A stretch of DNA of 64,000 bases from Micromonospora echinaurantiaca (GTDB lineage Bacteria > Actinomycetota > Actinomycetes > Mycobacteriales > Micromonosporaceae), in contig NZ_LT607750.1 of assembly GCF_900090235.1 (NCBI RefSeq), positions 4,703,001 through 4,767,000 on the forward strand, in the 5' to 3' direction. Below, in pieces: positions 1 through 64,000 of the stretch. The notes under the pieces are model-generated. The model was not told the origin of the DNA. It worked only from the letters and a program-made list of their open reading frames with translations, and ran no database searches. The position numbers and the translations under genes were made by a program. The first letter of the stretch is position 1, and each line of letters opens with the position of its first letter.

Positions 1-1
1 G

Positions 2-508
2 CTGCGCAGCGAGGTCGGCATGGTCTTCCAGTCGTTCAACCTCTTCGCGCACAAGACCATCCTGGAGAACGTCACCCTCGGTCCGGTCAAGGTGCGCAAG
101 GAGAAGCCCGCGGCGGCCCGCGAGCGTGCCCTCGCCCTGCTCGACCGGGTCGGCATCGCCAACCAGGCCGACAAGTTCCCGGCCCAGCTCTCCGGTGGTC
201 AGCAGCAGCGGGCGGCGATCGCCCGCGCGCTGGCCATGCAGCCCAAGGCGATGCTCTTCGACGAGCCCACCAGCGCGCTCGACCCGGAGATGGTCGGTGA
301 GGTGCTGGAGGTGATGACCTCGCTGGCCCGCGACGGCATGACCATGGTCGTCGTCACCCACGAGATGGGCTTCGCCCGGCACGCCGCCAACCGGGTCATC
401 TTCATGGCCGACGGCCAACTGGTCGAGGACGCTCCCCCGGCCGAGTTCTTCGGCAACCCGCGCAGCGAGCGGGCCAAGGACTTCCTCTCCAAGATCCTCA
501 CGCACTAG
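2..508 (+). CDS. gluA: Glutamate ABC transporter ATP-binding protein GluA (5' truncated)
   Basis: The C-terminal 168 residues of a polar amino acid ABC ATPase; the start lies upstream of the window. Visible are the Q-loop (MVFQSFNLF, near residue 7), the signature LSGGQQQR (about residue 63), Walker [12 protein letters not shown] (about 86) and the H-loop VTHEMGF (His about 120). Walker A must lie in the missing part. It would energise import through the two permeases that follow. It is the first gene of a four-gene operon whose order (ATPase, binding protein, two permeases) and position near recX match gluABCD of Streptomyces. Glutamate specificity is inferred from that context; glutamine or aspartate remain possible. 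Confidence 0.9.
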
Positions 509-565
509 GCGTCCGTACCTGGAGCGCGCCGTCCCCCGGCGGCTTCGTCGAAGAAGGAGAAGAGT

Positions 566-1444
566 ATGCGTATGAAGCGCGTAGCGGCGCTCGCCGCGGC
601 CGCCACCCTGGCGCTCGGCATGGCCGCCTGCGGTGGCGACGACGGCGGCGAGGGCACCGGCGCCGGCAGCAAGTCGTTCGCCGCCGGCACCACGATGGAG
701 CGGCTGAACAAGGCCCAGTCCATCAAGATCGGCACCAAGTTCGACCAGCCCGGCTTCGGCCTCAAGGGTCTGTCGGGCAAGCCGGAGGGCTTCGACGTCG
801 AGGTCGCGAAGATCATCGTCAAGGAGCTGGGCATCCCCGAGGACAAGATCGAGTGGGTGGAGGCCCCCTCGAAGGTCCGCGAGGACGTGATCGTCAACGG
901 CACCGTCGACCTGGTCGCGGCGACCTACACGATCAACGACAAGCGCAAGGAGCGCGTCGCCTTCGCCGGGCCGTACTACGAGGCCGGCCAGAACATCCTG
1001 GTGAAGAAGGACGACACCACCATCACCGGGCCGGACTCCTTCAAGGACGGCACCAAGAAGGTCTGCTCGGTCACCGGCTCCACCCCGGCCGAGGAGATCA
1101 AGAAGTACGTCAAGGACGTCGCCACCCAGCTGGTGCTCTTCGACACGTACGACAAGTGCAAGGACGCCCTCAAGGGCGGCCAGGTGGACGCGGTGACCAC
1201 GGACAACGTGATCCTGCTCGGCTACATCGCCAAGGACGAGGCGTCGTTCAAGCTGGCCGGTGACAACTTCACCAAGGAGCCGTACGGCATCGGGGTGAAG
1301 AAGGAGGACACCGAGTTCCGCAACTTCATCAACGACACGCTGGAGAAGGCGTTCGCCGACGGCAGCTGGAAGAAGGCCTGGGACGACACCGCCGGCAAGT
1401 TCGGCGCGGAGCTCGGCAGCGCCCCGACCGTCAACCGCTACTGA
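566..1444 (+). CDS. gluB: Glutamate-binding lipoprotein GluB
   Basis: Periplasmic-type solute-binding protein (SBP family 3), 292 residues, anchored on the outer membrane face as a lipoprotein. The N-terminus has a basic start, a hydrophobic stretch and a lipobox GMAAC with the lipidated Cys at 22. The mature part has typical family motifs such as PEGFDVEVAK and AFAGPYYEAGQ. Start chosen because AAGGAG lies about 7 nt upstream of ATG 566. A 57-nt gap separates it from gluA. It captures the amino acid and delivers it to GluC/GluD. Confidence 0.92.
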   Translation: MRMKRVAALAAAATLALGMAACGGDDGGEGTGAGSKSFAAGTTMERLNKAQSIKIGTKFDQPGFGLKGLSGKPEGFDVEVAKIIVKELGIPEDKIEWVEAPSKVREDVIVNGTVDLVAATYTINDKRKERVAFAGPYYEAGQNILVKKDDTTITGPDSFKDGTKKVCSVTGSTPAEEIKKYVKDVATQLVLFDTYDKCKDALKGGQVDAVTTDNVILLGYIAKDEASFKLAGDNFTKEPYGIGVKKEDTEFRNFINDTLEKAFADGSWKKAWDDTAGKFGAELGSAPTVNRY

Positions 1445-1486
1445 TCTGATTCCGTCGATCTGGAGGGTGGGAAGGAAAACCGGCCC

Positions 1487-2194
1487 GTGAGTGTGCTCAT
1501 CGACAAGTTCGACGTCTTCGCGGGTGGTTTCTGGCTCACCCTCCAGATCTGCGTACTCGCCGCGATCGGCGCCCTGATCCTGGGCGCCGTCGTGGCGGTA
1601 CTCCGGATCTCGCCGGTCCCGCCGCTGCGGGCGGTCGGCACCGGCTACGTGAACGTCTTCCGGAACATGCCACTGACCGTGGTGATGTTCTTCGCCGCCT
1701 TCGGCCTGCCGGCGCTCGGCTCCAACGCGGACTTCCTCCGCATCCCCGGGCTGGACGCCATCTTCACCCGGCTCGGCACCGACCTGCCGTACTTCCGCTT
1801 CGCGCTGATCGCGCTGGTGCTCTACACCGCCGCGTTCGTCTGCGAGGCGCTGCGCTCGGGGGTCAACGCGGTGCCGGCCGGGCAGGCCGAGGCCGCCCGG
1901 TCGCTGGGGCTGACCTTCGGCCAGAACCTGCGGTACGTGGTGCTGCCGCAGTCCTGGAAGGCCTCCGTGGTGCCGCTCGGTTCGGTGATCATCGCGATGA
2001 TCAAGAACTCGGCGCTGGTCGGCTTCTTCGGCGTGGTCGGCGACCTCTCCCAGACCGCCGACCAGCTCACCTCGGCCGAGGGCTTCGCCTTCGTGCCGGT
2101 CGCCATCGGCATCTCGATCGGATACCTGATCATGACCGTCCCCCTCGGCGCTCTCCTCGACCGGATCGAGAAGCGGCAGGCGGTGGCCCGATGA
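1487..2194 (+). CDS. gluC: Glutamate ABC transporter permease GluC
   Basis: Inner-membrane permease of 235 residues, HisM/ArtM-like. Several hydrophobic segments are evident, and the EAA loop (GQAEAARSLGLTFGQ) that docks on the ATPase is clear near residue 125. GTG start at 1487 is preceded by GGAGGG and AAGGA tracts. Its stop overlaps the start of gluD by 4 nt (ATGA), implying translational coupling and equal stoichiometry with its partner permease. Confidence 0.92.
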   Translation: MSVLIDKFDVFAGGFWLTLQICVLAAIGALILGAVVAVLRISPVPPLRAVGTGYVNVFRNMPLTVVMFFAAFGLPALGSNADFLRIPGLDAIFTRLGTDLPYFRFALIALVLYTAAFVCEALRSGVNAVPAGQAEAARSLGLTFGQNLRYVVLPQSWKASVVPLGSVIIAMIKNSALVGFFGVVGDLSQTADQLTSAEGFAFVPVAIGISIGYLIMTVPLGALLDRIEKRQAVAR

Positions 2195-3153
2195 GCCAGC
2201 AGACCGTCCTCTACGACGTACCCGGCCCGCGGCAGCGCCGGATCACCCTGGTCAGCAGCCTCGTCGCCACCGTGCTGCTGCTCGTCGGCGCGTACTTCCT
2301 GGTCTACCGTCCGCTGGACGAGAAGGGCCAGTTCTCGATGGAGCTGTGGGGCCCGCTGCTGGACCCCGGCAACGAGAACTTCTCGCTGGTCTGGGAGCGG
2401 ATCGGCATCGGCTTCAAGAACACGCTGATCGCCGCGGCGCTGGCCATCGTCTCCTCGCTGATCGTCGGCACGCTGCTGGCGATGCTGCGGATCCAGCTCA
2501 AGAGCCTGGCCCGGCGCCGCTTCACCGGGCTGGCCACGCCGTTGTCGTACCTGCTGCGCGGGCTGAGCGTGCTGCTCTCCGCGGTCACCCGGGTCTGCGT
2601 CGAGGTCTTCCGCGGCCTGCCGGTGGTCATCACGATCTTCTTCGTGGCCCGCGGCTTCCCGGAGTTCGGGGTCACCTTCGACACGCTGTGGTACCTGGTC
2701 ATCGGTCTGACCATCTACAACTCGGTGGTCATCGCCGAGATCCTCCGCTCCGGCATGGAGGGTCTGCCCGGCGGGCAGGCCGAGGCGGCCGCGGCGATCG
2801 GTCTCGCCCCGTGGCAGACCACCCGGATGATCCTGCTGCCGCAGGCCTTCCGGATCATGCTGCCGGCGCTGATCAGCCAGCTCGTGGTGGTGCTCAAGGA
2901 CACCTCGCTCGGCTTCATCATCAGCTACGAGGAGACCTTGAACATCGGCAAGCAGATCATCGGCGCGCTGGACAACCCGATCCAGGTCTACATCGTGATC
3001 GGCCTGATCTTCATCGTGGTCAACTACTCGCTCTCCAAGCTGGCCCAGTACGTCCAGCACCGGCTCGCCCGGGGCCGCAGGAGCGCCGGCACCCGCACCG
3101 GCGCGGCGGGCACCGAGCTGGAGACCGAGGCGGTCGCCGGCACCACCACCTGA
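2191..3153 (+). CDS. gluD: Glutamate ABC transporter permease GluD
   Basis: Second permease of the importer, 320 residues, longer than GluC because of an N-terminal cytoplasmic leader and a polar, Thr/Gly-rich tail after the last membrane segment. The EAA loop GGQAEAAAAIGLAPWQ is present around residue 195. Start ATG overlaps the gluC stop by 4 nt. The gene ends just before a strong stem-loop, so it is the last gene of the operon. GluC and GluD would form the heterodimeric membrane channel. Confidence 0.92.
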   Translation: MSQQTVLYDVPGPRQRRITLVSSLVATVLLLVGAYFLVYRPLDEKGQFSMELWGPLLDPGNENFSLVWERIGIGFKNTLIAAALAIVSSLIVGTLLAMLRIQLKSLARRRFTGLATPLSYLLRGLSVLLSAVTRVCVEVFRGLPVVITIFFVARGFPEFGVTFDTLWYLVIGLTIYNSVVIAEILRSGMEGLPGGQAEAAAAIGLAPWQTTRMILLPQAFRIMLPALISQLVVVLKDTSLGFIISYEETLNIGKQIIGALDNPIQVYIVIGLIFIVVNYSLSKLAQYVQHRLARGRRSAGTRTGAAGTELETEAVAGTTT

Positions 3154-3162
3154 CGTCGGAAC

Positions 3163-3202
3163 CGACAAGGGCCGGCCCGGATTCCCGGGCCGGCCCTTGT
3201 CG
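3163..3202. terminator. Bidirectional terminator between gluD and rny
   Basis: A perfect 18-bp GC-rich stem (left arm 3163-3180, right arm 3185-3202) closed by a 4-nt ATTC loop. It sits between the convergent ends of gluD (+) and rny (-), with CAAG/CTTG at the base, so it can stop transcription from both sides. Confidence 0.85.
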
Positions 3203-3214
3203 CGTGCTACGGGG

Positions 3215-4981
3215 TCAGCGGGCGATCTCGGTGACCCGGGACTCCCGGACCACGGTGACCCGGATCTGACCGGGGTAGGTCAGCTCCTCCTCGATCTGCT
3301 TCGCCACGTCCCGGGCCAGCACGGCGGCGCCGATGTCGTCCACGTCGTCCGGCTTGACCATCACCCGGATCTCCCGGCCCGCCTGCATGGCGAAGACCTT
3401 CTCCACGCCGAGCTTGCCGGCCGCGATCTCCTCGATCCGCTCCAGCCGCTTGACGTACGCCTCCAGGCTCTCCCGGCGCGCGCCCGGCCGGCCGCCGGAG
3501 CAGGCGTCGGACGCCTGGGTGAGCACCGCCTCGATGGTCTGCGGGGGCACCTCGTTGTGGTGCGCCTCGATGGCGTGCACCACGTCCTCGCTCTCGCCGT
3601 ACTTGCGGGCCAGGTCCGCGCCGATGATCGCGTGGCTGCCCTCCACCTCGTGGGTGAGCGCCTTGCCGATGTCGTGCAGGAACGCGCTGCGCTTGATGGT
3701 GGGCACGTCCAGGCGCAGCTCGGCGGCCATCACCCCGGCGATGTGCGCGGTCTCCACCAGGTGCTTGAGCACGTTCTGCCCGTACGACGTGCGGTAGCGC
3801 AACCGGCCGAGCAGGGTGACCAGCTCCGGGTGGATCTCGGTGATGCCGACCTCGACCAGGGCGTCCTCGGCGGCCCGCTGGCAGAGCTCCTCCACCTCGT
3901 GTCGGGCCAGCTCGTAGACCTCCTCGATCCGGTGCGGGTGGATCCGCCCGTCCAGCACCAGCTTCTCCAGGGTCAACCGGCCGACCTCCCGGCGCACCGG
4001 GTCGAAGCAGGAGAGCAGCACCGCCTCGGGGGTGTCGTCGATGATCAGGTTGACCCCGGTGACCGACTCGAAGGCCCGGATGTTGCGGCCCTCGCGGCCG
4101 ATGATCCGCCCCTTCATCTCGTCACCGGGCAGGTGCAGGACGCTGACCACGCTCTCCGCGGTCTGCTCGCTGGCCACCCGTTGGATGGCGTCGACCACGA
4201 TGTGCCGGGCCCGCTGCTCGGCCGTGCTGCGCGCGTCCGCCTCGATGTCCCGGACCAGCAGCGCCGCCTCCCGCTTGGCCTGCGACTCGATGGCCTCGAT
4301 CAGCTCGGCCCGGGCGGCGTCCGCGGTGAGCCCGGCCACCCGTTCCAACTCGCGCCGTCGCTGCTCCTCGGCCTCGACCAGCTCCGCCTCCCGGCGAGCC
4401 AGCGCGGCCTCCCGGGCGGCCAGCGCCGCCGTCGCAGCCGTCAACTGCCGCTCCCGCTCGGCGAGCCGCTCGACCTCCTCGGTGTGCAGGCGTTCCCGCT
4501 CGTCCATCCGGGCCGCCCGCCGCTCCACCTCGGCCGCCTGCTCGCGGGTGGTGGCGGCGAGCACCGCCACCTCACGCTCACCGCTGCGCCGGGCCGCCGC
4601 CCGCAGCTGCTCGGCGTCCGCCTCGGCCTGCTTGTGCGCCCGCTCCAGCACGGTGTCCGCCTCGGCGCGGGCGTCGTCGAGCACCCGGCGGGCCTCCGCC
4701 CGGGCCGCCTTCGCCTCCGCCTTCGCGGCGGCCGCCTCGGCCCGCGCCGCCGCGGCGGCGGACTTCGCCACGTCGATGGTGCTGTTCGCCTCGTCGGCCG
4801 CGCTGCGCAACGCCGCCAGGGACTGCTCCTGCCGGTCCTTCTCGGCGATGAAGGCCGGATCCTCGGGGGCCGGCGCGGCCTGGAAGCGGCGCAGCGTCCG
4901 GACCCCCAGCAGCACCGCCCCGACCACCACCACGGTCAGGATCAGCACCACCACGAGGAGCACGACATCGAATCCACTCAT
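3215..4981 (-). CDS. rny: Ribonuclease Y
   Basis: Membrane-anchored endoribonuclease that initiates mRNA decay, 588 residues (family usually about 520). Order: N-terminal transmembrane helix (residues about 5-27), a very long Ala/Glu/Arg-rich coiled coil (about 40-250), KH domain (IGREGRNIRAFE near 294), HD phosphohydrolase domain (FLHDIGK near 435). The open frame extends upstream to 5152, but that 57-residue extension precedes the membrane helix and looks non-coding. ATG 4981 (MSGFDVVLL) gives the canonical N-terminus with an upstream GAGG. The longer coiled coil is unusual. An RNase J gene also lies in this window, so both decay enzymes coexist. Confidence 0.9.
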   Translation of the reverse strand: MSGFDVVLLVVVLILTVVVVGAVLLGVRTLRRFQAAPAPEDPAFIAEKDRQEQSLAALRSAADEANSTIDVAKSAAAAARAEAAAAKAEAKAARAEARRVLDDARAEADTVLERAHKQAEADAEQLRAAARRSGEREVAVLAATTREQAAEVERRAARMDERERLHTEEVERLAERERQLTAATAALAAREAALARREAELVEAEEQRRRELERVAGLTADAARAELIEAIESQAKREAALLVRDIEADARSTAEQRARHIVVDAIQRVASEQTAESVVSVLHLPGDEMKGRIIGREGRNIRAFESVTGVNLIIDDTPEAVLLSCFDPVRREVGRLTLEKLVLDGRIHPHRIEEVYELARHEVEELCQRAAEDALVEVGITEIHPELVTLLGRLRYRTSYGQNVLKHLVETAHIAGVMAAELRLDVPTIKRSAFLHDIGKALTHEVEGSHAIIGADLARKYGESEDVVHAIEAHHNEVPPQTIEAVLTQASDACSGGRPGARRESLEAYVKRLERIEEIAAGKLGVEKVFAMQAGREIRVMVKPDDVDDIGAAVLARDVAKQIEEELTYPGQIRVTVVRESRVTEIAR

Positions 4982-5455
4982 GCCGGGACCTCGTGGGGAC
5001 CACCGGTGAACCTGTGCCGCCCCGCCATGGCCGCCTCCCCTGAACGTCGGCGCCGCAGAGACCGTGCCGGAAGGCACACTCCTGCGGCTCTGGACGCCCG
5101 ACCGGAGCGACTGGCCGTGGGTAGCTCTCTCCGCCGGCGGTGCCCGAAGCATCGCCGGCGGCCGGGTGCAGTTGTCGCCTCAGCTCCGGACCGGCCTGTC
5201 CGGAGCTGCGGTGGTATGGCCGATGATGCTGGCCAAAGTGATGCTGTTCTGTTACGCGATCTATGTTGTGCGCTTAGCCTGCGCTGGTCGGGCAATGTGA
5301 GCCTGTATGGCGAGGCTAGGTCGCGAGGGCCGGTCTGGTCAAGAACTCATGATCAAACCCCCCGAACGGAGCGAAGTTGTGGCGTCACTTACCGCTGATG
5401 AAACGCCGGACACCAGCGGACAAACGCCACCGGTCGAGCCGGTGTCGGAGGGATG
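4982..5455. other. Gene-poor stretch upstream of rny
   Basis: 474 nt without a convincing gene: open frames here lack codon bias and recognisable motifs. It must contain the rny promoter (minus strand). It has a clear hairpin at 5181-5208 and a stretch at about 5225-5290 that is AT-richer than its surroundings and is the likeliest promoter region. No unambiguous -35/-10 pair was identified. Confidence 0.5.
5181..5208. terminator. Hairpin in the rny upstream region
   Basis: Perfect 10-bp inverted repeat (CAGCTCCGGA / TCCGGAGCTG) with an 8-nt loop. For minus-strand transcription it lies after the BKACE gene and before rny, so it could terminate the upstream unit. It could instead be part of a long rny 5' leader. 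There is no U-tract, which is normal for actinobacterial terminators. Confidence 0.45.
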
Positions 5456-5560
5456 TCATCGCTGCTCAGCCCAGGCCGACCGGGCCGCCGTGCCGCGCAC
5501 CAGGTTGATCGACTCCGGGTCGCGGGTGTGGCGATGTCCTGGCCCGCCCGATGCCGCCAC
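5456..5560 (-). CDS. Possible 34-residue ORF or gene remnant
   Basis: Too short for routine gene calling. A GTG at 5560 opens 34 codons ending at TGA 5456. The second half reads RDPESINLVRGTAARSAWAE, which looks like genuine protein, and codons there nearly all end in G or C, while the first ten codons do not. No clear ribosome-binding site. It lies 25 nt beyond the stop of the BKACE gene in another frame. It may be a real microprotein or the C-terminal remnant of a lost gene. No family recognised. Confidence 0.3.
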   Translation of the reverse strand: MAASGGPGHRHTRDPESINLVRGTAARSAWAEQR

Positions 5561-5585
5561 CTCGCCGATCTGGCGTCCGCCCGGC

Positions 5586-6302
5586 TCAGCGGGCGCCGGC
5601 GGCCAGCGCGGCGCTGACGAGTGCCGGGTTGTCCGGGGCGGGCGTGCCGTCCGGTAGCTGGAGCGTGTCCTCCAGGCCGACCCGGGTGTGCAGTCCCCGG
5701 CGGACCGCCTCGGCGAGCACCGGCCAGGTGGCCGGCCCTTCGGCGTGCAGCAGCACCGACGGTTCGATCGGCCCCGCGGCGCGCGGCAGCGCGGCGAGCA
5801 TCGCGGCCGCGTCCGCGAGCGCCACCGGCGGCTCCTCGGCCATGCACTCGATCAGCAGCCGCCCGGCCGGCACCCGCCAGGCCCGGTAGGCCGCCACCGC
5901 CCCGACCGTCCAGAGCCCGGCCTCCACCAGCACGCCCCGCTCGTGCAGCGCGGCGGCGACCGCCTCCGCGCCGTGCTCGTGGGCGTTGACCGACGCGAAG
6001 TCGGGCAGGGTCCGCCAGGCGCGGACGGCGGCCACCCGGGCGGCCGGATCCGGCTCGATCCAGGCGCCGGTGCTCACCCCCACCGGCAGCCCGGGCCGGG
6101 CGGCCCGGATCGCGGTGAGCGCCGCCGCGACGACGTCGGGACGCAACGACTCGGCGCCGGCGGCGTCGCGCGGGTGGACGTGCACCGCCGCCACGCCGAG
6201 GTCGGCGCAGCGGGCGGCGTCGGCGGCCAGCTCGGCCGGGGTGAGCGGAACCGCCGGGTGCTCGGCACGGCCCCGCCCGCCGTTGAGACACGCCTTCAGC
6301 AC
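5586..6302 (-). CDS. BKACE-family (3-keto-5-aminohexanoate cleavage enzyme-like, DUF849) protein
   Basis: 238-residue TIM-barrel enzyme of the beta-keto acid cleavage family. Family members condense a beta-keto acid with acetyl-CoA, releasing acetoacetate and a new CoA ester, in a Zn2+-dependent reaction. The metal-binding VHVHPRD segment (about residues 40-46) and a GVSTGAWIEPD strand are visible. It is shorter than usual (about 270-300), with a terse N-terminus (MLKACLNGGRG) and no obvious C-terminal extension, so the substrate pocket may differ. The substrate cannot be told from the sequence. It is transcribed in the same direction as recA-recX, 94 nt behind recX. Confidence 0.75.
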   Translation of the reverse strand: MLKACLNGGRGRAEHPAVPLTPAELAADAARCADLGVAAVHVHPRDAAGAESLRPDVVAAALTAIRAARPGLPVGVSTGAWIEPDPAARVAAVRAWRTLPDFASVNAHEHGAEAVAAALHERGVLVEAGLWTVGAVAAYRAWRVPAGRLLIECMAEEPPVALADAAAMLAALPRAAGPIEPSVLLHAEGPATWPVLAEAVRRGLHTRVGLEDTLQLPDGTPAPDNPALVSAALAAGAR

Positions 6303-6396
6303 CGGCCGGCCCGCCCCGGCGTCGTCCCCCGCCGGCCGGCCACCGGGAGTGGCCCGCTCGGCCGTTCGCCCGGCCGGAGGGACATCACCCGCCCGG

Positions 6397-7095
6397 TCAC
6401 TCGGCCGCCCGGCTGTCGCGGTCCAGTTCGCCCTCGGCGTCGGCGAGGGCGTCGGCGTCGATCTGCTCGGCGAACTCGGCCGCCTCGGCGCTCTGCGCGG
6501 CGAGGGCGTCCTTCACCGCCCGGATGGCCACGCCGGGCGGGTAGCCCTTGCGGGCCAGCATGCCGACCAGCCGGCGGAACACCGCGTCGGGCTCGCCGCG
6601 GGTGACCCGTAGCTTCCGCTCGACCAGGGCGCGCGCCGTCTCGGCCTCGGTGGTCTCGTCCAGCTCGCCGAGCGCCTCGCGGGCCACGTCGCCGTCGACC
6701 CCGCGCTGGCGCAGCTCGTTGGCCAGGGCCCGGCGGGCCAGTCCCCGGCCGGCGTGCCGGCTGCTCACCCAGGCCCGGGCGAAGGCGGCGTCGTCGATGA
6801 TGCCGACCTCGTCGTAGCGGTCGAGCACCTCGGCCGAGACCTCGTCGGAGATGCCCCGCTTGGCGAGTGCCGCGGCCAGCTCGGCCCGGGTGCGGGGCCG
6901 GACGGCGAGCTGGCGCAGGCAGATCTCCCGGGCCACCTCCGCCTCGTCGCGCGGTGGGGCGGCGGGCGCCTCGGCGTCGGCCTCCTCGGACCGGCCACGG
7001 CGGCCGCGGCGAGGTCGCGGGGGCGTACTGGCGTCACCCGTACGGGGTGGGCTGGCGTCCCAACCCCGCCCCGTACGGGCGCGTCGTCCTGCCAC
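6397..7095 (-). CDS. recX: Regulatory protein RecX
   Basis: 232-residue RecX, which binds RecA filaments and damps recombinase and co-protease activity. The three-helix repeats are recognisable (RTRAELAAALAKRGI; LARRALANELRQRGV; FRRLVGMLARKGYPPG). The family is typically 150-200 residues; the excess is a basic, Pro/Arg-rich N-terminal leader of about 50 residues. It starts 8 nt after the recA stop, so it is co-transcribed with recA. An inverted repeat falls inside its first codons and may limit expression. Confidence 0.88.
   Translation of the reverse strand: MAGRRARTGRGWDASPPRTGDASTPPRPRRGRRGRSEEADAEAPAAPPRDEAEVAREICLRQLAVRPRTRAELAAALAKRGISDEVSAEVLDRYDEVGIIDDAAFARAWVSSRHAGRGLARRALANELRQRGVDGDVAREALGELDETTEAETARALVERKLRVTRGEPDAVFRRLVGMLARKGYPPGVAIRAVKDALAAQSAEAAEFAEQIDADALADAEGELDRDSRAAE
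7037..7079 (-). repeat. Inverted repeat in the first codons of recX
   Basis: CCCGTACGGGG (7037-7047) and CCCCGTACGGG (7069-7079) are 11-bp inverted copies with a 21-nt spacer, covering roughly codons 6-20 of recX. In the recA-recX transcript this would fold into a hairpin just after the recX start. In E. coli a recA-recX hairpin limits recX expression; a similar role here is inference. Confidence 0.45.
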
Positions 7096-7103
7096 GAGTC
7101 AGG

Positions 7104-8150
<1,047 letters not shown>

Positions 8151-8204
8151 CGTTGCCACCCCTGCCTTCGCCGGCGTCTTTCCTGAGCTTCGCGTCACGC
8201 GGAC

Positions 8205-8227
8205 ACGCTAGGCGCTGGGTCCGACAG
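8205..8227 (-). promoter_or_regulatory. RecA-NDp/PafBC-type promoter of recA
   Basis: Reading the minus strand: CTGTCGGAC (8227-8219), an 8-nt spacer, then TAGCGT (8210-8205). This fits the actinobacterial LexA-independent DNA-damage promoter (TTGTCRGTG-N8-TANNNT): exact spacer and perfect -10, with 6 of 9 matches in the upstream element. It lies 55-77 nt before ATG 8150. Confidence 0.6.
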
Positions 8228-8281
8228 AAAACCAGCCGACGGGCCGCGAGCTGTGGACGAGCACCCCGCTGTGGACAATAG

Positions 8282-8297
8282 CCGAACAGGTGTACGA
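8282..8297 (-). promoter_or_regulatory. LexA (SOS) box of recA
   Basis: On the minus strand TCGTAC-ACCT-GTTCGG, against the actinobacterial SOS consensus TCGAAC-N4-GTTCGA: 10 of 12 conserved positions with the right 4-nt spacer. It sits about 132 nt upstream of the recA start and upstream of the damage-type promoter, consistent with repression of a second, distal promoter. Confidence 0.65.
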
Positions 8298-8334
8298 GTC
8301 GGCAAGCGACACGCGGGAGCGGCGAAAAGGCTGC

Positions 8335-8535
8335 TCAGCGTAGCCGGGCGGGCACCCGGTCGGGATAGGCGGCGACGACCGCCCGCCACACCACGTGCGT
8401 CTCCTCACCCGCGGCGAGCGCCTGCTCGATGGTCCGCCCGCCGAGCTGGGGCAGCACCTGGTCGGCGGCGATGCTGGCCGCGTAGCCCGGCCCGAACGCC
8501 TCCTCCAACCGCGCCCAGAAGTCGGTCAGCCGCAC
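8335..8535 (-). CDS. DUF3046 protein
   Basis: 66-residue actinobacteria-specific protein, function unknown. Recognised by the pattern MRLTDFWARLEEAFG, then ADQVLPQLGGRT and a TWRAV-like segment (here VVWRAVVAAY). GTG start with GGAGGA about 8 nt upstream; it begins 4 nt after the MFS gene's stop, so the two are probably one transcript. The M. tuberculosis homologue (Rv2738c) is also next to recA. Confidence 0.85.
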   Translation of the reverse strand: MRLTDFWARLEEAFGPGYAASIAADQVLPQLGGRTIEQALAAGEETHVVWRAVVAAYPDRVPARLR

Positions 8536-8539
8536 GTGA

Positions 8540-9880
8540 TCAGTCCTCCTCGTCCGGTGCGCTCGCCGGCACCGCCCGCAACGCTAGCGCCACCAGCGGC
8601 ACCACCGCGATCGCCGCGAGCAGGGTGAGCACCGGATAACCGGCGGCCCGCATGACAAACCCGCTGACCGCGGCGGCCCCCGCGCCGGCCAGCCCCATGG
8701 TCAGGTCGGAGAACCCCTGCACGCTCGGGCGGACCGCCGCCGGCACCGACTCCGACAGCAGCGTGGAGCCGGCCACCATGGTGCCGGACCAGCCCAGCCC
8801 GAGCAGGACCAGCCCGATCGAGAGCCGGGGCGTGTGATGCCCGGCCGTGCCGGCCACCGCGCACGCGGCGAGCAGCAGCCCGACGCCGGTGAGGATCACC
8901 GCGCGCCGGCCGAGCCGGTCGGTCAGCCAGCCGACCAGCGGGGAGAGGGCGTACATGCCGGCGATGTGCAGGCTCAGCACGATGCCGACCACCCGCAGCA
9001 CGTCGGCGTCGCCGTGCGACTCGCCGAGCCGGACCGGCGTCATCGACATCACCGCCACCATCACCACGTGGCCCACCGCCACCGCCGCGATGCCGAGCCG
9101 GGCGGCCGGGCGGCCGCGTACCACCTGCCAGGCCGCCCGCATCCCGGCGCCGCGCCGGGCGGTCCGGGCCGGCGCGGCGACGGCCTCCGCCGGCGGGGTG
9201 ACGTCCGGCGTTCCGGTGGCCACCGGGGCCGCGGCCGCCGCCAGCCGGCGCGCGGTGAGCAGCGGGTCGGGCCGCAGCAGCGCCAGCAGTACGCCCGCGG
9301 CGAGCACGAACGCGGCCGCGCTGAAGGCGAACGGGCCGGCCAGCGGCGGCAGCCCCCAGCCGCTGGTGGTGCGGTCGGCGAGCGCGGCGAAGTTCGGTGC
9401 GGCCACCGCGCCGATGGTGGTGGCCCAGACGATCAGCGAGAGCTGCCGGCCCCGGCGGGCCGGCTCGGCGAGGTCCACCGCGGCGTAGCGGGCCTGGAGG
9501 TTGGCCGCGGTGCCGCCGCCGAAGAAGAGCATGCCGAGGAAGAGCAGCGGCACGGACCGGGTGACCGTGGCGAGCACCACCAGCACCGCCCCGACCGCGC
9601 CGGCCAGGTAGGCGAAGGCCAGCCCCGGCCGGCGGCCGTGCGCGTTCATGATCCGGGTGACCGGGACCGCCAGCAGCGCCCCGCCCACCACGGCGGCGCT
9701 CTGCGCCAGGCCGGCCACCGCGGTGCCGGCCACCCGGGCGGCGAGCAACGCACCCACCGCGATGCCGATGGTGACGCCGATGCCGCCGATGATCTGGGTG
9801 CCGAAGAGCAGCCGCAGGGTCCGCCGCTGGATCGGCGCGACGTCGGGGGCGGCGACCGGGGCGGTCAGTTCCGTGGTCAT
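8540..9880 (-). CDS. MFS transporter
   Basis: 446-residue major facilitator with about 12 hydrophobic segments and the usual motif A-like loop after TM2 (RIMNAHGRRPG). A long cytoplasmic loop between TM6 and TM7 (about residues 205-235) is Ala/Pro-rich. Start ATG 9880 has GGAG 5 nt upstream. Substrate unknown; single-gene MFS permeases of this type are often drug or metabolite exporters. It shares its transcript with the small DUF3046 gene downstream. Confidence 0.85.
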   Translation of the reverse strand: MTTELTAPVAAPDVAPIQRRTLRLLFGTQIIGGIGVTIGIAVGALLAARVAGTAVAGLAQSAAVVGGALLAVPVTRIMNAHGRRPGLAFAYLAGAVGAVLVVLATVTRSVPLLFLGMLFFGGGTAANLQARYAAVDLAEPARRGRQLSLIVWATTIGAVAAPNFAALADRTTSGWGLPPLAGPFAFSAAAFVLAAGVLLALLRPDPLLTARRLAAAAAPVATGTPDVTPPAEAVAAPARTARRGAGMRAAWQVVRGRPAARLGIAAVAVGHVVMVAVMSMTPVRLGESHGDADVLRVVGIVLSLHIAGMYALSPLVGWLTDRLGRRAVILTGVGLLLAACAVAGTAGHHTPRLSIGLVLLGLGWSGTMVAGSTLLSESVPAAVRPSVQGFSDLTMGLAGAGAAAVSGFVMRAAGYPVLTLLAAIAVVPLVALALRAVPASAPDEED

Positions 9881-9933
9881 CGCGGCTCCTGGGTGCGGTA
9901 AGGGGTGCTGGCCCCGTCTATCCTTGCGCAGCC

Positions 9934-9955
9934 ACCGGGCCCGATGGCACCCGGT
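9934..9955 (-). terminator. Probable terminator of the acyl-CoA dehydrogenase gene
   Basis: Imperfect hairpin (9-bp stem with one bulge, 3-nt loop) directly downstream of the acyl-CoA dehydrogenase stop on the minus strand and upstream of the MFS gene. No U-tract. Confidence 0.4.
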
Positions 9956-9959
9956 TTAG

Positions 9960-11099
9960 CTACAGGCCGAGCCCGCGGCCGATGATCTCCTTCATGATCT
10001 CGGTGGTGCCGCCGTAGATGGTCTGCACCCGCCCGTCCAGCCACGCCTTCGCCACCGGGTACTCCAGCATGTAGCCGTAGCCGCCGTGCAGCTGAACGCA
10101 GCGGTCGGCGACCCGGTTCTGCAGCTCGGTGGTCCACCACTTGGCCTTGGCCGCGTCGGTCACCGAGAGCCGGCCGGCGTTGAACTCGGCGACGCAGTGG
10201 TTGACGAAGGTCCGCGCGATGGTCACCTCGGTGTCCAGCTCGGCCAGGAGGAACCGGTTGTGCTGGAAGGCGCCGATCGGCCGGCCGAACGCCTGCCGCG
10301 AGCGGGCGTAGTCCAGGGTGACCGCGAGCAGCTTCTCGGCGGCGGCCACCGCGGCGACCGCGATGCTCAGCCGTTCCCGGGGCAGGTTGGCCATCAGGTG
10401 GTAGAAGCCGTGGTTCTCGGTGCCGATCAGGTTCTCCGCCGGCACCCGGCAGTCGTCGAAGAAGAGCTCGGCGGTGTCGTTGGCCTTCAGCCCCACCTTG
10501 GCCAGCCGCCGGCCCCGGGTGAAGCCGGGGGTGCCGGTCTCCACCGCGATCAGGCTCACCCCGTGCGCGCCCTGGTCGGCCGTGCGGGCGACCACGATCA
10601 CCAGGTCGGCCAGCTCGCCGTTGGTGATGAAGGTCTTCTGGCCGTTGAGCACGAGCGCGTCGCCGTCGCGTACCGCGCTGGTGCGGACGCCGGCCAGGTC
10701 GGAGCCGGCGCCGGGCTCGCTCATCGCGATGGCGGTGACCAGGTCGCCGGAGCAGAACCCGGGCAGCCAGCGCTTTCGCTGGTCGTCGGTGGTCAGCTCG
10801 GTGAGGTACGGGGCCACCACGTCGTTGTGCAGGCCGAAGCCGAGCCCGGAGCAGCCGGCCGCGACGATCTCCTCCACCAGCACCGCGTTGTACCGGAAGT
10901 CCCGCTGACCACCGCCGCCGTACTCGGGGTCGACGTCCATGCCGAGCAGTCCGGCGGCGCCGGCCTTGCGCCACACCTCCCGGTCGACGATCCCGGCGGC
11001 CTCCCAGCGCTCGTGGTGCGGCACCGCCTCGCGGGCGAGGAACTCCCGGCACAGGTCGCGGAACTCGTCGTGGTCACGCTCGTAGAGATGCTGCTGCAT
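9960..11099 (-). CDS. Acyl-CoA dehydrogenase (LCAD/IVD-type catalytic base)
   Basis: FAD-dependent acyl-CoA dehydrogenase introducing a 2,3-double bond into acyl-CoA. Signatures AMSEPGAGSDLAG (FAD/substrate), KTFITNG and the C-terminal QTIYGGTTEIMKEIIGR are present. The Glu of MCAD's YEGT is a Gly here (YGGT), while a Glu sits in NLPRERLSIA (residue 242), the position used by long-chain and isovaleryl-CoA dehydrogenases. The base is therefore predicted on helix G. ATG 11099 chosen over GTG 11123 because the extra 8 residues are not family-like; neither has a clear ribosome-binding site. Possible substrates are long-chain or branched acyl-CoA. Confidence 0.88.
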   Translation of the reverse strand: MQQHLYERDHDEFRDLCREFLAREAVPHHERWEAAGIVDREVWRKAGAAGLLGMDVDPEYGGGGQRDFRYNAVLVEEIVAAGCSGLGFGLHNDVVAPYLTELTTDDQRKRWLPGFCSGDLVTAIAMSEPGAGSDLAGVRTSAVRDGDALVLNGQKTFITNGELADLVIVVARTADQGAHGVSLIAVETGTPGFTRGRRLAKVGLKANDTAELFFDDCRVPAENLIGTENHGFYHLMANLPRERLSIAVAAVAAAEKLLAVTLDYARSRQAFGRPIGAFQHNRFLLAELDTEVTIARTFVNHCVAEFNAGRLSVTDAAKAKWWTTELQNRVADRCVQLHGGYGYMLEYPVAKAWLDGRVQTIYGGTTEIMKEIIGRGLGL

Positions 11100-11169
11100 G
11101 GCGGCAAGTGTGGCACCGGCCACCCGTGCGGAACAGTGCCCGGTGACCGACCGGCGGGTGCCCGTGCGG

Positions 11170-11982
11170 TCAGGACCACCAGGTGGCCCGGCCGACCGGC
11201 CGGAAGCCGAGCGAGTCGTAGAGCGGGCGACCGGCCCGGGACGCGGTCAGCGTGACCGGAGACCCGGCCAGCTCCGCCAGCACCGCGTGCAGCAGCGCCC
11301 GGCCGACGCCCCGGGACCGGTGCTCGGGCAGCGTGGTCATCCAGTACAGCCCGGCCACCTCGGCGCGCACGGTCAGGCAGGCGCCGGCGGGTACCCCGTC
11401 GACCTCGGCGAGCAGGAACCGGACCCCGGGCCGGTCGAGCAGGGCCACCGGGAACGCCTCGCCCGGACGGTACGGCTGCAGCCGGCTCAGCGGGAAGCCG
11501 GACACGACCACCCGCTCGACCGTCGCCAGCCGCTCCGGATCGTCGACCGGCGTCACCCGCAGCGACGGCGCCGGGACCGGCGCGGGCGGGCGGATCATGA
11601 CCGGCAGGTTCCGGGGCGTCAGGCCCGAGCCGGTCAGGTCCGCCCCGCCGAACGGGTCCTCGACCGTCACCGGGCCCGCGCTCCGCTCCCGGACCAGCGC
11701 GGCGATCTCGGCCAGATCGTCCGCGGCGGGTTCCGGGGTGCGCAGCAGGACCCGCAGGCCGGCCCGGTCGTCGCCGTGCACGGCGAGGAAGCCGGGCCGG
11801 CGGGTCACCGGGTGCCGCCGGGTCTCGGCGAGCGCCGTCCAGAGCGCGGCGGCGTTGCCGGTGGCCAGCCCGAGCTCGGCGGCGTCACCGGCCAGCCGGG
11901 GCGCCGCGTCCGGGGCGGTCGGCGGGGCGGCCGTGACGTCGACCGGGGACGGGGAGCGGGTGCTGCGGTGGGTCGGGCTCAT
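11170..11982 (-). CDS. GNAT family N-acetyltransferase with N-terminal extension
   Basis: 270 residues. The C-terminal third is a GNAT domain: the acetyl-CoA loop reads HRSRGVGRALL, followed by the LYDSLGF segment near the end. The N-terminal about 160 residues are weakly conserved in appearance, possibly a second degenerate GNAT fold, as in tandem-GNAT proteins. Start ATG 11982 chosen; the open frame runs to 12060, but the extra residues are arginine/glycine-rich and unlike protein. Acceptor unknown. Confidence 0.7.
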   Translation of the reverse strand: MSPTHRSTRSPSPVDVTAAPPTAPDAAPRLAGDAAELGLATGNAAALWTALAETRRHPVTRRPGFLAVHGDDRAGLRVLLRTPEPAADDLAEIAALVRERSAGPVTVEDPFGGADLTGSGLTPRNLPVMIRPPAPVPAPSLRVTPVDDPERLATVERVVVSGFPLSRLQPYRPGEAFPVALLDRPGVRFLLAEVDGVPAGACLTVRAEVAGLYWMTTLPEHRSRGVGRALLHAVLAELAGSPVTLTASRAGRPLYDSLGFRPVGRATWWS

Positions 11983-12123
11983 GCCGCCACGGTAGGCGCC
12001 CGGGCGGCCGTTCCCGGAGAGCCGATCCCCGGCCGCCCGACCGGACCAATCCGGCTTCATGGACGGTCACCGCCTCCCCCGGCGACCGTCCACCGTCGAC
12101 GGCTGAGCCGGGGCGGACCGGTG

Positions 12124-12828
12124 TCAGGCGGCCAGCGCGCGGGCGGCCACGGTGAGGTCGGCGACCAGCCCGTCGTACGCCTTGTCCTGGTCGTCGGCGC
12201 GCAGCACGGCGGACGGGTGGATGGTGGCCAGCAGCCGGGCCTCCGGCGCGTCGGCCACCTTGCCCTCGGTGTCCACCGGCACCCGCTGGAAGTCCTCGGG
12301 ATGCTGGGCCGAGGCGGGCCACGGCAGCAGCTCGCCGCGCTGACGGGTGACCCGGAACGTCGGGCCGAGCAACGCCTTGGCGGCGGTGGCGCCCAGCACC
12401 ACCACGATCTCCGGGTCCAGCCGGGCGAACTCGGCGACCAGCCAGGGGCGGCAGGCGGTGATGTGCACCCGGTCCGGGGTCTGGTGGATGCGCCGCTTGC
12501 CGCGCAGCTCGAAGCGGAAGTGCTTGACCGCGTTGGTCAGGTAGATGTGCCGGGGGTCGAGGCCGGCGTCGTCGACCGCCTTGCGGAGCAGCCGGCCGGC
12601 GGGACCGACGAACGGCAACCCCTTCTGGTCCTCCATGTCGCCGGGCTGCTCGCCCACGAAGACCACCCGGGCGCTCTCGTCGCCCCGGCCGAACACCGTC
12701 TGCGAGGCGTCCCGGTAGAGCTCGCAGCCACGGCAGCCGGTCGCCGCCGCGCGGAGCGCGTCGATCGTGTCCGCCTCGGGCGGGATGAACCGCTGGGCGC
12801 CGGGGGCGCTCTCGGTCTGCTCGGCCAT
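12124..12828 (-). CDS. udgX: UdgX-type uracil-DNA glycosylase
   Basis: 234-residue member of the UDG superfamily. Motif 1 is GEQPGDMED (about 59-67); motif 2 is near IHPSAVLR (His 204). Between them lies the UdgX hallmark loop KRRIHQTP (111-118), whose His (here 115) in the Mycobacterium smegmatis enzyme forms a covalent bond with the abasic sugar after uracil release. Cys 32, 35 and 126 fit Fe-S ligands. So this is a suicide glycosylase that stays linked to uracil sites. It is a single gene on the minus strand, with no obvious operon partner. Confidence 0.88.
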   Translation of the reverse strand: MAEQTESAPGAQRFIPPEADTIDALRAAATGCRGCELYRDASQTVFGRGDESARVVFVGEQPGDMEDQKGLPFVGPAGRLLRKAVDDAGLDPRHIYLTNAVKHFRFELRGKRRIHQTPDRVHITACRPWLVAEFARLDPEIVVVLGATAAKALLGPTFRVTRQRGELLPWPASAQHPEDFQRVPVDTEGKVADAPEARLLATIHPSAVLRADDQDKAYDGLVADLTVAARALAA

Positions 12829-12876
12829 GTCGACTGTTATATACCCGTTCGGGAGACTCCGCCGGGCCCGGCGGGG

Positions 12877-12996
12877 TCAGTACCCGCCGCCACCGCCGTC
12901 ACCATCGCCGGAAGCCACCGCGATGAGCACGATGATGATCACGATCACCGCCAGCGCGACGGCGATCCAGACCCCCCGCTTCGATCCCGAAGCCAT
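12877..12996 (-). CDS. 39-residue single-pass membrane protein
   Basis: Small gene overlooked by length cut-offs. ATG 12996 is preceded by an ideal GGAGGTGA six nucleotides upstream. The product has a short basic head (MASGSKRG), a 20-residue Ile/Val/Ala membrane helix and a Gly/Asp tail ending GGGGGY. Codons end almost only in G/C. Function unknown; such tiny membrane proteins often partner larger membrane complexes. It lies 48 nt upstream of udgX in the same orientation, so co-transcription is possible. Confidence 0.75.
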   Translation of the reverse strand: MASGSKRGVWIAVALAVIVIIIVLIAVASGDGDGGGGGY

Positions 12997-13220
12997 GGTC
13001 GCTCACCTCCGACGCCGCGCTTACCCCCTGCCGGGCGACTCACGCCCTCGCGCCGCGCGGTGCCGCCGCGCGCCGACCCGACCGGCGCGGTGCCACCGCG
13101 CGCGCCGACCGATCGGGGCCGCGCCGGTCCGCGTCGGCCCGTGCCGGCCCGCGGTGGCGCCGGTCGCCCGGCCGGCACCGGGAACCGGCGCGGGGCGTCC
13201 TGGCGGCGCGGAGCCGCCGG

Positions 13221-14561
13221 TCAGGCGGTGAAGCCGGCGCCGGGGGCCGGGCGGACCGCGTCGGCCAGCGCGTCGGCGAGCGGCTCGACGTCGCCGTCGG
13301 CAAGCCGGCTGACGGTGATCCGCAGCCCGGGCGGGCCGGCGATCCGGTAGAGGGCGCCGGGTGCGACCGCCCAGCCGGCGTCGCGCAGCGCGGTCAGCGC
13401 GCTGGTCTCGTCCGCCACCGGCAGCCAGACGTTGATGCCGCTGCGGCCGTGCGCGGCCAGACCGCGCCGGGCCAGCGCGGCGAGCAGCGCCCCGCGGCGC
13501 CGCTCGTAGCTGCCGGCCGCCCGGTCGACCAGCTCGGTCACCGCCGGGTCGCGCCAGAGCGCGAGGACCAGCCGTTGCAGCACGGTGGAGACCCAGCCGG
13601 CGCCGACCCGGGCCCGGCCGGCCACCCGGGCCACCGTCGTCTCGTCGCCCACCAGCACGGCCAGTCGCAGGTCGGGCCCGAAGGGCTTGCTCACCGACCG
13701 GAGGAAGGCCCACGTGGGGGTCGCCCCGGCCAGCGGGTGCAGCGGTACGCGGGCCAGCTCGGCGGCGTGGTCGTCCTCGATCAGCAGCAGGTCGGGCCGC
13801 CCGGCGAGCAGCTCGCGCAGCTCGCCGGCCCGCTGCGCGGAGACCGCCGCGCCGGTCGGGTTCTGCGCCCGGCTGGTGACCACCAGCGCGCGGGCACCGG
13901 CGGCCAGCGCCGACCGGACGCCGGCGACCAGCGGCCCGTCGTCGTCGACCGGTACGCCGATCGGGCGCAGCCCGAGGGCGGCCACCAGGTCGAGCAGGTT
14001 GGCCCAGCCCGGGTCCTCGACCGCCACCGCGTCGCCGGGGCGCAGGTGGGCGCCGAGCAGTCGCTCGATGCCGTCGAGCGCGCCGCCGGTGATGGTCAGC
14101 TCGTCGGCCGGTACGCCGTCGGCGGCCAGCCGCGCGCGGGCCGCCTCGACCAGGTCGGGCAGCACCCCGGCGCCGGAGTAGCTCACCGGGGCACCGGCCG
14201 CCGCGGCGAGGGTGGCCAGGTGCGGGCCGAGCGGGGGCAGCAGCGTCGCGTCGGGTTCCCCGGTGGACAGGTCGCGCAGGCCGGGCGCCGGCGGTGGGCG
14301 CAGCGCCGAGCGGCGGGCCGCCACCGGCGGGCGGGGCCGCACGCGGGTGCCGTACCGGCCGGCGGTGACCACCAGCCCGCGCTGGCGCAGCTCCTGATAG
14401 GCCCGGGCGACGGTGGCCGGGCTGACCGCCAGCTCGGCGGCGAGGGCCCGGACCGGCGGGAGCGCGGCGCCGGGCGGCAGGGCGGCGGCCCGGATGCCGG
14501 ACTCGATGCTGGCCGAAATCTCGACGGCCGTCGTACCGGTGACCTGATAGCGTGCTGACAC
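13221..14561 (-). CDS. MocR-type PLP-dependent transcriptional regulator
   Basis: 446 residues: GntR winged helix (about 10-75; LAAELAVSPATVARAYQELRQRG) joined to a fold-type I aminotransferase domain. NPTG (234-237) and the Schiff-base Lys 292 (SVSKPFGPDLRL) are intact, so PLP should bind. MocR proteins sense PLP or an amine and act on neighbouring or divergent genes. This one diverges from the PNPOx-GNAT/lysE operon across 34 nt. GTG start 14561 has no ribosome-binding site; a TACAAT -10 just upstream suggests a near-leaderless message. Autoregulation is likely from the shared operator. Confidence 0.85.
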   Translation of the reverse strand: MSARYQVTGTTAVEISASIESGIRAAALPPGAALPPVRALAAELAVSPATVARAYQELRQRGLVVTAGRYGTRVRPRPPVAARRSALRPPPAPGLRDLSTGEPDATLLPPLGPHLATLAAAAGAPVSYSGAGVLPDLVEAARARLAADGVPADELTITGGALDGIERLLGAHLRPGDAVAVEDPGWANLLDLVAALGLRPIGVPVDDDGPLVAGVRSALAAGARALVVTSRAQNPTGAAVSAQRAGELRELLAGRPDLLLIEDDHAAELARVPLHPLAGATPTWAFLRSVSKPFGPDLRLAVLVGDETTVARVAGRARVGAGWVSTVLQRLVLALWRDPAVTELVDRAAGSYERRRGALLAALARRGLAAHGRSGINVWLPVADETSALTALRDAGWAVAPGALYRIAGPPGLRITVSRLADGDVEPLADALADAVRPAPGAGFTA

Positions 14562-14585
14562 AAACAGAGAATTGTACTAGAACAA
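14555..14585. promoter_or_regulatory. Divergent promoters with a MocR operator candidate
   Basis: Plus strand: CTGACA (14555-14560), 17-nt spacer, TAGAAC (14578-14583). Minus strand: TACAAT (14576-14571) ahead of GTG 14561. Both -10 elements overlap a near-perfect 14-bp inverted repeat TTGTACTAGAACAA (14572-14585). A regulator bound there would block both genes. Binding by the adjacent MocR protein is inference. Confidence 0.6.
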
Positions 14586-14595
14586 AGGCGGGAGC

Positions 14596-15837
14596 ATGTA
14601 CCCACCGACCCCTCGGACCACCGCCAGCCGCACCCGGGACCGGATGAGCTACGACCGGGCCGCCGCGCACGCCCTGCTGGACGAGGCTTACCACTGCGCG
14701 CTCGGGTTCACCGTCGACGGCGAGCCACGGGTGCTGCCCACCCTGCACGTCCGCCTCGGCGACACCCTCTACCTGCACGGCTCCACCGGCAGCCGGCCGC
14801 TGCTCGCCGCCCGGGGCGACGGGCTGCCGGTCTGCGTCGCGGTCACCCTGCTCGACGGCCTGGTCTACGGCCGCTCCCAGTTCCACCACAGCGCCAACTA
14901 CCGGTCGGTGGTCGCGCACGGCACCGCCCGGCTGGTCACCGACGAGCGGGAGAAGGCCGCCGTCCTCACCGCACTGGTGGAGAAGGTCGGCGCCGGGCGC
15001 AGCGCGGACAGCCGCCCGCCGAGCCGCCGGGAACTGGCCGAGACCGCCGTGCTGGCGCTGCCGCTGCGCGAGGTCTCGGTCCGCGCCCGCACCGGGGGCG
15101 TACGCGACGACGAGGCCGACCTCGACCTGCCGCACTGGGCCGGGGTGGTGCCGCTGCGGCTGACCGCCGGGGCACCGGAGCCGGACGCCGGCGTCACCGC
15201 CCCGGTGCCGGCGTACCTGCGGCCGGACCGGTCGCCGTGGCTGGAGCCGGCGGTGCTGCGCGGCGAGCACGTGGTGCTGGAGCCGCTGCGCCTCGCGCAC
15301 GCCGACGAGTTGCACACCGCCACCGCCGACCCGGAGGTCTGGCGGCACCTGGGCACCACCCTGCCGGCCGACGCCGCCGGAACCGCCGAGGTGGTCGCCG
15401 CCGCGCTGGCCGCGCACCACCGGGACGAGCGGGTGCCCTGGGTGCAGCGCTGCGCGGTCACCGGCGCCGTGGTCGGCACCACCTCGTACTACGAGGTCGA
15501 CCCGGACCGGCGGGCGGTGGCGATCGGGTACACCTTCCTGGGCCGGCCGTGGTGGCGCACCGGGATCAACACCGAGGCGAAGCTGCTGCTGCTCACCCGG
15601 GCCTTCGAGGAGCTGGGCGCGCTGCGGGTGGTGTGGCACACCGACATCCGCAACGAGCGCTCGCAGCGGGCCATCGAACGGCTCGGCGCGACCCGCGAGG
15701 GGGTGCTGCGGATGCACCGGCAGCGCCCGGACGGCTCGTGGCGGGACACCGTGCAGTATTCGATGACCGTCGACGAGTGGCCGAACGCACAGGTCACGCT
15801 GCGGGAAAGGCTTCGCCGGGCGGCGCCGGTGGCGTGA
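14596..15837 (+). CDS. Bifunctional PNPOx-like flavoprotein / GNAT acetyltransferase fusion
   Basis: 413 residues in two parts. Residues about 15-215 are a pyridoxamine-phosphate-oxidase-like split-barrel flavin-binding domain (Pyridox_ox_2 type; YHCALGFTVDGEPRVLPT, LHGSTGSRPL, SVVAHGTARLV). Residues about 235-395 are a RimJ/RimL-type GNAT (LEPLRLAHADELH; RNERSQRAIERLGATREG). A Pro-rich linker joins them. The first part could reduce or oxidise a flavin or heme-like ligand, the second acetylate an amine. The fusion suggests sequential action on one small molecule, exported perhaps by the LysE protein downstream. ATG 14644 is an alternative start. Confidence 0.85.
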   Translation: MYPPTPRTTASRTRDRMSYDRAAAHALLDEAYHCALGFTVDGEPRVLPTLHVRLGDTLYLHGSTGSRPLLAARGDGLPVCVAVTLLDGLVYGRSQFHHSANYRSVVAHGTARLVTDEREKAAVLTALVEKVGAGRSADSRPPSRRELAETAVLALPLREVSVRARTGGVRDDEADLDLPHWAGVVPLRLTAGAPEPDAGVTAPVPAYLRPDRSPWLEPAVLRGEHVVLEPLRLAHADELHTATADPEVWRHLGTTLPADAAGTAEVVAAALAAHHRDERVPWVQRCAVTGAVVGTTSYYEVDPDRRAVAIGYTFLGRPWWRTGINTEAKLLLLTRAFEELGALRVVWHTDIRNERSQRAIERLGATREGVLRMHRQRPDGSWRDTVQYSMTVDEWPNAQVTLRERLRRAAPVA

Positions 15838-16505
15838 TGATGTCGGGCGTGCTGGGCATCACCGACATCTGGACGTACGTGCTGGGCACCGTGGCGATCA
15901 TCCTGCTGCCCGGGCCCAACTCGCTCTTCGTGCTCTCCACCGCCGCGCAGCGGGGCGTGGCGGCCGGCTACCGGGCCGCCGGCGGGGTGTTCGTCGGCGA
16001 CGGGGTGCTGATGGTCCTCTCCGCCGCCGGGGTGGCCTCGCTGCTCCAGGCGTACCCACCGCTGTTCCTGGTGGTGAAGTACGCCGGCGCCGCATACCTC
16101 GGCTATGTCGGGCTGACCATGCTGCGCGGGGCCTGGCGGCGCTGGCGGGACCGCAACGACCCGACCACGCCGCGGCTGATCGAGGCCGCGGAGCCGGCCG
16201 CGCTGCGCAGCCCGTTCCGCAAGGCGTTGGTGGTCAGCCTGCTCAACCCGAAGGCGATCCTCTTCTTCATCTCCTTCTTCATCCAGTTCGTCGACCCCGG
16301 GTACGCCTGGCCGGCGCTGTCGTTCCTGCTGCTCGGGCTGATCGCCCAGGTCACCAGCGCGCTGTACCTGACCGCGCTGATCTTCGCCGGGACGTTCCTG
16401 GCGGCGCAGTTCCGCCGGCGCCGCCGCCTCGCCGCCGGCGCCACCACCGGCGTGGGCGCCCTCTTCCTCGGCTTCGGCATCAAGCTGGCCACCGCCACCA
16501 TGTGA
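15837..16505 (+). CDS. LysE/RhtB family amino-acid exporter
   Basis: 222-residue inner-membrane exporter with about six hydrophobic segments. Family hallmarks are LLPGPNSLFVLSTAAQRG near the start and LLNPKAILFFISFF around residue 140. The start overlaps the stop of the fusion gene (TGATG), so translation is coupled. Family members export lysine, arginine, homoserine, threonine or related compounds. With the MocR regulator and PNPOx-GNAT enzyme it forms a plausible unit for modifying and expelling an amine or amino acid. Confidence 0.85.
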   Translation: MMSGVLGITDIWTYVLGTVAIILLPGPNSLFVLSTAAQRGVAAGYRAAGGVFVGDGVLMVLSAAGVASLLQAYPPLFLVVKYAGAAYLGYVGLTMLRGAWRRWRDRNDPTTPRLIEAAEPAALRSPFRKALVVSLLNPKAILFFISFFIQFVDPGYAWPALSFLLLGLIAQVTSALYLTALIFAGTFLAAQFRRRRRLAAGATTGVGALFLGFGIKLATATM

Positions 16506-16521
16506 CCCGGCGCGGCACCGC

Positions 16522-17451
16522 TCAGGTGCCGTCGCCGCCGCCGGATCCGCCGCCGATGCCGGCGCCGCCGGCCGTGCCGCCGAGGCCGAAGCCGGGGTGC
16601 AGGGGTTCGTCCGGCGGGCGGCTGACATGCGCGGACTCGGTGAGGTTCGCGGACCAGTCGGAGTGCGCGGCCGCTGCCGCGTGCCGGTTGATCGCGTGCC
16701 GCAGCCACCCGTCGACCGTCGCGACCCAGTCCCGCCGCTCCGCGCCGGCGTGCCAGACCCGGAACCGGCTGATGCTCTGGTGGGTGATCCCGGCCAGGGC
16801 CAGCCGGCGGTCCATCCAGAGGATCACCTCCAGCCCGGCCGAGTTCGTCACGAAGATCACCTCCAGCTCGGTGATCGGCCCGGCGTAGAGCGGTGCCACC
16901 CAGTAACCCAGCCGCTGGTGCATCGGCAGCGCCTGTTCCACCCCCGGCAGCCGGCCGTCCAGCAGGCCGGCCTGGCGCAGGCTGAAGCCGAGCGTGTCCA
17001 GCGCGGCCAGGATGTGCGCCTGGGTGGGCAGCGGATGCACGAAGACCGGGACCATCGCGCCCTGATCAAGCTGCGGCTCGACGGCCACCTCGGTACGCAA
17101 CCCCATCCGCAGGCTGAGCAGCGGGACCCCGCCGAAGATGGTCACCGGCGTCTCCCACGGCATCGGGAACGTGAACGGCATGGTGCGGGCCCGCCCGGCC
17201 CGCACCACGAACCCGCCGGAGACCGCCGCCTGGTGGAACTGCACCAGCCGGCGGGGTGCCTCCGGATCGTCCGGCTCGACGGAGGTGACCAGGCCGAGCC
17301 GGACGTGCCGCACCGGCACGTCGAACCGGCCGGCGGTGATCGTGATCCGCCCGGGCAGCCGCAGCCCTGGACGGGTGCTCGGGTTGGCCAGGGCGGTCTG
17401 CACCGACAGCCCGGTCCAGCCGGACTCCGGCGACACCCCGGTCAGCCGCAC
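16522..17451 (-). CDS. spo0M: Spo0M-like sporulation-control protein
   Basis: 309 residues with an arrestin-like two-beta-sandwich fold: SVQTALANPSTRPG, RITITAGRFDVPVRHVRLGLV and the MPFTFPMPWETP strand are typical of Spo0M. The C-terminal tail is Gly-rich and disordered. In Bacillus Spo0M influences sporulation and cell division; in actinomycetes the role is poorly known. The GTG start with GGGGAG five nt upstream gives an N-terminus slightly shorter than usual. Terminator-isolated from the upstream gene, it converges on lysE (16-nt gap). Confidence 0.8.
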   Translation of the reverse strand: MRLTGVSPESGWTGLSVQTALANPSTRPGLRLPGRITITAGRFDVPVRHVRLGLVTSVEPDDPEAPRRLVQFHQAAVSGGFVVRAGRARTMPFTFPMPWETPVTIFGGVPLLSLRMGLRTEVAVEPQLDQGAMVPVFVHPLPTQAHILAALDTLGFSLRQAGLLDGRLPGVEQALPMHQRLGYWVAPLYAGPITELEVIFVTNSAGLEVILWMDRRLALAGITHQSISRFRVWHAGAERRDWVATVDGWLRHAINRHAAAAAHSDWSANLTESAHVSRPPDEPLHPGFGLGGTAGGAGIGGGSGGGDGT

Positions 17452-17480
17452 CGCGCTCCCCCGTCCCGGCGGACCGGGCG

Positions 17481-17510
17481 GGGGCGGTCCCGCCCGGGCG
17501 GGACCGCCCC
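17481..17510 (-). terminator. Terminator after the CNNM gene pair
   Basis: A perfect 30-nt palindrome, 15 bp per arm (GGGGCGGTCCCGCCC and its complement), about 27 nt downstream of the CNNM operon and just upstream of the spo0M start. In RNA the inner CCCGGG forms the loop. Confidence 0.75.
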
Positions 17511-17537
17511 GCCGCCAGCCGGCTTACCCGGCGGGAC

Positions 17538-18602
17538 TCACCGCAACCGCCGCCCGCGCGGCACCGGGTCGGTCTCGTCGTCGAACTCGCCGATGACCTC
17601 CTCGAGCAGGTCCTCCAGCGCGACGAACCCGATCGGCCGGGCCGGGCCGCCACCGTTGCGGACCAGCGCGAGCTGCGACTGCCGGGCCCGCATCGCGGCC
17701 ACCGCCTCGGTGACCGACGCGGTCGCCGGCAGGGTGAACGCGGCGGTCATCAGCTCGCCCGCGGTGGCCGGCCGGCCGGTCGTGGTGGCCCGCACCGCCT
17801 CGCGTACGTGCACCAGCCCGCAGACGTCGCCGGCGCCGTCCAGCACCGCCAGGCGGGACCGGCCGCTGTCCCGGCTGACCTGCTCGATCCGGTCGGCGGC
17901 GTCGTCGCGGCGCACCGTCACCATCCGGTCGAACGGCTCCATCACCTGCGCCACGGTGGTGCCCTGCAGCTCCAGCATGCTGGTCAGCAGCTCGTGCTGC
18001 TCGGCGCCGAGCAGGCCGTGCTCACGGGACTGCTCCAGCAGGATGCGCAGCTCGTCCGGGCCGTGCACCTGGGCGAGCTGGTCCTGCGGGTTCACCCGGA
18101 ACAGCCGCAGGATCGCGTTGGCCAGCGCGTTCAGCGCGGACAGCACCGGTCGGGCGACCCGGGCGAAGGCCCGGAACGGCAGCGCCAGCAGCATCGCCGA
18201 GCGCTCCGCGTCGGTGATCGCCCAGGACTTCGGCGCCATCTCGCCGATCACCAGGTGCAGGAAGGTGACAATGCTCAGCGCGAAGATCAGCGCGATCGCG
18301 TGGCTCGCCGCGTCGGGCAGACCGACCGCGTGCAGCAGCGGGCTGACCAGGTGCTCGATCGCCGGCTCGGCGAGCGCACCGAGGCCCAGCGTGCACAGGG
18401 TGATGCCCAGTTGGGCGCCGGCCAGCATCAGGGACAGTTCGCGTACCCCGTCCAGGGCGGCCCGGGCCGCCCGGCCGCCGCCGGCGGCCGCCTGCTCCAG
18501 CCGGTACCGCTTGCTCGCCACCAGGGCGAACTCGGCGGCCACGAAGAAGCCGTTCAGCGCCAGCAGCAGCACCGAGCTGAACAGCGCGATCCCGGGGCTC
18601 AT
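17538..18602 (-). CDS. CNNM/HlyC-CorC family membrane protein (second of pair)
   Basis: 354 residues: an N-terminal DUF21/CNNM membrane domain (about 1-190; LNGFFVAAEFALVASKRYR) and a cytosolic CBS-domain pair (about 205-335; MEPFDRMVTVRR, ELMTAAFTLPA). A C-terminal CorC_HlyC domain is absent, unlike in its upstream paralogue. Family members move or regulate Mg2+ and Na+ across the membrane, with the CBS pair sensing ATP/Mg2+. It overlaps the upstream gene by 4 nt, so the pair may form a heterodimer. Confidence 0.88.
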   Translation of the reverse strand: MSPGIALFSSVLLLALNGFFVAAEFALVASKRYRLEQAAAGGGRAARAALDGVRELSLMLAGAQLGITLCTLGLGALAEPAIEHLVSPLLHAVGLPDAASHAIALIFALSIVTFLHLVIGEMAPKSWAITDAERSAMLLALPFRAFARVARPVLSALNALANAILRLFRVNPQDQLAQVHGPDELRILLEQSREHGLLGAEQHELLTSMLELQGTTVAQVMEPFDRMVTVRRDDAADRIEQVSRDSGRSRLAVLDGAGDVCGLVHVREAVRATTTGRPATAGELMTAAFTLPATASVTEAVAAMRARQSQLALVRNGGGPARPIGFVALEDLLEEVIGEFDDETDPVPRGRRLR

Positions 18603-19957
18603 GCGGACACCTCCCGGCGCTCGCCCGGCTCGGCCAGCCGCAGCCGCACCGAGTCGGCCACGTGCCGGTCGACCGCGAGCACCTCGACCAGGGCGCGCGG
18701 CTCCACCGCGCCGTCCTCGCCGTCGGCGGGCAGGCTGATCTCCAGCCGGTCGCCGACCTCGGGCACCCGGCCCAGCTCGCGCATCACCAGGCCGGAGAGG
18801 GTGTCGTACTCGGGGGCCTCGGGCAGGGCGATGCCGGTGCTGTCGGCCACCTCGTCGATGCGCCAGCGGGCGGGCACCACCCAGGACCCGTCGTCCTGGC
18901 GGGCCGGGGCGCGCTCCGGCGGGTCGTCCTCGTCGCGGATCGGGCCCACCAGCTCCTCGGCGATGTCCTCCAGCGTGATCACGCCGGCGAAGCCGCCGTA
19001 CTCGTCCACCACGCAGGCCATCTGCCGGTGCCCGGAACGCAGCCGGTCCAGCACCGTGGGCAGCGGCAGGGTCTCCGGCACCAGCAGCGGCGGGCCGGCC
19101 ACCGCGCCGACCGGGGTGCTCGCCCGCCGGGCCGGGGGTACGCCGAGCACGTCGGCGATGCCGACCACGCCGACCAGGTCGTCGACGCCCTCGGCGCCGC
19201 GCACCGGGAACCGGGAGTGACCGGTGTCGAGCAGCTCGACCACCCGGCTGACCGGCTCGTTCGCCCGTACGGTGTGCACGTCGACCCGGGGCACCATGGC
19301 CTCGCCCGCGGTCAGCTGACGGAAGTCGAGACCCCGGTCCAGCAGGGTCGACATCTCGGCGTCGAGGTGCCCCTCCTGCCGGGACTCGGCGATGATCTGT
19401 TCCAGGTCCTCCGGGGTGGCGCCGCTGGGCAGCTCCTCGATCGGCTCGATGCCGACCCGGCGGAGCAGCCGGACCGCTGAGCGGTCGAAGAGGGTGACCG
19501 CCGGCCCGGCCACCTTGAGGTAGATCAGGGTTGACCGGGCCAGCGCCCGGGCGACCGGCTCGGCCCGGGCGATGGCCAGGTTCTTCGGCGCCAGCTCGCC
19601 CAGCACCATCTGCACGACGGTGGCGATGAGCAGGGCCAGCGCCACGGAGAGCGGCAGGCTCACCGCGCGGGAGACGCCGGCCACGCCGAGCAGCTCGGTC
19701 AGCCCGGCGCCGAGGAACGGCTCCGCGACGTAACCGACCAGCAGCGCGGTGACGGTGATGCCCAGCTGGGCGCCGGAGAGCATGAAGGAGAGCCGGCCGG
19801 TGACCTCCAGGGCCCGGGCGGCGGCCTGGTCACCGTCGTCGGCGAGCTGCTTGAGCTTGCCCCGGTCCACGGCGACGTAGCCGAACTCCTGAGCCACGAA
19901 GTAACCGGTGGCGGCGGTGAGCACGATGATGAGAAGGAGACCGACGACGATCAGCAC
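18599..19957 (-). CDS. CNNM/HlyC-CorC family membrane protein with CorC domain (first of pair)
   Basis: 452 residues: DUF21 membrane domain (about 1-200; TGYFVAQEFGYVAVDR), CBS pair (about 215-340; AMVPRVDVHTV; VDEYGGFAGVITLEDI) and CorC_HlyC C-terminal domain (about 360-445). The E-Y-G-G-F-A-G-(L/I)-V/I-T motif of the second CBS repeat is intact. Likely Mg2+/Na+ transport or its regulation. GTG start at 19957. Together with the following gene it resembles the tandem hemolysin-like gene pairs common in actinobacteria. Confidence 0.9.
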   Translation of the reverse strand: MLIVVGLLLIIVLTAATGYFVAQEFGYVAVDRGKLKQLADDGDQAAARALEVTGRLSFMLSGAQLGITVTALLVGYVAEPFLGAGLTELLGVAGVSRAVSLPLSVALALLIATVVQMVLGELAPKNLAIARAEPVARALARSTLIYLKVAGPAVTLFDRSAVRLLRRVGIEPIEELPSGATPEDLEQIIAESRQEGHLDAEMSTLLDRGLDFRQLTAGEAMVPRVDVHTVRANEPVSRVVELLDTGHSRFPVRGAEGVDDLVGVVGIADVLGVPPARRASTPVGAVAGPPLLVPETLPLPTVLDRLRSGHRQMACVVDEYGGFAGVITLEDIAEELVGPIRDEDDPPERAPARQDDGSWVVPARWRIDEVADSTGIALPEAPEYDTLSGLVMRELGRVPEVGDRLEISLPADGEDGAVEPRALVEVLAVDRHVADSVRLRLAEPGERREVSA

Positions 19958-20107
19958 GGGACGCTCAGGGCTCCCGGGGACGTCGGGGTCGTCAGCTGCC
20001 GGGCACGACCCGGCTGGCTACTGCTGCCCTCCTGGGCAGAGGAGTCGATCATGCACGCCATTTTATCGGCGGCGGCTGTGCGTCCGCTGAAGGTGTGCGG
20101 AAGGACC

Positions 20108-20134
20108 CGGGGTCGCCCGGTCCGGGCGGCCCCG
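20108..20134 (-). terminator. Terminator of the M28 peptidase gene
   Basis: 13-bp GC-rich stem with one mismatch and a minimal loop, 18 nt beyond the peptidase stop on the minus strand. No U-tract. Confidence 0.5.
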
Positions 20135-20151
20135 AGCCCTGTCGTCCGGTT

Positions 20152-21789
<1,638 letters not shown>

Positions 21790-21957
21790 TCACTGCGAAG
21801 CGTGCCGCCGGGCCCGGAACCCGGCAAGAGGGAAGACGCAGAATCGCCGCAGTCCCGGAATTGGGACGCGGCGGGACGCATCCCCGCGAGCGGCGGTGGA
21901 TGCCACCCCGACGGACGACGCGGACAGCCGCGGTACGCCACGCCCGCGCGGCGGGGC

Positions 21958-22290
21958 TCAGCGGTCGGCGAGCTCGTCCACGTCGAGCAGGCTCGGGTCC
22001 ACCCGACCGGTGCGGTAGGCGGCGCGGCCGATCATCTGCGCGGCGACCGGGGCGGTGGCCATCTGGAACATCCCGACCAGCGCCACCATGCCGAGGTCCT
22101 CCGGGTCGCGCAGCCGCAGCGCCACCCCGACGAGCAGCAGCAGCACCCCGAGCGTCTGTGGCTTGGTGGCGGCGTGCATCCGGTCCAGCACGGTCGGGAA
22201 GCGCAGCAGGCCGATGCCGGCGATCAGGCTGAGCAGCGCGCCGGCGATCAGGAAACCGGCACCCACCCAGTCGGCAAGCATGCCGAGCAT
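21958..22290 (-). CDS. mnhG: Mrp antiporter subunit G
   Basis: 110-residue small membrane subunit with three hydrophobic segments; GIGLLRFPTVLDRMHAATKP is the MnhG/MrpG signature. ATG 22290 with GGAGGG upstream is preferred to GTG 22305. It is the last gene of the operon, separated from mnhF by 94 nt. The C-terminal extension (DPSLLDVDELADR) is cytosolic. Mrp complexes exchange Na+ for protons and support salt and pH tolerance. Confidence 0.9.
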   Translation of the reverse strand: MLGMLADWVGAGFLIAGALLSLIAGIGLLRFPTVLDRMHAATKPQTLGVLLLLVGVALRLRDPEDLGMVALVGMFQMATAPVAAQMIGRAAYRTGRVDPSLLDVDELADR

Positions 22291-22384
22291 CAGACCGCCC
22301 TCCACCCGATGGTCGGGACGGGCATCGGGACCCGGCCGGCGGGTGGGTCGAGCAGCGGGAACCGGCCGGCGGGCATGGCGGGCA

Positions 22385-22648
22385 TCAGGACTCCTCCCGG
22401 ACGGCGAAGCGGACCAGCGACACCGAGCCGACGAAGCCGAGCAGCGAGAGCACCACCAGCACCGGCAGGCTGGTGGCGTTCCGGTTGACCGCCGCCTCGG
22501 CGCCCACCGCGCCGATCATGGTGGCGAGCAGCATGTCGGCCGCGATCACCCGGTCCAGCAGGGACGGGCCCCGGTAGAGCCGGACCAGCGCGAGCAGCGC
22601 GGTGATCGAGAAGAGTCCGGTGAGGACGGTGGCGAGGACGGCGGTCAC
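22385..22648 (-). CDS. mnhF: Mrp antiporter subunit F
   Basis: 87-residue subunit with three transmembrane segments; LVRLYRGPSLLDRVIAADML is the family motif. GTG 22648 overlaps the mnhE stop by 4 nt (GTGA), with GGGAG about 8 nt upstream. The frame is open much further upstream, but only this start gives a normal MnhF length. Confidence 0.9.
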   Translation of the reverse strand: MTAVLATVLTGLFSITALLALVRLYRGPSLLDRVIAADMLLATMIGAVGAEAAVNRNATSLPVLVVLSLLGFVGSVSLVRFAVREES

Positions 22649-23238
22649 GAACGGTCTCCCTTCGGTACGGGATCGGGCTGCACCAGGCGCAGCTCCGCAG
22701 GCGAGCCGACGGCCCGGACGAGCTGCTGCTCGACGGCGAGGATCCGGTCCCGGCCGGCGGTCAGATCCTGCGGGCCGCGCACGTCGAGCACGTGCACGTA
22801 GAGGGTCCCGCTGTCCCGGTCCACCTCGATGATGAGCGTCCCGGGCACCAGCGAGATCACCTCGGCGGTGAGCGCCAGGTTCAGGTCGGTGCGCACCCGC
22901 AGCCGCACCGCGATGATCGCCCCCCGGGGCCGGAACCCCGGCCGCACGGCGATCCACGCGACGTGCAGGCTGGCCCTGACCAACTCGCCGGCGAAGCTGA
23001 CGGCGAACACCAGCAGCGCACCGGGCCGCAGCCGGCCGCCGAAGGTCACCGGTGGCAGCGGGAAGAAGACCAGCACCGCGCCGCCGACCAGCAGCCCGCC
23101 CAGCAGGTTGCCGACGGAGAAGTCCCCCCAGAGCAGGATCCAGATCAGCACCAGCCAGCCGTACGCGATCAGCTGGTCGCGCCAGCGGACCACCCGACCG
23201 CGTACGTCCCGCCCCCGGTCCGCCGGCTGCGCGTTCAC
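22645..23238 (-). CDS. mnhE: Mrp antiporter subunit E
   Basis: 197-residue subunit. A basic head of about 20 residues is followed by hydrophobic segments (WLVLIWILLWGDFS; LLGGLLVGGAVLVFF), then the conserved cytosolic SLVPGTLIIEVDRDSGTLYVHVLD. GTG 23238 overlaps the mnhD stop by 4 nt; its own stop overlaps mnhF by 4 nt. Both couplings point to balanced subunit production. Confidence 0.9.
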   Translation of the reverse strand: MNAQPADRGRDVRGRVVRWRDQLIAYGWLVLIWILLWGDFSVGNLLGGLLVGGAVLVFFPLPPVTFGGRLRPGALLVFAVSFAGELVRASLHVAWIAVRPGFRPRGAIIAVRLRVRTDLNLALTAEVISLVPGTLIIEVDRDSGTLYVHVLDVRGPQDLTAGRDRILAVEQQLVRAVGSPAELRLVQPDPVPKGDRS

Positions 23239-24740
23239 GGCGCTCCATGCGGTAGCACGGCCCGGACGTACGGGGTGCGCTGGCGCAGGTCCACGGCCGC
23301 GTCGGCGGTGACCCGGAAGAGCGGTCCGGCGACCACGGTCATCGCCAGCCCGAGGGCGACCAGGGCGACGGTGGCCCCGACCATCAGGCCGGGGGGCCGG
23401 ACGGCCGGCTCGTCGACGGCCAGCCGGGGCGCCCGCCAGAAGGCGATGTTCCACACCCGGGACGCCACGTAGAGGGTGAGCAGGCTGGTCAGCGCCCCGG
23501 CCGCGATCAGCGCCAAGGGCAGCGGGCCGCCGGCGGCCACCCCGGCCTGGAACAGGCTGACCTTGCCGAGGAAGCCGGAGAACGGCGGGATGCCGGCCAG
23601 GTTCATCGCGGGCACGAAGAAGATCACCGCAAGCACCGGGGCCACCCGCGCCAGGCCGCCGATGCGGCGCAGGTCGGTGCTGCCGGCCCGGACCTGGATC
23701 AGGCCCACCACCAGGAAGAGCGTGGTCTGGATGGTGATGTGGTGCAGCACGTAGAAGATCGCGCCGGTGAGACCGGCGACGCTGCCCAGCGCCACCCCGA
23801 AGATCATGTAACCGATGTGGCTGACCAGGGTGAACGAGAAAAGCCGCTTCAGGTCCGACTGGGCCACCGCGCCCAGGATCCCGACGATCAGCGTCAGCCC
23901 GGCCACCACCAGCAGCAGCGTCCCGGCGTGGCCGCCCGGGAAGAGCAGCGTCTCGGTCCGGATGATCGCGTACACGCCGACCTTGGTCAGCAGGCCGGCG
24001 AAGACCGCGCTGACCGGGGCCGGCGCGGTCGGGTAGCTGTCCGGCAACCAGGCCGACAGCGGGAAGACCGCCGCCTTGATGCCGAAGGCGAGCAGCAGGG
24101 TCAGCTCCAGCATCAGCCGTACGCCCGCCGGCAGGGCGTCCAGCCGGTGGGCGAGCTGGGCCAGGTTGACGGTGCCGGTCGCCGCGTACACCAGGCCCAC
24201 CCCGGCCAGGAAGAGCATCGACGACAGGATGCTGACCACCACGTACGTCGAGCCGGTGCGGATCCGGGCCTCGGTGCCGCCGAGGGTGATCAGGACGAAG
24301 CTCGCGGCGAGCAGGATCTCGAAGCCGACGAAGAGGTTGAACAGGTCGCCGGCCAGGAACGCGTTGGTCACGCCGGCGGTCAGCACCAGGTAGGTGGGGT
24401 GGTAGATGGTCACCGGCGGGACGTCGCCGAAGTCGCCCTGACCCTGCCCGATGGAGTAGAGCAGCACGCAGAGGGTGACCGCGGCGGAGACCACCAGCAT
24501 CAACGCGGCCAGCTGGTCGGCGATCAGCACGATCCCCACCGGCGCCGGCCACCCGCCGATCTGCGTCACCACCGGCCCGTACCGGTACGCCTGCACCAGC
24601 AGCGCCACGGCCACCGTCAGGGTGGTGACCAGACAGCTCACGCTGATGGCGCGCTGCAACCGGGGCCGGCGGGCCAGCATCAGGGTCAGCGCGGCGCCCA
24701 GCAGCGGCACCACCACCGGCAGGCACACCAGCCGGCTCAC
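23235..24740 (-). CDS. mnhD: Mrp antiporter subunit D
   Basis: 501-residue proton-pumping-type subunit related to complex I NuoM/NuoN, with about 14 membrane helices. NLFVGFEILLAASF carries the key Glu of TM5 and LLLAFGIKAAVFPLSAWLPDSYPTAP the key Lys; both are conserved in antiporter-like subunits. GTG 24740 lies 34 nt after mnhC. MnhA and MnhD are the two subunits thought to carry the ion pathways. Confidence 0.93.
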   Translation of the reverse strand: MSRLVCLPVVVPLLGAALTLMLARRPRLQRAISVSCLVTTLTVAVALLVQAYRYGPVVTQIGGWPAPVGIVLIADQLAALMLVVSAAVTLCVLLYSIGQGQGDFGDVPPVTIYHPTYLVLTAGVTNAFLAGDLFNLFVGFEILLAASFVLITLGGTEARIRTGSTYVVVSILSSMLFLAGVGLVYAATGTVNLAQLAHRLDALPAGVRLMLELTLLLAFGIKAAVFPLSAWLPDSYPTAPAPVSAVFAGLLTKVGVYAIIRTETLLFPGGHAGTLLLVVAGLTLIVGILGAVAQSDLKRLFSFTLVSHIGYMIFGVALGSVAGLTGAIFYVLHHITIQTTLFLVVGLIQVRAGSTDLRRIGGLARVAPVLAVIFFVPAMNLAGIPPFSGFLGKVSLFQAGVAAGGPLPLALIAAGALTSLLTLYVASRVWNIAFWRAPRLAVDEPAVRPPGLMVGATVALVALGLAMTVVAGPLFRVTADAAVDLRQRTPYVRAVLPHGAP

Positions 24741-24774
24741 CGGGCACCCCTGCGCGCTGGCGACGGATGCCCGG

Positions 24775-25254
24775 TCATCGTTCGCCGTCCGGTTCCGGCG
24801 GCCGGCGCGGCGGCTCCGGGTCGACCTGCTCGGGGTCGGAGTTCGGGCCCTCGCCGCCGAGATCGGCGGGGCCTAGTTCGTCGCGCTCGGCCCGCCGCCT
24901 GACCTGCCGATCCTCCAGGTCGTCCGGCACCTCGTCGTCGCCGGTCAGATACCAGCTGCGATAGCTGACGGCCAGCAGGAACGCGGTGAACCCGAAGGTG
25001 ATGACGATGGCGGTGAGCACCAGGGCCTGCGCCAGGGCGCCGCTCATCTCGTCGGTCGGGGCGGTGCCCACCACCGGCGGGGCGCCCGGCCGCCCGCTGA
25101 GCAGGATGAGCAGGTTCACCCCGTTGCCGAGCATGATGACGCCGAGCAGGATCCGGGTCAGGCTGCGCTCCAGCAACAGGGTCACCCCGCAGGCGACGAG
25201 GATGCCGATGGCGAGCACCACGGTCAGTGTCGGGCCCGTCCCGCCGTCCCTCAC
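24775..25254 (-). CDS. mnhC: Mrp antiporter subunit C
   Basis: 159-residue NuoK-like subunit with three membrane helices (residues about 10-105; ILLGVIMLGNGVNLLIL, ALVLTAIVITFGFTAF). It has an unusually long, highly charged Pro/Glu/Asp/Arg C-terminal tail of about 50 residues, probably cytosolic and disordered. GTG 25254 overlaps the mnhAB stop by 4 nt. Confidence 0.92.
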   Translation of the reverse strand: MRDGGTGPTLTVVLAIGILVACGVTLLLERSLTRILLGVIMLGNGVNLLILLSGRPGAPPVVGTAPTDEMSGALAQALVLTAIVITFGFTAFLLAVSYRSWYLTGDDEVPDDLEDRQVRRRAERDELGPADLGGEGPNSDPEQVDPEPPRRPPEPDGER

Positions 25255-28088
25255 GGCCGCTCCCCCTCGGGTTCGGCGGCCAGCCCGCCACCGGCCCGGT
25301 CGGCCGCCTCGATGTGCCGGTCCACCTGGGTGCCGAGGCTGCGCAGGATGTCCAGCACCAGCCCGACCACCACCAGGTAGACGCCGATGTCGAAGAAGAG
25401 CGAGGTGACCAGGTAGAAATCGCCGATCAGCGGCAGCGACAGGTCGATCTTCGCGCTCTGCAGCACCGACCCGCCGGCGGCCAGCGCGATCACTCCACTG
25501 CCCACCGAGACGGCGAGCCCGGCGCCGAGCAGGGTGCCGGCGCTGACCGGGGCCGCCTCGGCCAGCTCGTACCGGCCGCCGGCCAGGTAGCGCACCACCA
25601 ACGCGAGGCTCGCCACCAGGCCGCCGGAAAACCCGCCGCCCGGCGCGTTGTGCCCGGAGAAGAGCAGGAACAGGGATAACAGCACCACGGTGTGGAAGAT
25701 CAGCCGGGTGATCACCTCCAGCACCAGGGACCGGCGCCGCTCCTGGAGCCGGGCTCCGCCGCGCAGCCAGACCGGGCGCTCCGGGCGGGCCGGTCGGCCC
25801 GAGGGCTCCGGCCGGCGCGGACGCGGCCCGGTGCGGGACCGCTCGAAGATCAGGCTGGCCACCCCGGTCGCCGCCACCACCAGCACCGAGAGCTCACCCA
25901 TGGTGTCCCAGGCGCGGATGTCGACCAGGGTCACGTTGACCACGTTGCGGCCGTAGCCCTCGCTCACCGCCAGGGCCGGGAAGGCGTCCGCGATGGGAGT
26001 CGCCTGACGCGCGGTCGCGGCGGTCAGGGCCAGGCCGGCGGTGACCACGCCGGCGGCCACCCCGATCGCCCGCCGCGCCCAACGGCTGCGCCGCAACGGC
26101 CGGGCCGAGAACCGGTCCGGCAGCCGGCGCAGCACCAGCACGAAGATCGCGATGGTGGCCGTCTCCACCAGGAACTGGGTCAGCGCCAGGTCCGGCGCGC
26201 CGTAGAGCACGAAGAGCATGGCGGTGCCGTAGCCGGTGGTGCCGACGAGCAGCATCGCGGTCAACCGGCGGCGGGCGTTGACGGCGAGCACCGCGGCCAC
26301 GGTGATCACCAGGAGCACGACCGGTTGCAGCGGCGTGTACCACAGTGCGACGCCCTGCGCCCAGGGCCGGGCGAGCAGCATCGCTCCGCCGGGGACCACG
26401 ACCAGCGCCACCAGGATGACGCCGAGGTACTGCGGCAGCGAACCCCGCTGGGTGACGGCGGTGACGTCGGCGGCGACCCGGTCGAAGCGGCCGATCACCC
26501 ACTCGTACCCCTGGTTGCCGTTCACCGGCGCGCGGAGCCGGGCCAGCACCGGGGCCAGCGGACCGCGCAGCACGAAGAGCAGCGCGCCGCCGGCCACCGC
26601 GAGGGCGGAGAAGCCGAGCGCGGGGGTCAGGCCGTGCCACAGCGCCAGGTGCGCGCCGACGCTGCCGAAGAGTTCGGCGTACGGGTTGACCAGGCCGTCC
26701 AGCGTTCCGGCGGCCGGGCCGGCGACCAGCCCGACCCCGGCCAGCAGGGCGGGCGGCAGCAGCATCGGCCACGCGACCCGCCCGACGTCGGTGGTCGGCA
26801 CCTGCGGCCGGGTGGCGAACGCGCCCCAGACGAACCGGGCGCTGTACGCCACCGTCAGCGCGGTGCCGGCGACCAGGACGGCGAGGGCGAGCGGCCGGTC
26901 GGTGAACGCGGCCAGCACCGCCTCCTTGGCGACGAAGCCGACCAGCGGTGGCAGGCCGGCCATCGACGCCGCGGCCAGCACCGCGACGGTGGCCAGCAGC
27001 GGCGCGGCACGGCCCAGCCCGGACAGTTCGGTCAGGTCCCGGGTGCCGGTGCGGTGGTCGATGATGCCCACGACGAGGAAGAGCGCCGCCTTGAACAGCG
27101 CGTGCGCGAGCAGCATCGCGACGGCGGCCAGCGCCGCGTCCGGGGTGCCCACCCCGGTCACCGCCATCAGCAGGCCGAGCTGGCTCACCGTCCCGTACGC
27201 CAGCAGCAGCTTCAGGTCGGTCTGCCGCAATGCCGCCCAACCACCGACGACCAGGGTGGCCAGGCCGCCGACCAGCACCACCGGCCGCCACGGGGCGACC
27301 GCGGCGAGCACCGGCGCGAGCAGCCCGACCAGGTAGACGCCGGCCTTCACCATCGCCGCCGCGTGCAGGTACGCGCTGACCGGCGTGGGCGCCGCCATCG
27401 CCACCGGCAGCCAGGTGTTGAACGGCAGCACCGCCGACTTGGCCAGCGCCCCGACCAGGATCAGCACCACCACCGTGCTGAGGTACGCCCCGTCGGGCAG
27501 CGGCCCGGCGGCGATCTCCGACCAGCGGTAGCTGCCGGCGTGCTCGCCGAGCATGACGAACCCGACCAGCATGGTCAGCCCGCCGAGCGTGGTGACGGTC
27601 AGCGCCTGGGCGGCCGCCCAGCGGCTGGACCGACGCTCGGTGCTGTGCCCGATCAGCAGGTACGAGAAGACCGTGGTGAGTTCCCAGGCGACGTAGAGCA
27701 GCAGCAGGTCGTCGGCGAGGACCAGGCCGAGCATGGCCCCGGCGAAGGCCACCATGACCGCGGCGAACCGGGCCAGCCCGAGCGAGCCGGGCCCGAAGTA
27801 GCGGGCGCTGTAGACCAGCACCAGGGCGCCGACCCCACCGATCAGCAGGGTCATCAGCCAGGACAGGGTGGTCAGCCGCAGCGCCAGCGCCATCCCGAGT
27901 TGACCGACCCAGGGGTACGTCTCGACCACCGCGCCGCCGTCGCGCACCGCGGGCGTGCGGGCCAGGGCCCAGCCGAACGCGGCGGCCGGTGCCAGCGCCA
28001 GCGGGTAACAGGCGCGCGGGCCCCACCACCGGACCAGCAGCGGCGCCACGAGGGCCGCCAGGAGGTGGAGGATCAGCAGTACGAGCAC
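25251..28088 (-). CDS. mnhA: Fused Mrp antiporter subunits A and B
   Basis: 945-residue protein combining MnhA (residues about 1-770, NuoL-like antiporter core plus the DUF4040 segment) with MnhB (about 790-945; GHNAPGGGFSGGL, FFDIGVYLVVVGL). Core motifs WELTTVFSYLLIG and PTPVSAYLHAAAMVKAGVYL are intact. GTG 28088 is chosen for the GGAG just upstream; the frame remains open to 28619 without protein-like character. The A-B fusion makes this a six-gene system (AB, C, D, E, F, G). It is the first gene of the operon, so control must act in the 310-nt region upstream. Confidence 0.92.
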   Translation of the reverse strand: MLVLLILHLLAALVAPLLVRWWGPRACYPLALAPAAAFGWALARTPAVRDGGAVVETYPWVGQLGMALALRLTTLSWLMTLLIGGVGALVLVYSARYFGPGSLGLARFAAVMVAFAGAMLGLVLADDLLLLYVAWELTTVFSYLLIGHSTERRSSRWAAAQALTVTTLGGLTMLVGFVMLGEHAGSYRWSEIAAGPLPDGAYLSTVVVLILVGALAKSAVLPFNTWLPVAMAAPTPVSAYLHAAAMVKAGVYLVGLLAPVLAAVAPWRPVVLVGGLATLVVGGWAALRQTDLKLLLAYGTVSQLGLLMAVTGVGTPDAALAAVAMLLAHALFKAALFLVVGIIDHRTGTRDLTELSGLGRAAPLLATVAVLAAASMAGLPPLVGFVAKEAVLAAFTDRPLALAVLVAGTALTVAYSARFVWGAFATRPQVPTTDVGRVAWPMLLPPALLAGVGLVAGPAAGTLDGLVNPYAELFGSVGAHLALWHGLTPALGFSALAVAGGALLFVLRGPLAPVLARLRAPVNGNQGYEWVIGRFDRVAADVTAVTQRGSLPQYLGVILVALVVVPGGAMLLARPWAQGVALWYTPLQPVVLLVITVAAVLAVNARRRLTAMLLVGTTGYGTAMLFVLYGAPDLALTQFLVETATIAIFVLVLRRLPDRFSARPLRRSRWARRAIGVAAGVVTAGLALTAATARQATPIADAFPALAVSEGYGRNVVNVTLVDIRAWDTMGELSVLVVAATGVASLIFERSRTGPRPRRPEPSGRPARPERPVWLRGGARLQERRRSLVLEVITRLIFHTVVLLSLFLLFSGHNAPGGGFSGGLVASLALVVRYLAGGRYELAEAAPVSAGTLLGAGLAVSVGSGVIALAAGGSVLQSAKIDLSLPLIGDFYLVTSLFFDIGVYLVVVGLVLDILRSLGTQVDRHIEAADRAGGGLAAEPEGERP

Positions 28089-28398
28089 CCGCACTCCAGG
28101 TCGAGGTGGCAGCGGCACCGCTGTGGTGGGACGGCACCTACGAGCGATCAGACGCCAGTTCGCCGCTCGACGGGCGGTTTTGCCGGAAATCGCCCGCCCA
28201 ACGCCGCGCCGTGCCGCCCGTGCCCCGCCGCTCCCGTGCGCGTCCGTCGGCTCCCGGGTCGCGGTCGGTCTCGTGATCGTCTGCTGGCTGGCAGGTCGTC
28301 GACGGACGGGCGTGCCTGCCGAGGGACAGACGATCAACGGGACGACTCGGGCTCCGGGCGAGCGCGACGCCGGCGCTGTTGGCCGGGGGCTTTCGGTG
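28089..28398. other. Intergenic region upstream of the Mrp operon
   Basis: 310 nt without a convincing gene. It holds the presumed mnh promoter (minus strand) and two structured elements. One is a 10-bp stem with one wobble and a TGCCGG loop at 28171-28196. The other is a larger nested stem at 28275-28335. No clear -10/-35 pair was identified. Confidence 0.5.
28275..28335. repeat. Nested inverted repeat upstream of the Mrp operon
   Basis: Outer arms GATCGTCTG (28275-28283) and CAGACGATC (28327-28335) pair perfectly; inner arms GGCAGG (28290-28295) and CCTGCC (28315-28320) pair within. It could be a terminator of the hypothetical gene at 28399 or a leader structure of the mnh mRNA. Confidence 0.45.
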
Positions 28399-28785
28399 TC
28401 AGTGGAGCGCGACGTCGGCAGCGGGCAGCGCCTGCTCCCGGGCCGGCCGGTCCCACCGTGCCTCCACCAGCAGGTCGGGGCGGCCGAGCTGGCGTACCAC
28501 CCGGTTGACCACCCGCTGGGCGGCGGTGAGCGACCGGACCGAGAGCAACCGGCCGCGGCTCTCCCGGCGGAGCACGAAGAAGTGCACCGCGGCGCGGACC
28601 TGGCCGCGGTCGGCGGCACTGGCCTGGGCGGTGGAGACCACCAGCTCGCGCAGGCAGGCGGCGAGGCGCTCGGCCAGCTCCAGCTCGGGGCCGGTGAGGC
28701 CGGCGCGGACGGCGGCGAGATGACTCTCGACCTTACGGATCAGCACGTCGGTGCCGGGCTCGAAGCTCCGCTGCTCGACCGCCAT
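28399..28785 (-). CDS. Hypothetical protein
   Basis: 128 residues, mostly helical in appearance, with regular charged/Leu spacing (LIRKVESHLAAVRAGLTGPELELAERLAA) and no membrane segment or signal. GGAGGGG lies just upstream of ATG 28785 and codon use is typical, so it is a real gene. No family recognised. It diverges from the lhr gene (108 nt between starts) and lies upstream of the Mrp operon in the same direction, separated by a structured gap. Confidence 0.75.
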   Translation of the reverse strand: MAVEQRSFEPGTDVLIRKVESHLAAVRAGLTGPELELAERLAACLRELVVSTAQASAADRGQVRAAVHFFVLRRESRGRLLSVRSLTAAQRVVNRVVRQLGRPDLLVEARWDRPAREQALPAADVALH

Positions 28786-28893
28786 CCGACCCCTCCGCCC
28801 CGCTGCGCGTTGCGAGTGAAGTTACTTTATGTTGCGCCGCCCTAGCAAGCAGTTAAGTGAGACGTACCGCGTTCAACGTCGCATCCGTCGCGT

Positions 28894-31800
28894 ATGAGCC
28901 GGACCCGGACAGACTCCCCGCCCGCCATGGGCGGGATGTCAGACCGCCGGGGCAGGATGGAGGGCGTGGCGGAGGTACGAGGCGGCGACGGTCCGGCGGA
29001 GCGTCCGGGCGACTTCCCGGCGATGCCGGCGGGCGACCCGGAGGCGGCCGCGGCGCTCGCCGGTTTCGGCCCGGCCACCCGCGAGTGGTTCCGCGCCGCC
29101 TTCGCCGCCCCCACCGCGGCGCAGACCGGCGCCTGGCGCTCGATCGCCGCCCGGCGCAACGCCCTGGTGGTGGCGCCCACCGGTTCCGGCAAGACGCTCG
29201 CGGCGTTCCTCTGGTCGCTGGACCGGCTGGCCCGCGAGCCGGCGCCGGCCGAGCCCCGGCAGCGCTGCCGGGTGCTCTACGTCAGCCCGCTCAAGGCGCT
29301 CGCGGTCGACGTCGAACGCAACCTGCGCGCTCCGCTGGCGGGCATCCGGCAGGCCGCCACCCGGCTGGGCGTCGCCCCGCCCGACATCACCGTCGGCATG
29401 CGCACCGGCGACACCCCGGCCGACGAGCGCCGCGCCTTCGCCCGTACCCCGCCGGACATCCTCATCACCACGCCCGAGTCGCTCTTCCTGCTGCTCACCT
29501 CCGCCGCCCGGGATTCGCTGCGCGGGGTCGAGACGGTGATCGTCGACGAGGTGCACGCGGTGGCCGGCACCAAGCGCGGCGCCCACCTGGCGCTCTCCCT
29601 GGAACGCCTCGACGAGCTGCTGCCCGCCCCGGCCCAGCGGATCGGCCTCAGCGCCACGGTCCGGCCGGTCGACACCTGCGCCCGGTTCCTCGGCGGGGCC
29701 CGGCCGGTCGACGTGGTCGCCCCGCCCACCGCTAAGACGATCGAGGTCACCGTCGAGGTCCCGGTGGAGGACATGACCCGCCTCGACGAGCAGGAGCAGC
29801 CGCCCGAGGACGACCTCGGCGGGCCGGGTCCGCGCCGCGCGTCGATCTGGCCGGCGGTGGAGGAACGCGTCTTCGCGCTGATCCGGGCGCACCGGTCGAC
29901 CATCGTCTTCACCAACTCGCGCCGCTCGGCCGAGCGGCTCTGCGCCCGGCTCAACGAACTCGCCGTCGAGGAGCTGGCCGCCGCGGTGGCACCGGACGGC
30001 AGCCGCGCCGGGCCGGCGGGTGACCCGGATCCGTCAGTCCCGGGCGGCGATCCGGCGGCTCGGGCCGGCCGGCCGCCGGATGGAGCGGCCGGCCGGCGCG
30101 GTGCGGACGCCTGGGGCGGGCCGACGGGGCCGACGCGGGCGCCGCGCCAGCCGGCCGAGCTAATGGCCCAGGCCGGCGCGGTGGCCGGGGCCCCGCCGGT
30201 GATCGCCCGCGCCCATCACGGCAGCGTCTCCCGCGAGGAGCGCAAGCAGATCGAGGAGGCGCTCAAGTCCGGGCAGCTGCCCGCCGTGGTGGCCACCTCC
30301 AGCCTCGAACTCGGCATCGACATGGGCGCCGTCGACCTGGTGGTGCAGATCGAGGCGCCGCCGAGCGTGGCCGCCGGGCTGCAACGGGTCGGCCGGGCCG
30401 GCCACCAGGTGGGCGCGGTCTCCCGCGGCGTGGTCTTCCCGAAGCACCGGGGAGATCTGCTCTCGTGCACCGTGGTGGCCGAGCGGATGTCCGGCGGCGC
30501 GATCGAGGAGCTGCACTATCCGCGCAACCCGCTGGACGTGCTGGCCCAGCAGATCGTGGCGATGGTGGCGCTGGAGCCGTGGCGGGTCGGCGACCTCGCG
30601 GTGCTGGTCCGCCGGGCGGCGCCCTTCGCCGAGCTGCCCGACTCGGCGCTGCACGCGGTGCTCGACATGCTCTCCGGCCGCTACCCGTCCACCGCCTTCG
30701 CCGAGCTGCGGCCCCGGCTGGTCTGGGACCGCGCCACCGACCTGCTCACCGGCCGGCCCGGCGCGCAGCGGCTCGCGGTGACCAGCGGCGGCACCATTCC
30801 CGACCGCGGCCTCTTCGGGGTCTTCCTGGCCGGCGCCGAGCGCGCCGCGCGGGTCGGCGAGCTGGACGAGGAGATGGTCTACGAGTCCCGGGTCGGCGAC
30901 GTCTTCCTGCTCGGCTCCTCCTCCTGGCGGATCGAGGAGATCACCCCCGACCGGGTGCTGGTGTCGCCGGCCCCCGGGCAGGCGGCGAAGATGCCGTTCT
31001 GGAAGGGCGACCAGCTGGGGCGCCCGGTGGAGCTGGGCCGGGCGATCGGCGCCCGGGTGCGGGCACTGCTGCGGCAGAGCGACGAGGCGGCGGTCGCCGC
31101 GCTGCGCGCCGGCGGGCTGGACGACTGGGCCGCCGGCAACCTGATGGCCTACCTGCGCGAGCAGCGGGCCGCCACCCGCGCCCTGCCGGACGACCGCACC
31201 GTGGTGGTGGAGCGGTTCCGCGACGAGCTGGGCGACTGGCGGCTGGCCGTGCACAGCGTGCTCGGCGCCCGGGTGAACGGGCCGTGGGCGCTGGCGATCG
31301 GGCGCCGACTGGCCGAGCGCTACGGGGTGGACGCCCAGGTGATGCCGGCCGACGACGGCATCGTCGTGCGGCTGCCGGACACCGCCGACGAGCCGCCCGG
31401 CGCCGACGTGGTGGTCTTCGACCCGGACGAGATCGCCCAACTGGTCGAGGAGTCGGTCGGCACGTCCGCGCTCTTCGCCGCCCGGTTCCGGGAGTGCGCC
31501 GCGCGGTCGCTGCTGCTGCCCCGCCGCGACCCGCGCCGCCGCCAGCCGCTCTGGCAGCAGCGCCAGCGGGCCGCCCAGCTGCTCGACGTGGCCCGCGATT
31601 ACGCCGACTTCCCGGTCACCCTGGAGGCGGCCCGGGAGTGCCTGCAGGACGTCTTCGACCAGCCGGCGCTGGCCGAGCTGATGCGCGACCTGGCCGCCCG
31701 GAAGGTGCGGCTGGTCGAGGTGGAGACGTCCCAGCCGTCACCCTTCGCCCGGTCACTGCTCTTCGGCTACGTCGGCGCCTTCCTCTACGAGGGCGACGCC

Positions 31801-33732
31801 CCGCTGGCCGAGCGGCGGGCCGCCGCGCTGGCGCTGGACTCGGCCCTGCTCGGCGAGCTGCTCGGCCGGGTCGACCTGCGTGAGCTGCTCGACCCGGCGG
31901 TGCTGGCCGAGACCGAACGGCAGCTGCGCTGGCTGACCGAGCAGCGCCGCCCGCGCGACCCGGAGGACGTGGTCGAGCTGCTCCGCGTGATCGGCGACCT
32001 GAGCACAGACGAGCTGGCCGACCGCGGCGCGCCGGCCGACTGGCTGACCGAGCTGGCGGCGGCCCGCCGGGTGCTGCGGGTGCGCATCGCCGGCGAGGAG
32101 CGGTGGGTGGGCGTCGAGGACGCCAGCCGGCTGCGCGACGCGCTCGGCGTGGCCCTGCCGGTCGGGGTGGCCGAGGCGTACCTCGAACCGGTCGCCGACC
32201 CGCTCGGCGACCTGGTCGCCCGGTACGCCCGCACGCACGGCCCGTTCGCCGCCGCCACCTGCGCCGCCCGGTTCGGGCTCGGGGTGTTCGTGGTGGAGCA
32301 GGCGCTGCGCCGGCTCGCCGCCACCGGGCGGGTGGTCTCCGGCGAGTTCGCCCCGGACACCGTCGGCACCCAGTGGTGCGACGCCGAGGTGCTGCGCCTG
32401 CTGCGCCGCCGGTCGCTCGCGGCGTTGCGCCGGGAGATCGAGCCGGCGCCGCCCCGGGCGCTGGCCGCGTTCCTGCCGCGCTGGCAGCAGGTGGGCTCGT
32501 CGGCCCGCGGGGTGGAGGCGGTGGCCGCGGCGGTCGAGCAGTTGCAGGGGGCGGCGGTCCCGGCGTCCGCGCTGGAGCGGCTGGTGCTGCCCGGCCGGGT
32601 CGCCGACTACTCCCCCGCCCAGCTCGACGAGCTCTGCGCCAGCGGCGAGGTGGTGTGGGCCGGCTCGGGGGCGATCTCCGGTGGGGACGGCTGGGTCACC
32701 CTGGCGTACGCGGACGCCGCGCCGCTGCTGCTCCCCCCACCGGACGAGGCGCTCACCCGTACCCCGCTGCACGACGCCGTGCTGGACGCGCTCGGCGACG
32801 GTCAGGCGCTGTTCTTCCGGTCGCTGGCCGACCGGGTCGGCTCGACCGACGACGCCGCGCTGGCCGCCGCCATCTGGGATCTGGTGTGGGCGGGTCGGCT
32901 GACCAACGACACGCTCGCCCCGCTGCGCGCGGCGCTCGGCGGCGGCGGCGCGCACCGGTCCCGCCCGACCGCGGCGCGCACCCGCTACCGGCGCCCCGGC
33001 CGGGTGGCGCTGCCGAGCCGGGGCGGCCCGCCCACCGTCGCCGGCCGCTGGTCGCGGCTGCCCGACCGCGACACCGACCCGACCCGCCGGGCCGCCGCGC
33101 TGGCCGACGTGCTGCTCGAACGGCACGGGGTGGTCACTCGGGGCGCGGTGGTGGCCGAGCAGGTGGCCGGCGGTTTCGCCGCGGTCTACCCGGTGCTCTC
33201 CGCGCTGGAGGAACGCGGCGCGGCCCGGCGCGGCTACTTCGTGGAGGGGCTGGGCGCGGCGCAGTTCGCGGTGCCCGGCGCGGTGGACCGGATCCGCGCG
33301 CTGGCCGAGCCGGCCGACGGCGGGCCCGGTCGCGGCGGCGGGCCGACGCTGGTGCTCGCGGCCACCGACCCGGCCAACCCGTACGGGGCGGCGCTGCCGT
33401 GGCCGGAGCGGGTGGTCGACTCCGGCGACGGGGCGGCCCCGGCCACCGGGCACCGGGCGGGTCGCAAGGCCGGCGCCCTCGTGGTGCTGGTCGGCGGCGA
33501 CCTGGTGCTCTACGTGGAGCGGGGCGGGCGGACGATCCTCTCCTTCACCGACGACGCGGACGCCCTCGCCGCAGCCGGCAAGGCGCTCGCCGACGCGGTC
33601 CACTCGGGCGCGTTGGGCGCCATGTCGGTGGAGCGCGCCGACGGCGAGGCGGTGCACTCCTCGCCGCTGCGTGACGCGCTCACCGCGGCCGGCTTCCGCA
33701 CCACCCCGCGCGGGCTGCGCCTGCGCGGCTGA
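28894..33732 (+). CDS. lhr: Lhr-type ATP-dependent helicase
   Basis: About 1612-residue large helicase-related protein. An SF2 core has Walker A APTGSGKT (about 92-99), DEVH, and motif VI QRVGRAGH (near 495), followed by the winged-helix and beta-barrel module and the long Lhr C-terminal region. Lhr translocates 3'-5' on single-stranded DNA and unwinds RNA:DNA hybrids. Between the RecA-like lobes (codons about 365-420) there is a Pro/Gly/Ala-rich low-complexity insertion. Start uncertain: ATG 28936 or 28957 are equally plausible. In M. tuberculosis lhr lies beside a nei gene; here nei is 2.5 kb downstream. Confidence 0.92.
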   Translation: MSRTRTDSPPAMGGMSDRRGRMEGVAEVRGGDGPAERPGDFPAMPAGDPEAAAALAGFGPATREWFRAAFAAPTAAQTGAWRSIAARRNALVVAPTGSGKTLAAFLWSLDRLAREPAPAEPRQRCRVLYVSPLKALAVDVERNLRAPLAGIRQAATRLGVAPPDITVGMRTGDTPADERRAFARTPPDILITTPESLFLLLTSAARDSLRGVETVIVDEVHAVAGTKRGAHLALSLERLDELLPAPAQRIGLSATVRPVDTCARFLGGARPVDVVAPPTAKTIEVTVEVPVEDMTRLDEQEQPPEDDLGGPGPRRASIWPAVEERVFALIRAHRSTIVFTNSRRSAERLCARLNELAVEELAAAVAPDGSRAGPAGDPDPSVPGGDPAARAGRPPDGAAGRRGADAWGGPTGPTRAPRQPAELMAQAGAVAGAPPVIARAHHGSVSREERKQIEEALKSGQLPAVVATSSLELGIDMGAVDLVVQIEAPPSVAAGLQRVGRAGHQVGAVSRGVVFPKHRGDLLSCTVVAERMSGGAIEELHYPRNPLDVLAQQIVAMVALEPWRVGDLAVLVRRAAPFAELPDSALHAVLDMLSGRYPSTAFAELRPRLVWDRATDLLTGRPGAQRLAVTSGGTIPDRGLFGVFLAGAERAARVGELDEEMVYESRVGDVFLLGSSSWRIEEITPDRVLVSPAPGQAAKMPFWKGDQLGRPVELGRAIGARVRALLRQSDEAAVAALRAGGLDDWAAGNLMAYLREQRAATRALPDDRTVVVERFRDELGDWRLAVHSVLGARVNGPWALAIGRRLAERYGVDAQVMPADDGIVVRLPDTADEPPGADVVVFDPDEIAQLVEESVGTSALFAARFRECAARSLLLPRRDPRRRQPLWQQRQRAAQLLDVARDYADFPVTLEAARECLQDVFDQPALAELMRDLAARKVRLVEVETSQPSPFARSLLFGYVGAFLYEGDAPLAERRAAALALDSALLGELLGRVDLRELLDPAVLAETERQLRWLTEQRRPRDPEDVVELLRVIGDLSTDELADRGAPADWLTELAAARRVLRVRIAGEERWVGVEDASRLRDALGVALPVGVAEAYLEPVADPLGDLVARYARTHGPFAAATCAARFGLGVFVVEQALRRLAATGRVVSGEFAPDTVGTQWCDAEVLRLLRRRSLAALRREIEPAPPRALAAFLPRWQQVGSSARGVEAVAAAVEQLQGAAVPASALERLVLPGRVADYSPAQLDELCASGEVVWAGSGAISGGDGWVTLAYADAAPLLLPPPDEALTRTPLHDAVLDALGDGQALFFRSLADRVGSTDDAALAAAIWDLVWAGRLTNDTLAPLRAALGGGGAHRSRPTAARTRYRRPGRVALPSRGGPPTVAGRWSRLPDRDTDPTRRAAALADVLLERHGVVTRGAVVAEQVAGGFAAVYPVLSALEERGAARRGYFVEGLGAAQFAVPGAVDRIRALAEPADGGPGRGGGPTLVLAATDPANPYGAALPWPERVVDSGDGAAPATGHRAGRKAGALVVLVGGDLVLYVERGGRTILSFTDDADALAAAGKALADAVHSGALGAMSVERADGEAVHSSPLRDALTAAGFRTTPRGLRLRG

Positions 33733-33785
33733 CCAGCCGCTCGCCGGTCCAGGCGGGCCGCCGTCGACCGGGCGTGCCGGGGGTC

Positions 33786-33930
33786 ACGCACCGCACCCCG
33801 GCCGCACCGGGCACGGTCGCTTCAGGCACGGCCGCACCGGGCCCGGTGGCCCAGGCACGACCGCCGGGCAGGGCGGCAGCAGGAACGGCCACACCGGGCA
33901 CTGGCGCACGAGGCACGGCCACACGGTCGC
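33786..33930. repeat. Degenerate GGCACGGCC-rich repeats between lhr and lipoprotein gene
   Basis: About 145 nt between convergent genes consist of imperfect copies of a GGCACGGCCRCACCGGGC-like unit with variable spacing, including a perfect 14-nt palindrome CACCGGGCCCGGTG at 33835-33848. No gene-like frame. It probably includes the terminator for lhr. Confidence 0.45.
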
Positions 33931-33933
33931 CGG

Positions 33934-34518
33934 TCAGCGCAGGGTGGCCAGGACCTGCTCGTACCGGGCGCGGTCGGCGGCGGGAGTCTTCGCTTCCAGG
34001 TAGTTGAGCACCACGGCGCCGCGCCGGAACGACTGACCGCTCCATGTCTCGGCGATGTCGCCGGCGCTGGTCTCGTCCGGGAAGACGTAGACGGTGACCC
34101 CGTCGGTGGCGACGATCTCCGAGCAGCCCAGCCCGAGCCCGTCCGGCCCGCAGTCGGCCGAGCGGTCCCGCGGGTTGCCCGCCTTCAGCCCGGCCGCCCG
34201 GAACGCGGCGACGACCTGCCGCGCACCGGGCGCCCCGGCGGGCCGGGCGGGCAGCACCACCGGCGGCGGCCCGGCCGGACGGCGTTCCGTGGTGACGCTC
34301 GGCCCCACCGGCACGGCGCGGCCCGGCGGATCGGCAGCGGTGGTGCCGCCCGGGGTGGTCGGTGGCGCGGCCGGGACGGCCGGCCCGGTGTGTCCGACGC
34401 CGGTCGAGGCGGAGGCACCGGCGGCACCCGGCCGCTGGTCGCCGTCGTCACCGCAGGCGGCGGTCAGCGCGGCCGTGATCACGAGCACCGCGATGGCGGG
34501 CAGCTTCCGGTTGGTCAC
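33934..34518 (-). CDS. Putative lipoprotein
   Basis: 194 residues. GTG 34518 opens a signal of about 20 residues with a lipobox LTAAC; the frame is open further upstream but without signal-like sequence. A Pro/Thr/Gly-rich spacer (about 25-90) leads to a small C-terminal domain (about 100-194) with two cysteines (SADCGPDG, GCSEIV) that could form a disulfide, and the segment VTVYVFPDETSAGDIAETW. No family recognised; presumably attached to the outside of the cell membrane. It ends towards lhr and diverges from the acetyltransferase at 34721. Confidence 0.65.
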   Translation of the reverse strand: MTNRKLPAIAVLVITAALTAACGDDGDQRPGAAGASASTGVGHTGPAVPAAPPTTPGGTTAADPPGRAVPVGPSVTTERRPAGPPPVVLPARPAGAPGARQVVAAFRAAGLKAGNPRDRSADCGPDGLGLGCSEIVATDGVTVYVFPDETSAGDIAETWSGQSFRRGAVVLNYLEAKTPAADRARYEQVLATLR

Positions 34519-34646
34519 CCCGGCAGTCTGCGGACCGACCCGCCGACCCCGGCAGTGGCCGGTCGGCCAGTGCCGCTGTCCCATATTTGCCAGCACGTCC
34601 TGAAAATCCGGCGGACCCGCCCGGCCGGGTGCGGATACGATCCGGC

Positions 34647-34706
34647 CGGTCGCGGGCGGAGAGGCGGCGGTCGCGGGCGGGAGAGCGACCGTCGCAGACC
34701 GTCGCA
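34647..34706. repeat. Short tandem repeats before the acetyltransferase gene
   Basis: Two imperfect 21-nt copies starting CGGTCGCGGGCGG (34647 and 34668) followed by two perfect 10-nt copies of GACCGTCGCA (34687-34706). They lie within the 5' flank of the gene starting at 34721. No function evident. Confidence 0.5.
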
Positions 34707-34720
34707 GGCGGGGAGGCGGG

Positions 34721-35308
34721 ATGGGCGGGGTGCGGGTACGGCCGGCCGGGCCGGAGGACCGGGCGGCGGTCGACGCGTTGCACGAGCGCGAGTGGGGCGG
34801 GCCGTACGTGATCGCCCACGACACCCGCTTCGACCTGCGTACGTTGCCCACCCTGGTGGCGGTGGACGGCGCCGGCGCCGTGGTCGGGGCGCTCGTCCAC
34901 CACACCGACGCGGACGGCCTGGAGGTGGTCAGCGTGGTCGCGGCGACGCCGGGCGACGGCGTCGGCACGACGCTGCTGGCCGCGGCGGCGGAGGCAGCCC
35001 GGGCCGCCGGCGCGGCGCGACTCTGGTTGATCACCACGAACGACAACCTGCGGGCGCTGCGCTTCTACCAGCGGCGCGGGCTGCGGCTGGTGGGCGTGGA
35101 CCGGGGCGCCGTGGACCGGGCCCGCCGGCTCAAGCCGAGCATCCCGACCGTCGGGGAGGACGGCATCCCGCTGCACGACGAGCTGATCCTGGAACTGCGC
35201 CCGGCCCCGGCCGAGCAAGCACCGGCCACGGACGGGGAAGCACCGGCCACGGACAAGGCAGCGCCGACCCCGGACGGGGAAGCGTCGGCGCCGGAGCGGA
35301 GGAACTAA
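34721..35308 (+). CDS. GNAT family N-acetyltransferase
   Basis: 195 residues. GNAT fold with VVSVVAATPGDGVGTTLLAA (acetyl-CoA loop in the variant GDGVGT) and NDNLRALRFYQRRGLRLVG near residues 108-127. The last about 35 residues are a repetitive Pro/Ala/Thr/Asp tail (APATDGEAPATDKAAP). ATG 34721 preceded by GGGGAGG. Acceptor unknown. Its stop codon doubles as part of the -10 of the next gene. Confidence 0.8.
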   Translation: MGGVRVRPAGPEDRAAVDALHEREWGGPYVIAHDTRFDLRTLPTLVAVDGAGAVVGALVHHTDADGLEVVSVVAATPGDGVGTTLLAAAAEAARAAGAARLWLITTNDNLRALRFYQRRGLRLVGVDRGAVDRARRLKPSIPTVGEDGIPLHDELILELRPAPAEQAPATDGEAPATDKAAPTPDGEASAPERRN

Positions 35309-35311
35309 CCT
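35306..35311 (+). promoter_or_regulatory. -10 element for a leaderless SAM hydrolase mRNA
   Basis: TAACCT, formed partly by the TAA stop of the upstream gene, lies exactly 6 nt before ATG 35318. Transcription would start at the A of the start codon. The nearest GGAGG is too far away for initiation. Confidence 0.45.
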
Positions 35312-35317
35312 GCCGGC

Positions 35318-36112
35318 ATGGCACCGATCCCGTGGATCTCGCTGACCACCGACTACGGCCTCGCGGACGGCTTCGTGGCCGCCTGCCACGGCGTGATCGC
35401 CCGGCTGGCGCCGGCCGCCCGGGTGATCGACGTGACCCACCTGGTGCCGCCGGGCGACGTACGCCGGGGCGCGACGGTGCTCGCGCAGACCGTGCCGCAC
35501 CTGCCGGTCGGGGTGCACGTGGCCGTGGTGGACCCGGGGGTCGGCACGGCCCGCCGCGGAGTCGGCGTGGCCACGCCGGGCGGACTGCTGGTCGGGCCGG
35601 ACAACGGCCTGCTGCTCGACGCCGCGGCGGCGCTCGGCGGGATCACCGCCGTCGTCGAGCTGACATCAGCCGGATGGCTGGCGCCAAGGGTGTCGGACAC
35701 CTTCCACGGCCGGGACGTCTTCGCGCCGGTGGCGGCGCGGCTCGCGCTCGGCGCGCCGCTGGCCGAGGCCGGCCCGGCCGTCGACCCGGACGCCCTGGTC
35801 CGGCTGCCCGCGCCGGTGCTCGACCGCGAGGCCGGCGGGTTCACCGCCGAGGTGCTGACCGTGGACCATTTCGGCAACGTGCAGCTCGCCGCGCCGGCGG
35901 AGCTGCTCGCCGGCCTGCCCGGCCGGGTACGGGTGGCCGGCCGGGACGCGGTGCGTGGGCGGACCTTCGGCGACGCCCCGGCCGGCGGGCTGGTGGTGCA
36001 CGGCGACTCGGCCGGCCTGGTGGCGGTGGCGGTCAACGGCGGCCGGGCGGCCGAGCTGCTCGGCGTCGCGCCCGGCGACCCGCTGCGGGTCACCACTGCG
36101 GAGCCCGGCTGA
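35318..36112 (+). CDS. SAM hydrolase (DUF62 / SAM hydroxide adenosyltransferase family)
   Basis: 264 residues. Homologues split S-adenosylmethionine with water into adenosine and methionine; relatives are fluorinases and chlorinases. Family motifs: TDYG (11-14), AVVDPGVGTARR (catalytic Asp 72 and Arg 79 or 80), GPDNG (93-97), SDTFHGRDVFAP (His 130) and DHFGN. The Asp/Arg/His triad has the spacing of the hydrolase group. The fluorinase-specific 23-residue loop is not seen, so halogenation is unlikely. Probably transcribed both with the upstream acetyltransferase and from its own leaderless promoter. Confidence 0.88.
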   Translation: MAPIPWISLTTDYGLADGFVAACHGVIARLAPAARVIDVTHLVPPGDVRRGATVLAQTVPHLPVGVHVAVVDPGVGTARRGVGVATPGGLLVGPDNGLLLDAAAALGGITAVVELTSAGWLAPRVSDTFHGRDVFAPVAARLALGAPLAEAGPAVDPDALVRLPAPVLDREAGGFTAEVLTVDHFGNVQLAAPAELLAGLPGRVRVAGRDAVRGRTFGDAPAGGLVVHGDSAGLVAVAVNGGRAAELLGVAPGDPLRVTTAEPG

Positions 36113-36209
36113 CCGCTCCGCGCCGCACCGGACGTCAGCCGGGAGCCCGACACCGGCACACCGGCCGCTCAGCGGGCCGGCGGCCCGGCGGCGGGTGGAG
36201 GATGGCAGG

Positions 36210-37019
36210 GTGCCCGAAGGTGACACCGTCTGGAACACCGCCCGCGTGCTGCACCGCGCGCTGGCCGGCGCCCGGCTGACCGGCAGCGACTTCCGCGTGC
36301 CCCAGCTCGCCACCACCGACCTCACCGGCTGGACCGTGCGGGAGTCGGCCAGCCGGGGCAAGCACCTGCTGCTCCGACTGGCCGCACCCGACGGGGCGCA
36401 CTGGACGCTGCACTCCCACCTGCGGATGGAGGGCGCCTGGCGGGCGTACGCCCCCGGCGAGCGGTGGACCGCCCGCCCGGCCCACCTGATCCGGGTGGTG
36501 CTGCGCAGCCCCGGGGCGGTCGCGGTCGGCTACCACCTGCACGAGGTGGCGTTGGCGCCCACCGCCGAGGAGGAGTCGCTGGTCGGGCAGCTCGGCCCCG
36601 ACCTGCTCGGCGCGGACTGGGACCCGGCCGAGGCGGTCCGCCGGCTGGCCGCCCACCCCGACGCGACGATCGGCGAGGCGCTGCTGGACCAGCGCAACCT
36701 GGCCGGCATCGGCAACCTCTACAAGTGCGAGGTGCTGTTCCTGCGCGGGATCTCGCCGTGGACGCCGGTGCGCGCGGTACCCGACCTCGCCGGCACGGTC
36801 ACCCTGGCCCAACGGCTGCTCGCCGCCAACCGGGGCCGCTGGACGCAGAGCACCACCGGCTCGCTGCACCGCGGCCAGACCAGCTACGTGTACGGCCGGC
36901 AGGCCCAACCCTGCCGCCGCTGCGGCACCGCCATCCGCAAGGCTGAACTCGGCGAACGGGTCACCTACTGGTGCCCGGTCTGCCAGCCGGAACGCACCCC
37001 GGGCGAGGACGGAGGGTGA
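36210..37019 (+). CDS. nei: Fpg/Nei family DNA glycosylase (endonuclease VIII type)
   Basis: 269 residues. The GTG start at 36210 (GGAGG 8 nt upstream) is compelled by chemistry: after processing, Pro 2 is the Schiff-base nucleophile and Glu 3 the acid (PEGDTVWN). Lys 51 (SRGKHLLLRL), the H2TH helix (DQRNLAGIGNLYKCEVLF) and a C-terminal zinc finger (CRRCGTAIRK...CPVC) are intact. It removes oxidised bases and nicks the DNA. The frame extends far upstream as an artefact. Known actinobacterial Nei2-type proteins start the same way. Confidence 0.93.
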   Translation: MPEGDTVWNTARVLHRALAGARLTGSDFRVPQLATTDLTGWTVRESASRGKHLLLRLAAPDGAHWTLHSHLRMEGAWRAYAPGERWTARPAHLIRVVLRSPGAVAVGYHLHEVALAPTAEEESLVGQLGPDLLGADWDPAEAVRRLAAHPDATIGEALLDQRNLAGIGNLYKCEVLFLRGISPWTPVRAVPDLAGTVTLAQRLLAANRGRWTQSTTGSLHRGQTSYVYGRQAQPCRRCGTAIRKAELGERVTYWCPVCQPERTPGEDGG

Positions 37020-37059
37020 CGCCGGCCGGGCCTGACCGACTGGGCCGTTCCGCGTCTGA

Positions 37060-37078
37060 GCCGTGGAACTTCCACGGC
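37060..37078. terminator. Perfect 9-bp inverted repeat after nei
   Basis: GCCGTGGAA, one C, then TTCCACGGC. It lies 41 nt after the nei stop and about 215 nt before the next gene. The one-base spacer argues for a protein-binding dyad as much as for a terminator (in RNA the loop would take bases from the stem). The rest of this 271-nt gap (37020-37290) shows no gene. Confidence 0.4.
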
Positions 37079-37290
37079 CCGGGCGACCCGCGACGAGCAG
37101 CGTCGATGCCCGGCGTCCTCGGGTGCGGCCGACGACCGGTGCCCGACAGCAGATACGGACGATTGGGTACTTCCTAACCCACCCGTCCGCGTCGCATGCT
37201 GCGGTTGAGTGCTCACCGATCGTCAACGCGAGCGCGACCGGGCCGCCACGCCGGGGTGGTGGCCGCCGCGCCCCGACCCCGGGGAGAGCC

Positions 37291-40200
37291 ATGGTGATGT
37301 TCCGTCGACTCCGGATCCCCTGGGCGGCCCGCCTCGGCGCCACCGCCGGCCCGACCCCCACCGTCCCGGCGGCCCGCACCGCCGACCCGGTCGCCCCCGC
37401 GCCGGCCAGCCTCGACCCGGCCGCCGTGCCGCGCTGCTTCGGCCCGGTGCCGAACTTCGCCGGCAGTCCCCGCCCGGTGGTCGACGCCGACGGCCGGGTG
37501 ACGGCGGGCACCGGCCTCCGGAAGTTCGTCGACGCGCTGCCCGGCCTCGGCGCGCTGGGCGCCAACGACCTCGGCGCGCACCTGCCGCTGGCCACGCCGG
37601 ACACCATCAGCTACCCGGGCTGCGACTACTACGAGATCGGCCTGCAGGAGTACGCCCAGCGCCTGCACCGCGACCTGCCGGCCACCCGGCTGCGCGGCTA
37701 CCGGCAGCTCAACCTGGGCACCGACGCCGACGGGCACAACACCGTCGCGCCCCCGGAGCGCCCCTGGCACCTGGGGCCGGTGGTGCTGGCCCGGCGGGGG
37801 CGGCCGGTGCGGATCAAGTTCATCAACCAGCTCCCCACCGGCCGGGCCGGGGAACTCTTCCTCCCGGTCGACCCGACCGTGTACGGGGCCGGCACCGGCC
37901 CGCTGGACGGCCCGGCGCCGTACCCGCAGAACCGGGCCGTGCTGCACCTGTCCGGCGCGCAGACGGCCTGGATCTGCGCCGGGAACCCGTGGCAGTGGAT
38001 CACCCCGGCGGGCGAGATCACCCCGTACCCGAGCGGGCCCGGGCTGACCCACGTGCCGGACATGCCGCCGCCCGGAGCCGGCGCCACCACCCGCTACTAC
38101 CCCAACGAGCAGAGCGGCCGGCTGCTCTGGTTCCACGACAACACCCTCGGCCTGGCCCGGCTGACCGTCTACTCCGGTCAGGTCGCGCTCTACCTGCTCA
38201 CCGACCCGGCCGAGGAGCAACTGGTCGCCGACGGCGTGCTGCCGGCCGACCAGGTGCCGCTGGTGATCGAGGACAAGACCTTCGTGCCGGACGACACCCA
38301 GCTCGCCAGGGAGGACCCGACCTGGGACCGGGACCGCTGGGGCGCCCGGGGCAGCCTCTGGCACCCGCACGTATACCAGCCCCGACAGAACCCGTACCAG
38401 GCCAGCGGGACGAACCCGACCGGCCGGTGGGACTACGGCCCGTGGTCGCGTACCGCCGAGGTGGGCGGGCCGGCCGCTGCGGTCGACGGTGCCGGCCCGG
38501 CGCACCCCGGCCCGACGCCGGTGCCGAACCCGCACCACGACCCGGTGACCGACCCGGCGGAGCCGCCGTGGACGCCCGGCGTGCCGCACCCGTCGGCGGT
38601 GCCGGAGGTGTTCGGCGACACCATGCTGGTCAACGGCGCCGCCTACCCCTACCTGACCGTCGAACCCCGCACCTACCGGTTCCGGATCCTCAACGCCTGC
38701 CCCGACCGCAGCCTCAACCTGGGCCTCTACCGCGCCCGGTCGACCGGGCCGATGTGGGCTGCCGACGGCGGCCTGGCCGACGCCGACGCCGGCGAGGTGC
38801 CGATGGTGGACGCGGTCCGGGCGCCGGGCCGCCCGCCCGGCTGGCCGACCGACGGACGCGACGGCGGGGTGCCCGACCCGGCCGCCGCCGGCCCGGAGAT
38901 GGTCCAGATCGGCAACGAGTGCGGGCTGCTGCCGGCGCCGGTGGTGATCCCGAACCGGCCGGTGGGCTACCGGTACGACCGCCGCGACCCCACCGTGCTC
39001 AACGTCGACGGGCACGCCCTGCTGCTCGCCCCCGGCGAGCGGGCCGACGTGCTGGTCGACTTCGCCACCGTCGCCCCGGGTAGCACGCTCATCCTGTACA
39101 ACGACTGCCCGGCCCCGCTGCCCGGCTTCGACCCCCGTTACGACCAGCACACCGGCGCGCCGGACCGCACCGCCGAGGGCGGCGCGCCGCCCACCCGGGC
39201 GGGGTACGGCCCGAACACCCGCACCCTGCTCCAGTTCCGGGTGGCCGGCACGCCGGCGCCCCGGTACGACCTGGCCCGGCTGCGTGACCGGCTGCCCCGG
39301 GCGTACGCGGCCAGCCAGCGGCCGCGGATCGTGCCGCAACCCGGCCAGGACGCCGGCACCGGCCGGGCCACCCTGGTGCCGGCGCACGCCACCACGGTCA
39401 CCTTCACCCCGGTCGGTGCCGCCGCCCCGGTGACCCTGCCGCTGCTCGGCAAGGTGGTGCAGCAGGTCTTCGAGCCCGGGTACGGCCGGCTGACCGGGCG
39501 GCTCGGCGTCGAGCACCCGCACGCCGGGCCGCTCTCCCCCGCCACCCTGCCGCTCGACCCGACCGACCCGGCCACCGAGATCCTCTTCGCCACCGACCCG
39601 GCGGTCGGGATCGGCGCCCCCGCCGACGGCACCCAGCTCTGGCGGATCAGCGGGCACGCCCGGCAGACCCAGCCGGTGCAGTTCGACGGCTGCGACGTGC
39701 AGATCGTCAACCGGGTCGGCTGGGACGGCACGGTCCGGCCGGCGGAGGGAGCCGAGCTGGGCTGGAAGCAGGTCGTCCGGGTCGACCCGCGGGAGGACGT
39801 GATCGTCGCCCTGCGGCCGGTCGCCCCCGCCCTGCCTTTCAAGATCGGCGACAGCGTACGGCTGCTCGACCCGACCCGGCCGGCCGGCGCCCGGACCGGC
39901 TCGACCCCGGTGAGCCCGGCCGACGGCCGGCCGGCGATGGTCCTGAACCACCTGGTCAACCTGGGCTGGGAGTACCGCTGGCACAGCCGGCTGGCCGGGC
40001 ACCGCGACCAGGGCATGAGCCGGCCGCTGGTGCTGCGGGTCGCGCCGAAGGCGCCCACCGGGCTGACCGCCACGCCCGCTCCCGGCTCGGCCACCGCGCT
40101 GCCGGCCATCGCGCTGGCCTGGACCGGCAACGGCAGCCGCCCCCCGGCCACCAGCCACCTGCTCCAGCGGGCCACCGAGGCCACCTTCACCGAAGGGCTG

Positions 40201-40917
40201 ACCGAGATCACCGTGGCGGCCACCGCCACCCGGTACACCGACGCCACCGTCACGCCCGGGGTGACCTACCACTACCGGATCCGCGCCGAGAACGCGGTCA
40301 GCTGCTCCGCCTGGTCGAACAGCGTGCCGGCCGCGGTGCGGCTGACCGCGCCCGCCGGGCTGGCCGCGGTGATCCCGCCGGCCGCGCCGCTGCGGGTCGC
40401 GCTGCGCTGGGCGAACCGCTCCTTCGCCACCGGCATCGACGTGCAGCGGGCCACCAACCCGACGTTCACCAGCGGGCCGGGCACCACCGCGATCGGCGTC
40501 GGCGACCAGCACCTGGACGCCGCCGTCGCCCCGGACACCACGTACTACTACCGGGTGCGGACGACGTACCTGGGCGCGGCCTCACCCTGGTCGACGGTGG
40601 CCACGGTGACCACCCCGCCGGTGCCCGCCACGCCGACCACGGTGAGCGCCACCGCCACCGCGCCCGGCCCGGACACCGCAACGGTGATCCTGGGCTGGTC
40701 GGCCAGCACCCCGACCGGGCCGGGCGCCGGGTTCATCGTGCAGCGGGCCCTGGACCCGGGATTCGGCCGCGAGGTGGCCACCTTCACGGTCACCGGCCGG
40801 GGGTTCACCAACACGGGCCTGGCCCGCGGGGTCATCTACCACTACCGGATCCGCTCGTTCAACGTCGTCGGCAGCTCGCCGTTCACCACGCCGGTGGCGG
40901 TCGCCACGCCGGAGTGA
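37291..40917 (+). CDS. Multicopper-oxidase-fold protein lacking copper ligands, with three FN3 domains
   Basis: 1208 residues. Residues about 40-915 align by motif to CotA/bilirubin-oxidase-like multicopper oxidases, but nearly every ligand is replaced: HLHG reads HLSG (219-222), WFHDH reads WFHDN (282-284), HPxHxH reads QPVQFD (794-799), and HCH reads HSR (898-900), losing the type-1 Cys. Only isolated His remain (219, 282, 898, 904). Electron transfer via copper is therefore unlikely. Residues about 920-1208 form three fibronectin III repeats (YHYRIRAEN, YYYRVRTTY, YHYRIRSFN). No convincing signal peptide. GGGGAG sits six nt before ATG 37291. Role unknown; perhaps structural or spore-coat-like binding. 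Confidence 0.85.
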   Translation: MVMFRRLRIPWAARLGATAGPTPTVPAARTADPVAPAPASLDPAAVPRCFGPVPNFAGSPRPVVDADGRVTAGTGLRKFVDALPGLGALGANDLGAHLPLATPDTISYPGCDYYEIGLQEYAQRLHRDLPATRLRGYRQLNLGTDADGHNTVAPPERPWHLGPVVLARRGRPVRIKFINQLPTGRAGELFLPVDPTVYGAGTGPLDGPAPYPQNRAVLHLSGAQTAWICAGNPWQWITPAGEITPYPSGPGLTHVPDMPPPGAGATTRYYPNEQSGRLLWFHDNTLGLARLTVYSGQVALYLLTDPAEEQLVADGVLPADQVPLVIEDKTFVPDDTQLAREDPTWDRDRWGARGSLWHPHVYQPRQNPYQASGTNPTGRWDYGPWSRTAEVGGPAAAVDGAGPAHPGPTPVPNPHHDPVTDPAEPPWTPGVPHPSAVPEVFGDTMLVNGAAYPYLTVEPRTYRFRILNACPDRSLNLGLYRARSTGPMWAADGGLADADAGEVPMVDAVRAPGRPPGWPTDGRDGGVPDPAAAGPEMVQIGNECGLLPAPVVIPNRPVGYRYDRRDPTVLNVDGHALLLAPGERADVLVDFATVAPGSTLILYNDCPAPLPGFDPRYDQHTGAPDRTAEGGAPPTRAGYGPNTRTLLQFRVAGTPAPRYDLARLRDRLPRAYAASQRPRIVPQPGQDAGTGRATLVPAHATTVTFTPVGAAAPVTLPLLGKVVQQVFEPGYGRLTGRLGVEHPHAGPLSPATLPLDPTDPATEILFATDPAVGIGAPADGTQLWRISGHARQTQPVQFDGCDVQIVNRVGWDGTVRPAEGAELGWKQVVRVDPREDVIVALRPVAPALPFKIGDSVRLLDPTRPAGARTGSTPVSPADGRPAMVLNHLVNLGWEYRWHSRLAGHRDQGMSRPLVLRVAPKAPTGLTATPAPGSATALPAIALAWTGNGSRPPATSHLLQRATEATFTEGLTEITVAATATRYTDATVTPGVTYHYRIRAENAVSCSAWSNSVPAAVRLTAPAGLAAVIPPAAPLRVALRWANRSFATGIDVQRATNPTFTSGPGTTAIGVGDQHLDAAVAPDTTYYYRVRTTYLGAASPWSTVATVTTPPVPATPTTVSATATAPGPDTATVILGWSASTPTGPGAGFIVQRALDPGFGREVATFTVTGRGFTNTGLARGVIYHYRIRSFNVVGSSPFTTPVAVATPE

Positions 40918-40926
40918 CCGGCCGGC

Positions 40927-41706
40927 TCAGGGGGCGCGCAGCGGGGTGTTGACGGCGCGCAGCTCGGCCAGCGCCGCGGCGACGCCGTGCAGCAGGTCGG
41001 TCGCCTCGGTCAGCTGGGCGGCGGCCGGGTGCTCGGCATCCGGGCGGGCGTCCTCGGCCACGTAGCCGGCGGCGGCCACCACCAACCGCTCGTACGCGGC
41101 GACGCCGCTGTCGAGTTGCGCGGTGAGCGCCTGGTGCGCCTCGGCCAGCGGCGGGCGGGCGTCGGCCGGGGCGAGCCGCAGCGCGCGCTCCACACTGGCC
41201 ACCCGGTTGGCGAGGTCACGCAGGGACCGGTCGGCCGTGGCCGCCTCCACCACCGCGGGCTCGGCGAGGCCGGTGAGCCGGGGCGCCATTCCGGCCAGGG
41301 TCAGCGCCGCCCGGTCCAGCCGGGCCCACGGCTCGGCGGCGCTGGTGCCGCGCAGCGCCACCCGGGAGCGGACCCGGCGTACCTCGGCGAGCACGCCCGG
41401 GCCGACGGGGAGCCGTTCCACCGCGGCGACCAGCCGGGCCCGGGACCGGGCGGCGGCCTCGGCCGGGTCGAGCGGCGGCGGCGCCGGCCGGGCGGCCAGC
41501 GCGCGCAGGTCGATCCAGCGCCAGGCGGCCAGCGCCACGGCGCTGCCGGCGCCGGCGGCCCAGGCCGCGTCCGGCAGCCCCAGGCCGGCGTACGGGGTGA
41601 GCACGGCGGCGGCGCCACCGAGCCCGCCGGCCAGCACGCTCCACCGGCGGGCGGACCGCCGCAGCCGGCTCAGCCGCCGGAAGTACCGGGTTCGCTCGTC
41701 TGCCAC
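40927..41706 (-). CDS. pspM: Envelope stress protein PspM
   Basis: 259 residues: a short basic N-terminus, two hydrophobic segments (about 22-62; VLAGGLGGAAAVLTPYAGLG, AAGAGSAVALAAWRW) and a helical cytosolic tail. Position after clgR and pspA, 25 nt downstream of pspA, matches PspM (Rv2743c) of M. tuberculosis, which recruits PspA to the membrane. Identification relies on layout and topology more than motifs. Its end converges on the oxidase-fold gene with 9 nt between them. Confidence 0.72.
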   Translation of the reverse strand: MADERTRYFRRLSRLRRSARRWSVLAGGLGGAAAVLTPYAGLGLPDAAWAAGAGSAVALAAWRWIDLRALAARPAPPPLDPAEAAARSRARLVAAVERLPVGPGVLAEVRRVRSRVALRGTSAAEPWARLDRAALTLAGMAPRLTGLAEPAVVEAATADRSLRDLANRVASVERALRLAPADARPPLAEAHQALTAQLDSGVAAYERLVVAAAGYVAEDARPDAEHPAAAQLTEATDLLHGVAAALAELRAVNTPLRAP

Positions 41707-41731
41707 CTGTGCCTCCTCGACCCCCGGCCGC

Positions 41732-42613
41732 TCAGCCGGCGGCGGTGGTGTCCCCCGTGCCTCGTTCCCGGCTCATGCTGGCCCGGATCTCGTCGAGCCG
41801 GGCGGCGGCCGCCGGGTCGGCGGCCGGCTCGGCCGGCGCGGCCTGCTCGGCGCGGGGCGCGGCGGGCTGTTGCCGCTGGGCGCCGAGCTGCTCGCCGGCC
41901 ATGCTGGCCCGGATCTGCTCCAGCCGGGCCGAGCCGGCCGAGTCCAGGGTCGCCTTCTGGATCTCCAGCATCCGACCCTCGACGGAGTTGCCGGCCAGTT
42001 CGGCCCGGCCCATCGCGTTGGCGTAGCGCCGCTCGATCCGGTCGCGCACCTCGTCGAGGGTGGGGGTGGTGCCGGAGGCGGTCAGCGCCGACATCGACTC
42101 CAGCGACTGGGCGACGCTCTCCTGCATCTTGGCCTGCTCCAGCTGGCTGAGCAGCTTGGTGCGCTCGGCGAGCTTCTGCTGGAGGATCATCGAGTTGTTC
42201 TCCACCGCCTTGCGCGCCTGCGCGGCGGCCCCGAGCGCCTGGTCGTGCAGGGTCTTGAGGTCCTCGGTGGCCTGCTCGGCGGAGACCAGCTGGGAGGCGA
42301 GGGTCTGCGCGGACTGCTCGTAGCGCCCGGCCTCGGCCTCGTCGCCCCGGGCGCGGGCCTGGTCGGCGAGGACCAGGGCCTGCCGGGCGTTGCCCTGCAA
42401 CCGCTCGACCTCGGACATCTGGCGGGAGAGCTTCATCTCCAGCTGGCGCTGGTTGCCGATCACCGCGGCGGCCTGCTGGACCAGCGCCTGGTGCTGGCGC
42501 TGCGCCTCCTCGATGGCCTGCTGGATCTGCACCTTGGGATCGGCGTGCTCGTCGATCTTGGCGCCGAAGAGCGCCATCAGGTACTTCCAACCCTTGACGA
42601 ACGGGTTCGCCAT
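41732..42613 (-). CDS. pspA: Phage-shock protein PspA
   Basis: 293-residue ESCRT-III/Vipp1-like coiled-coil protein that coats damaged membranes. The N-terminal amphipathic helix ([17 protein letters not shown]) and [24 protein letters not shown] coiled coil are canonical to about residue 225. Beyond that an unusual C-terminal part carries a duplicated 10-residue motif, [10 protein letters not shown] (229-238) and [10 protein letters not shown] (271-280), separated by an Ala/Pro/Gln linker. Expected to be induced by ClgR, encoded directly upstream, and to act with PspM. Confidence 0.93.
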
Positions 42614-42645
42614 CTCCGCGGTATCCCCTCAGTCGCGTCGCTGCG

Positions 42646-42685
42646 CCGCACCGTGCCGCACGGCCCGACGGTTGCGGTGCGGCAC
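42646..42685 (-). promoter_or_regulatory. Overlapping inverted repeats in the pspA upstream region
   Basis: GTGCCGCAC (42653-42661) pairs with GTGCGGCAC (42677-42685); the overlapping CCGCACCG (42646-42653) pairs with CGGTGCGG (42675-42682); and CCGTGCCGCACGG (42651-42663) is itself palindromic. These mutually exclusive pairings sit 33-72 nt before the pspA start, in the leader or promoter. It could be a ClgR operator or an RNA switch; which one cannot be told. Confidence 0.45.
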
Positions 42686-42812
42686 TGGCTCCATCGTCCC
42701 AGCCGGACGCCAGCGGGGCATCCGTACCGGCCGGTGGGCAACACCGGCACCGTCCGCGATCAACCCTACGCGGCGCGGGCCACCGACGGCCACGGAGCGC
42801 GGCGGGCGGGGA

Positions 42813-43262
42813 TCAGGCGGCGCAGACCACGTCGCGGTCGGCCTGGCGGACCCGGGTGCTGCGCAGGGTGGCCTTGAGCGGGGAATCCTGGTGGACCGAG
42901 ACGGCGACCTTGCCGTCGGAGCTGACCTGGTGCACGGCGCGGCCGGTGGCCTTGCGGACGGCGGGTCGCGCCACCGCGGCCGGCTCGGCCGGCTCGTCCT
43001 GCACCGGCACCAGCACGCCCGGCATCTGCTCGGCGAGCGCGACGGTGTCGCTGACCTCGCGCAGCAGCTCGGACAGGCGCGCGCCGAGCGCGTCGCAGAT
43101 GGCGGCCAGCAGCTCGCTGGAGGGCTCCTTCTGGCCGCGCTCGATCTCGGAGAGATAGCCGAGGCTGACGTTGGCCGCGGAGGAGACCTCCCGCAAGGTG
43201 CGGTGCTGCCCCTGCCGGCGCGCCCGCAGTGCGTCACCGATCACCCGGCGTAGCAGGACCAT
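42813..43262 (-). CDS. clgR: Stress regulator ClgR
   Basis: 149 residues with an N-terminal Xre-type helix-turn-helix (about 10-65; [28 protein letters not shown], the conserved ClgR recognition helix). ClgR activates clp protease genes, and in mycobacteria the psp operon; in corynebacteria it also acts on recA-region genes. The protein ends in -CAA; in Streptomyces the terminal Ala-Ala of ClgR is a Clp degradation signal, so this copy should be conditionally unstable. ATG 43262 has GGAGG 5 nt upstream; the longer open frame is Arg/Gly-rich and non-homologous. Confidence 0.92.
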
Positions 43263-43409
43263 CGCACCTCCCCCTGAGGGACACCTCTGTCGCCCCCGGC
43301 CGCCCGGCCCGGCGCGGCGACCGCGCCGGCCCCGACCGCCGGAGCCTTCCCGCAACCGTACCCGTTGCCGCGCCCGGCGACATCCCACCCCGCCCGGGGA
43401 TCGCGGGTT

Positions 43410-43426
43410 GTCTGCCGACCGCAGAC
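43410..43426 (-). terminator. Weak terminator candidate after cinA
   Basis: GTCTGC-CGACC-GCAGAC, a 6-bp stem with a 5-nt loop and G/C-rich flanks that can extend it with a bulge. It lies in the 281-nt gap between cinA and clgR (43263-43543), which otherwise shows no gene and must hold the clgR promoter. A GCAAC-N7-GTTGC dyad at 43352-43368 is a weak operator candidate. Confidence 0.35.
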
Positions 43427-43543
43427 CCGCTCCGCCGGCCGCCGCCGCCCGGTGACCCGGGAACGGGCATGATCAGCACCACCTCGCCGGCACGGGGGCG
43501 ACGGCGGCACCGGGACACCGCGATGCCGGCGGGACGGGGTGGC

Positions 43544-44077
43544 TCACACGCCGGCGGCGGTCCGATCCGTGTCGGCCTCGTGGATCCGCTCGGCCAGCAG
43601 CCGCAAGGCCTCGATCACCGCCGCCGACCGCACGTGGTCCCGCCCGCCGTCCAGGTTCAACTGGCGCACGGTGCTGCCGCCCGGCCCCGCCACGGCCACG
43701 TAGACCAGCCCGACGGGCTTGCCGTCCTGCGGCTCGGGGCCGGCCACCCCGGTGGTGGCAAGGCCCCAGTCGGCGCCGCAGCGCCGCCGGCCGCCCTCGG
43801 CGAGCGCGACGGCCACGTCCGGGTCGACCGGCCCGCGCTCGGCGAGCAGATCCGCCGGCACTCCCGCCAGCTCGGACTTCAGCTCGGTGGCGTAGACCAC
43901 CAGCCCGCCGCGGAAGACGCCGCTCACCCCGGCGATCTCCACGATCGAGGCGGCCAGCAGGCCGCCGGTGAGCGACTCGACAGTGGCCAGCGTCTCCGCC
44001 CGCTCGGTCAGGCGGTGCACCACCGCCGCCGCCGGGCTACCAACCGGCCGCTCCCCGTTCGCGTCGCTACTCCGCAT
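43544..44077 (-). CDS. cinA: CinA C-terminal domain amidohydrolase (PncC type)
   Basis: 177 residues. Stand-alone CinA_C domain, a nicotinamide-mononucleotide deamidase that recycles NMN to NaMN; TVESLTGGLLAASI, GVFRGGLVVYATELK and GVAGPEPQDGKPVG are the family strands. ATG 44077 with AAGGA 8 nt upstream is preferred to GTG 44116. It sits between pgsA and clgR, an arrangement common in actinobacteria. Confidence 0.9.
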   Translation of the reverse strand: MRSSDANGERPVGSPAAAVVHRLTERAETLATVESLTGGLLAASIVEIAGVSGVFRGGLVVYATELKSELAGVPADLLAERGPVDPDVAVALAEGGRRRCGADWGLATTGVAGPEPQDGKPVGLVYVAVAGPGGSTVRQLNLDGGRDHVRSAAVIEALRLLAERIHEADTDRTAAGV

Positions 44078-44138
44078 GTCCTCAATCCTTCCCCCACCAC
44101 CCCCGACCAACCACACCCCACCCGCCCGCCGGCCGGTT

Positions 44139-44193
44139 GATCATGAAGTTGTTGACGCCGGCACCGGCGTGTCGCGTCAACAACTTCATGATC
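44139..44193. repeat. Perfect 20-bp inverted repeat between pgsA and cinA
   Basis: Arms at 44139-44158 and 44174-44193 are perfect reverse complements (GATCATGAAG... / ...CTTCATGATC) around a 15-nt loop. The arms are AT-richer than the surrounding DNA. No ORF and no U-tract. It may be a terminator of pgsA, a binding site, or one copy of a dispersed palindromic element. Confidence 0.75.
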
Positions 44194-44237
44194 GACGGGG
44201 TGGGCCCGGAGGTCGACGGGCGGGGGCGGCCCCGGGG

Positions 44238-44909
44238 TCAGGGGGTGCGGCGGAGGCGGAGGGCCTGGGCGATGTAGTCGAAGCCGGTGATGACGGTCAC
44301 CGCCACGGCGGCGGCCATGATCCAGGGACCGACGGCGGCCAGCGCGGCCGGCATCGGCCAGAGGTACCAGGCGATGGCCAGGATCTGCAGCGCGGTCTTG
44401 ATCTTGCCGCCCCGGCTGGCCGCGATGACGCCGCGCCGGATCACCCAGAACCGCAGGGCGGTGATGCCCAGCTCGCGGGCCAGGATCACCGCGGTCACCC
44501 ACCAGGGCAACCGGTCGTACCAGGAGAGCAGCAGCAGCGCGGCGCCGGTGAGCGCCTTGTCGGCGATCGGGTCGGCGACCTTGCCCACCGAGGTGACCAG
44601 CCCGAACCGGCGGGCGATCCACCCGTCGACCAGGTCGGTCACCGAGGCGACGGCGAAGATCAGGCAGGCGGCCATCCGCCAGCCGGCGTTGCTCATCGCG
44701 GAGATCACCACGCTGGCCCCGAAGACCGGCACCAGCACCAGCCGCAGCGCGGTGAGCGCGTTGGCCGCGTTCAGCACCGGCACCCGGCCGACCACCGGGG
44801 CCGGCGTCGACCCGGTGGCCCCGGTCACCGCCGCACTCCGCACGGACCGCCGTGGCGTTCCCGGTACCCCACCACGTGGCCTCCCCGCTCCGTCCGGGCC
44901 CGCCGTCAC
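44238..44909 (-). CDS. pgsA: CDP-diacylglycerol-glycerol-3-phosphate 3-phosphatidyltransferase
   Basis: 223-residue membrane enzyme making phosphatidylglycerophosphate, precursor of phosphatidylglycerol and cardiolipin. The CDP-alcohol phosphotransferase signature D-x2-DG-x2-AR-x8-G-x3-D-x3-D is complete in [10 protein letters not shown]...[10 protein letters not shown]. About 40 residues of flexible Gly/Pro/Arg-rich head precede the first helix. GTG 44909 overlaps the rimO stop by 4 nt. It corresponds to pgsA3 in the mycobacterial pgsA-clgR neighbourhood. Confidence 0.93.
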
Positions 44910-46471
44910 CGTGCCGCGCCGGGCGCCGCCGAGATCATCTCATCCGGTACGGCGAGCAGATCCACCCCTTCGGTGCCGGTGACCGTGGCCCGGACCAGGT
45001 CACCGGGGCGCAGCGCGGCCAGGTCCACCCCGCCGCCGTCCGGGGCGACCAGGGTGGTGGAGCCGTCCACCTCGGGGGCCTGGTGCGCGGCGCGCCCCTC
45101 GACCACGCCGTCGGAGACCGAGTCGACCAGCACCTCGACGGTCGAACCGAGCCGCTCCTCGGCCCGCTGCGAGCAGAGCTCGTCGGCGAGCGCGCTGAGC
45201 TTGTCGTAGCGGCGCTTGACGGTGGCGGCGGAGACCTTGCCGGAGAGCCCGGCGGCCTCGGTGCCGTCCTCGTCGCTGTAGTCGAACACGCCGATCGCGT
45301 CGAGCCGCGCCGCGGTCAGGAACCGGACCAGCTCCTCGACGTCGGCCCGGGTCTCGCCGGGGAAGCCGACGATGAAGTTGCTCCGGGCGCCCGCTGCGGG
45401 CGCCAGCTCCCGGGCGGTGGCGAGCAGGTCGAGGAACCGGTCGGTGGAGCCGAACCGGCGCATCCGGCGCAGCACCGGCTCGCTGGAGTGTTGGAACGAC
45501 AGGTCGAAGTAGGGGGCCACCCCGGGCGTGGTGGCGATCGCCTCGACCAGCCCGGGCCGGGTCTCGGCCGGCTGGAGGTAGCTGGCCCGTACCCGGACGA
45601 TGCCGTCGATCGCAGCCAGCTGCGGCAGCAGCTTCTCCAGCGCCCGCGGGTCGCCCAGGTCCTTGCCGTACGAGGTGGAGTTCTCGCTCACCAGCACCAG
45701 CTCGCGGACGCCGGTCTTGGCCAGCCACTCCGCCTCGGCGAGCAGCTCGTCCGGCGTACGCGAGACGAACGCGCCGCGGAACGCCGGGATGGCGCAGAAC
45801 GCGCACCGGCGGTCGCAGCCGCTGGCCAGCTTGAGCGAGGCGACCGGGCCGGTGTCCAGCCGCCGGCGCAGCACCTGGCGCAGGTGGGCCGGGGTGTGCG
45901 CGTCGGTCTCGACGGCGGCCCGGGCCGGGCTGCCGTGCCCGGGCAGCGACACCGCCGCGGCCCGCCGCTTGACCGGGGTGAGCGGGAGCAGCTCGCGCCG
46001 GTCCCGCGGGGTGTGCGCGTCCAGCGCCTCACCGGCGACGACGGCGTCCAGCCGGGCGGCGATGTCCGGGTAGTCGTCGAAGCTGAGCACCGCCTGCGCC
46101 TCGGGCAGGCTCTCGGCCAGCTCGCGGCCGTACCGCTCGGCCATGCAGCCGGCGGCCACCACCTTGGCACCGGTGTCGGCCGCGGCGAGCAGGGTCTGGA
46201 TGGAGTCCTGCTTGGCCTTCTCCACGAAGCCACAGGTGTTCACCACCACCACGTCGGCGCCCTCGCCGTCGGTGGTCACCTGCCAGCCGTCGGCGTGCAG
46301 CCGGGCGGCCAACTCCTCCGAGTCGACCTCGTTGCGGGCACAGCCCAGGGTCAGCAGGGCGACGCGGCGGCCGTCGCCGACGGGCGACAGCTCGGACGAC
46401 AGCTCCAGGTCGCGGCGCGGCGCCAGCCGCGCCGAGCTGGAGTTGTCGGACGGGGAGGTGGCAGACACCAT
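44906..46471 (-). CDS. rimO: Ribosomal protein uS12 methylthiotransferase RimO
   Basis: 521-residue radical-SAM enzyme adding a methylthio group to Asp 88/89 of ribosomal protein S12. Domains in order: UPF0004 N-terminal domain ([25 protein letters not shown]), radical SAM core with CDRRCAFC (about residues 219-226), C-terminal TRAM. ATG 46471 (MVSATS) fits better than the longer frame to 46555, which reads Arg/Pro-rich. Head of the rimO-pgsA transcription unit. Confidence 0.93.
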
Positions 46472-46598
46472 CCGAGGGTACCGGGCGGGACGCCGGTCCC
46501 CGCCCGCGGCGGGCCGCCGGCAGTAGGCCGGCTCACATCCGCCCGGCCGCCTCACCTGGCGCGGCCCGGGTGCGCCGCCGGCGCGGACCGGACCGAGG

Positions 46599-47525
46599 TC
46601 AGGCCGCGGCCGCCGCGCCCACCGCGACCAGCCGGTCGAGCAGGAACACCTCGGTGCCGGCCAGACCGACGGAGCAGAAGACCGAGATCTGGTCCGCCCG
46701 GGTCCGGCCGGTGGCGGCGCCGGCCAGCACCGCGCCCAGGTCGAGCAGCCGGTGGGCGTACGGCGGGTCGGCCGCCAACATCGGCGGGGCGTACGCGGAC
46801 GCCTGCGCCGGCGAGTCGGTGACCAGCAGGTCGGCGACGTCCAGCAGGTCGGTGCCGAACTCGGCCCGGTCGCGTTGCTTGAAGCCGACCGCGTTGACGT
46901 GGGTGCCGGGGCGCAGGTTGGCGGCGTCCAGCACCGGGGTCGGGCTGGTGGTGGCGAGCACCACCAGGTCCCGGTCGCGCACGGCGGCGCGGGCCGACTC
47001 CACCGCCCGGGCGGGGACGTCCAGCTCGGCGCGGACCCGGGCGGCGAACGCCTCCCGCCGGGCCGCGGAGCGGCTGTACACGGTCACCTCGCGCAGCGGG
47101 CGCACCGCGGCGGCGGCCCAGACCTGCGTCCAGGCCTGCCGTCCGGAACCGATCACCCCGAGGGTGGCCGCGTCCGGCCGGGCCAGCGCGTCCACCGCGA
47201 CCCCGCCCAGTCCTCCGGTACGCCGCGAGCCCAGCTCCTCGCCGACGGCCACCGCCCGCACCGCCCCGGTACGCCCGTCGTGCAGCACCACCACCTGCTC
47301 CGCCTCCGGGTGGCCGAAGGTGTCGTACGAGCGGAAGCCGTACCACTCGCCGGTCAGGTGCCCCGCGGTCAGCACCATCCGCCCGCCGCCCAGCGACGCG
47401 GCCGCCCGGGGCGGGGCCACCAGCCGACCCGCGTACGCGGCCCGGAGGGCGTCCCGCATGGCGTCCACCGTGGTGCCGGCGTCCAGCGCGGCGGTGACCT
47501 CGCGGTCGGAGAAGAGCAGCGTCAT
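46599..47525 (-). CDS. Ornithine cyclodeaminase / mu-crystallin family protein
   Basis: 308 residues. Rossmann fold with the NAD(P) loop [14 protein letters not shown], and family motifs [30 protein letters not shown] and DLLVTDS. Members deaminate ornithine to proline, or act as imine or ketimine reductases and alanine dehydrogenases, so the substrate is uncertain. ATG 47525 is favoured over 47534 because a candidate -10 at 47538-47533 would place transcription start next to it. It may be controlled by a MerR-type regulator. Confidence 0.82.
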
Positions 47526-47532
47526 GAACCCC

Positions 47533-47563
47533 ATCCTGCAAGCTGAAGTGAGGTTCAGGTCAA
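47533..47563 (-). promoter_or_regulatory. MerR-type promoter candidate with dyad in a 19-nt spacer
   Basis: On the minus strand TTGACC (47563-47558), 19-nt spacer, CAGGAT (47538-47533). The over-long spacer contains most of a perfect dyad, CTGAA-N6-TTCAG (47543-47558). This is the layout used by MerR-family regulators, which twist the DNA to activate. The -10 match is weak. Confidence 0.4.
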
Positions 47564-47647
47564 CGGACGGTGGCCCGGCTCACCCTCGCCCGGGCGGGCC
47601 GGCGGCCGGTGCTACCGTCGGCCCTGGTGGCCCGGTGTCGGGCCGCT

Positions 47648-47690
47648 CCGGACGAGTGGTGGGCGTACCCGGTCAGGCCAAGACGCCCCG
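47648..47690 (+). ncRNA. Guanidine-III riboswitch (mini ykkC-III class)
   Basis: The segment starts CCGGACGAG, continues CGTACCCGGTCAGG and ends CAAGACGCCCC, matching almost base for base the conserved core of the guanidine-III class known from actinobacteria. Pseudoknot pairings are present: CCGG (47648-47651) with CCGG (47669-47672), and GGGCGT (47661-47666) with ACGCCC (47683-47688). It lies 67 nt before the start of a Gdx/SugE exporter, the expected target, and should switch on translation when guanidine binds. TACCGT at 47613-47618 is a plausible -10. Confidence 0.88.
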
Positions 47691-47756
47691 CGTGACCTGC
47701 AGACTCGACTCGTCCCGGCCCCGGCGGTCCGGGCAGACCCGCAGAGGTGGACTCCG

Positions 47757-48071
47757 ATGGCCTGGATCGTGCTGGTGGTCTCCGGACTGCTGGAGACGGC
47801 GTGGGCGGTGGCCCTGGACCGCAGCGCCGGCTTCACCCGCCCCGTCCCTTCGCTGGTCTTCGTGGTGACCCTGGTGCTCAGCATGCTCGGGCTCGCGTAC
47901 GCGCTGCGCGAGATCCCGGTCGGCACCGGCTACGCGATCTGGGTCGGCATCGGCGCGTCCGGCACCGCCCTGGTCGGCATGCTGGCCCTGAACGAGCCGG
48001 CCAGCCTGCCCCGGATCGCCTGTCTGGCACTGGTCGTCGCCGGCGTGGTCGGGCTGAAGATCTTCCACTGA
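47757..48071 (+). CDS. gdx: Guanidinium exporter Gdx (SugE-type SMR transporter)
   Basis: 104-residue small multidrug-resistance protein with four membrane helices. The SugE/Gdx hallmark GLLETAWAVAL includes the essential Glu (13) of TM1, and PVGTGYAIWVGIGASGTAL is the TM3 signature of the guanidinium-exporting branch, where two monomers work antiparallel. A guanidine-III riboswitch directly upstream supports guanidinium over quaternary ammonium as the physiological substrate. The ribosome-binding site GGTGG is 7 nt before ATG 47757. Confidence 0.93.
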   Translation: MAWIVLVVSGLLETAWAVALDRSAGFTRPVPSLVFVVTLVLSMLGLAYALREIPVGTGYAIWVGIGASGTALVGMLALNEPASLPRIACLALVVAGVVGLKIFH

Positions 48072-48162
48072 TCCCCGGCGTGTCGACGTTTCGCGAGGCG
48101 TGCCGGGTCTACGTTGTGGGTAGAGATCGGCTGACATCGCAGGCTCTCCGACGGAGGCAGAC

Positions 48163-48405
48163 ATGGCCGACATGCCCAGCACCGCCCGTCCGCGCAGCAA
48201 CGCCGCCCGCATCTGCACCATCCTGGGCTTCGTCTTCGCGGTCCTCGCGCTCCTGCTCAACCCGATCATCTTCGGCGTGCTCGGCGTCATCCTCGGCGTC
48301 GTCGGCGCGGTACTGGGCGACAAGCCGCTCGGCTGGTACGCCGCCGTGGCCAGCGTGGTCGGCGCGGTGATCGGCCTGGTGCTGGTGAACGCCCTCGTCA
48401 ACTGA
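48163..48405 (+). CDS. Small DUF4190-like membrane protein
   Basis: 80 residues: a polar head (MADMPSTARPRSN) and two long hydrophobic segments with Gly/Val zipper-like spacing (FGVLGVILGVVGAVLGDKPLGWYAAVASVVGAVIG), resembling DUF4190-type proteins. GGAGG eight nt before ATG 48163. Function unknown. It is 91 nt downstream of gdx and closed by a terminator, so it could be read through from the riboswitch operon or have its own promoter. Confidence 0.75.
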   Translation: MADMPSTARPRSNAARICTILGFVFAVLALLLNPIIFGVLGVILGVVGAVLGDKPLGWYAAVASVVGAVIGLVLVNALVN

Positions 48406-48427
48406 TCGGTACCGCTCCCCCGACGCG

Positions 48428-48456
48428 ACGGGCCCGCCGCACGCCAGCGGGCCCGT
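48428..48456 (+). terminator. Terminator after the small membrane protein gene
   Basis: Perfect 10-bp stem (ACGGGCCCGC / GCGGGCCCGT) with a 9-nt loop, 22 nt beyond the stop. Confidence 0.7.
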
Positions 48457-48516
48457 GCGTGTCCGGCGAACCCGCGCACGTCCGGCGGGCGTGTCCGCCG
48501 GGCCCGTGCGTGTCCG
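48449..48516. repeat. 17-bp direct repeat beside the terminator
   Basis: GGGCCCGTGCGTGTCCG occurs at 48449-48465 and again at 48500-48516, with further CGTGTCCG-like partial copies between. The first copy overlaps the terminator's right arm. No coding potential. Confidence 0.6.
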
Positions 48517-48553
48517 CCGGGTCGGCTGGCCGGCGTGGACCGGCCGGCTCAGG

Positions 48554-48943
48554 TCAGCGCTCGCCGGCCCAGCCGCGGTCGGCGACGATCACCCGGTGCC
48601 CGTCGGGGTCACGGACGACCGCCATCCGTTCGCCCCAGGGCTGCGTCGCCGGGTCCGCCAGCACCGTCACCCCGGCCGCGCGCAGCCGGGCCACCGCGGC
48701 GTCGCAGTCGCGGACGTACACCCAGAGCGCGATCCGGTCGTCGGGCGGCGGCCCCGGCTCCGCCTGGCGCCCGATGCCCAGTTGGCCGGCGCCGAAGCTC
48801 AGCGCGACGTACTCCGGCTCGCCCGTCTCCGGGAAGCGGTAGGTGACCGCGCCGCCGAGCAGGTCCCGGTAGAAGCCGAGCGCGGCCGGCAGGTCCGCGG
48901 CGGTGAGGATCGGAAACAGCTCCTCCGCCAACGGCTTACTCAT
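48554..48943 (-). CDS. VOC/glyoxalase-fold protein
   Basis: 129 residues with the paired beta-alpha-beta-beta-beta motif of the vicinal oxygen chelate superfamily: LFPILTAADLPAALGFYRDLLGG at the start and VVRDPDGHRVIVADRG near the end. Small members are fosfomycin- or bleomycin-resistance-like or lyase enzymes, and many are of unknown function. The metal ligands are not certain. It overlaps the 3' end of ftsK by 8 nt, so it is co-translated with it. Confidence 0.8.
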   Translation of the reverse strand: MSKPLAEELFPILTAADLPAALGFYRDLLGGAVTYRFPETGEPEYVALSFGAGQLGIGRQAEPGPPPDDRIALWVYVRDCDAAVARLRAAGVTVLADPATQPWGERMAVVRDPDGHRVIVADRGWAGER

Positions 48944-51392
48944 CGCCACCGCGCAGGCCGACCAGGACCTCCTCCAACTCGTCCGGCTTGACCAGCACGT
49001 CGCGCGCCTTGGAGCCCTCGGACGGCCCGACCACGCCCCGGGTCTCCATCAGGTCCATCAGCCGGCCGGCCTTGGCGAAACCGACCCGCAGCTTGCGCTG
49101 GAGCATCGAGGTCGAGCCGAACTGCGAGGTGACCACCAGCTCGACCGCCTGCACCAGCAGGTCGAGGTCGTCGCCGATGTCCTCGTCGATCTTCTTCTTG
49201 CCCTCCTGCGCCACGGTCAGCACGTCCGGGCGGAACTCCGGCTCGCGCTGGTCCTTGCAGAACTTCACCACGTCGGCGATCTCGCGCTCGGTGACCCAGG
49301 CGCCCTGGATCCGGATCGGCTTCGAGGCGCCCATCGGCAGGAACAGCCCGTCACCCCGGCCGAGCAGCTTCTCCGCCCCCGGCTGGTCGAGGATGACCCG
49401 GCTGTCGGCCAGCGAGGAGGTGGCGAAGGCGAGCCGGGACGGCACGTTCGCCTTGATCAGGCCGGTGACCACGTCCACCGAGGGGCGCTGGGTGGCCAGC
49501 ACCAGGTGGATGCCGGCGGCCCGGGCCAGCTGGGTGATCCGGACGATGGAGTCCTCCACGTCGCGCGGCGCGACCATCATCAGGTCCGCCAGCTCGTCCA
49601 CGATCACCAGCAGGTACGGGTACGGCCGCAGTTCCCGCTCGCTGCCGGGCGGGGCCTTGATCTCGCCGTTGCGCACCTTGCGGTTGAAGTCGTCGATGTG
49701 CCGGACCCCGTTGGCGGCGAGGTCGTCGTAGCGCATGTCCATCTCGCGGACGACCCACTCCAGCGAGTCGGCCGCCTTCTTGGCGTTGGTCACGATCGGG
49801 GTGACCAGGTGCGGGATGCCCTCGTAGCCGGTCATCTCGACCCGCTTCGGGTCGATCAGCAGCAGCCGCACCTCGTCCGGGGTGGCCCGGGTGAGAATAG
49901 ACACCAGCAGCGAGTTCAGGCAGGACGACTTGCCCGCGCCGGTGGCGCCGGCGATCAGGATGTGCGGCATCTTCGCCAGGTTGGCCACCACGTAGCCGCC
50001 CTCGATGTCCTTGCCGAGCGCGACCACCATCGGGTGGTGATCGCTGGTGGCGGTGCGGGAGCGCAGCACGTCGCCGAGCGCGACGTTCTCCGGGTCGGTG
50101 TTCGGGATCTCCACACCGACCGCGCTCTTGCCCGGGATCGGACTCAGGATCCGCACGTCCGGCGACTTCACCGCGTACGCGATGTTGCGGGAGAGCTGGG
50201 TGATCCGCTCGACCTTGACGCCGTGCCCGAGTTCGACCTCGTAGCGGGTGACCGTCGGGCCGCGGGTGAAGCCGGTGACCGCGGCGTCCACGTCGAACTG
50301 CTCGAAGACGCCGGTGAGCGCGGCGATCACCTCGTCGTTGGCCTTGCTCCGCTTCTTCGGCGCCGCGCCGCTGCTGAGCATGTTCGCCGGCGGCAGGGTG
50401 TAGTCGCCGGCCAGCCCGGTCAGCGCCAACTGCTCGGCCCGGGTGGGCGCGGGCGAGTGCTCCGGCGGCTCGACCGGCTTGCGGGTCGCCGGCACCTTGG
50501 CCGGCGCCTTGCGCGGCAGCACGATGGTGTCCTGCAGGTCGACGCCCTCGTCGAGTTCCTCGAAGTCGTCCGGGTCCACCGGGGGTGGCATCCGCTTCGC
50601 CGGGCGCTTGCGGGCGGGCGTGGCGCGGGCCTCGTCCGCCGCGTCCTCGGCCGCGGGCGCGCCGGTCACCGCGCCGGCCAGCAGGCCCAGCCGTTCCGGG
50701 ATCTTGTTGATCGGCGTGGCGGTGACCACCAGCAGCCCGAAGACCAGCAGCAGGATCAGCAGCGGCACCGCCACCCAGGCGGTGACCGCCCGCTCCAGCA
50801 GGCTGCCCACCCCGGCGCCGACCAGCCCGCCGGCGAAGTCGCGCTGGGTCGCGTCGACCGGCTCCTGCCCGATGTGCAGCAGCGCGGCGGTGGCCACCAG
50901 CATCGAGCCCCAACCGACCAGCCCGCGACCGCGGTGCTCCGGGTCGGCCGGCTCGCGCATCAGCCGCCAGGCGCCGATCATCAGCAGCACCGGCACCACG
51001 ATGGCGATCGCGCCGAGGAAGAGCCGGACGGTGTCGGCCACCCGCTCCCCGACGGGGCCGGCCGCGGAGAACCAGATGCCCACGGCGCTGAGCAGGGCGA
51101 GCCCGAAGACCAGCAGGCCGGCGCCGTCGCGGCGGTGCTCCGGATCCAGCTCCCGAGCCGAGGCGGCCTGCCGGCCGGCGGCCCGGACCGCCCAGCCGAC
51201 GCCGTGCGCCAGCCCCATCCACAGTGCACCGATCGCCCGACCGACGTAGACCGCCGGGCCCGGGCGGGCTGCCGCGGTGCGGCGCCGGGCCGGGGTGCGG
51301 CTCTTCTTCGCCGGCTGGCGGGCACGGCTGTTCGTGCCACCGCGCGGCGACGCGCCGCGCCGCCGGCTCGCCTGAGAGGTACGGCCCGCCAT
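48936..51392 (-). CDS. ftsK: DNA translocase FtsK/SpoIIIE
   Basis: 818 residues. Basic N-terminus, four hydrophobic segments (about 90-240), a short Pro/Lys linker, then the alpha/beta motor with Walker A GATGAGKSS (about 481-489) and the gamma winged helix (KLRVGFAKAGRLMDLMETRG), which reads polar DNA motifs. It pumps chromosomes through closing septa, notably during sporulation septation in actinomycetes. Start ATG 51392 follows TAAGTT with 6 nt between, so the message is probably leaderless. Confidence 0.95.
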   Translation of the reverse strand: MAGRTSQASRRRGASPRGGTNSRARQPAKKSRTPARRRTAAARPGPAVYVGRAIGALWMGLAHGVGWAVRAAGRQAASARELDPEHRRDGAGLLVFGLALLSAVGIWFSAAGPVGERVADTVRLFLGAIAIVVPVLLMIGAWRLMREPADPEHRGRGLVGWGSMLVATAALLHIGQEPVDATQRDFAGGLVGAGVGSLLERAVTAWVAVPLLILLLVFGLLVVTATPINKIPERLGLLAGAVTGAPAAEDAADEARATPARKRPAKRMPPPVDPDDFEELDEGVDLQDTIVLPRKAPAKVPATRKPVEPPEHSPAPTRAEQLALTGLAGDYTLPPANMLSSGAAPKKRSKANDEVIAALTGVFEQFDVDAAVTGFTRGPTVTRYEVELGHGVKVERITQLSRNIAYAVKSPDVRILSPIPGKSAVGVEIPNTDPENVALGDVLRSRTATSDHHPMVVALGKDIEGGYVVANLAKMPHILIAGATGAGKSSCLNSLLVSILTRATPDEVRLLLIDPKRVEMTGYEGIPHLVTPIVTNAKKAADSLEWVVREMDMRYDDLAANGVRHIDDFNRKVRNGEIKAPPGSERELRPYPYLLVIVDELADLMMVAPRDVEDSIVRITQLARAAGIHLVLATQRPSVDVVTGLIKANVPSRLAFATSSLADSRVILDQPGAEKLLGRGDGLFLPMGASKPIRIQGAWVTEREIADVVKFCKDQREPEFRPDVLTVAQEGKKKIDEDIGDDLDLLVQAVELVVTSQFGSTSMLQRKLRVGFAKAGRLMDLMETRGVVGPSEGSKARDVLVKPDELEEVLVGLRGGDE

Positions 51393-51398
51393 AGCATC

Positions 51399-51404
51399 AA
51401 CTTA
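51399..51404 (-). promoter_or_regulatory. -10 element for leaderless ftsK mRNA
   Basis: TAAGTT on the minus strand is separated by exactly 6 nt (GATGCT) from the ftsK ATG, placing the transcription start at the first base of the start codon. No ribosome-binding site is visible. The -35 is not clear. Confidence 0.45.
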
Positions 51405-51506
51405 ACGGCGTGACCCGGCAGATCGCCGCTTTTCCGGGTCGTGTCCGCGCGTCGCAGCACGGACCTCGCCGTCGGCCGTGATATTCGCCCCCGAAGGGAT
51501 GCCCCC

Positions 51507-51986
51507 ATGGCGTCGCCGGAAATCGAGGACGGTCCGGACGGCCCCCTGGCCGGGCCGCCCCGGGAACTGCGGCCGTTGACCGGCGAGCTGATCGTCGCCG
51601 TGCTGGGCAACCGGGGGTACGTGGTCCAGCGCGACCCGGACGGCGACCTGGTCGGGCGGTGGGACGACAGCCTGATCTGGTTCCTGCGCCTGGGCGCCGC
51701 CGGAGAGCTGCTCCAGGTGCGCACCGTCGCCGCACCCACCTTCTCCATCGAGCAGGTTCCCGCGCTGTACGCGTTCTGCAACGGCTGGAACCACGACCGG
51801 CTCTGGCCCAAGGCGTTCGTGCACGTCGACGACGACGGCCGGGCCCGGGTCTGCGGCGAGGTGATCGCCGACCTGGAGCGGGGGGTCACCCCGCACCAAC
51901 TGGACCAGCTGCTCGACTGCGGCATCGCCACCGGCTGCCAGCTCGCCGCCGAGGTGCGCCGGCTGCCCGGCGCGGTGATCGCGTGA
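51507..51986 (+). CDS. YbjN-domain protein
   Basis: 159 residues, essentially a single YbjN domain (type III secretion chaperone-like fold): GYVVQRDPDGDLVGRWDDSLIWFLR and the conserved YAFCNGWNHDRLWPKAFVHV. Function is unknown in actinobacteria; E. coli YbjN affects stress and motility. ATG 51507 with GAAGGG upstream is preferred to the in-frame start at 51441. Its stop overlaps the start of the next gene (GTGA), which ends in a second YbjN domain, so the two products may form a heterodimer. Confidence 0.82.
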   Translation: MASPEIEDGPDGPLAGPPRELRPLTGELIVAVLGNRGYVVQRDPDGDLVGRWDDSLIWFLRLGAAGELLQVRTVAAPTFSIEQVPALYAFCNGWNHDRLWPKAFVHVDDDGRARVCGEVIADLERGVTPHQLDQLLDCGIATGCQLAAEVRRLPGAVIA

Positions 51987-53611
51987 CCGGGCGGGGCGAG
52001 CGCCAGCGGGCGACACCGGGTGGGGCGGGCCGGCCCGGGCCGGCGGACGCGGCGCTGGCCGACGCGCTCGCCGACGCCCGGGACCTGCCCGACGGTGAGG
52101 CCCGGACCGCCGAGCTGGAACGCGTCGCCGCGCACGCCGACGCGGCCGGGGACGACCGTTCCGCGGTGGCGGCCCGGTTCGCGCTGGTCGAGGCGTACCT
52201 GCTGGACGGGGAGCGGTGGCGGCTGGTGGAACCGGTGCGCCGCTGCCTGGCGGCCGTCGACCGCCGGCCCGACCTGCTGCCCGCGGCCGACGTCGAGCTG
52301 CTGCTGCGCTACCAGCGGTACGCGGTGGAGGCGCTGCTCGGCACCCCCCGGGTCGGGCTGGACCAGGCCCGGTCCATGTTGGACGACCTGGCCGGCCGGA
52401 CCGCCTCCGACGCGGGCGACGCCGCGGTGGTCGCGGAGCTGCGCTGCCGGATCGCCGACCACCTCGGCGACGAGCCGACCGCCCGCCGGTGGTACGACGG
52501 GTGGACCGCCGCCGCGCCCGGGCCGGCCGACGGGTGTCCCGGCTGCGCGCCGGTCCGCCGCGCCGAACTGCTCGCCGGTTGGGGCGACTGGTCCGCCGCG
52601 CTGGACGTGCTGCGGGACCCGCTCGACGGCACGGTCACCTGCACCGAGCAACCGGAGCGGGCGCTGGCCGGGGCGTTGCTGCCCTGGCTGCGGGCCGGCG
52701 AGCCGGAGCGGGCCGGCGCGGCGCACGTGCGGGCGTACCGGCGGCACCGGCGGGAACCGGCGGCCTTTCCGTACCTCTCGGCGCACCTGCGGTTCTGCGC
52801 GCTGGGCGGGCACCTCGACCGTGGGCTGGACATCCTCGCCGAGCAGCTGCCCCGGCTGGACCGCCCGGCCGACGACCTGTCGGCGATGGAGTTCGCCGCC
52901 GCCGGGGCGCTGCTCTGCGCGCTCGCCGTCGAGGCGGGCCTGGGCCACCGGACGCTGCGCCGCCCCGCCGCCGGCCCGCGACCGGCCGCCGAGCTGGACG
53001 TCGAGACGCTGGGGCACACCCTGCTCGGCACGACGACCCGGCTGGCCGGCAGCTTCGACGCCCGCAACGGCACCGGCCACCAGTCCGGCCGGATCGCGTC
53101 CTGGCTGGCCGAGCGGCCGCTGGCCGCCCCGGTCCCGCTGCCCGCCGACGACGCCCCGGACGACCTCGACGACCCGGACGACGGCGACGCCGGGCCGGCG
53201 GAGCTGGAACCGGTGCCGCTGACCCTGTCGATGATCACGGCCGAGCTGGACCGGCGCGGCGACCGGTACGACGTGGACGGCGGCGGCGCGGTGCTCGGCC
53301 GTTGGGGCGAGGCGCTGATCCAGTTCCGCCGGGCCGGTGAGCGCGGTGAGATCCTGCACGTACGGGTGGTCGCCGCGCGTCGGCTGCCGACCGGCCGGCT
53401 GGCCGAGGCGTACGCGTTCTGCAACGCGTGGAACCACGACCGGCTGCTGCCGAAGGCGTACGTGCACGACCTCGGCGGCGAGCTGGCGCTGGCCGGCGAC
53501 GTCAGCACCGACCTGGCGCACGGGGTGGCCCCGGCCCAGCTCGCGGTGCTGGTGGACGCGGCCGTGCGCACCGGCGCCGGGTACGCCGAGGCGGTCGCCG
53601 CGCTGCCCTGA
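51983..53611 (+). CDS. Helical-repeat protein with C-terminal YbjN domain
   Basis: 542 residues. Residues about 20-400 are alpha-helical and TPR-like (AVAARFALVEAYLLDGERWRL, VAELRCRIADHLGDEPTARRW, LRFCALGGHLDRGLDILAEQL), with a CPGC pair in the middle. An acidic Asp-rich linker (about 395-415) leads to a YbjN domain (about 420-540; YAFCNAWNHDRLLPKAYVH). The helical part suggests a scaffold or sensor. GTG start overlaps the previous YbjN gene by 4 nt. No known family for the full-length protein was recognised. Confidence 0.8.
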   Translation: MTGRGERQRATPGGAGRPGPADAALADALADARDLPDGEARTAELERVAAHADAAGDDRSAVAARFALVEAYLLDGERWRLVEPVRRCLAAVDRRPDLLPAADVELLLRYQRYAVEALLGTPRVGLDQARSMLDDLAGRTASDAGDAAVVAELRCRIADHLGDEPTARRWYDGWTAAAPGPADGCPGCAPVRRAELLAGWGDWSAALDVLRDPLDGTVTCTEQPERALAGALLPWLRAGEPERAGAAHVRAYRRHRREPAAFPYLSAHLRFCALGGHLDRGLDILAEQLPRLDRPADDLSAMEFAAAGALLCALAVEAGLGHRTLRRPAAGPRPAAELDVETLGHTLLGTTTRLAGSFDARNGTGHQSGRIASWLAERPLAAPVPLPADDAPDDLDDPDDGDAGPAELEPVPLTLSMITAELDRRGDRYDVDGGGAVLGRWGEALIQFRRAGERGEILHVRVVAARRLPTGRLAEAYAFCNAWNHDRLLPKAYVHDLGGELALAGDVSTDLAHGVAPAQLAVLVDAAVRTGAGYAEAVAALP

Positions 53612-53715
53612 CGCGCGAACGGCGCCGCGGGTTGCCGCCCCGACGTCCGGAGACCGCCATCCGACAGCCGCGCAACCTGATCCCCGGCCCAGGGGTGGTC
53701 TCCGTGTCACCGGCT

Positions 53716-53761
53716 CCGGGCCGGTCACCGACGTGCACGGGGATGTCGGCGACCGGCCCGG
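53716..53761. terminator. Bidirectional terminator between the YbjN operon and protease gene
   Basis: 17-bp GC-rich stem with a single mismatch (left arm 53716-53732, right arm 53745-53761) and a 12-nt loop, between convergent genes. Confidence 0.75.
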
Positions 53762-53771
53762 TCGGGTGGCG

Positions 53772-55328
53772 TCAGCCGGCGGAGAACGCCAGCGTGTAGT
53801 CGCCGGAGCCGCGCAGGGCGGTCACCCGGTAGCGGTAGGCGCCGGCCGGGCCCTCGGTGGCCAGCTGGGCCGCCGCCCCGTCGGTGTCGGCGCGGGCCAC
53901 GGTCCGCCAGCCGGTGCCGGTCCAGCGCTGCAGGGTGAGCGCGAAGGTGGCCCCGTCCGGGGCGTCCAGGCAGGCCCGCTGCGGGCCGGCCGGGGCCCGG
54001 AACCAGCGGCCGTCCGGCTGGGTCTGGGTCCGCCCGGCGGCCAGCGAGCCGGCGCGGGTGACCTGGCCGGTGCAGTCGCTCTCGCCGCCGGCTGGCGGGG
54101 TCGGCGGCGGGGTGGTGGCGGCCGGCGGCTCGGCCGGCGCGGAGGGCGGCGGCACCTCGCCGCCGTCGGCGGTGACCAGGGTCAGCCGGTTGGCGGCGAG
54201 GATCTCGTTGACCGGCTGGAAGAAGGTGACCCCGCCCCGGGTGCAGTCGCCCGAGCCGCCGGAGGTGACGCCCTGGGCCTGGTCGCCGGAGAGCCAGGCG
54301 CCGCCCGAGTCGCCCGGCTCGGCGCAGACGTTGGTCCGGGTCAGCCCGGTGACCGTGCCCTCCGGGTAGTTGACGGTGGCGTTGCGGGCCTGGATCACCC
54401 CGCAGCGGGTGCCGGTGGTCGAGCCGGACCGGCAGATGGACGCCCCGATCGGCGCCTCCTGCGAGCCGGCCACCGGCACCGTGCCGCCGTTGAAGTCGTT
54501 CACCACGCCCTGCGGCGTCCAGTCGCCGTTCACCTCGACGAAGGCCCAGTCGTCGCCGGGGAAGGACGAGGCGCGGAAGGTGCCCTGGGCGACCCGGTTC
54601 GAGCCGGTGGTCCGGTCCCCCGGCCGCCCGCAGTGCCCGGCCGTGACGAACCCGCCGACCACCGAGAAGCCGACCGAGCAGCGGCCGGCGTTGTTGATGA
54701 AGTACGCGTCCCCGCCGCGCACGTCGAACAGCAGCCGCGGCTGTTCCGTCGCGGTCCGCACCGTGACCGCGCCCGCGGGCGCCCCGCCGGCCACGGCGAA
54801 CCGCCGGCCGGCCGCCTCGGCGCCCGGCCGGGCGAGCACCACCACGCTGTTGTCGGCCACGTCCACGTACCAGCCGGCCACGTCCGGGCTGGCCTGGGCG
54901 CCGGCCCGGTCCAGCCGGCGCTTGACCGCGTCCAGCTCGCCGACGCCCCGGGCCACCTGCTTCGGCACCGCGCCGGCGGCGCGTACCCGGTCGGCGTCGG
55001 CCGGGTCGGCGACCGCCACGGTCAGCTGGCGGCCGTCCGCGCTGAGCCAGCTGCCGCCGTAGTCGGCGCCGAGTTCGGTACGGAGCCGGGCCACCGCCCC
55101 GGCCGCCTGACGCTCGCTGCGCAGCCGGTCGACCACCTGCTCCGGGCTGAGCGACAGGTCCCGCCGCATCGCGTCGAGCACCTCCGGCGCGACCCCGGCG
55201 GCCGCGCCGCCCGGCCGGTCCGCCGGTGGGGCGGTGCCCTCCCCGGCCAGCGCCGGCAGGGTCACCGCCGCCGCCGCTCCCGCCGTCGCCACCAGGACAC
55301 CGATGGCTGTCATCCGTCTGCGGTCCAT
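53772..55328 (-). CDS. Secreted alpha-lytic-type S1 serine protease
   Basis: 518-residue preproprotein. Signal peptide (about 1-29, ending LPALAGE), a pro-domain of the alpha-lytic protease type (about 45-195) needed for folding, then a chymotrypsin-fold catalytic domain with His 232 (TAGHC), Asp 260 (DDWAF) and Ser 341 (EPGDSGGAW). Disulfide-forming Cys pairs fit streptogrisins. After a Pro/Thr linker (about 395-415) a C-terminal pre-peptidase-like beta domain follows (about 420-518). GGAGGAG precedes ATG 55328. An extracellular, broad-specificity protease. Confidence 0.93.
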   Translation of the reverse strand: MDRRRMTAIGVLVATAGAAAAVTLPALAGEGTAPPADRPGGAAAGVAPEVLDAMRRDLSLSPEQVVDRLRSERQAAGAVARLRTELGADYGGSWLSADGRQLTVAVADPADADRVRAAGAVPKQVARGVGELDAVKRRLDRAGAQASPDVAGWYVDVADNSVVVLARPGAEAAGRRFAVAGGAPAGAVTVRTATEQPRLLFDVRGGDAYFINNAGRCSVGFSVVGGFVTAGHCGRPGDRTTGSNRVAQGTFRASSFPGDDWAFVEVNGDWTPQGVVNDFNGGTVPVAGSQEAPIGASICRSGSTTGTRCGVIQARNATVNYPEGTVTGLTRTNVCAEPGDSGGAWLSGDQAQGVTSGGSGDCTRGGVTFFQPVNEILAANRLTLVTADGGEVPPPSAPAEPPAATTPPPTPPAGGESDCTGQVTRAGSLAAGRTQTQPDGRWFRAPAGPQRACLDAPDGATFALTLQRWTGTGWRTVARADTDGAAAQLATEGPAGAYRYRVTALRGSGDYTLAFSAG

Positions 55329-55340
55329 CCGCCACGCTCC

Positions 55341-55370
55341 TCCCGGCCGGCCTGGTCAGGCCTGCCGGGA
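55341..55370 (-). terminator. Terminator of rnj
   Basis: 13-bp stem with one mismatch and a GGTC loop, 59 nt after the rnj stop and just upstream of the protease start. Confidence 0.6.
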
Positions 55371-55429
55371 CGGAGTACGGGCGGACGGGGCGGACGGTTG
55401 AACGATCGACGGGAAACGATCCAGATCGG

Positions 55430-57118
55430 TCAGACCTCGACGACCGTCGGCACGATCATCGGCCGCCGGCGGTACGCGTCGTTGACCCAGCGCCCCACGG
55501 TGCGCCGGACGATCTGCTGGAGCTGGTGCGGGTCGGTGATGCCGTCCGCCGCGGCCCGGTTCAGCGCCTCGGTGACCAGCGGGATCACCGGGTTGAACGC
55601 CCCCGGGTCCTCGGAGAAGCCCTTCGCCGAGACGGTCGGGCCGCCGACCACCTTGCCGGTGACCGAGTCGACCACCACGGTGGTGGCGATGAAGCCGCCG
55701 TCGCCGAGGATCCGCCGCTCGGTGAGCAGCGACTCGCTGACGTCGCCGACGGCCAGGCCGTCGACGTAGACGTAGCGGCTCTTCACGTGCCCGACCAGGC
55801 TGGCCCGCCCCTCGACCAGGTCGACCACGTCGCCGTCCTCGCAGAGCACCACCCGGTCCGGCGCCACCCCGGACTCGATGCCGAGCCGGGCGTGCGCGCG
55901 CAGGTGCCGCCACTCGCCGTGCACCGGCATCAGGTTGCTCGGCCGCACCACGTTGAGCAGGTAGAGCAGCTCGCCAGCGGGCGCGTGACCGGAGACGTGC
56001 ACCTTGGCCACGTCCTTGTGCACCACCACCGCGCCGGCCCGGGCCAGCCGGTTGATCACGCGGTAGACCGAGGTCTCGTTGCCGGGCACCAGCGAGGACG
56101 CGAGCACCACGGTATCGCCGGGGGCGATGGTGATGTGCCGGTGGTCGCCGCTGGCCATCCGGCCCAGCGCGCTCATCGGCTCGCCCTGCGAGCCGGTGGA
56201 CATCAGCACGATCTGCTCCGGCGGCAGCGTGGTCGCCTCCTCGATGCCGATGACCAGGCCGGCCGGGATGTTGAGCAGCCCCAGGTCACGGGCGATGCCC
56301 ATGTTGCGGACCATGGACCGGCCGATCAGCGCGACCTTGCGGCCGTGCTCGGCGGCGGAGTCGAAGACCTGCTGCACCCGGTGCACGTGCGAGGCGAACG
56401 AGGCCACGATGATCCGGCCGGTGGCCTTCGCGAAGATCGAGTCGAGCACCGGCCCGATCTCCCGCTCCGGAGTGACGAAGCCGGGGATCTCCGCGTTGGT
56501 GGAGTCGGAGAGCAGCAGGTCCACGCCCTCGGCGCCGAGCCGGGCGAACCCGGCCAGGTCGGTGATCCGGCCGTCCAGCGGGAGCTGGTCCATCTTGAAG
56601 TCGCCGGTGTGCAGCACCAGGCCGGCCGGGGTGCGGATGGCCACCGCGAGCGCGTCCGGGATCGAGTGGTTGACCGCGAAGAACTCGCACTCGAACGGGC
56701 CGAGCCGCTCCCGGCCGCCCTCCCGCACGGTCAGCGTGTACGGCTGGATCCGCCGCTCGGCGAGCTTGGCCTCGACCAGGGCGAGGGTGAACTGCGAGCC
56801 GACCAGCGGGATGTCCGGCTTGTGGGCGAGCAGGTAGGGCACCGCGCCGATGTGGTCCTCGTGACCGTGGGTGAGCACGATCGCCTGCACGTCGTCGAGC
56901 CGGTCCAGGATGGGGCCGAAGTCGGGCAGGATCAGGTCGACGCCGGGCTGCTCCACGTCCGGGAAGAGCACCCCGCAGTCGACGACGAGCAGCTTGCCGT
57001 CGTACTCGAAGACGGTCATGTTACGGCCGATGGCGCCGAGCCCGCCGAGCGGAATGATCCGCAGTCCACCCTCCGGCAGCGGCGGGGGGAGCTCCGCCGT
57101 GATGTGCGCCTCGGTCAC
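55430..57118 (-). CDS. rnj: Ribonuclease J
   Basis: 562-residue metallo-beta-lactamase/beta-CASP nuclease with 5'-3' exo- and endonuclease activity, acting in mRNA decay and rRNA processing. Zinc motif THGHEDHIG (83-91), HTGDFKMD, the beta-CASP segment and the final SGHAPAGELLYLLN/MPVHGEWRHL region are all intact, as is the C-terminal domain. GTG 57118 with GAGGTGG upstream. It heads towards a terminator and follows dapA and thyX in the same direction, the order known from mycobacteria. Confidence 0.95.
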   Translation of the reverse strand: MTEAHITAELPPPLPEGGLRIIPLGGLGAIGRNMTVFEYDGKLLVVDCGVLFPDVEQPGVDLILPDFGPILDRLDDVQAIVLTHGHEDHIGAVPYLLAHKPDIPLVGSQFTLALVEAKLAERRIQPYTLTVREGGRERLGPFECEFFAVNHSIPDALAVAIRTPAGLVLHTGDFKMDQLPLDGRITDLAGFARLGAEGVDLLLSDSTNAEIPGFVTPEREIGPVLDSIFAKATGRIIVASFASHVHRVQQVFDSAAEHGRKVALIGRSMVRNMGIARDLGLLNIPAGLVIGIEEATTLPPEQIVLMSTGSQGEPMSALGRMASGDHRHITIAPGDTVVLASSLVPGNETSVYRVINRLARAGAVVVHKDVAKVHVSGHAPAGELLYLLNVVRPSNLMPVHGEWRHLRAHARLGIESGVAPDRVVLCEDGDVVDLVEGRASLVGHVKSRYVYVDGLAVGDVSESLLTERRILGDGGFIATTVVVDSVTGKVVGGPTVSAKGFSEDPGAFNPVIPLVTEALNRAAADGITDPHQLQQIVRRTVGRWVNDAYRRRPMIVPTVVEV

Positions 57119-57170
57119 GCGTCCACCTCATTCTGGGACGCCGTCACCGGGCGTCCGTCGTGTCGTTCGG

Positions 57171-58097
57171 TCATTCGGGGAGTGCCAGGCCCGCCGCCGC
57201 GCAGTCCGCGCGCAGCTGGGCCAGTTCGTCGTCGGTGGCGTCCACCAGCGGCGGGCGGACCGGGCCGGCCGGCAGGCCCTGGGCCGCGAGGCCGGCCTTC
57301 ACCAGGATCACGCCCTGGGTACGGAAGATGCCGGTGTACAGCGGCAGCAGCCGCCGGTGCAGCTCCAGCGCGGTGCCGGTGTCCCCCGCGTCGTACGCCT
57401 CGATCATCCGCTTGGTCAGCGCGCCGGTGAAGTGGGTCGAGGTGCCGACCACGCCGACGGCGCCCACCGAGAGCGCGGGCAGGGTCAGCGAGTCCTCGCC
57501 GCTGTAGAAGGCGAGGCTGGTGCGGCTGGTCACCCAGCTGGTCGCGGTGAGGTCGCCCTTGGCGTCCTTGACCGCCACGATCCGGGTGTGCTCGGCGAGG
57601 CGGACCATCGTCTCGGTGGCGATCGGCACGCCGGCCCGGTGCGGGATGTCGTAGAGCATCACCGGCAGACCGGTGGCGTCCGCGACCGCGGTGAAGTGGC
57701 GCAGCAGGCCGCTCTGCGGCGGCTTGTTGTAGTACGGGGTGACCACCAGCAGGCCGTTCGCGCCGGCCTTCTCGGCGGCGGCGGCCAACTCGATGGTGTG
57801 CCGGGTGTCGTTGGTGCCCACCCCGGCCACCACCGTGGCCCGGTCGCCGACCGTCTCCACCACCACCCGGATCAGGCGCTCCTTCTCCGCGTCGGTGGTG
57901 GTCGGCGACTCGCCGGTGGTGCCGTTGACCACCAGCGCGTCGTTGCCCTGCTCGTCGACCAGGTGGTTCGCCAGCCGAGCGGCGCCGTCGAGGTCGAGCG
58001 AGCCGTCGGCGGTGAACGGGGTCACCATGGCCGTGAGCACTCGCCCGAACGGGCGGGACACCGCCCGGGCGGGGGTGTCAGGGTGGTCGTGCGTCAT
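57171..58097 (-). CDS. dapA: 4-hydroxy-tetrahydrodipicolinate synthase
   Basis: 308-residue TIM-barrel lyase that condenses pyruvate with aspartate semialdehyde, the first committed step to lysine and diaminopimelate. Visible: NGTTGE (59-64), the active Tyr 149 (LYDIP) and Schiff-base Lys 177 (VAVKDAKGD). It starts at ATG 58097; the open frame upstream overlaps thyX and is an artefact. It is 52 nt upstream of rnj and 47 nt downstream of thyX, probably one operon. Confidence 0.95.
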   Translation of the reverse strand: MTHDHPDTPARAVSRPFGRVLTAMVTPFTADGSLDLDGAARLANHLVDEQGNDALVVNGTTGESPTTTDAEKERLIRVVVETVGDRATVVAGVGTNDTRHTIELAAAAEKAGANGLLVVTPYYNKPPQSGLLRHFTAVADATGLPVMLYDIPHRAGVPIATETMVRLAEHTRIVAVKDAKGDLTATSWVTSRTSLAFYSGEDSLTLPALSVGAVGVVGTSTHFTGALTKRMIEAYDAGDTGTALELHRRLLPLYTGIFRTQGVILVKAGLAAQGLPAGPVRPPLVDATDDELAQLRADCAAAGLALPE

Positions 58098-58144
58098 GCC
58101 ATCCAACCTAGCGGACGACCACCGGGGCGCCGCCGGGGAAGGGC

Positions 58145-58888
58145 TCAGGAGAGCTCGGCGTGCGGGCTGGCCGCCACCTCGGTGCCGTCCGGCAGGGTCG
58201 AGATGACGAAGTCGGCGAAGACGTTCGGGGCGACCCGCTGCAGCTGGCGCAGGCACTCCACGGCCAGCTCGCGGATCTCCACGTCGGCGTGCTCGGTGGC
58301 CCGCATGGCGATGAAGTGCCGCCAGGCGCGGTAGTTGCCGGTGACCACGATCCGGGTCTCGGTGGAGTTGGGCAGCACCGCGCGGGCGGCCTGCCGGGCC
58401 TGCTTGCGCCGCAGGGTGGCGTTCTCCACGTCGGCGAAGCGTCGCTCCAGCCCCTCCAGCAACTCGTTGTACGCCCGCACGCTGGCCTCGGCGGCCTCGA
58501 CGAACTTCTTGTGCAGCTCCGGGTCGTCGGCGATCACAGCCGGCTCGACCATGGCCGCGTCCCGCTCCGGCACGTACCGCTGGGAGAGCTGGGAGTACGA
58601 GAAGTGCCGGTGCCGGATCAGCTCGTGGGTGAACGACCGGGACACCCCGGTGAAGTAGAAGCTCACCGAGCCGTGCTCCAGCACCGACAGGTGCCCGACC
58701 TCCAGGATGTGCGCCAGGTAGCCGGCGTTGGTGGCGGTGGCCGGGTTGGGCTTCTTCCAGCTCTGGTAGCAGGCCCGACCGGCGAACTCGGCGAGCGCCT
58801 GGCCGCCCTCGGCGTCGGTCGACCACGGCACCTCGTCCGGCGCCTCGAAGTGGGTCCACGCGATCAACTTCACCTGCGGCTGCACCAT
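58145..58888 (-). CDS. thyX: Flavin-dependent thymidylate synthase ThyX
   Basis: 247 residues. Methylates dUMP to dTMP using FAD, NADPH and methylene-tetrahydrofolate. The ThyX motif RHR-x7-S is intact ([11 protein letters not shown], 92-102), and [10 protein letters not shown] and the C-terminal [13 protein letters not shown] helix are typical. ATG 58888 (MVQPQVKL) is chosen because GAGGA lies 9 nt upstream; ATG 58897 has it too close. First gene of the thyX-dapA-rnj run. Confidence 0.95.
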
Positions 58889-58997
58889 GTCCGGCATTCC
58901 TCGGACTGTAGTGGTGGGGCTCGCCCCGCCCAAGTCCGGCTCGCCCCGATGCAACCTCGATCACGCCCGGAAGCGCCGCACCCGCCGTCGGACGCTG

Positions 58998-59100
58998 TGG
59001 AGCTGAGTCGTCCAGGACATCACCCGCCCGCCGAGCCGCGCCGGCCGCGCCGGCCGCGCCGGCGGCGACGGACGTGATGACGTGGGACGATTCAGCTCCA
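58998..59100. mobile_element. MITE-like 103-bp long hairpin with flanking direct repeats
   Basis: Terminal arms of 16 bp (58998-59013 and 59085-59100) match at 15 positions; inner arms CATCAC/GTGATG (59018-59023, 59074-59079) pair further. The centre contains three perfect tandem copies of GCCGCGCCG (59035-59061). GGACGC lies 2 nt outside on each side (58990-58995 and 59103-59108), resembling a target duplication. No ORF. It fills the 294-nt gap between thyX and the DUF2752 gene (58889-59182). Confidence 0.5.
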
Positions 59101-59182
59101 AAGGACGCGAGCAGCAAACCCACCGCCGCCGGCCGGGCGGATCCCCGGGCCGGCCGGTGACGACCGGCGGGTCGCGCTCAGG

Positions 59183-59734
59183 TCAGACGTAGAGCGAGGT
59201 GAACGGGGCCCAGGGCAGGTTGCGGACCACCGAGAAGGCCAGCCAGGCGCCGAGGAAACCGGCGATCACCTTGGGGCTGATCCGCAGCTCCGGCAACCGC
59301 CAGCCGAACGCCTGCCGGCCGGCCCAGGCGACGAAGAGGTACGCCAGGAAGGGCAGCGCGAAGACGAACAGGAAGTGGTGCCGGGCGGCGGCCGGCAGGT
59401 CGGCGTGCAGCAGGTACCAGGCCGCGCGGGTGCCGCCGCAGCCGGGGCAGTCCAGCCCGGTGGTCAGCTTCAGCAGGCAGGTCGGCGCGGCGTCCGGCGC
59501 CGACCGGGTCGGGTCGCTGATCAGCGTGTAGCCGATGGCGGCGGCGACGCAGCCGACCGCGGCCAGCGGCACGACCCAGCGCGGCGAGCGCTCGTAGAGC
59601 CGGGTCACGAACCGGGTGAGCCGATCGGGCTCGGCGACCGGGTAGGGCGGCACCTGACCCGCGGGCCACGCCGGGTCGTCCGACGCGCTGGTCGGCGACT
59701 GCGGTTGGCCGACCGGTCCGTCAACGCTCGTCAC
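59183..59734 (-). CDS. DUF2752 membrane protein
   Basis: 183 residues. A Pro-rich cytosolic head of about 50 residues, then three hydrophobic segments. The family motif CPGCGGTRA (CP-x-CG-x-TR) follows the first helix and LRISPKVIAGFLGAWLAFSVVRN is the last. Function unknown. GTG 59734 gives the best start; the longer frame overlaps the HTH_42 gene. It begins 4 nt after that gene's stop, so they are co-transcribed. Confidence 0.85.
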   Translation of the reverse strand: MTSVDGPVGQPQSPTSASDDPAWPAGQVPPYPVAEPDRLTRFVTRLYERSPRWVVPLAAVGCVAAAIGYTLISDPTRSAPDAAPTCLLKLTTGLDCPGCGGTRAAWYLLHADLPAAARHHFLFVFALPFLAYLFVAWAGRQAFGWRLPELRISPKVIAGFLGAWLAFSVVRNLPWAPFTSLYV

Positions 59735-59738
59735 GCGC

Positions 59739-60968
59739 TCACCGTACACCGGCGACGCCCACCAGCGCGGCGGCCAGCGGGCCGGCCAGGTCACCGGCGG
59801 CCGGCGGGGCCACCGCGTCCAGGCCGAGCCAGCCGGCGAGCCGGTAGAGCTCGGCGGCGAGCGCCAGCGCGGTCTCGCCCGGCTCGGCGCCCGGTTCCGC
59901 CCAGGCGGCCGGCACCTGCAGCACCCGGGCCTTGCGGTCGGCCTTCAGGTCGACCCGCGCGGTGAACCGGTCGCCCTGCAGGAACGGCAGCACGTAGTAG
60001 CCGTACACCCGCTGCGGCGCCGGAACGTAGATCTCGATCCGGTAGCTGAAGTCGAAGAGCCGCTCGGTGCGGGCGCGTTCCCAGACCAGCGGGTCGAACG
60101 GGCTGACCAGGGTGTTGCCGCGTACCCACCGGGGCAGCCGGGCCTGCGCGTGCAACCAGGCCGGCTGCCGCCAACCCGCCACCGTGACCGGCAGCAGCTC
60201 GCCGGCCTCGACCAGCTCGGCGATCGCCTGCCGGGCACCGGCCAGCGGGAGGCGGAAGTAGTCGCGCAGCTCCGGCTCGGCGGCCACCCCGAGCGACCGG
60301 GCGGCGATCGCCACCAGCGTGCGGTACGCCTCGGCGTCGGTCGGTGTCGGCGCGTCGAGCGCGGCCGCGGGCAGCACCCGTTCGGGCAGGTCGTAGCGGC
60401 GGGCGAAGGAGGTGGTGCGCTCGGCGGCGGTCACCTCGCCGGCCCAGAACAGGAACTCCAGGGCGCGTTTCACCGCCGACCAGTTCCACCCCCAGTTGCC
60501 GGTCTCCCGGGGGCCGTCGTGCTCGATCTCGGCCGCGGTCAGCGGGCCCCGGGCGGCGACCTCGTCGCGTACCCAGGCGACCAGCTCGGGCTGCTCCTGG
60601 ACGATCCGCCGCATGCCGCCCCAGGACTCGCTGTGCGCCCGGTCCATCCGCCAACGCAGCGCCGCGTGCAGCCCGACCGGCACCAGCGACGCCTCGTGCC
60701 CCCAGTACTCGAACAGCTCCCTGGGCCGGCGGTAGGCGGCGGTGTCGAGCAGCGTGGTCGGGTAGGGCCCGAGCCGGCTGTAGAGCGGCAGGTAGTGCGC
60801 GCGTTGCAGCACGTTGACCGAGTCCATCTGGATCAGCCCGACCCGGTCGAGCACCCGGCGCAGGTGCCGGCGGGTGGGCACCCCGGTGGGTGCCGGGTCG
60901 GCGAAGCCCTGGGCGGCGAGCGCCACCCGGCGGGCCTGGGCGAGCGAGAGCGATTCCGGTGCGGTCAT
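59739..60968 (-). CDS. HTH_42 (YcaQ/AlkZ-like) DNA glycosylase
   Basis: 409 residues of the winged-helix HTH_42 family, whose studied members (YcaQ, AlkZ) unhook DNA interstrand cross-links and excise bulky alkyl-purines. The catalytic segment reads [11 protein letters not shown], placing Gln 47 and Asp 49 where the family has its Q-x-Q/Q-x-D dyad. [22 protein letters not shown] and [25 protein letters not shown] are further hallmarks. ATG 60968 chosen; the open frame beyond is the antisense of the acetyltransferase gene. The homologue AlkZ confers self-resistance to a natural product, but no biosynthetic genes are near. Confidence 0.85.
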
Positions 60969-61034
60969 CGTCGGCGACGGTAGTCCACCCCTACGACACC
61001 GGAGCGGCCGCTGGACCGATCGCCCGCGCCCGCA

Positions 61035-61040
61035 TAGAAC
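61035..61040 (+). promoter_or_regulatory. -10 element for a leaderless acetyltransferase mRNA
   Basis: TAGAAC followed by 6 nt and then ATG 61047; CTGGAC 18 nt upstream is a possible -35. No ribosome-binding site is present. Confidence 0.45.
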
Positions 61041-61046
61041 GGACAC

Positions 61047-61598
61047 ATGCTCACCATCCGCCGCGAAGAGCCCGATGACGCGGAGGCGGTCGCCCGGGTG
61101 CACGTGCACGGCTGGCAGGCCGGGTACGCCGGGCTGATGCCGGACGAGGTGCTGGCCCGGCTGAACGTGGCGGCCTGGGCACAGCGCCGCCGCGACGTCG
61201 GCACCGCCGACCCGGAGCACCCGTTCACCACCCTGCTCGCCGAGGTCGACGGCGTGCTCGCCGGCTTCACCACGTTCGGCCCGTACCGCAACAACCAGGA
61301 CCGGGGCGACCTCGACCCGGCGTACGGCGAGGTGCTGGCGGTGTACGTCGAGCCGGCGCACTGGGGCGACGGCACGGCCCGGGCGCTGCTCGCGGCCGCC
61401 CGCGCCGGGCTGCGTGAGCGCGGCTGGGTCGAGTACCGGCTCTGGGTGCTGGCGGGCAACCACCGGGCCCGCCGGTTCTACCAGCGGGCCGGGCTGTCAC
61501 CGGACGGTGAGCGGTCGACCTATCCGGTGCCGCTCGCCGGCGGCCGCCCGCCCGTCGGGCTCGTCGAGCTGCGGTACGCCGGCCGCCTCGACGGCTGA
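61047..61598 (+). CDS. GNAT family N-acetyltransferase
   Basis: 183 residues: [29 protein letters not shown] start, acetyl-CoA strand [20 protein letters not shown] and [13 protein letters not shown] near residue 140 show a complete GNAT fold. Substrate unknown. The last 102 nt overlap the 3' end of the convergent glycosyltransferase gene. Divergent from the HTH_42 glycosylase (78 nt between starts). Confidence 0.85.
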
Positions 61599-62774
61599 CC
61601 CGGCGGGCGCCGCCGGACGGCGGATCGGCAGGAACGCCAGCAGGGCCAGGCTGATCCAGACGTACGTGTTGGCGCCGAGGAAACCGTCCACCCCGGTGAA
61701 GTCCTTCTCCCAGGCCCAGACGATCCGGCTGGTCAGGAAGCCGTACCCGACGGCGGCGGCGGCCAGCAGCACCCGGCGTCGGCGGCTGCCGGCCGGCGCG
61801 GCCATGCCGTTGTCCACCAGCAGGATCAGCCCGGGCAGCAGCCAGACCAGGTGGTGCACCCAGGTGACCGGGCTGACCAGGCACATCACCGCGCCGGTGA
61901 GGGCCAGGCCGGTCGCCTCGTCGCCGGCGGCCGCCGCGGCCCCGGCGCGCCAGGCCCACAGCGCCACCGTCGCGGCCACCAGCACCAGCCAGGCCAGGGT
62001 GCTCGGCCGCTCCGGGTCGAGCCGGGCCACCACCCCGCGCAGCGACTGGTTGGAGACGAACGCCAGCTCGCCCACCCGCCCGGTGTTCCACAGCGCCTCG
62101 GTCCAGAACTCCCGGGAGGCATCCGGGAAAAGCGCCGCGGCGACGAGGGTGGCCACGGCGGCGGTGACGATCGACGTGACCGCCGCCCGCCAGCGGCGGG
62201 TGACCAGCAGGTAGACGATGAAGATGCCCGGGGTCAGCTTGATCGCGGTGGCCAGGCCGATGCCCACTCCGGCCCACCGGCTGCCGCCGGGCAGCAGGCG
62301 CAGCAGGTCGACCGCGACGAGGAAGAGCAGCAGCGTGTTGACCTGGCCGAAGTTGACCGTCTCGCGCATCGGCTCGTACGCGGCGACCAGGCAGAGCGCG
62401 ACGGCCAGGGCGAACCAGCGGGTCCACCCGGCCCGGCGGGCGACCGGGTCGAGCAGCCAGAAGATCAACACGGCGCTGGTCAGCACGCTGAGGGTCACGC
62501 TCACGGCGATCGCCGCGAGCCACGGCAGGTACGCCATCGGCAGCATGACCAGGGCGGCGAACGGCGGGTAGGTGAAGCCGTACTGGGTGCCCGGCTTGAG
62601 GAAGTCGTAGATCTCGCCGCCGTCGTGCACCCACCAGGTGAGCGCGCCGTAGTAGACCTTCAGGTCGAAGAAGCCGTGCCGCACGGCGGCCACGGAGAGG
62701 AAGGCGGTCACCGCGACGGCGAGCGCGAGCACGCCGACGACCTGCGCCGCCGTCCTTCTGGCACCCTGGGCCAC
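61497..62774 (-). CDS. GT87 family polyprenyl-phosphate-mannose-dependent mannosyltransferase
   Basis: 425-residue integral membrane protein with about 10 helices, of the GT-C type. FFDLKVYYGALTWW carries the conserved catalytic Asp in the first external loop, and YGFTYPPFAALVMLP and NFGQVNTLLLFLV are GT87 signatures (PimE and relatives add alpha-1,2-mannose). It would use a lipid-linked sugar for cell-envelope glycans. GTG 62774 is preceded by GAGGGAGG. Its last 34 codons overlap the convergent acetyltransferase gene; the C-terminus there ([12 protein letters not shown]) looks unlike membrane protein and may be a drifted tail. Confidence 0.85.
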   Translation of the reverse strand: MAQGARRTAAQVVGVLALAVAVTAFLSVAAVRHGFFDLKVYYGALTWWVHDGGEIYDFLKPGTQYGFTYPPFAALVMLPMAYLPWLAAIAVSVTLSVLTSAVLIFWLLDPVARRAGWTRWFALAVALCLVAAYEPMRETVNFGQVNTLLLFLVAVDLLRLLPGGSRWAGVGIGLATAIKLTPGIFIVYLLVTRRWRAAVTSIVTAAVATLVAAALFPDASREFWTEALWNTGRVGELAFVSNQSLRGVVARLDPERPSTLAWLVLVAATVALWAWRAGAAAAAGDEATGLALTGAVMCLVSPVTWVHHLVWLLPGLILLVDNGMAAPAGSRRRRVLLAAAAVGYGFLTSRIVWAWEKDFTGVDGFLGANTYVWISLALLAFLPIRRPAAPAGSAVEAAGVPQLDEPDGRAAAGERHRIGRPLTVR

Positions 62775-62809
62775 CGTCGCCTCCCTCGCCCTGCGTAGGC
62801 TTCCGTCCC

Positions 62810-63391
62810 ATGGCTCTCGGGTACGTCCGCCCGGCGCGTCCGGAGGACGCCGGCGAGATCGCACGCATCCAGCTCGCGACCTGGCGGGTCGCCTATCGCC
62901 GGATCCTGCCCCGGCACGTGCTCGACAACCTGGACGAGGCGTGGCTCGCCCGGCGGTGGAGCGTCGCGGTGCAGGAGCCGCCGTCGCCCAGTCACCGGGT
63001 GCTGGTCGCCGTCGAACAGGCCGAGCAATCGTATCTGGTGGGGTTCGCCGCCTCCGGTCCGGCCGACGCCGAGGCGCTCGCCCCGGGCGAGCCGGCCGAG
63101 GCCCTCGGTGCGGACGTGGTGGCGGTCACCGACCTGCTGGTCGAGCCGCGCTGGGGCCGGCGGGGGCACGGCAGCCGGCTGCTCGCCGCGAGCGTGGACC
63201 TGTGGCGGGAGGACGGTTTCGCCCGGGCGGTGGCCTGGGCGTTCGACGGCGACGAGGCGACCCGGAAGTTCCTCACCAGCACCGGCTGGGAGGCCGACGG
63301 CGCCGCCCGCGCCCTCGACGTGGACGACATGCTCGTCCCCCAGCTCCGCCTGCACGTCGCCGTACCCACCGAGCCGGTCCCCGCCGACTGA
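62810..63391 (+). CDS. GNAT family N-acetyltransferase
   Basis: 193 residues. VRPARPEDAGEIARIQLATWRVAYRRILP at the start, VTDLLVEPRWGRRGHGSRLLAA as the acetyl-CoA loop, and EATRKFLTSTGWEADG near the end. Resembles the other GNAT 1.2 kb upstream in overall plan but is not a close copy. Divergent from the GT87 gene with 35 nt between starts; TAGGCT 8 nt before ATG is a possible -10. Acceptor unknown. Confidence 0.85.
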   Translation: MALGYVRPARPEDAGEIARIQLATWRVAYRRILPRHVLDNLDEAWLARRWSVAVQEPPSPSHRVLVAVEQAEQSYLVGFAASGPADAEALAPGEPAEALGADVVAVTDLLVEPRWGRRGHGSRLLAASVDLWREDGFARAVAWAFDGDEATRKFLTSTGWEADGAARALDVDDMLVPQLRLHVAVPTEPVPAD

Positions 63392-63413
63392 CCCCCCCGT
63401 CCGGTGGCGGGGT

Positions 63414-64000
63414 TCAGCCCTTGTCGGAACCGTCGTTGGCGTCGCGGACGAAGTAGCGCTGGAACACCACGAAGATGATCGCGACCGGGATGGTGGCCAG
63501 CAGGGCGGCGCCGAGCTTGAGCGGGTACTGGCTGCCCTTGCCGAGCGAGCCGCTGACCAGGTCGGCCAGGCCGCGCGGCAGGGTGAACAGGTCCGGGTCC
63601 TGGACCGCCACCAGGCTGTGCGGGAACTCGTTCCAGGAGCCCTGGAACGACAGGATGGTCAGGGTGATCAGCGCCGGCTTCGCCATCGGCAGCACCACCG
63701 ACCAGAAGGTGCGGAAGACGCCCGCGCCGTCGATCCGGGCCGCCTCCTCGACGCTGACCGGGATCGACTCGAAGAACTGCTTCATGATGAACACGCCGGC
63801 CGCGTCGGCGAGCAGCGGCACGATCAGCCCGGCGTAGCTGTTGTAGATGCCGAGCTGGTTGAGCACCAGGAACTTCGGGATCAGCAGCACCACGCCGGGC
63901 ACCGCCAGCACCGCGACGACCGCGGCGAAGAGCCCGGCCCGGCCGCGGAACCGCAGCCGGGCCAGCGCGTAGCCGGCCAGCGAGTCGAAGAACACCCGGC
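63414..64000 (-). CDS. Carbohydrate ABC transporter permease (5' truncated)
   Basis: The C-terminal 195 residues of a MalG-type permease; the 5' end lies beyond the window. The frame stays open through the edge. Helices VVAVLAVPGVVLLIPKFLV and GLIVPLLADAAGVF, and the EAA loop EEAARIDGAGVFRTFWSVVLP that contacts the ATPase, are intact. It would form the import channel with a MalF-like partner and sugar-binding protein presumably encoded upstream, outside the window. The sugar cannot be inferred. Confidence 0.9.
   Translation of the reverse strand, partial: RVFFDSLAGYALARLRFRGRAGLFAAVVAVLAVPGVVLLIPKFLVLNQLGIYNSYAGLIVPLLADAAGVFIMKQFFESIPVSVEEAARIDGAGVFRTFWSVVLPMAKPALITLTILSFQGSWNEFPHSLVAVQDPDLFTLPRGLADLVSGSLGKGSQYPLKLGAALLATIPVAIIFVVFQRYFVRDANDGSDKG

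What the first reader, a model, noticed from the sequence alone, without database searches (positions are those of the whole stretch)
37291..40917. Multicopper oxidase fold stripped of its copper ligands and fused to three FN3 domains
Motif by motif, the four ligand clusters of CotA-like oxidases can be located, and each has lost ligands: HLSG for HLHG, WFHDN for HDH, QPVQFD for HPxHxH, HSR for HCH, including the type-1 Cys. The frame is intact over 1208 codons with normal codon bias, so this is a maintained protein and not a pseudogene. A purified fold kept without its chemistry, plus three FN3 repeats, suggests a new binding or structural role. The missing signal peptide is also unexpected for an FN3 protein.
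Basis: partly seen in the sequence, partly recalled or inferred. Interest (0 to 1): 0.78.

Follow-up and report, generated by a model that had tools for sequence, protein, structure and literature searches.

The report
Copper-stripped laccase kept as scaffold
This Micromonospora gene encodes a protein with the shape of a copper-using oxidase whose copper-binding residues have been lost piecemeal across its relatives while the rest of the protein is preserved, so it probably now works as a binding or scaffold protein and not as an enzyme.

Summary
The ORF at 37291-40917 (1208 aa) aligns and folds like CotA but keeps 5 of 12 copper-ligand positions; the type-1 Cys and the acids at CotA D116 and E498 are gone. 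It carries three FN3 domains. It belongs to one clade (Micromonospora, Salinispora, Plantactinospora) with a shared genomic place (Nei2 - this gene - PspM). None of 112 clade members scored has a full trinuclear site; 145 of 150 relatives outside have 12/12, FN3-bearing paralogues among them. No ligand is lost in every member, so parsimony gives an intact ancestor and parallel, piecemeal loss. Ligand codons drift almost freely (pN/pS 0.83); MCO scaffold (0.39) and FN3 tail (0.34) are constrained. The clade also has a conserved upstream block and a basic N-terminal motif absent from the intact sister group. Best reading: a former oxidase kept as a copper-free binding or scaffold protein, working like FtsP/SufI and insect MCORP. 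Corrections: the FN3 tail occurs in intact relatives, the sister group lacks a signal peptide too, and most lost ligand positions vary and are not fixed replacements. Its binding partner is unknown.

The parts
37291..40917 (+). Whole gene: 1208-aa MCO-fold protein with degenerate copper sites and C-terminal FN3 tail
37151..37230 (+). Conserved upstream block (CAGA..GGACGATTGGGTA.TTCC, then TCGCATGCTGCG, then TCACCGATCGTCA), probable promoter or leader
   Evidence: mean identity of 69 orthologues to the window 0.81-0.98 in six of its eight 10-base bins (0.49 and 0.59 in the other two), against 0.03-0.55 in the 14 bins upstream; 37241-37290 is conserved too, 0.77-0.93; distance to ATG varies from 125 to 134, not in threes, so not coding (54 of 69); inner spacing 16 or 17 in the 51 of 75 sequences where both patterns were found; one exact copy in the genome
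37291..37332 (+). N-terminal basic motif M-x-x-F-R-R-L-R..W..R
   Evidence: pattern in 109 of 115 clade members, 0 of 11 intact sister proteins, 2 of 139 other relatives; not significantly amphipathic; codons 1-8 pN/pS 0.46, not more constrained than the MCO body
37612..40035 (+). Three-cupredoxin MCO-fold region (residues 108-915)
37945..37956 (+). HLSG: CotA H105 kept (H219), H107 lost (S221)
37978..37980 (+). A230 at the place of CotA D116 (acid near the trinuclear site)
   Evidence: alignment; D in 90 of 90 intact, A in 98 of 112 degenerate
38134..38142 (+). HDN: CotA H153 kept (H282), H155 replaced (N284)
39670..39687 (+). QPVQFD: CotA H419, H422, H424 all lost
39982..40017 (+). HSRLAGHRDQGM: H491 kept, C492 and H493 lost, H497 and M502 kept; R905 for E498
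40045..40914 (+). Three FN3 domains (residues 919-1208)
   Evidence: Pfam fn3, 2 stretches; tail model; structural matches to multi-FN3 chains

Best explanation
The gene encodes a former large FN3-bearing multicopper oxidase that no longer reduces oxygen and is kept as a copper-free, non-catalytic binding or scaffold protein. Shown by sequence: the MCO fold (model), the lost ligands and second-shell acids, purifying selection on scaffold and FN3, near-neutral drift at the ligand sites taken together, a conserved upstream block, a shared genomic place, and an N-terminal motif found in this lineage and not in its intact sister. Inferred: in the common ancestor of this locus the protein became needed for what it binds and not for what it oxidises; the copper sites then decayed piecemeal and in parallel, and in the main group part of the old pocket was refilled (N284, A230, R905 nearly fixed). 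Working model: a rigid three-cupredoxin body presenting three FN3 arms to partner proteins or a polymer, docked by the basic N-terminal peptide through a variable linker, inside the cell or in a layer reached without a classical signal peptide.
For: Of 265 aligned relatives 115 have 10 or fewer of 12 ligands within one clade (support 99; 99/99 with a mixture model and without ligand columns); of the 150 outside it 145 have 12/12, 4 have 11/12, one 8/12. 0 of 112 has a complete trinuclear site, 4 of 112 a complete type-1 site. Of 247 columns near-invariant in 90 intact relatives, the 12 ligand columns depart in 0.56 of 112 clade members on average, the other 235 in 0.14 (permutation 4e-5, which ignores kinship). 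pN/pS: ligand codons 0.83, other MCO codons 0.39, FN3 0.34; ten neighbouring genes 0.17-0.50. Nei2 matches upstream in 76 and PspM downstream in 70 of 80 loci, at least one of them in 78, neither in the two intact paralogue loci. Upstream block. N-terminal motif 109 of 115 against 0 of 11. Of 181 columns at least 95% conserved in both intact and main-group proteins 9 differ, 5 of them at or within 14 residues of a ligand.
Against: No expression, localisation or partner data. NG86 is biased in high-GC genes, and the gene evolves faster (0.41) than nine of its ten neighbours; close-pair dN/dS has median 0.33 and maximum 0.54. No operon partner was found; the Psp genes are convergent, so adjacency may be incidental. 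Five ligand positions remain in the window protein, and H105 and H153 are kept in 111 and 114 of 121 sequences, so some metal binding is not excluded. The N-terminal motif is not more constrained than the body. Two of 80 loci (L049, L057) have a disturbed frame near the 3' end.
Confidence: 0.66

Rival explanations
1. It still uses a metal: the leftover His residues (H219, H282, H898, H904) and M909 hold one copper or zinc, for storage, buffering or electron transfer.
For: H105 and H153 equivalents kept in 111 and 114 of 121; 4 of 112 relatives (P0102, P0110, P0113, P0116) keep a complete type-1 set.
Against: In CotA the kept residues serve different copper atoms (recalled); H491 (54 of 121) and H497 (69 of 121) are not conserved, and the window's nearest relative (95% identical) has Tyr at both; type-1 Cys absent in 103 of 112.
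Confidence: 0.12
2. It is a decaying pseudogene of a once useful oxidase, caught before the frame breaks.
For: Ligand sites drift near neutrally; the gene is faster than nine of ten neighbours; L049 and L057 have disturbed frames.
Against: An open frame of over 600 codons in 80 of 80 fetched loci (the fetch itself selects good matches); pN/pS of scaffold and FN3 0.34-0.39, within the range of the neighbours; upstream block conserved; degenerate copies persist at the same place in three genera.
Confidence: 0.05
3. It is a regulatory pseudoenzyme that pairs with an active multicopper oxidase of the same cell.
For: Some species carry an intact paralogue at another locus (PLK6-60: L063 and L088; RP3T: L050 and L090). 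The window's genome has five other MCO loci.
Against: The window's genome has no intact paralogue of this family (the other two matches are partial, 36 and 46% identity); in the capped lists only 11 intact sister proteins appear against 115 degenerate ones.
Confidence: 0.1
4. It is an active oxidase with unconventional ligands.
For: The fold is kept.
Against: Type-1 Cys, the HCH bridge, all of HPxHxH, D116 and E498 are gone in the window, and replacements differ between relatives; insect MCORP, with comparable losses, had no detectable laccase activity (PMC4203857, abstract and passages).
Confidence: 0.04

Closest known systems
E. coli SufI/FtsP
   Different: Tat-exported periplasmic septal protein under 480 residues in the PDB chains, no FN3 (recalled); 23% identity in the structural alignment; 42.8 bits against the family cut-off of 581
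Insect MCORP and plant SKU5
   Same: MCO relatives lacking most copper ligands; MCORP has no detectable laccase activity yet is essential (PMC4203857, abstract and passages)
   Different: Eukaryotic, no FN3 (recalled); the paper says that both keep the two T2 His, whereas the window keeps one T2 His (H105)
Intact FN3-bearing MCO paralogues (P0111, P0115, P0117-P0120, P0122-P0126)
   Same: Same overall architecture; the six listed are 54-57% identical over 96-98% of the window protein; fn3 listed for five of these six (P0119 lists only PF25833)
   Different: All 12 ligands, D116 and E498; no FRRLR N-terminus; the two loci fetched (L088, L090) lie elsewhere
Geobacter OmpB / Leptothrix MofA
   Same: OmpB is described as an MCO with an FN3 domain, homologous to MofA (PMC5566968, passages)
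   Different: Metal redox role proposed, outer-membrane associated; sequence relation to this family was not tested here
Bacillus CotA laccase
   Same: Best sequence match among solved structures and among the best fold matches
   Different: Active four-copper enzyme (recalled), 513 aa, no FN3

Membership tests
Multicopper oxidase fold (CotA-like, three cupredoxin domains) | Three-domain cupredoxin fold | tested here: met
Multicopper oxidase (enzyme) | Type-1 copper set H, C, H | tested here: not met
   Q794, S899, H904 in the window
Multicopper oxidase (enzyme) | Eight trinuclear-site histidines | tested here: not met
   3 of 8 kept in the window; 0 of 112 clade members complete
Multicopper oxidase (enzyme) | Oxidase activity and four Cu | not testable with these tools
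   needs purified protein
Copper-free MCO-fold proteins (FtsP, MCORP type) | MCO fold with most ligands lost in a maintained gene | tested here: met
   7 of 12 lost, fold, selection
Copper-free MCO-fold proteins (FtsP, MCORP type) | No bound copper, no oxidase activity | not testable with these tools
   needs purified protein
FtsP/SufI (NF008135) | Score above family cut-off | tested here: not met
   42.8 bits against cut-off 581
FtsP/SufI | Tat signal peptide and septal localisation | tested here: inconclusive
   no hydrophobic stretch in the first 45 residues by a simple scale; localisation not testable
PhsA o-aminophenol oxidase (NF045554) | Score above family cut-off | tested here: not met
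   70.2 bits against cut-off 950
OmpB/MofA FN3-type MCO | Sequence homology to OmpB or MofA | not tested
   no OmpB sequence was fetched; names listed did not identify one

The most novel reading that the evidence does not exclude
A whole oxidase lineage was converted into a scaffold: a basic N-terminal docking motif and a dedicated upstream element came with release of the enzyme from catalysis, after which several branches stripped their copper sites independently and by different routes (C492/H491 in one, H155/H493 in others). The surviving intermediates (2 to 10 of 12 ligands) form a natural series from oxidase to scaffold, possibly serving the envelope-stress (Psp) region or the spore layer of Micromonosporaceae.
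Probability: 0.35. Interest if true: 0.7.

Novelty: new variant of a known kind. Interest (0 to 1): 0.52.

Why it matters
The copper-free MCO-fold proteins that I know of or met in the papers are few and unrelated (FtsP, MCORP, SKU5). Here one orthologous gene, at one genomic place in most fetched loci, can be followed through species with 10 down to 2 of 12 ligands, beside intact paralogues, so the order in which an enzyme loses its chemistry while its fold is kept becomes testable. It also warns that names such as 'laccase' or 'multicopper oxidase' given to some Micromonospora entries are probably wrong as to activity.

Tried and rejected
Pseudogene by frame decay: judged unlikely. Signal peptide: no stretch over the hydrophobicity threshold in 115 of 115 clade members (a simple scale, not a trained predictor). 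N-terminal amphipathic helix: 1 of 19 peptides beat its shuffles at 0.05, so I call it a basic motif only. Regulon of the upstream element: one exact and one two-mismatch site in the genome, so no regulon seen; the second half alone is no commoner than its control (19 against 32 sites); no sigma-70-type site or terminator, no Rfam match. Neighbours of the intact paralogues: 1 of 10 ORFs had a Pfam hit (EamA); some of those ORFs may be wrong-frame, so nothing learned. OmpB through a third homologue search: not resolved. Literature: searches 'multicopper oxidase' with Micromonospora and copper ligands, with Salinispora, with pseudoenzyme, with Micromonospora and fibronectin type III listed no paper that I recognised, from listed titles and abstract starts only, as describing this family; the listings were capped (15 of 65 and 12 of 35), and most subscription papers are not held.

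Rows dropped: P0094, P0109, P0121 (short or poorly aligned), P0140 (8/12, outside the clade) and P0190 (11/12) were left out; the 112 degenerate proteins are 115 less the first three. The loss counts were made on the 110-row tree, which holds P0140 and P0109. L032, L045, L049, L057, L062, L074 were left out of the codon analysis for contig ends, partial N-terminus or disturbed frame, and its 70 sequences also leave out L083-L085, L088, L090. One search used 33 loci that I picked for long flanks out of 80, without the window. The homologue lists show the best 120 of 1760, 7670 and 7034 hits.

Full report

Ligands. Mapped to CotA, the window protein has H S | H N | Q Q D | H S R H M, 5 of 12. 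In 121 aligned proteins (the window and the best 120 of 1760 hits) the count runs from 2 to 12. Six of the 121 have 12/12; one search lists fn3 for five of these. With two more searches the set grew to 265: 115 with 10 or fewer, all from the first list, and 150 others of which 145 have 12/12, 4 have 11/12 (axial Met to Phe) and one (P0140) 8/12. The residue at CotA D116 is D in 90 of 90 intact proteins and A in 98 of 112 degenerate ones; at E498 it is E in 90 of 90 and R in 93 of 112.

One clade, many routes. With ligand columns removed, the degenerate proteins form one clade: 68 of 110 rows, SH-aLRT 99, and 24 of 40 rows, 99/99 under a profile mixture model. Its sister is a group of 11 Micromonospora and Plantactinospora proteins with 12/12. 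Inside are four supported subgroups whose order is unresolved. Each of the 12 ligands survives in some member: of 10 Plantactinospora-type proteins all lack H155 and H493 but 8 keep the Cys; the four of another subgroup keep H155 and H493 but lack H491, the Cys and the Met. Under irreversible loss the common ancestor therefore had all 12, and losses number from 1 (H155) to 14 (H419) per position; unordered counts are lower, 1 to 12 (both include P0140). Reversal (one-base His/Gln changes) cannot be excluded, so the numbers are soft.

Selection. In 247 columns near-invariant among 90 intact proteins, the 12 ligand columns depart in 0.56 of 112 clade members on average, the other 235 in 0.14 (median 0.009); permutation 4e-5, without correction for kinship. 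Some non-ligand columns depart as much, several of them beside ligands. Over 2415 pairs of 70 orthologues, ligand codons have mean pN 0.259 and other MCO codons 0.135 at about equal pS (0.333 and 0.342); close-pair dN/dS has median 0.33. On 33 loci, pN/pS is 0.83 for ligand codons, 0.39 for the MCO scaffold, 0.34 for FN3, 0.46 for codons 1-8, 0.78 for the linker 9-45, and 0.17-0.50 for ten neighbouring genes; the whole gene (0.41) is faster than nine of the ten. Of 181 columns at least 95% conserved in both 149 intact and 92 main-group proteins, 172 are the same and 9 differ, among them N284, A230 and R905. So catalysis has been released from selection, the body has not, and part of the old pocket has settled on new residues.

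Place and control. Of 80 fetched loci, Nei2 matches upstream in 76 and PspM downstream in 70; 78 have at least one of the two (names). L062 and L068 lack the Nei2 match; in L057 the disturbed frame overlaps PspM. The two loci with neither, L088 and L090, are intact 12/12 paralogues in genomes that also have the degenerate copy. A block at 37151-37230 is conserved, and so, less strikingly, is the stretch down to the ATG. The inner spacing is 16 or 17 in 51 of 75 sequences; 24 did not match one or both patterns, among them L083-L085, which show by eye a related second half. A basic N-terminal motif is found in 109 of 115 clade members, 0 of 11 sister and 2 of 139 other proteins. A hydrophobic stretch like that of a signal peptide occurs in 0 of 115, 0 of 11 and 104 of 139, which suggests that export was lost before the ligands.

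How it works. Closest in behaviour are FtsP/SufI, described as lacking metal cofactors, with a structure that suggests a scaffolding role (PMC2661564, abstract and passages), and MCORP, without detectable laccase activity yet essential (PMC4203857, abstract and passages). I infer the same here: a non-catalytic body with FN3 arms. What it binds is unknown. CotA is a spore-coat protein without a signal peptide, and Micromonospora forms spores (both recalled), so a spore layer is one candidate; the conserved neighbourhood of the Psp envelope-stress genes is another, weaker one because those genes are convergent.

Novelty. The kind (copper-free MCO fold) is known; the bacterial FN3-bearing family, its parallel piecemeal loss and its graded intermediates were not met in my literature searches, which cover only part of the literature.

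Noticed in passing
37151-37230: Strongly conserved upstream block, its two halves 16-17 bases apart in 51 of 75 sequences; one exact copy in the genome; sigma factor or regulator unknown.
   Followed up: partly
37291-37332: Basic N-terminal motif MxxFRRLR followed by a variable linker, in the degenerate clade but not in its intact sister group.
   Followed up: partly
40927-43388: Convergent PspM-PspA-ClgR genes next to this gene in Micromonospora, Salinispora and Plantactinospora.
   Followed up: partly
L049:7722-12704 and L057:3787-8055: In Micromonospora sp. ATCC 39149 and sp. H61 the frame is disturbed near the 3' end of the gene (sequence error or real decay).
   Followed up: no
L070, L072, L078 (upstream of the gene): In three Salinispora loci the Nei2 match starts about 2.5-2.7 kb before this frame, against about 1 kb in most Micromonospora loci.
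   Followed up: no
L001 and L007 (G000:C1:4396642-4397709): Another MCO locus of the same genome with two Cu-oxidase_2 matches in one 1105-codon open frame; five MCO loci besides this gene in all.
   Followed up: no
P0140: A relative outside the clade with 8 of 12 ligands, all four losses in the last motif, perhaps a frame error at the C-terminal end.
   Followed up: no
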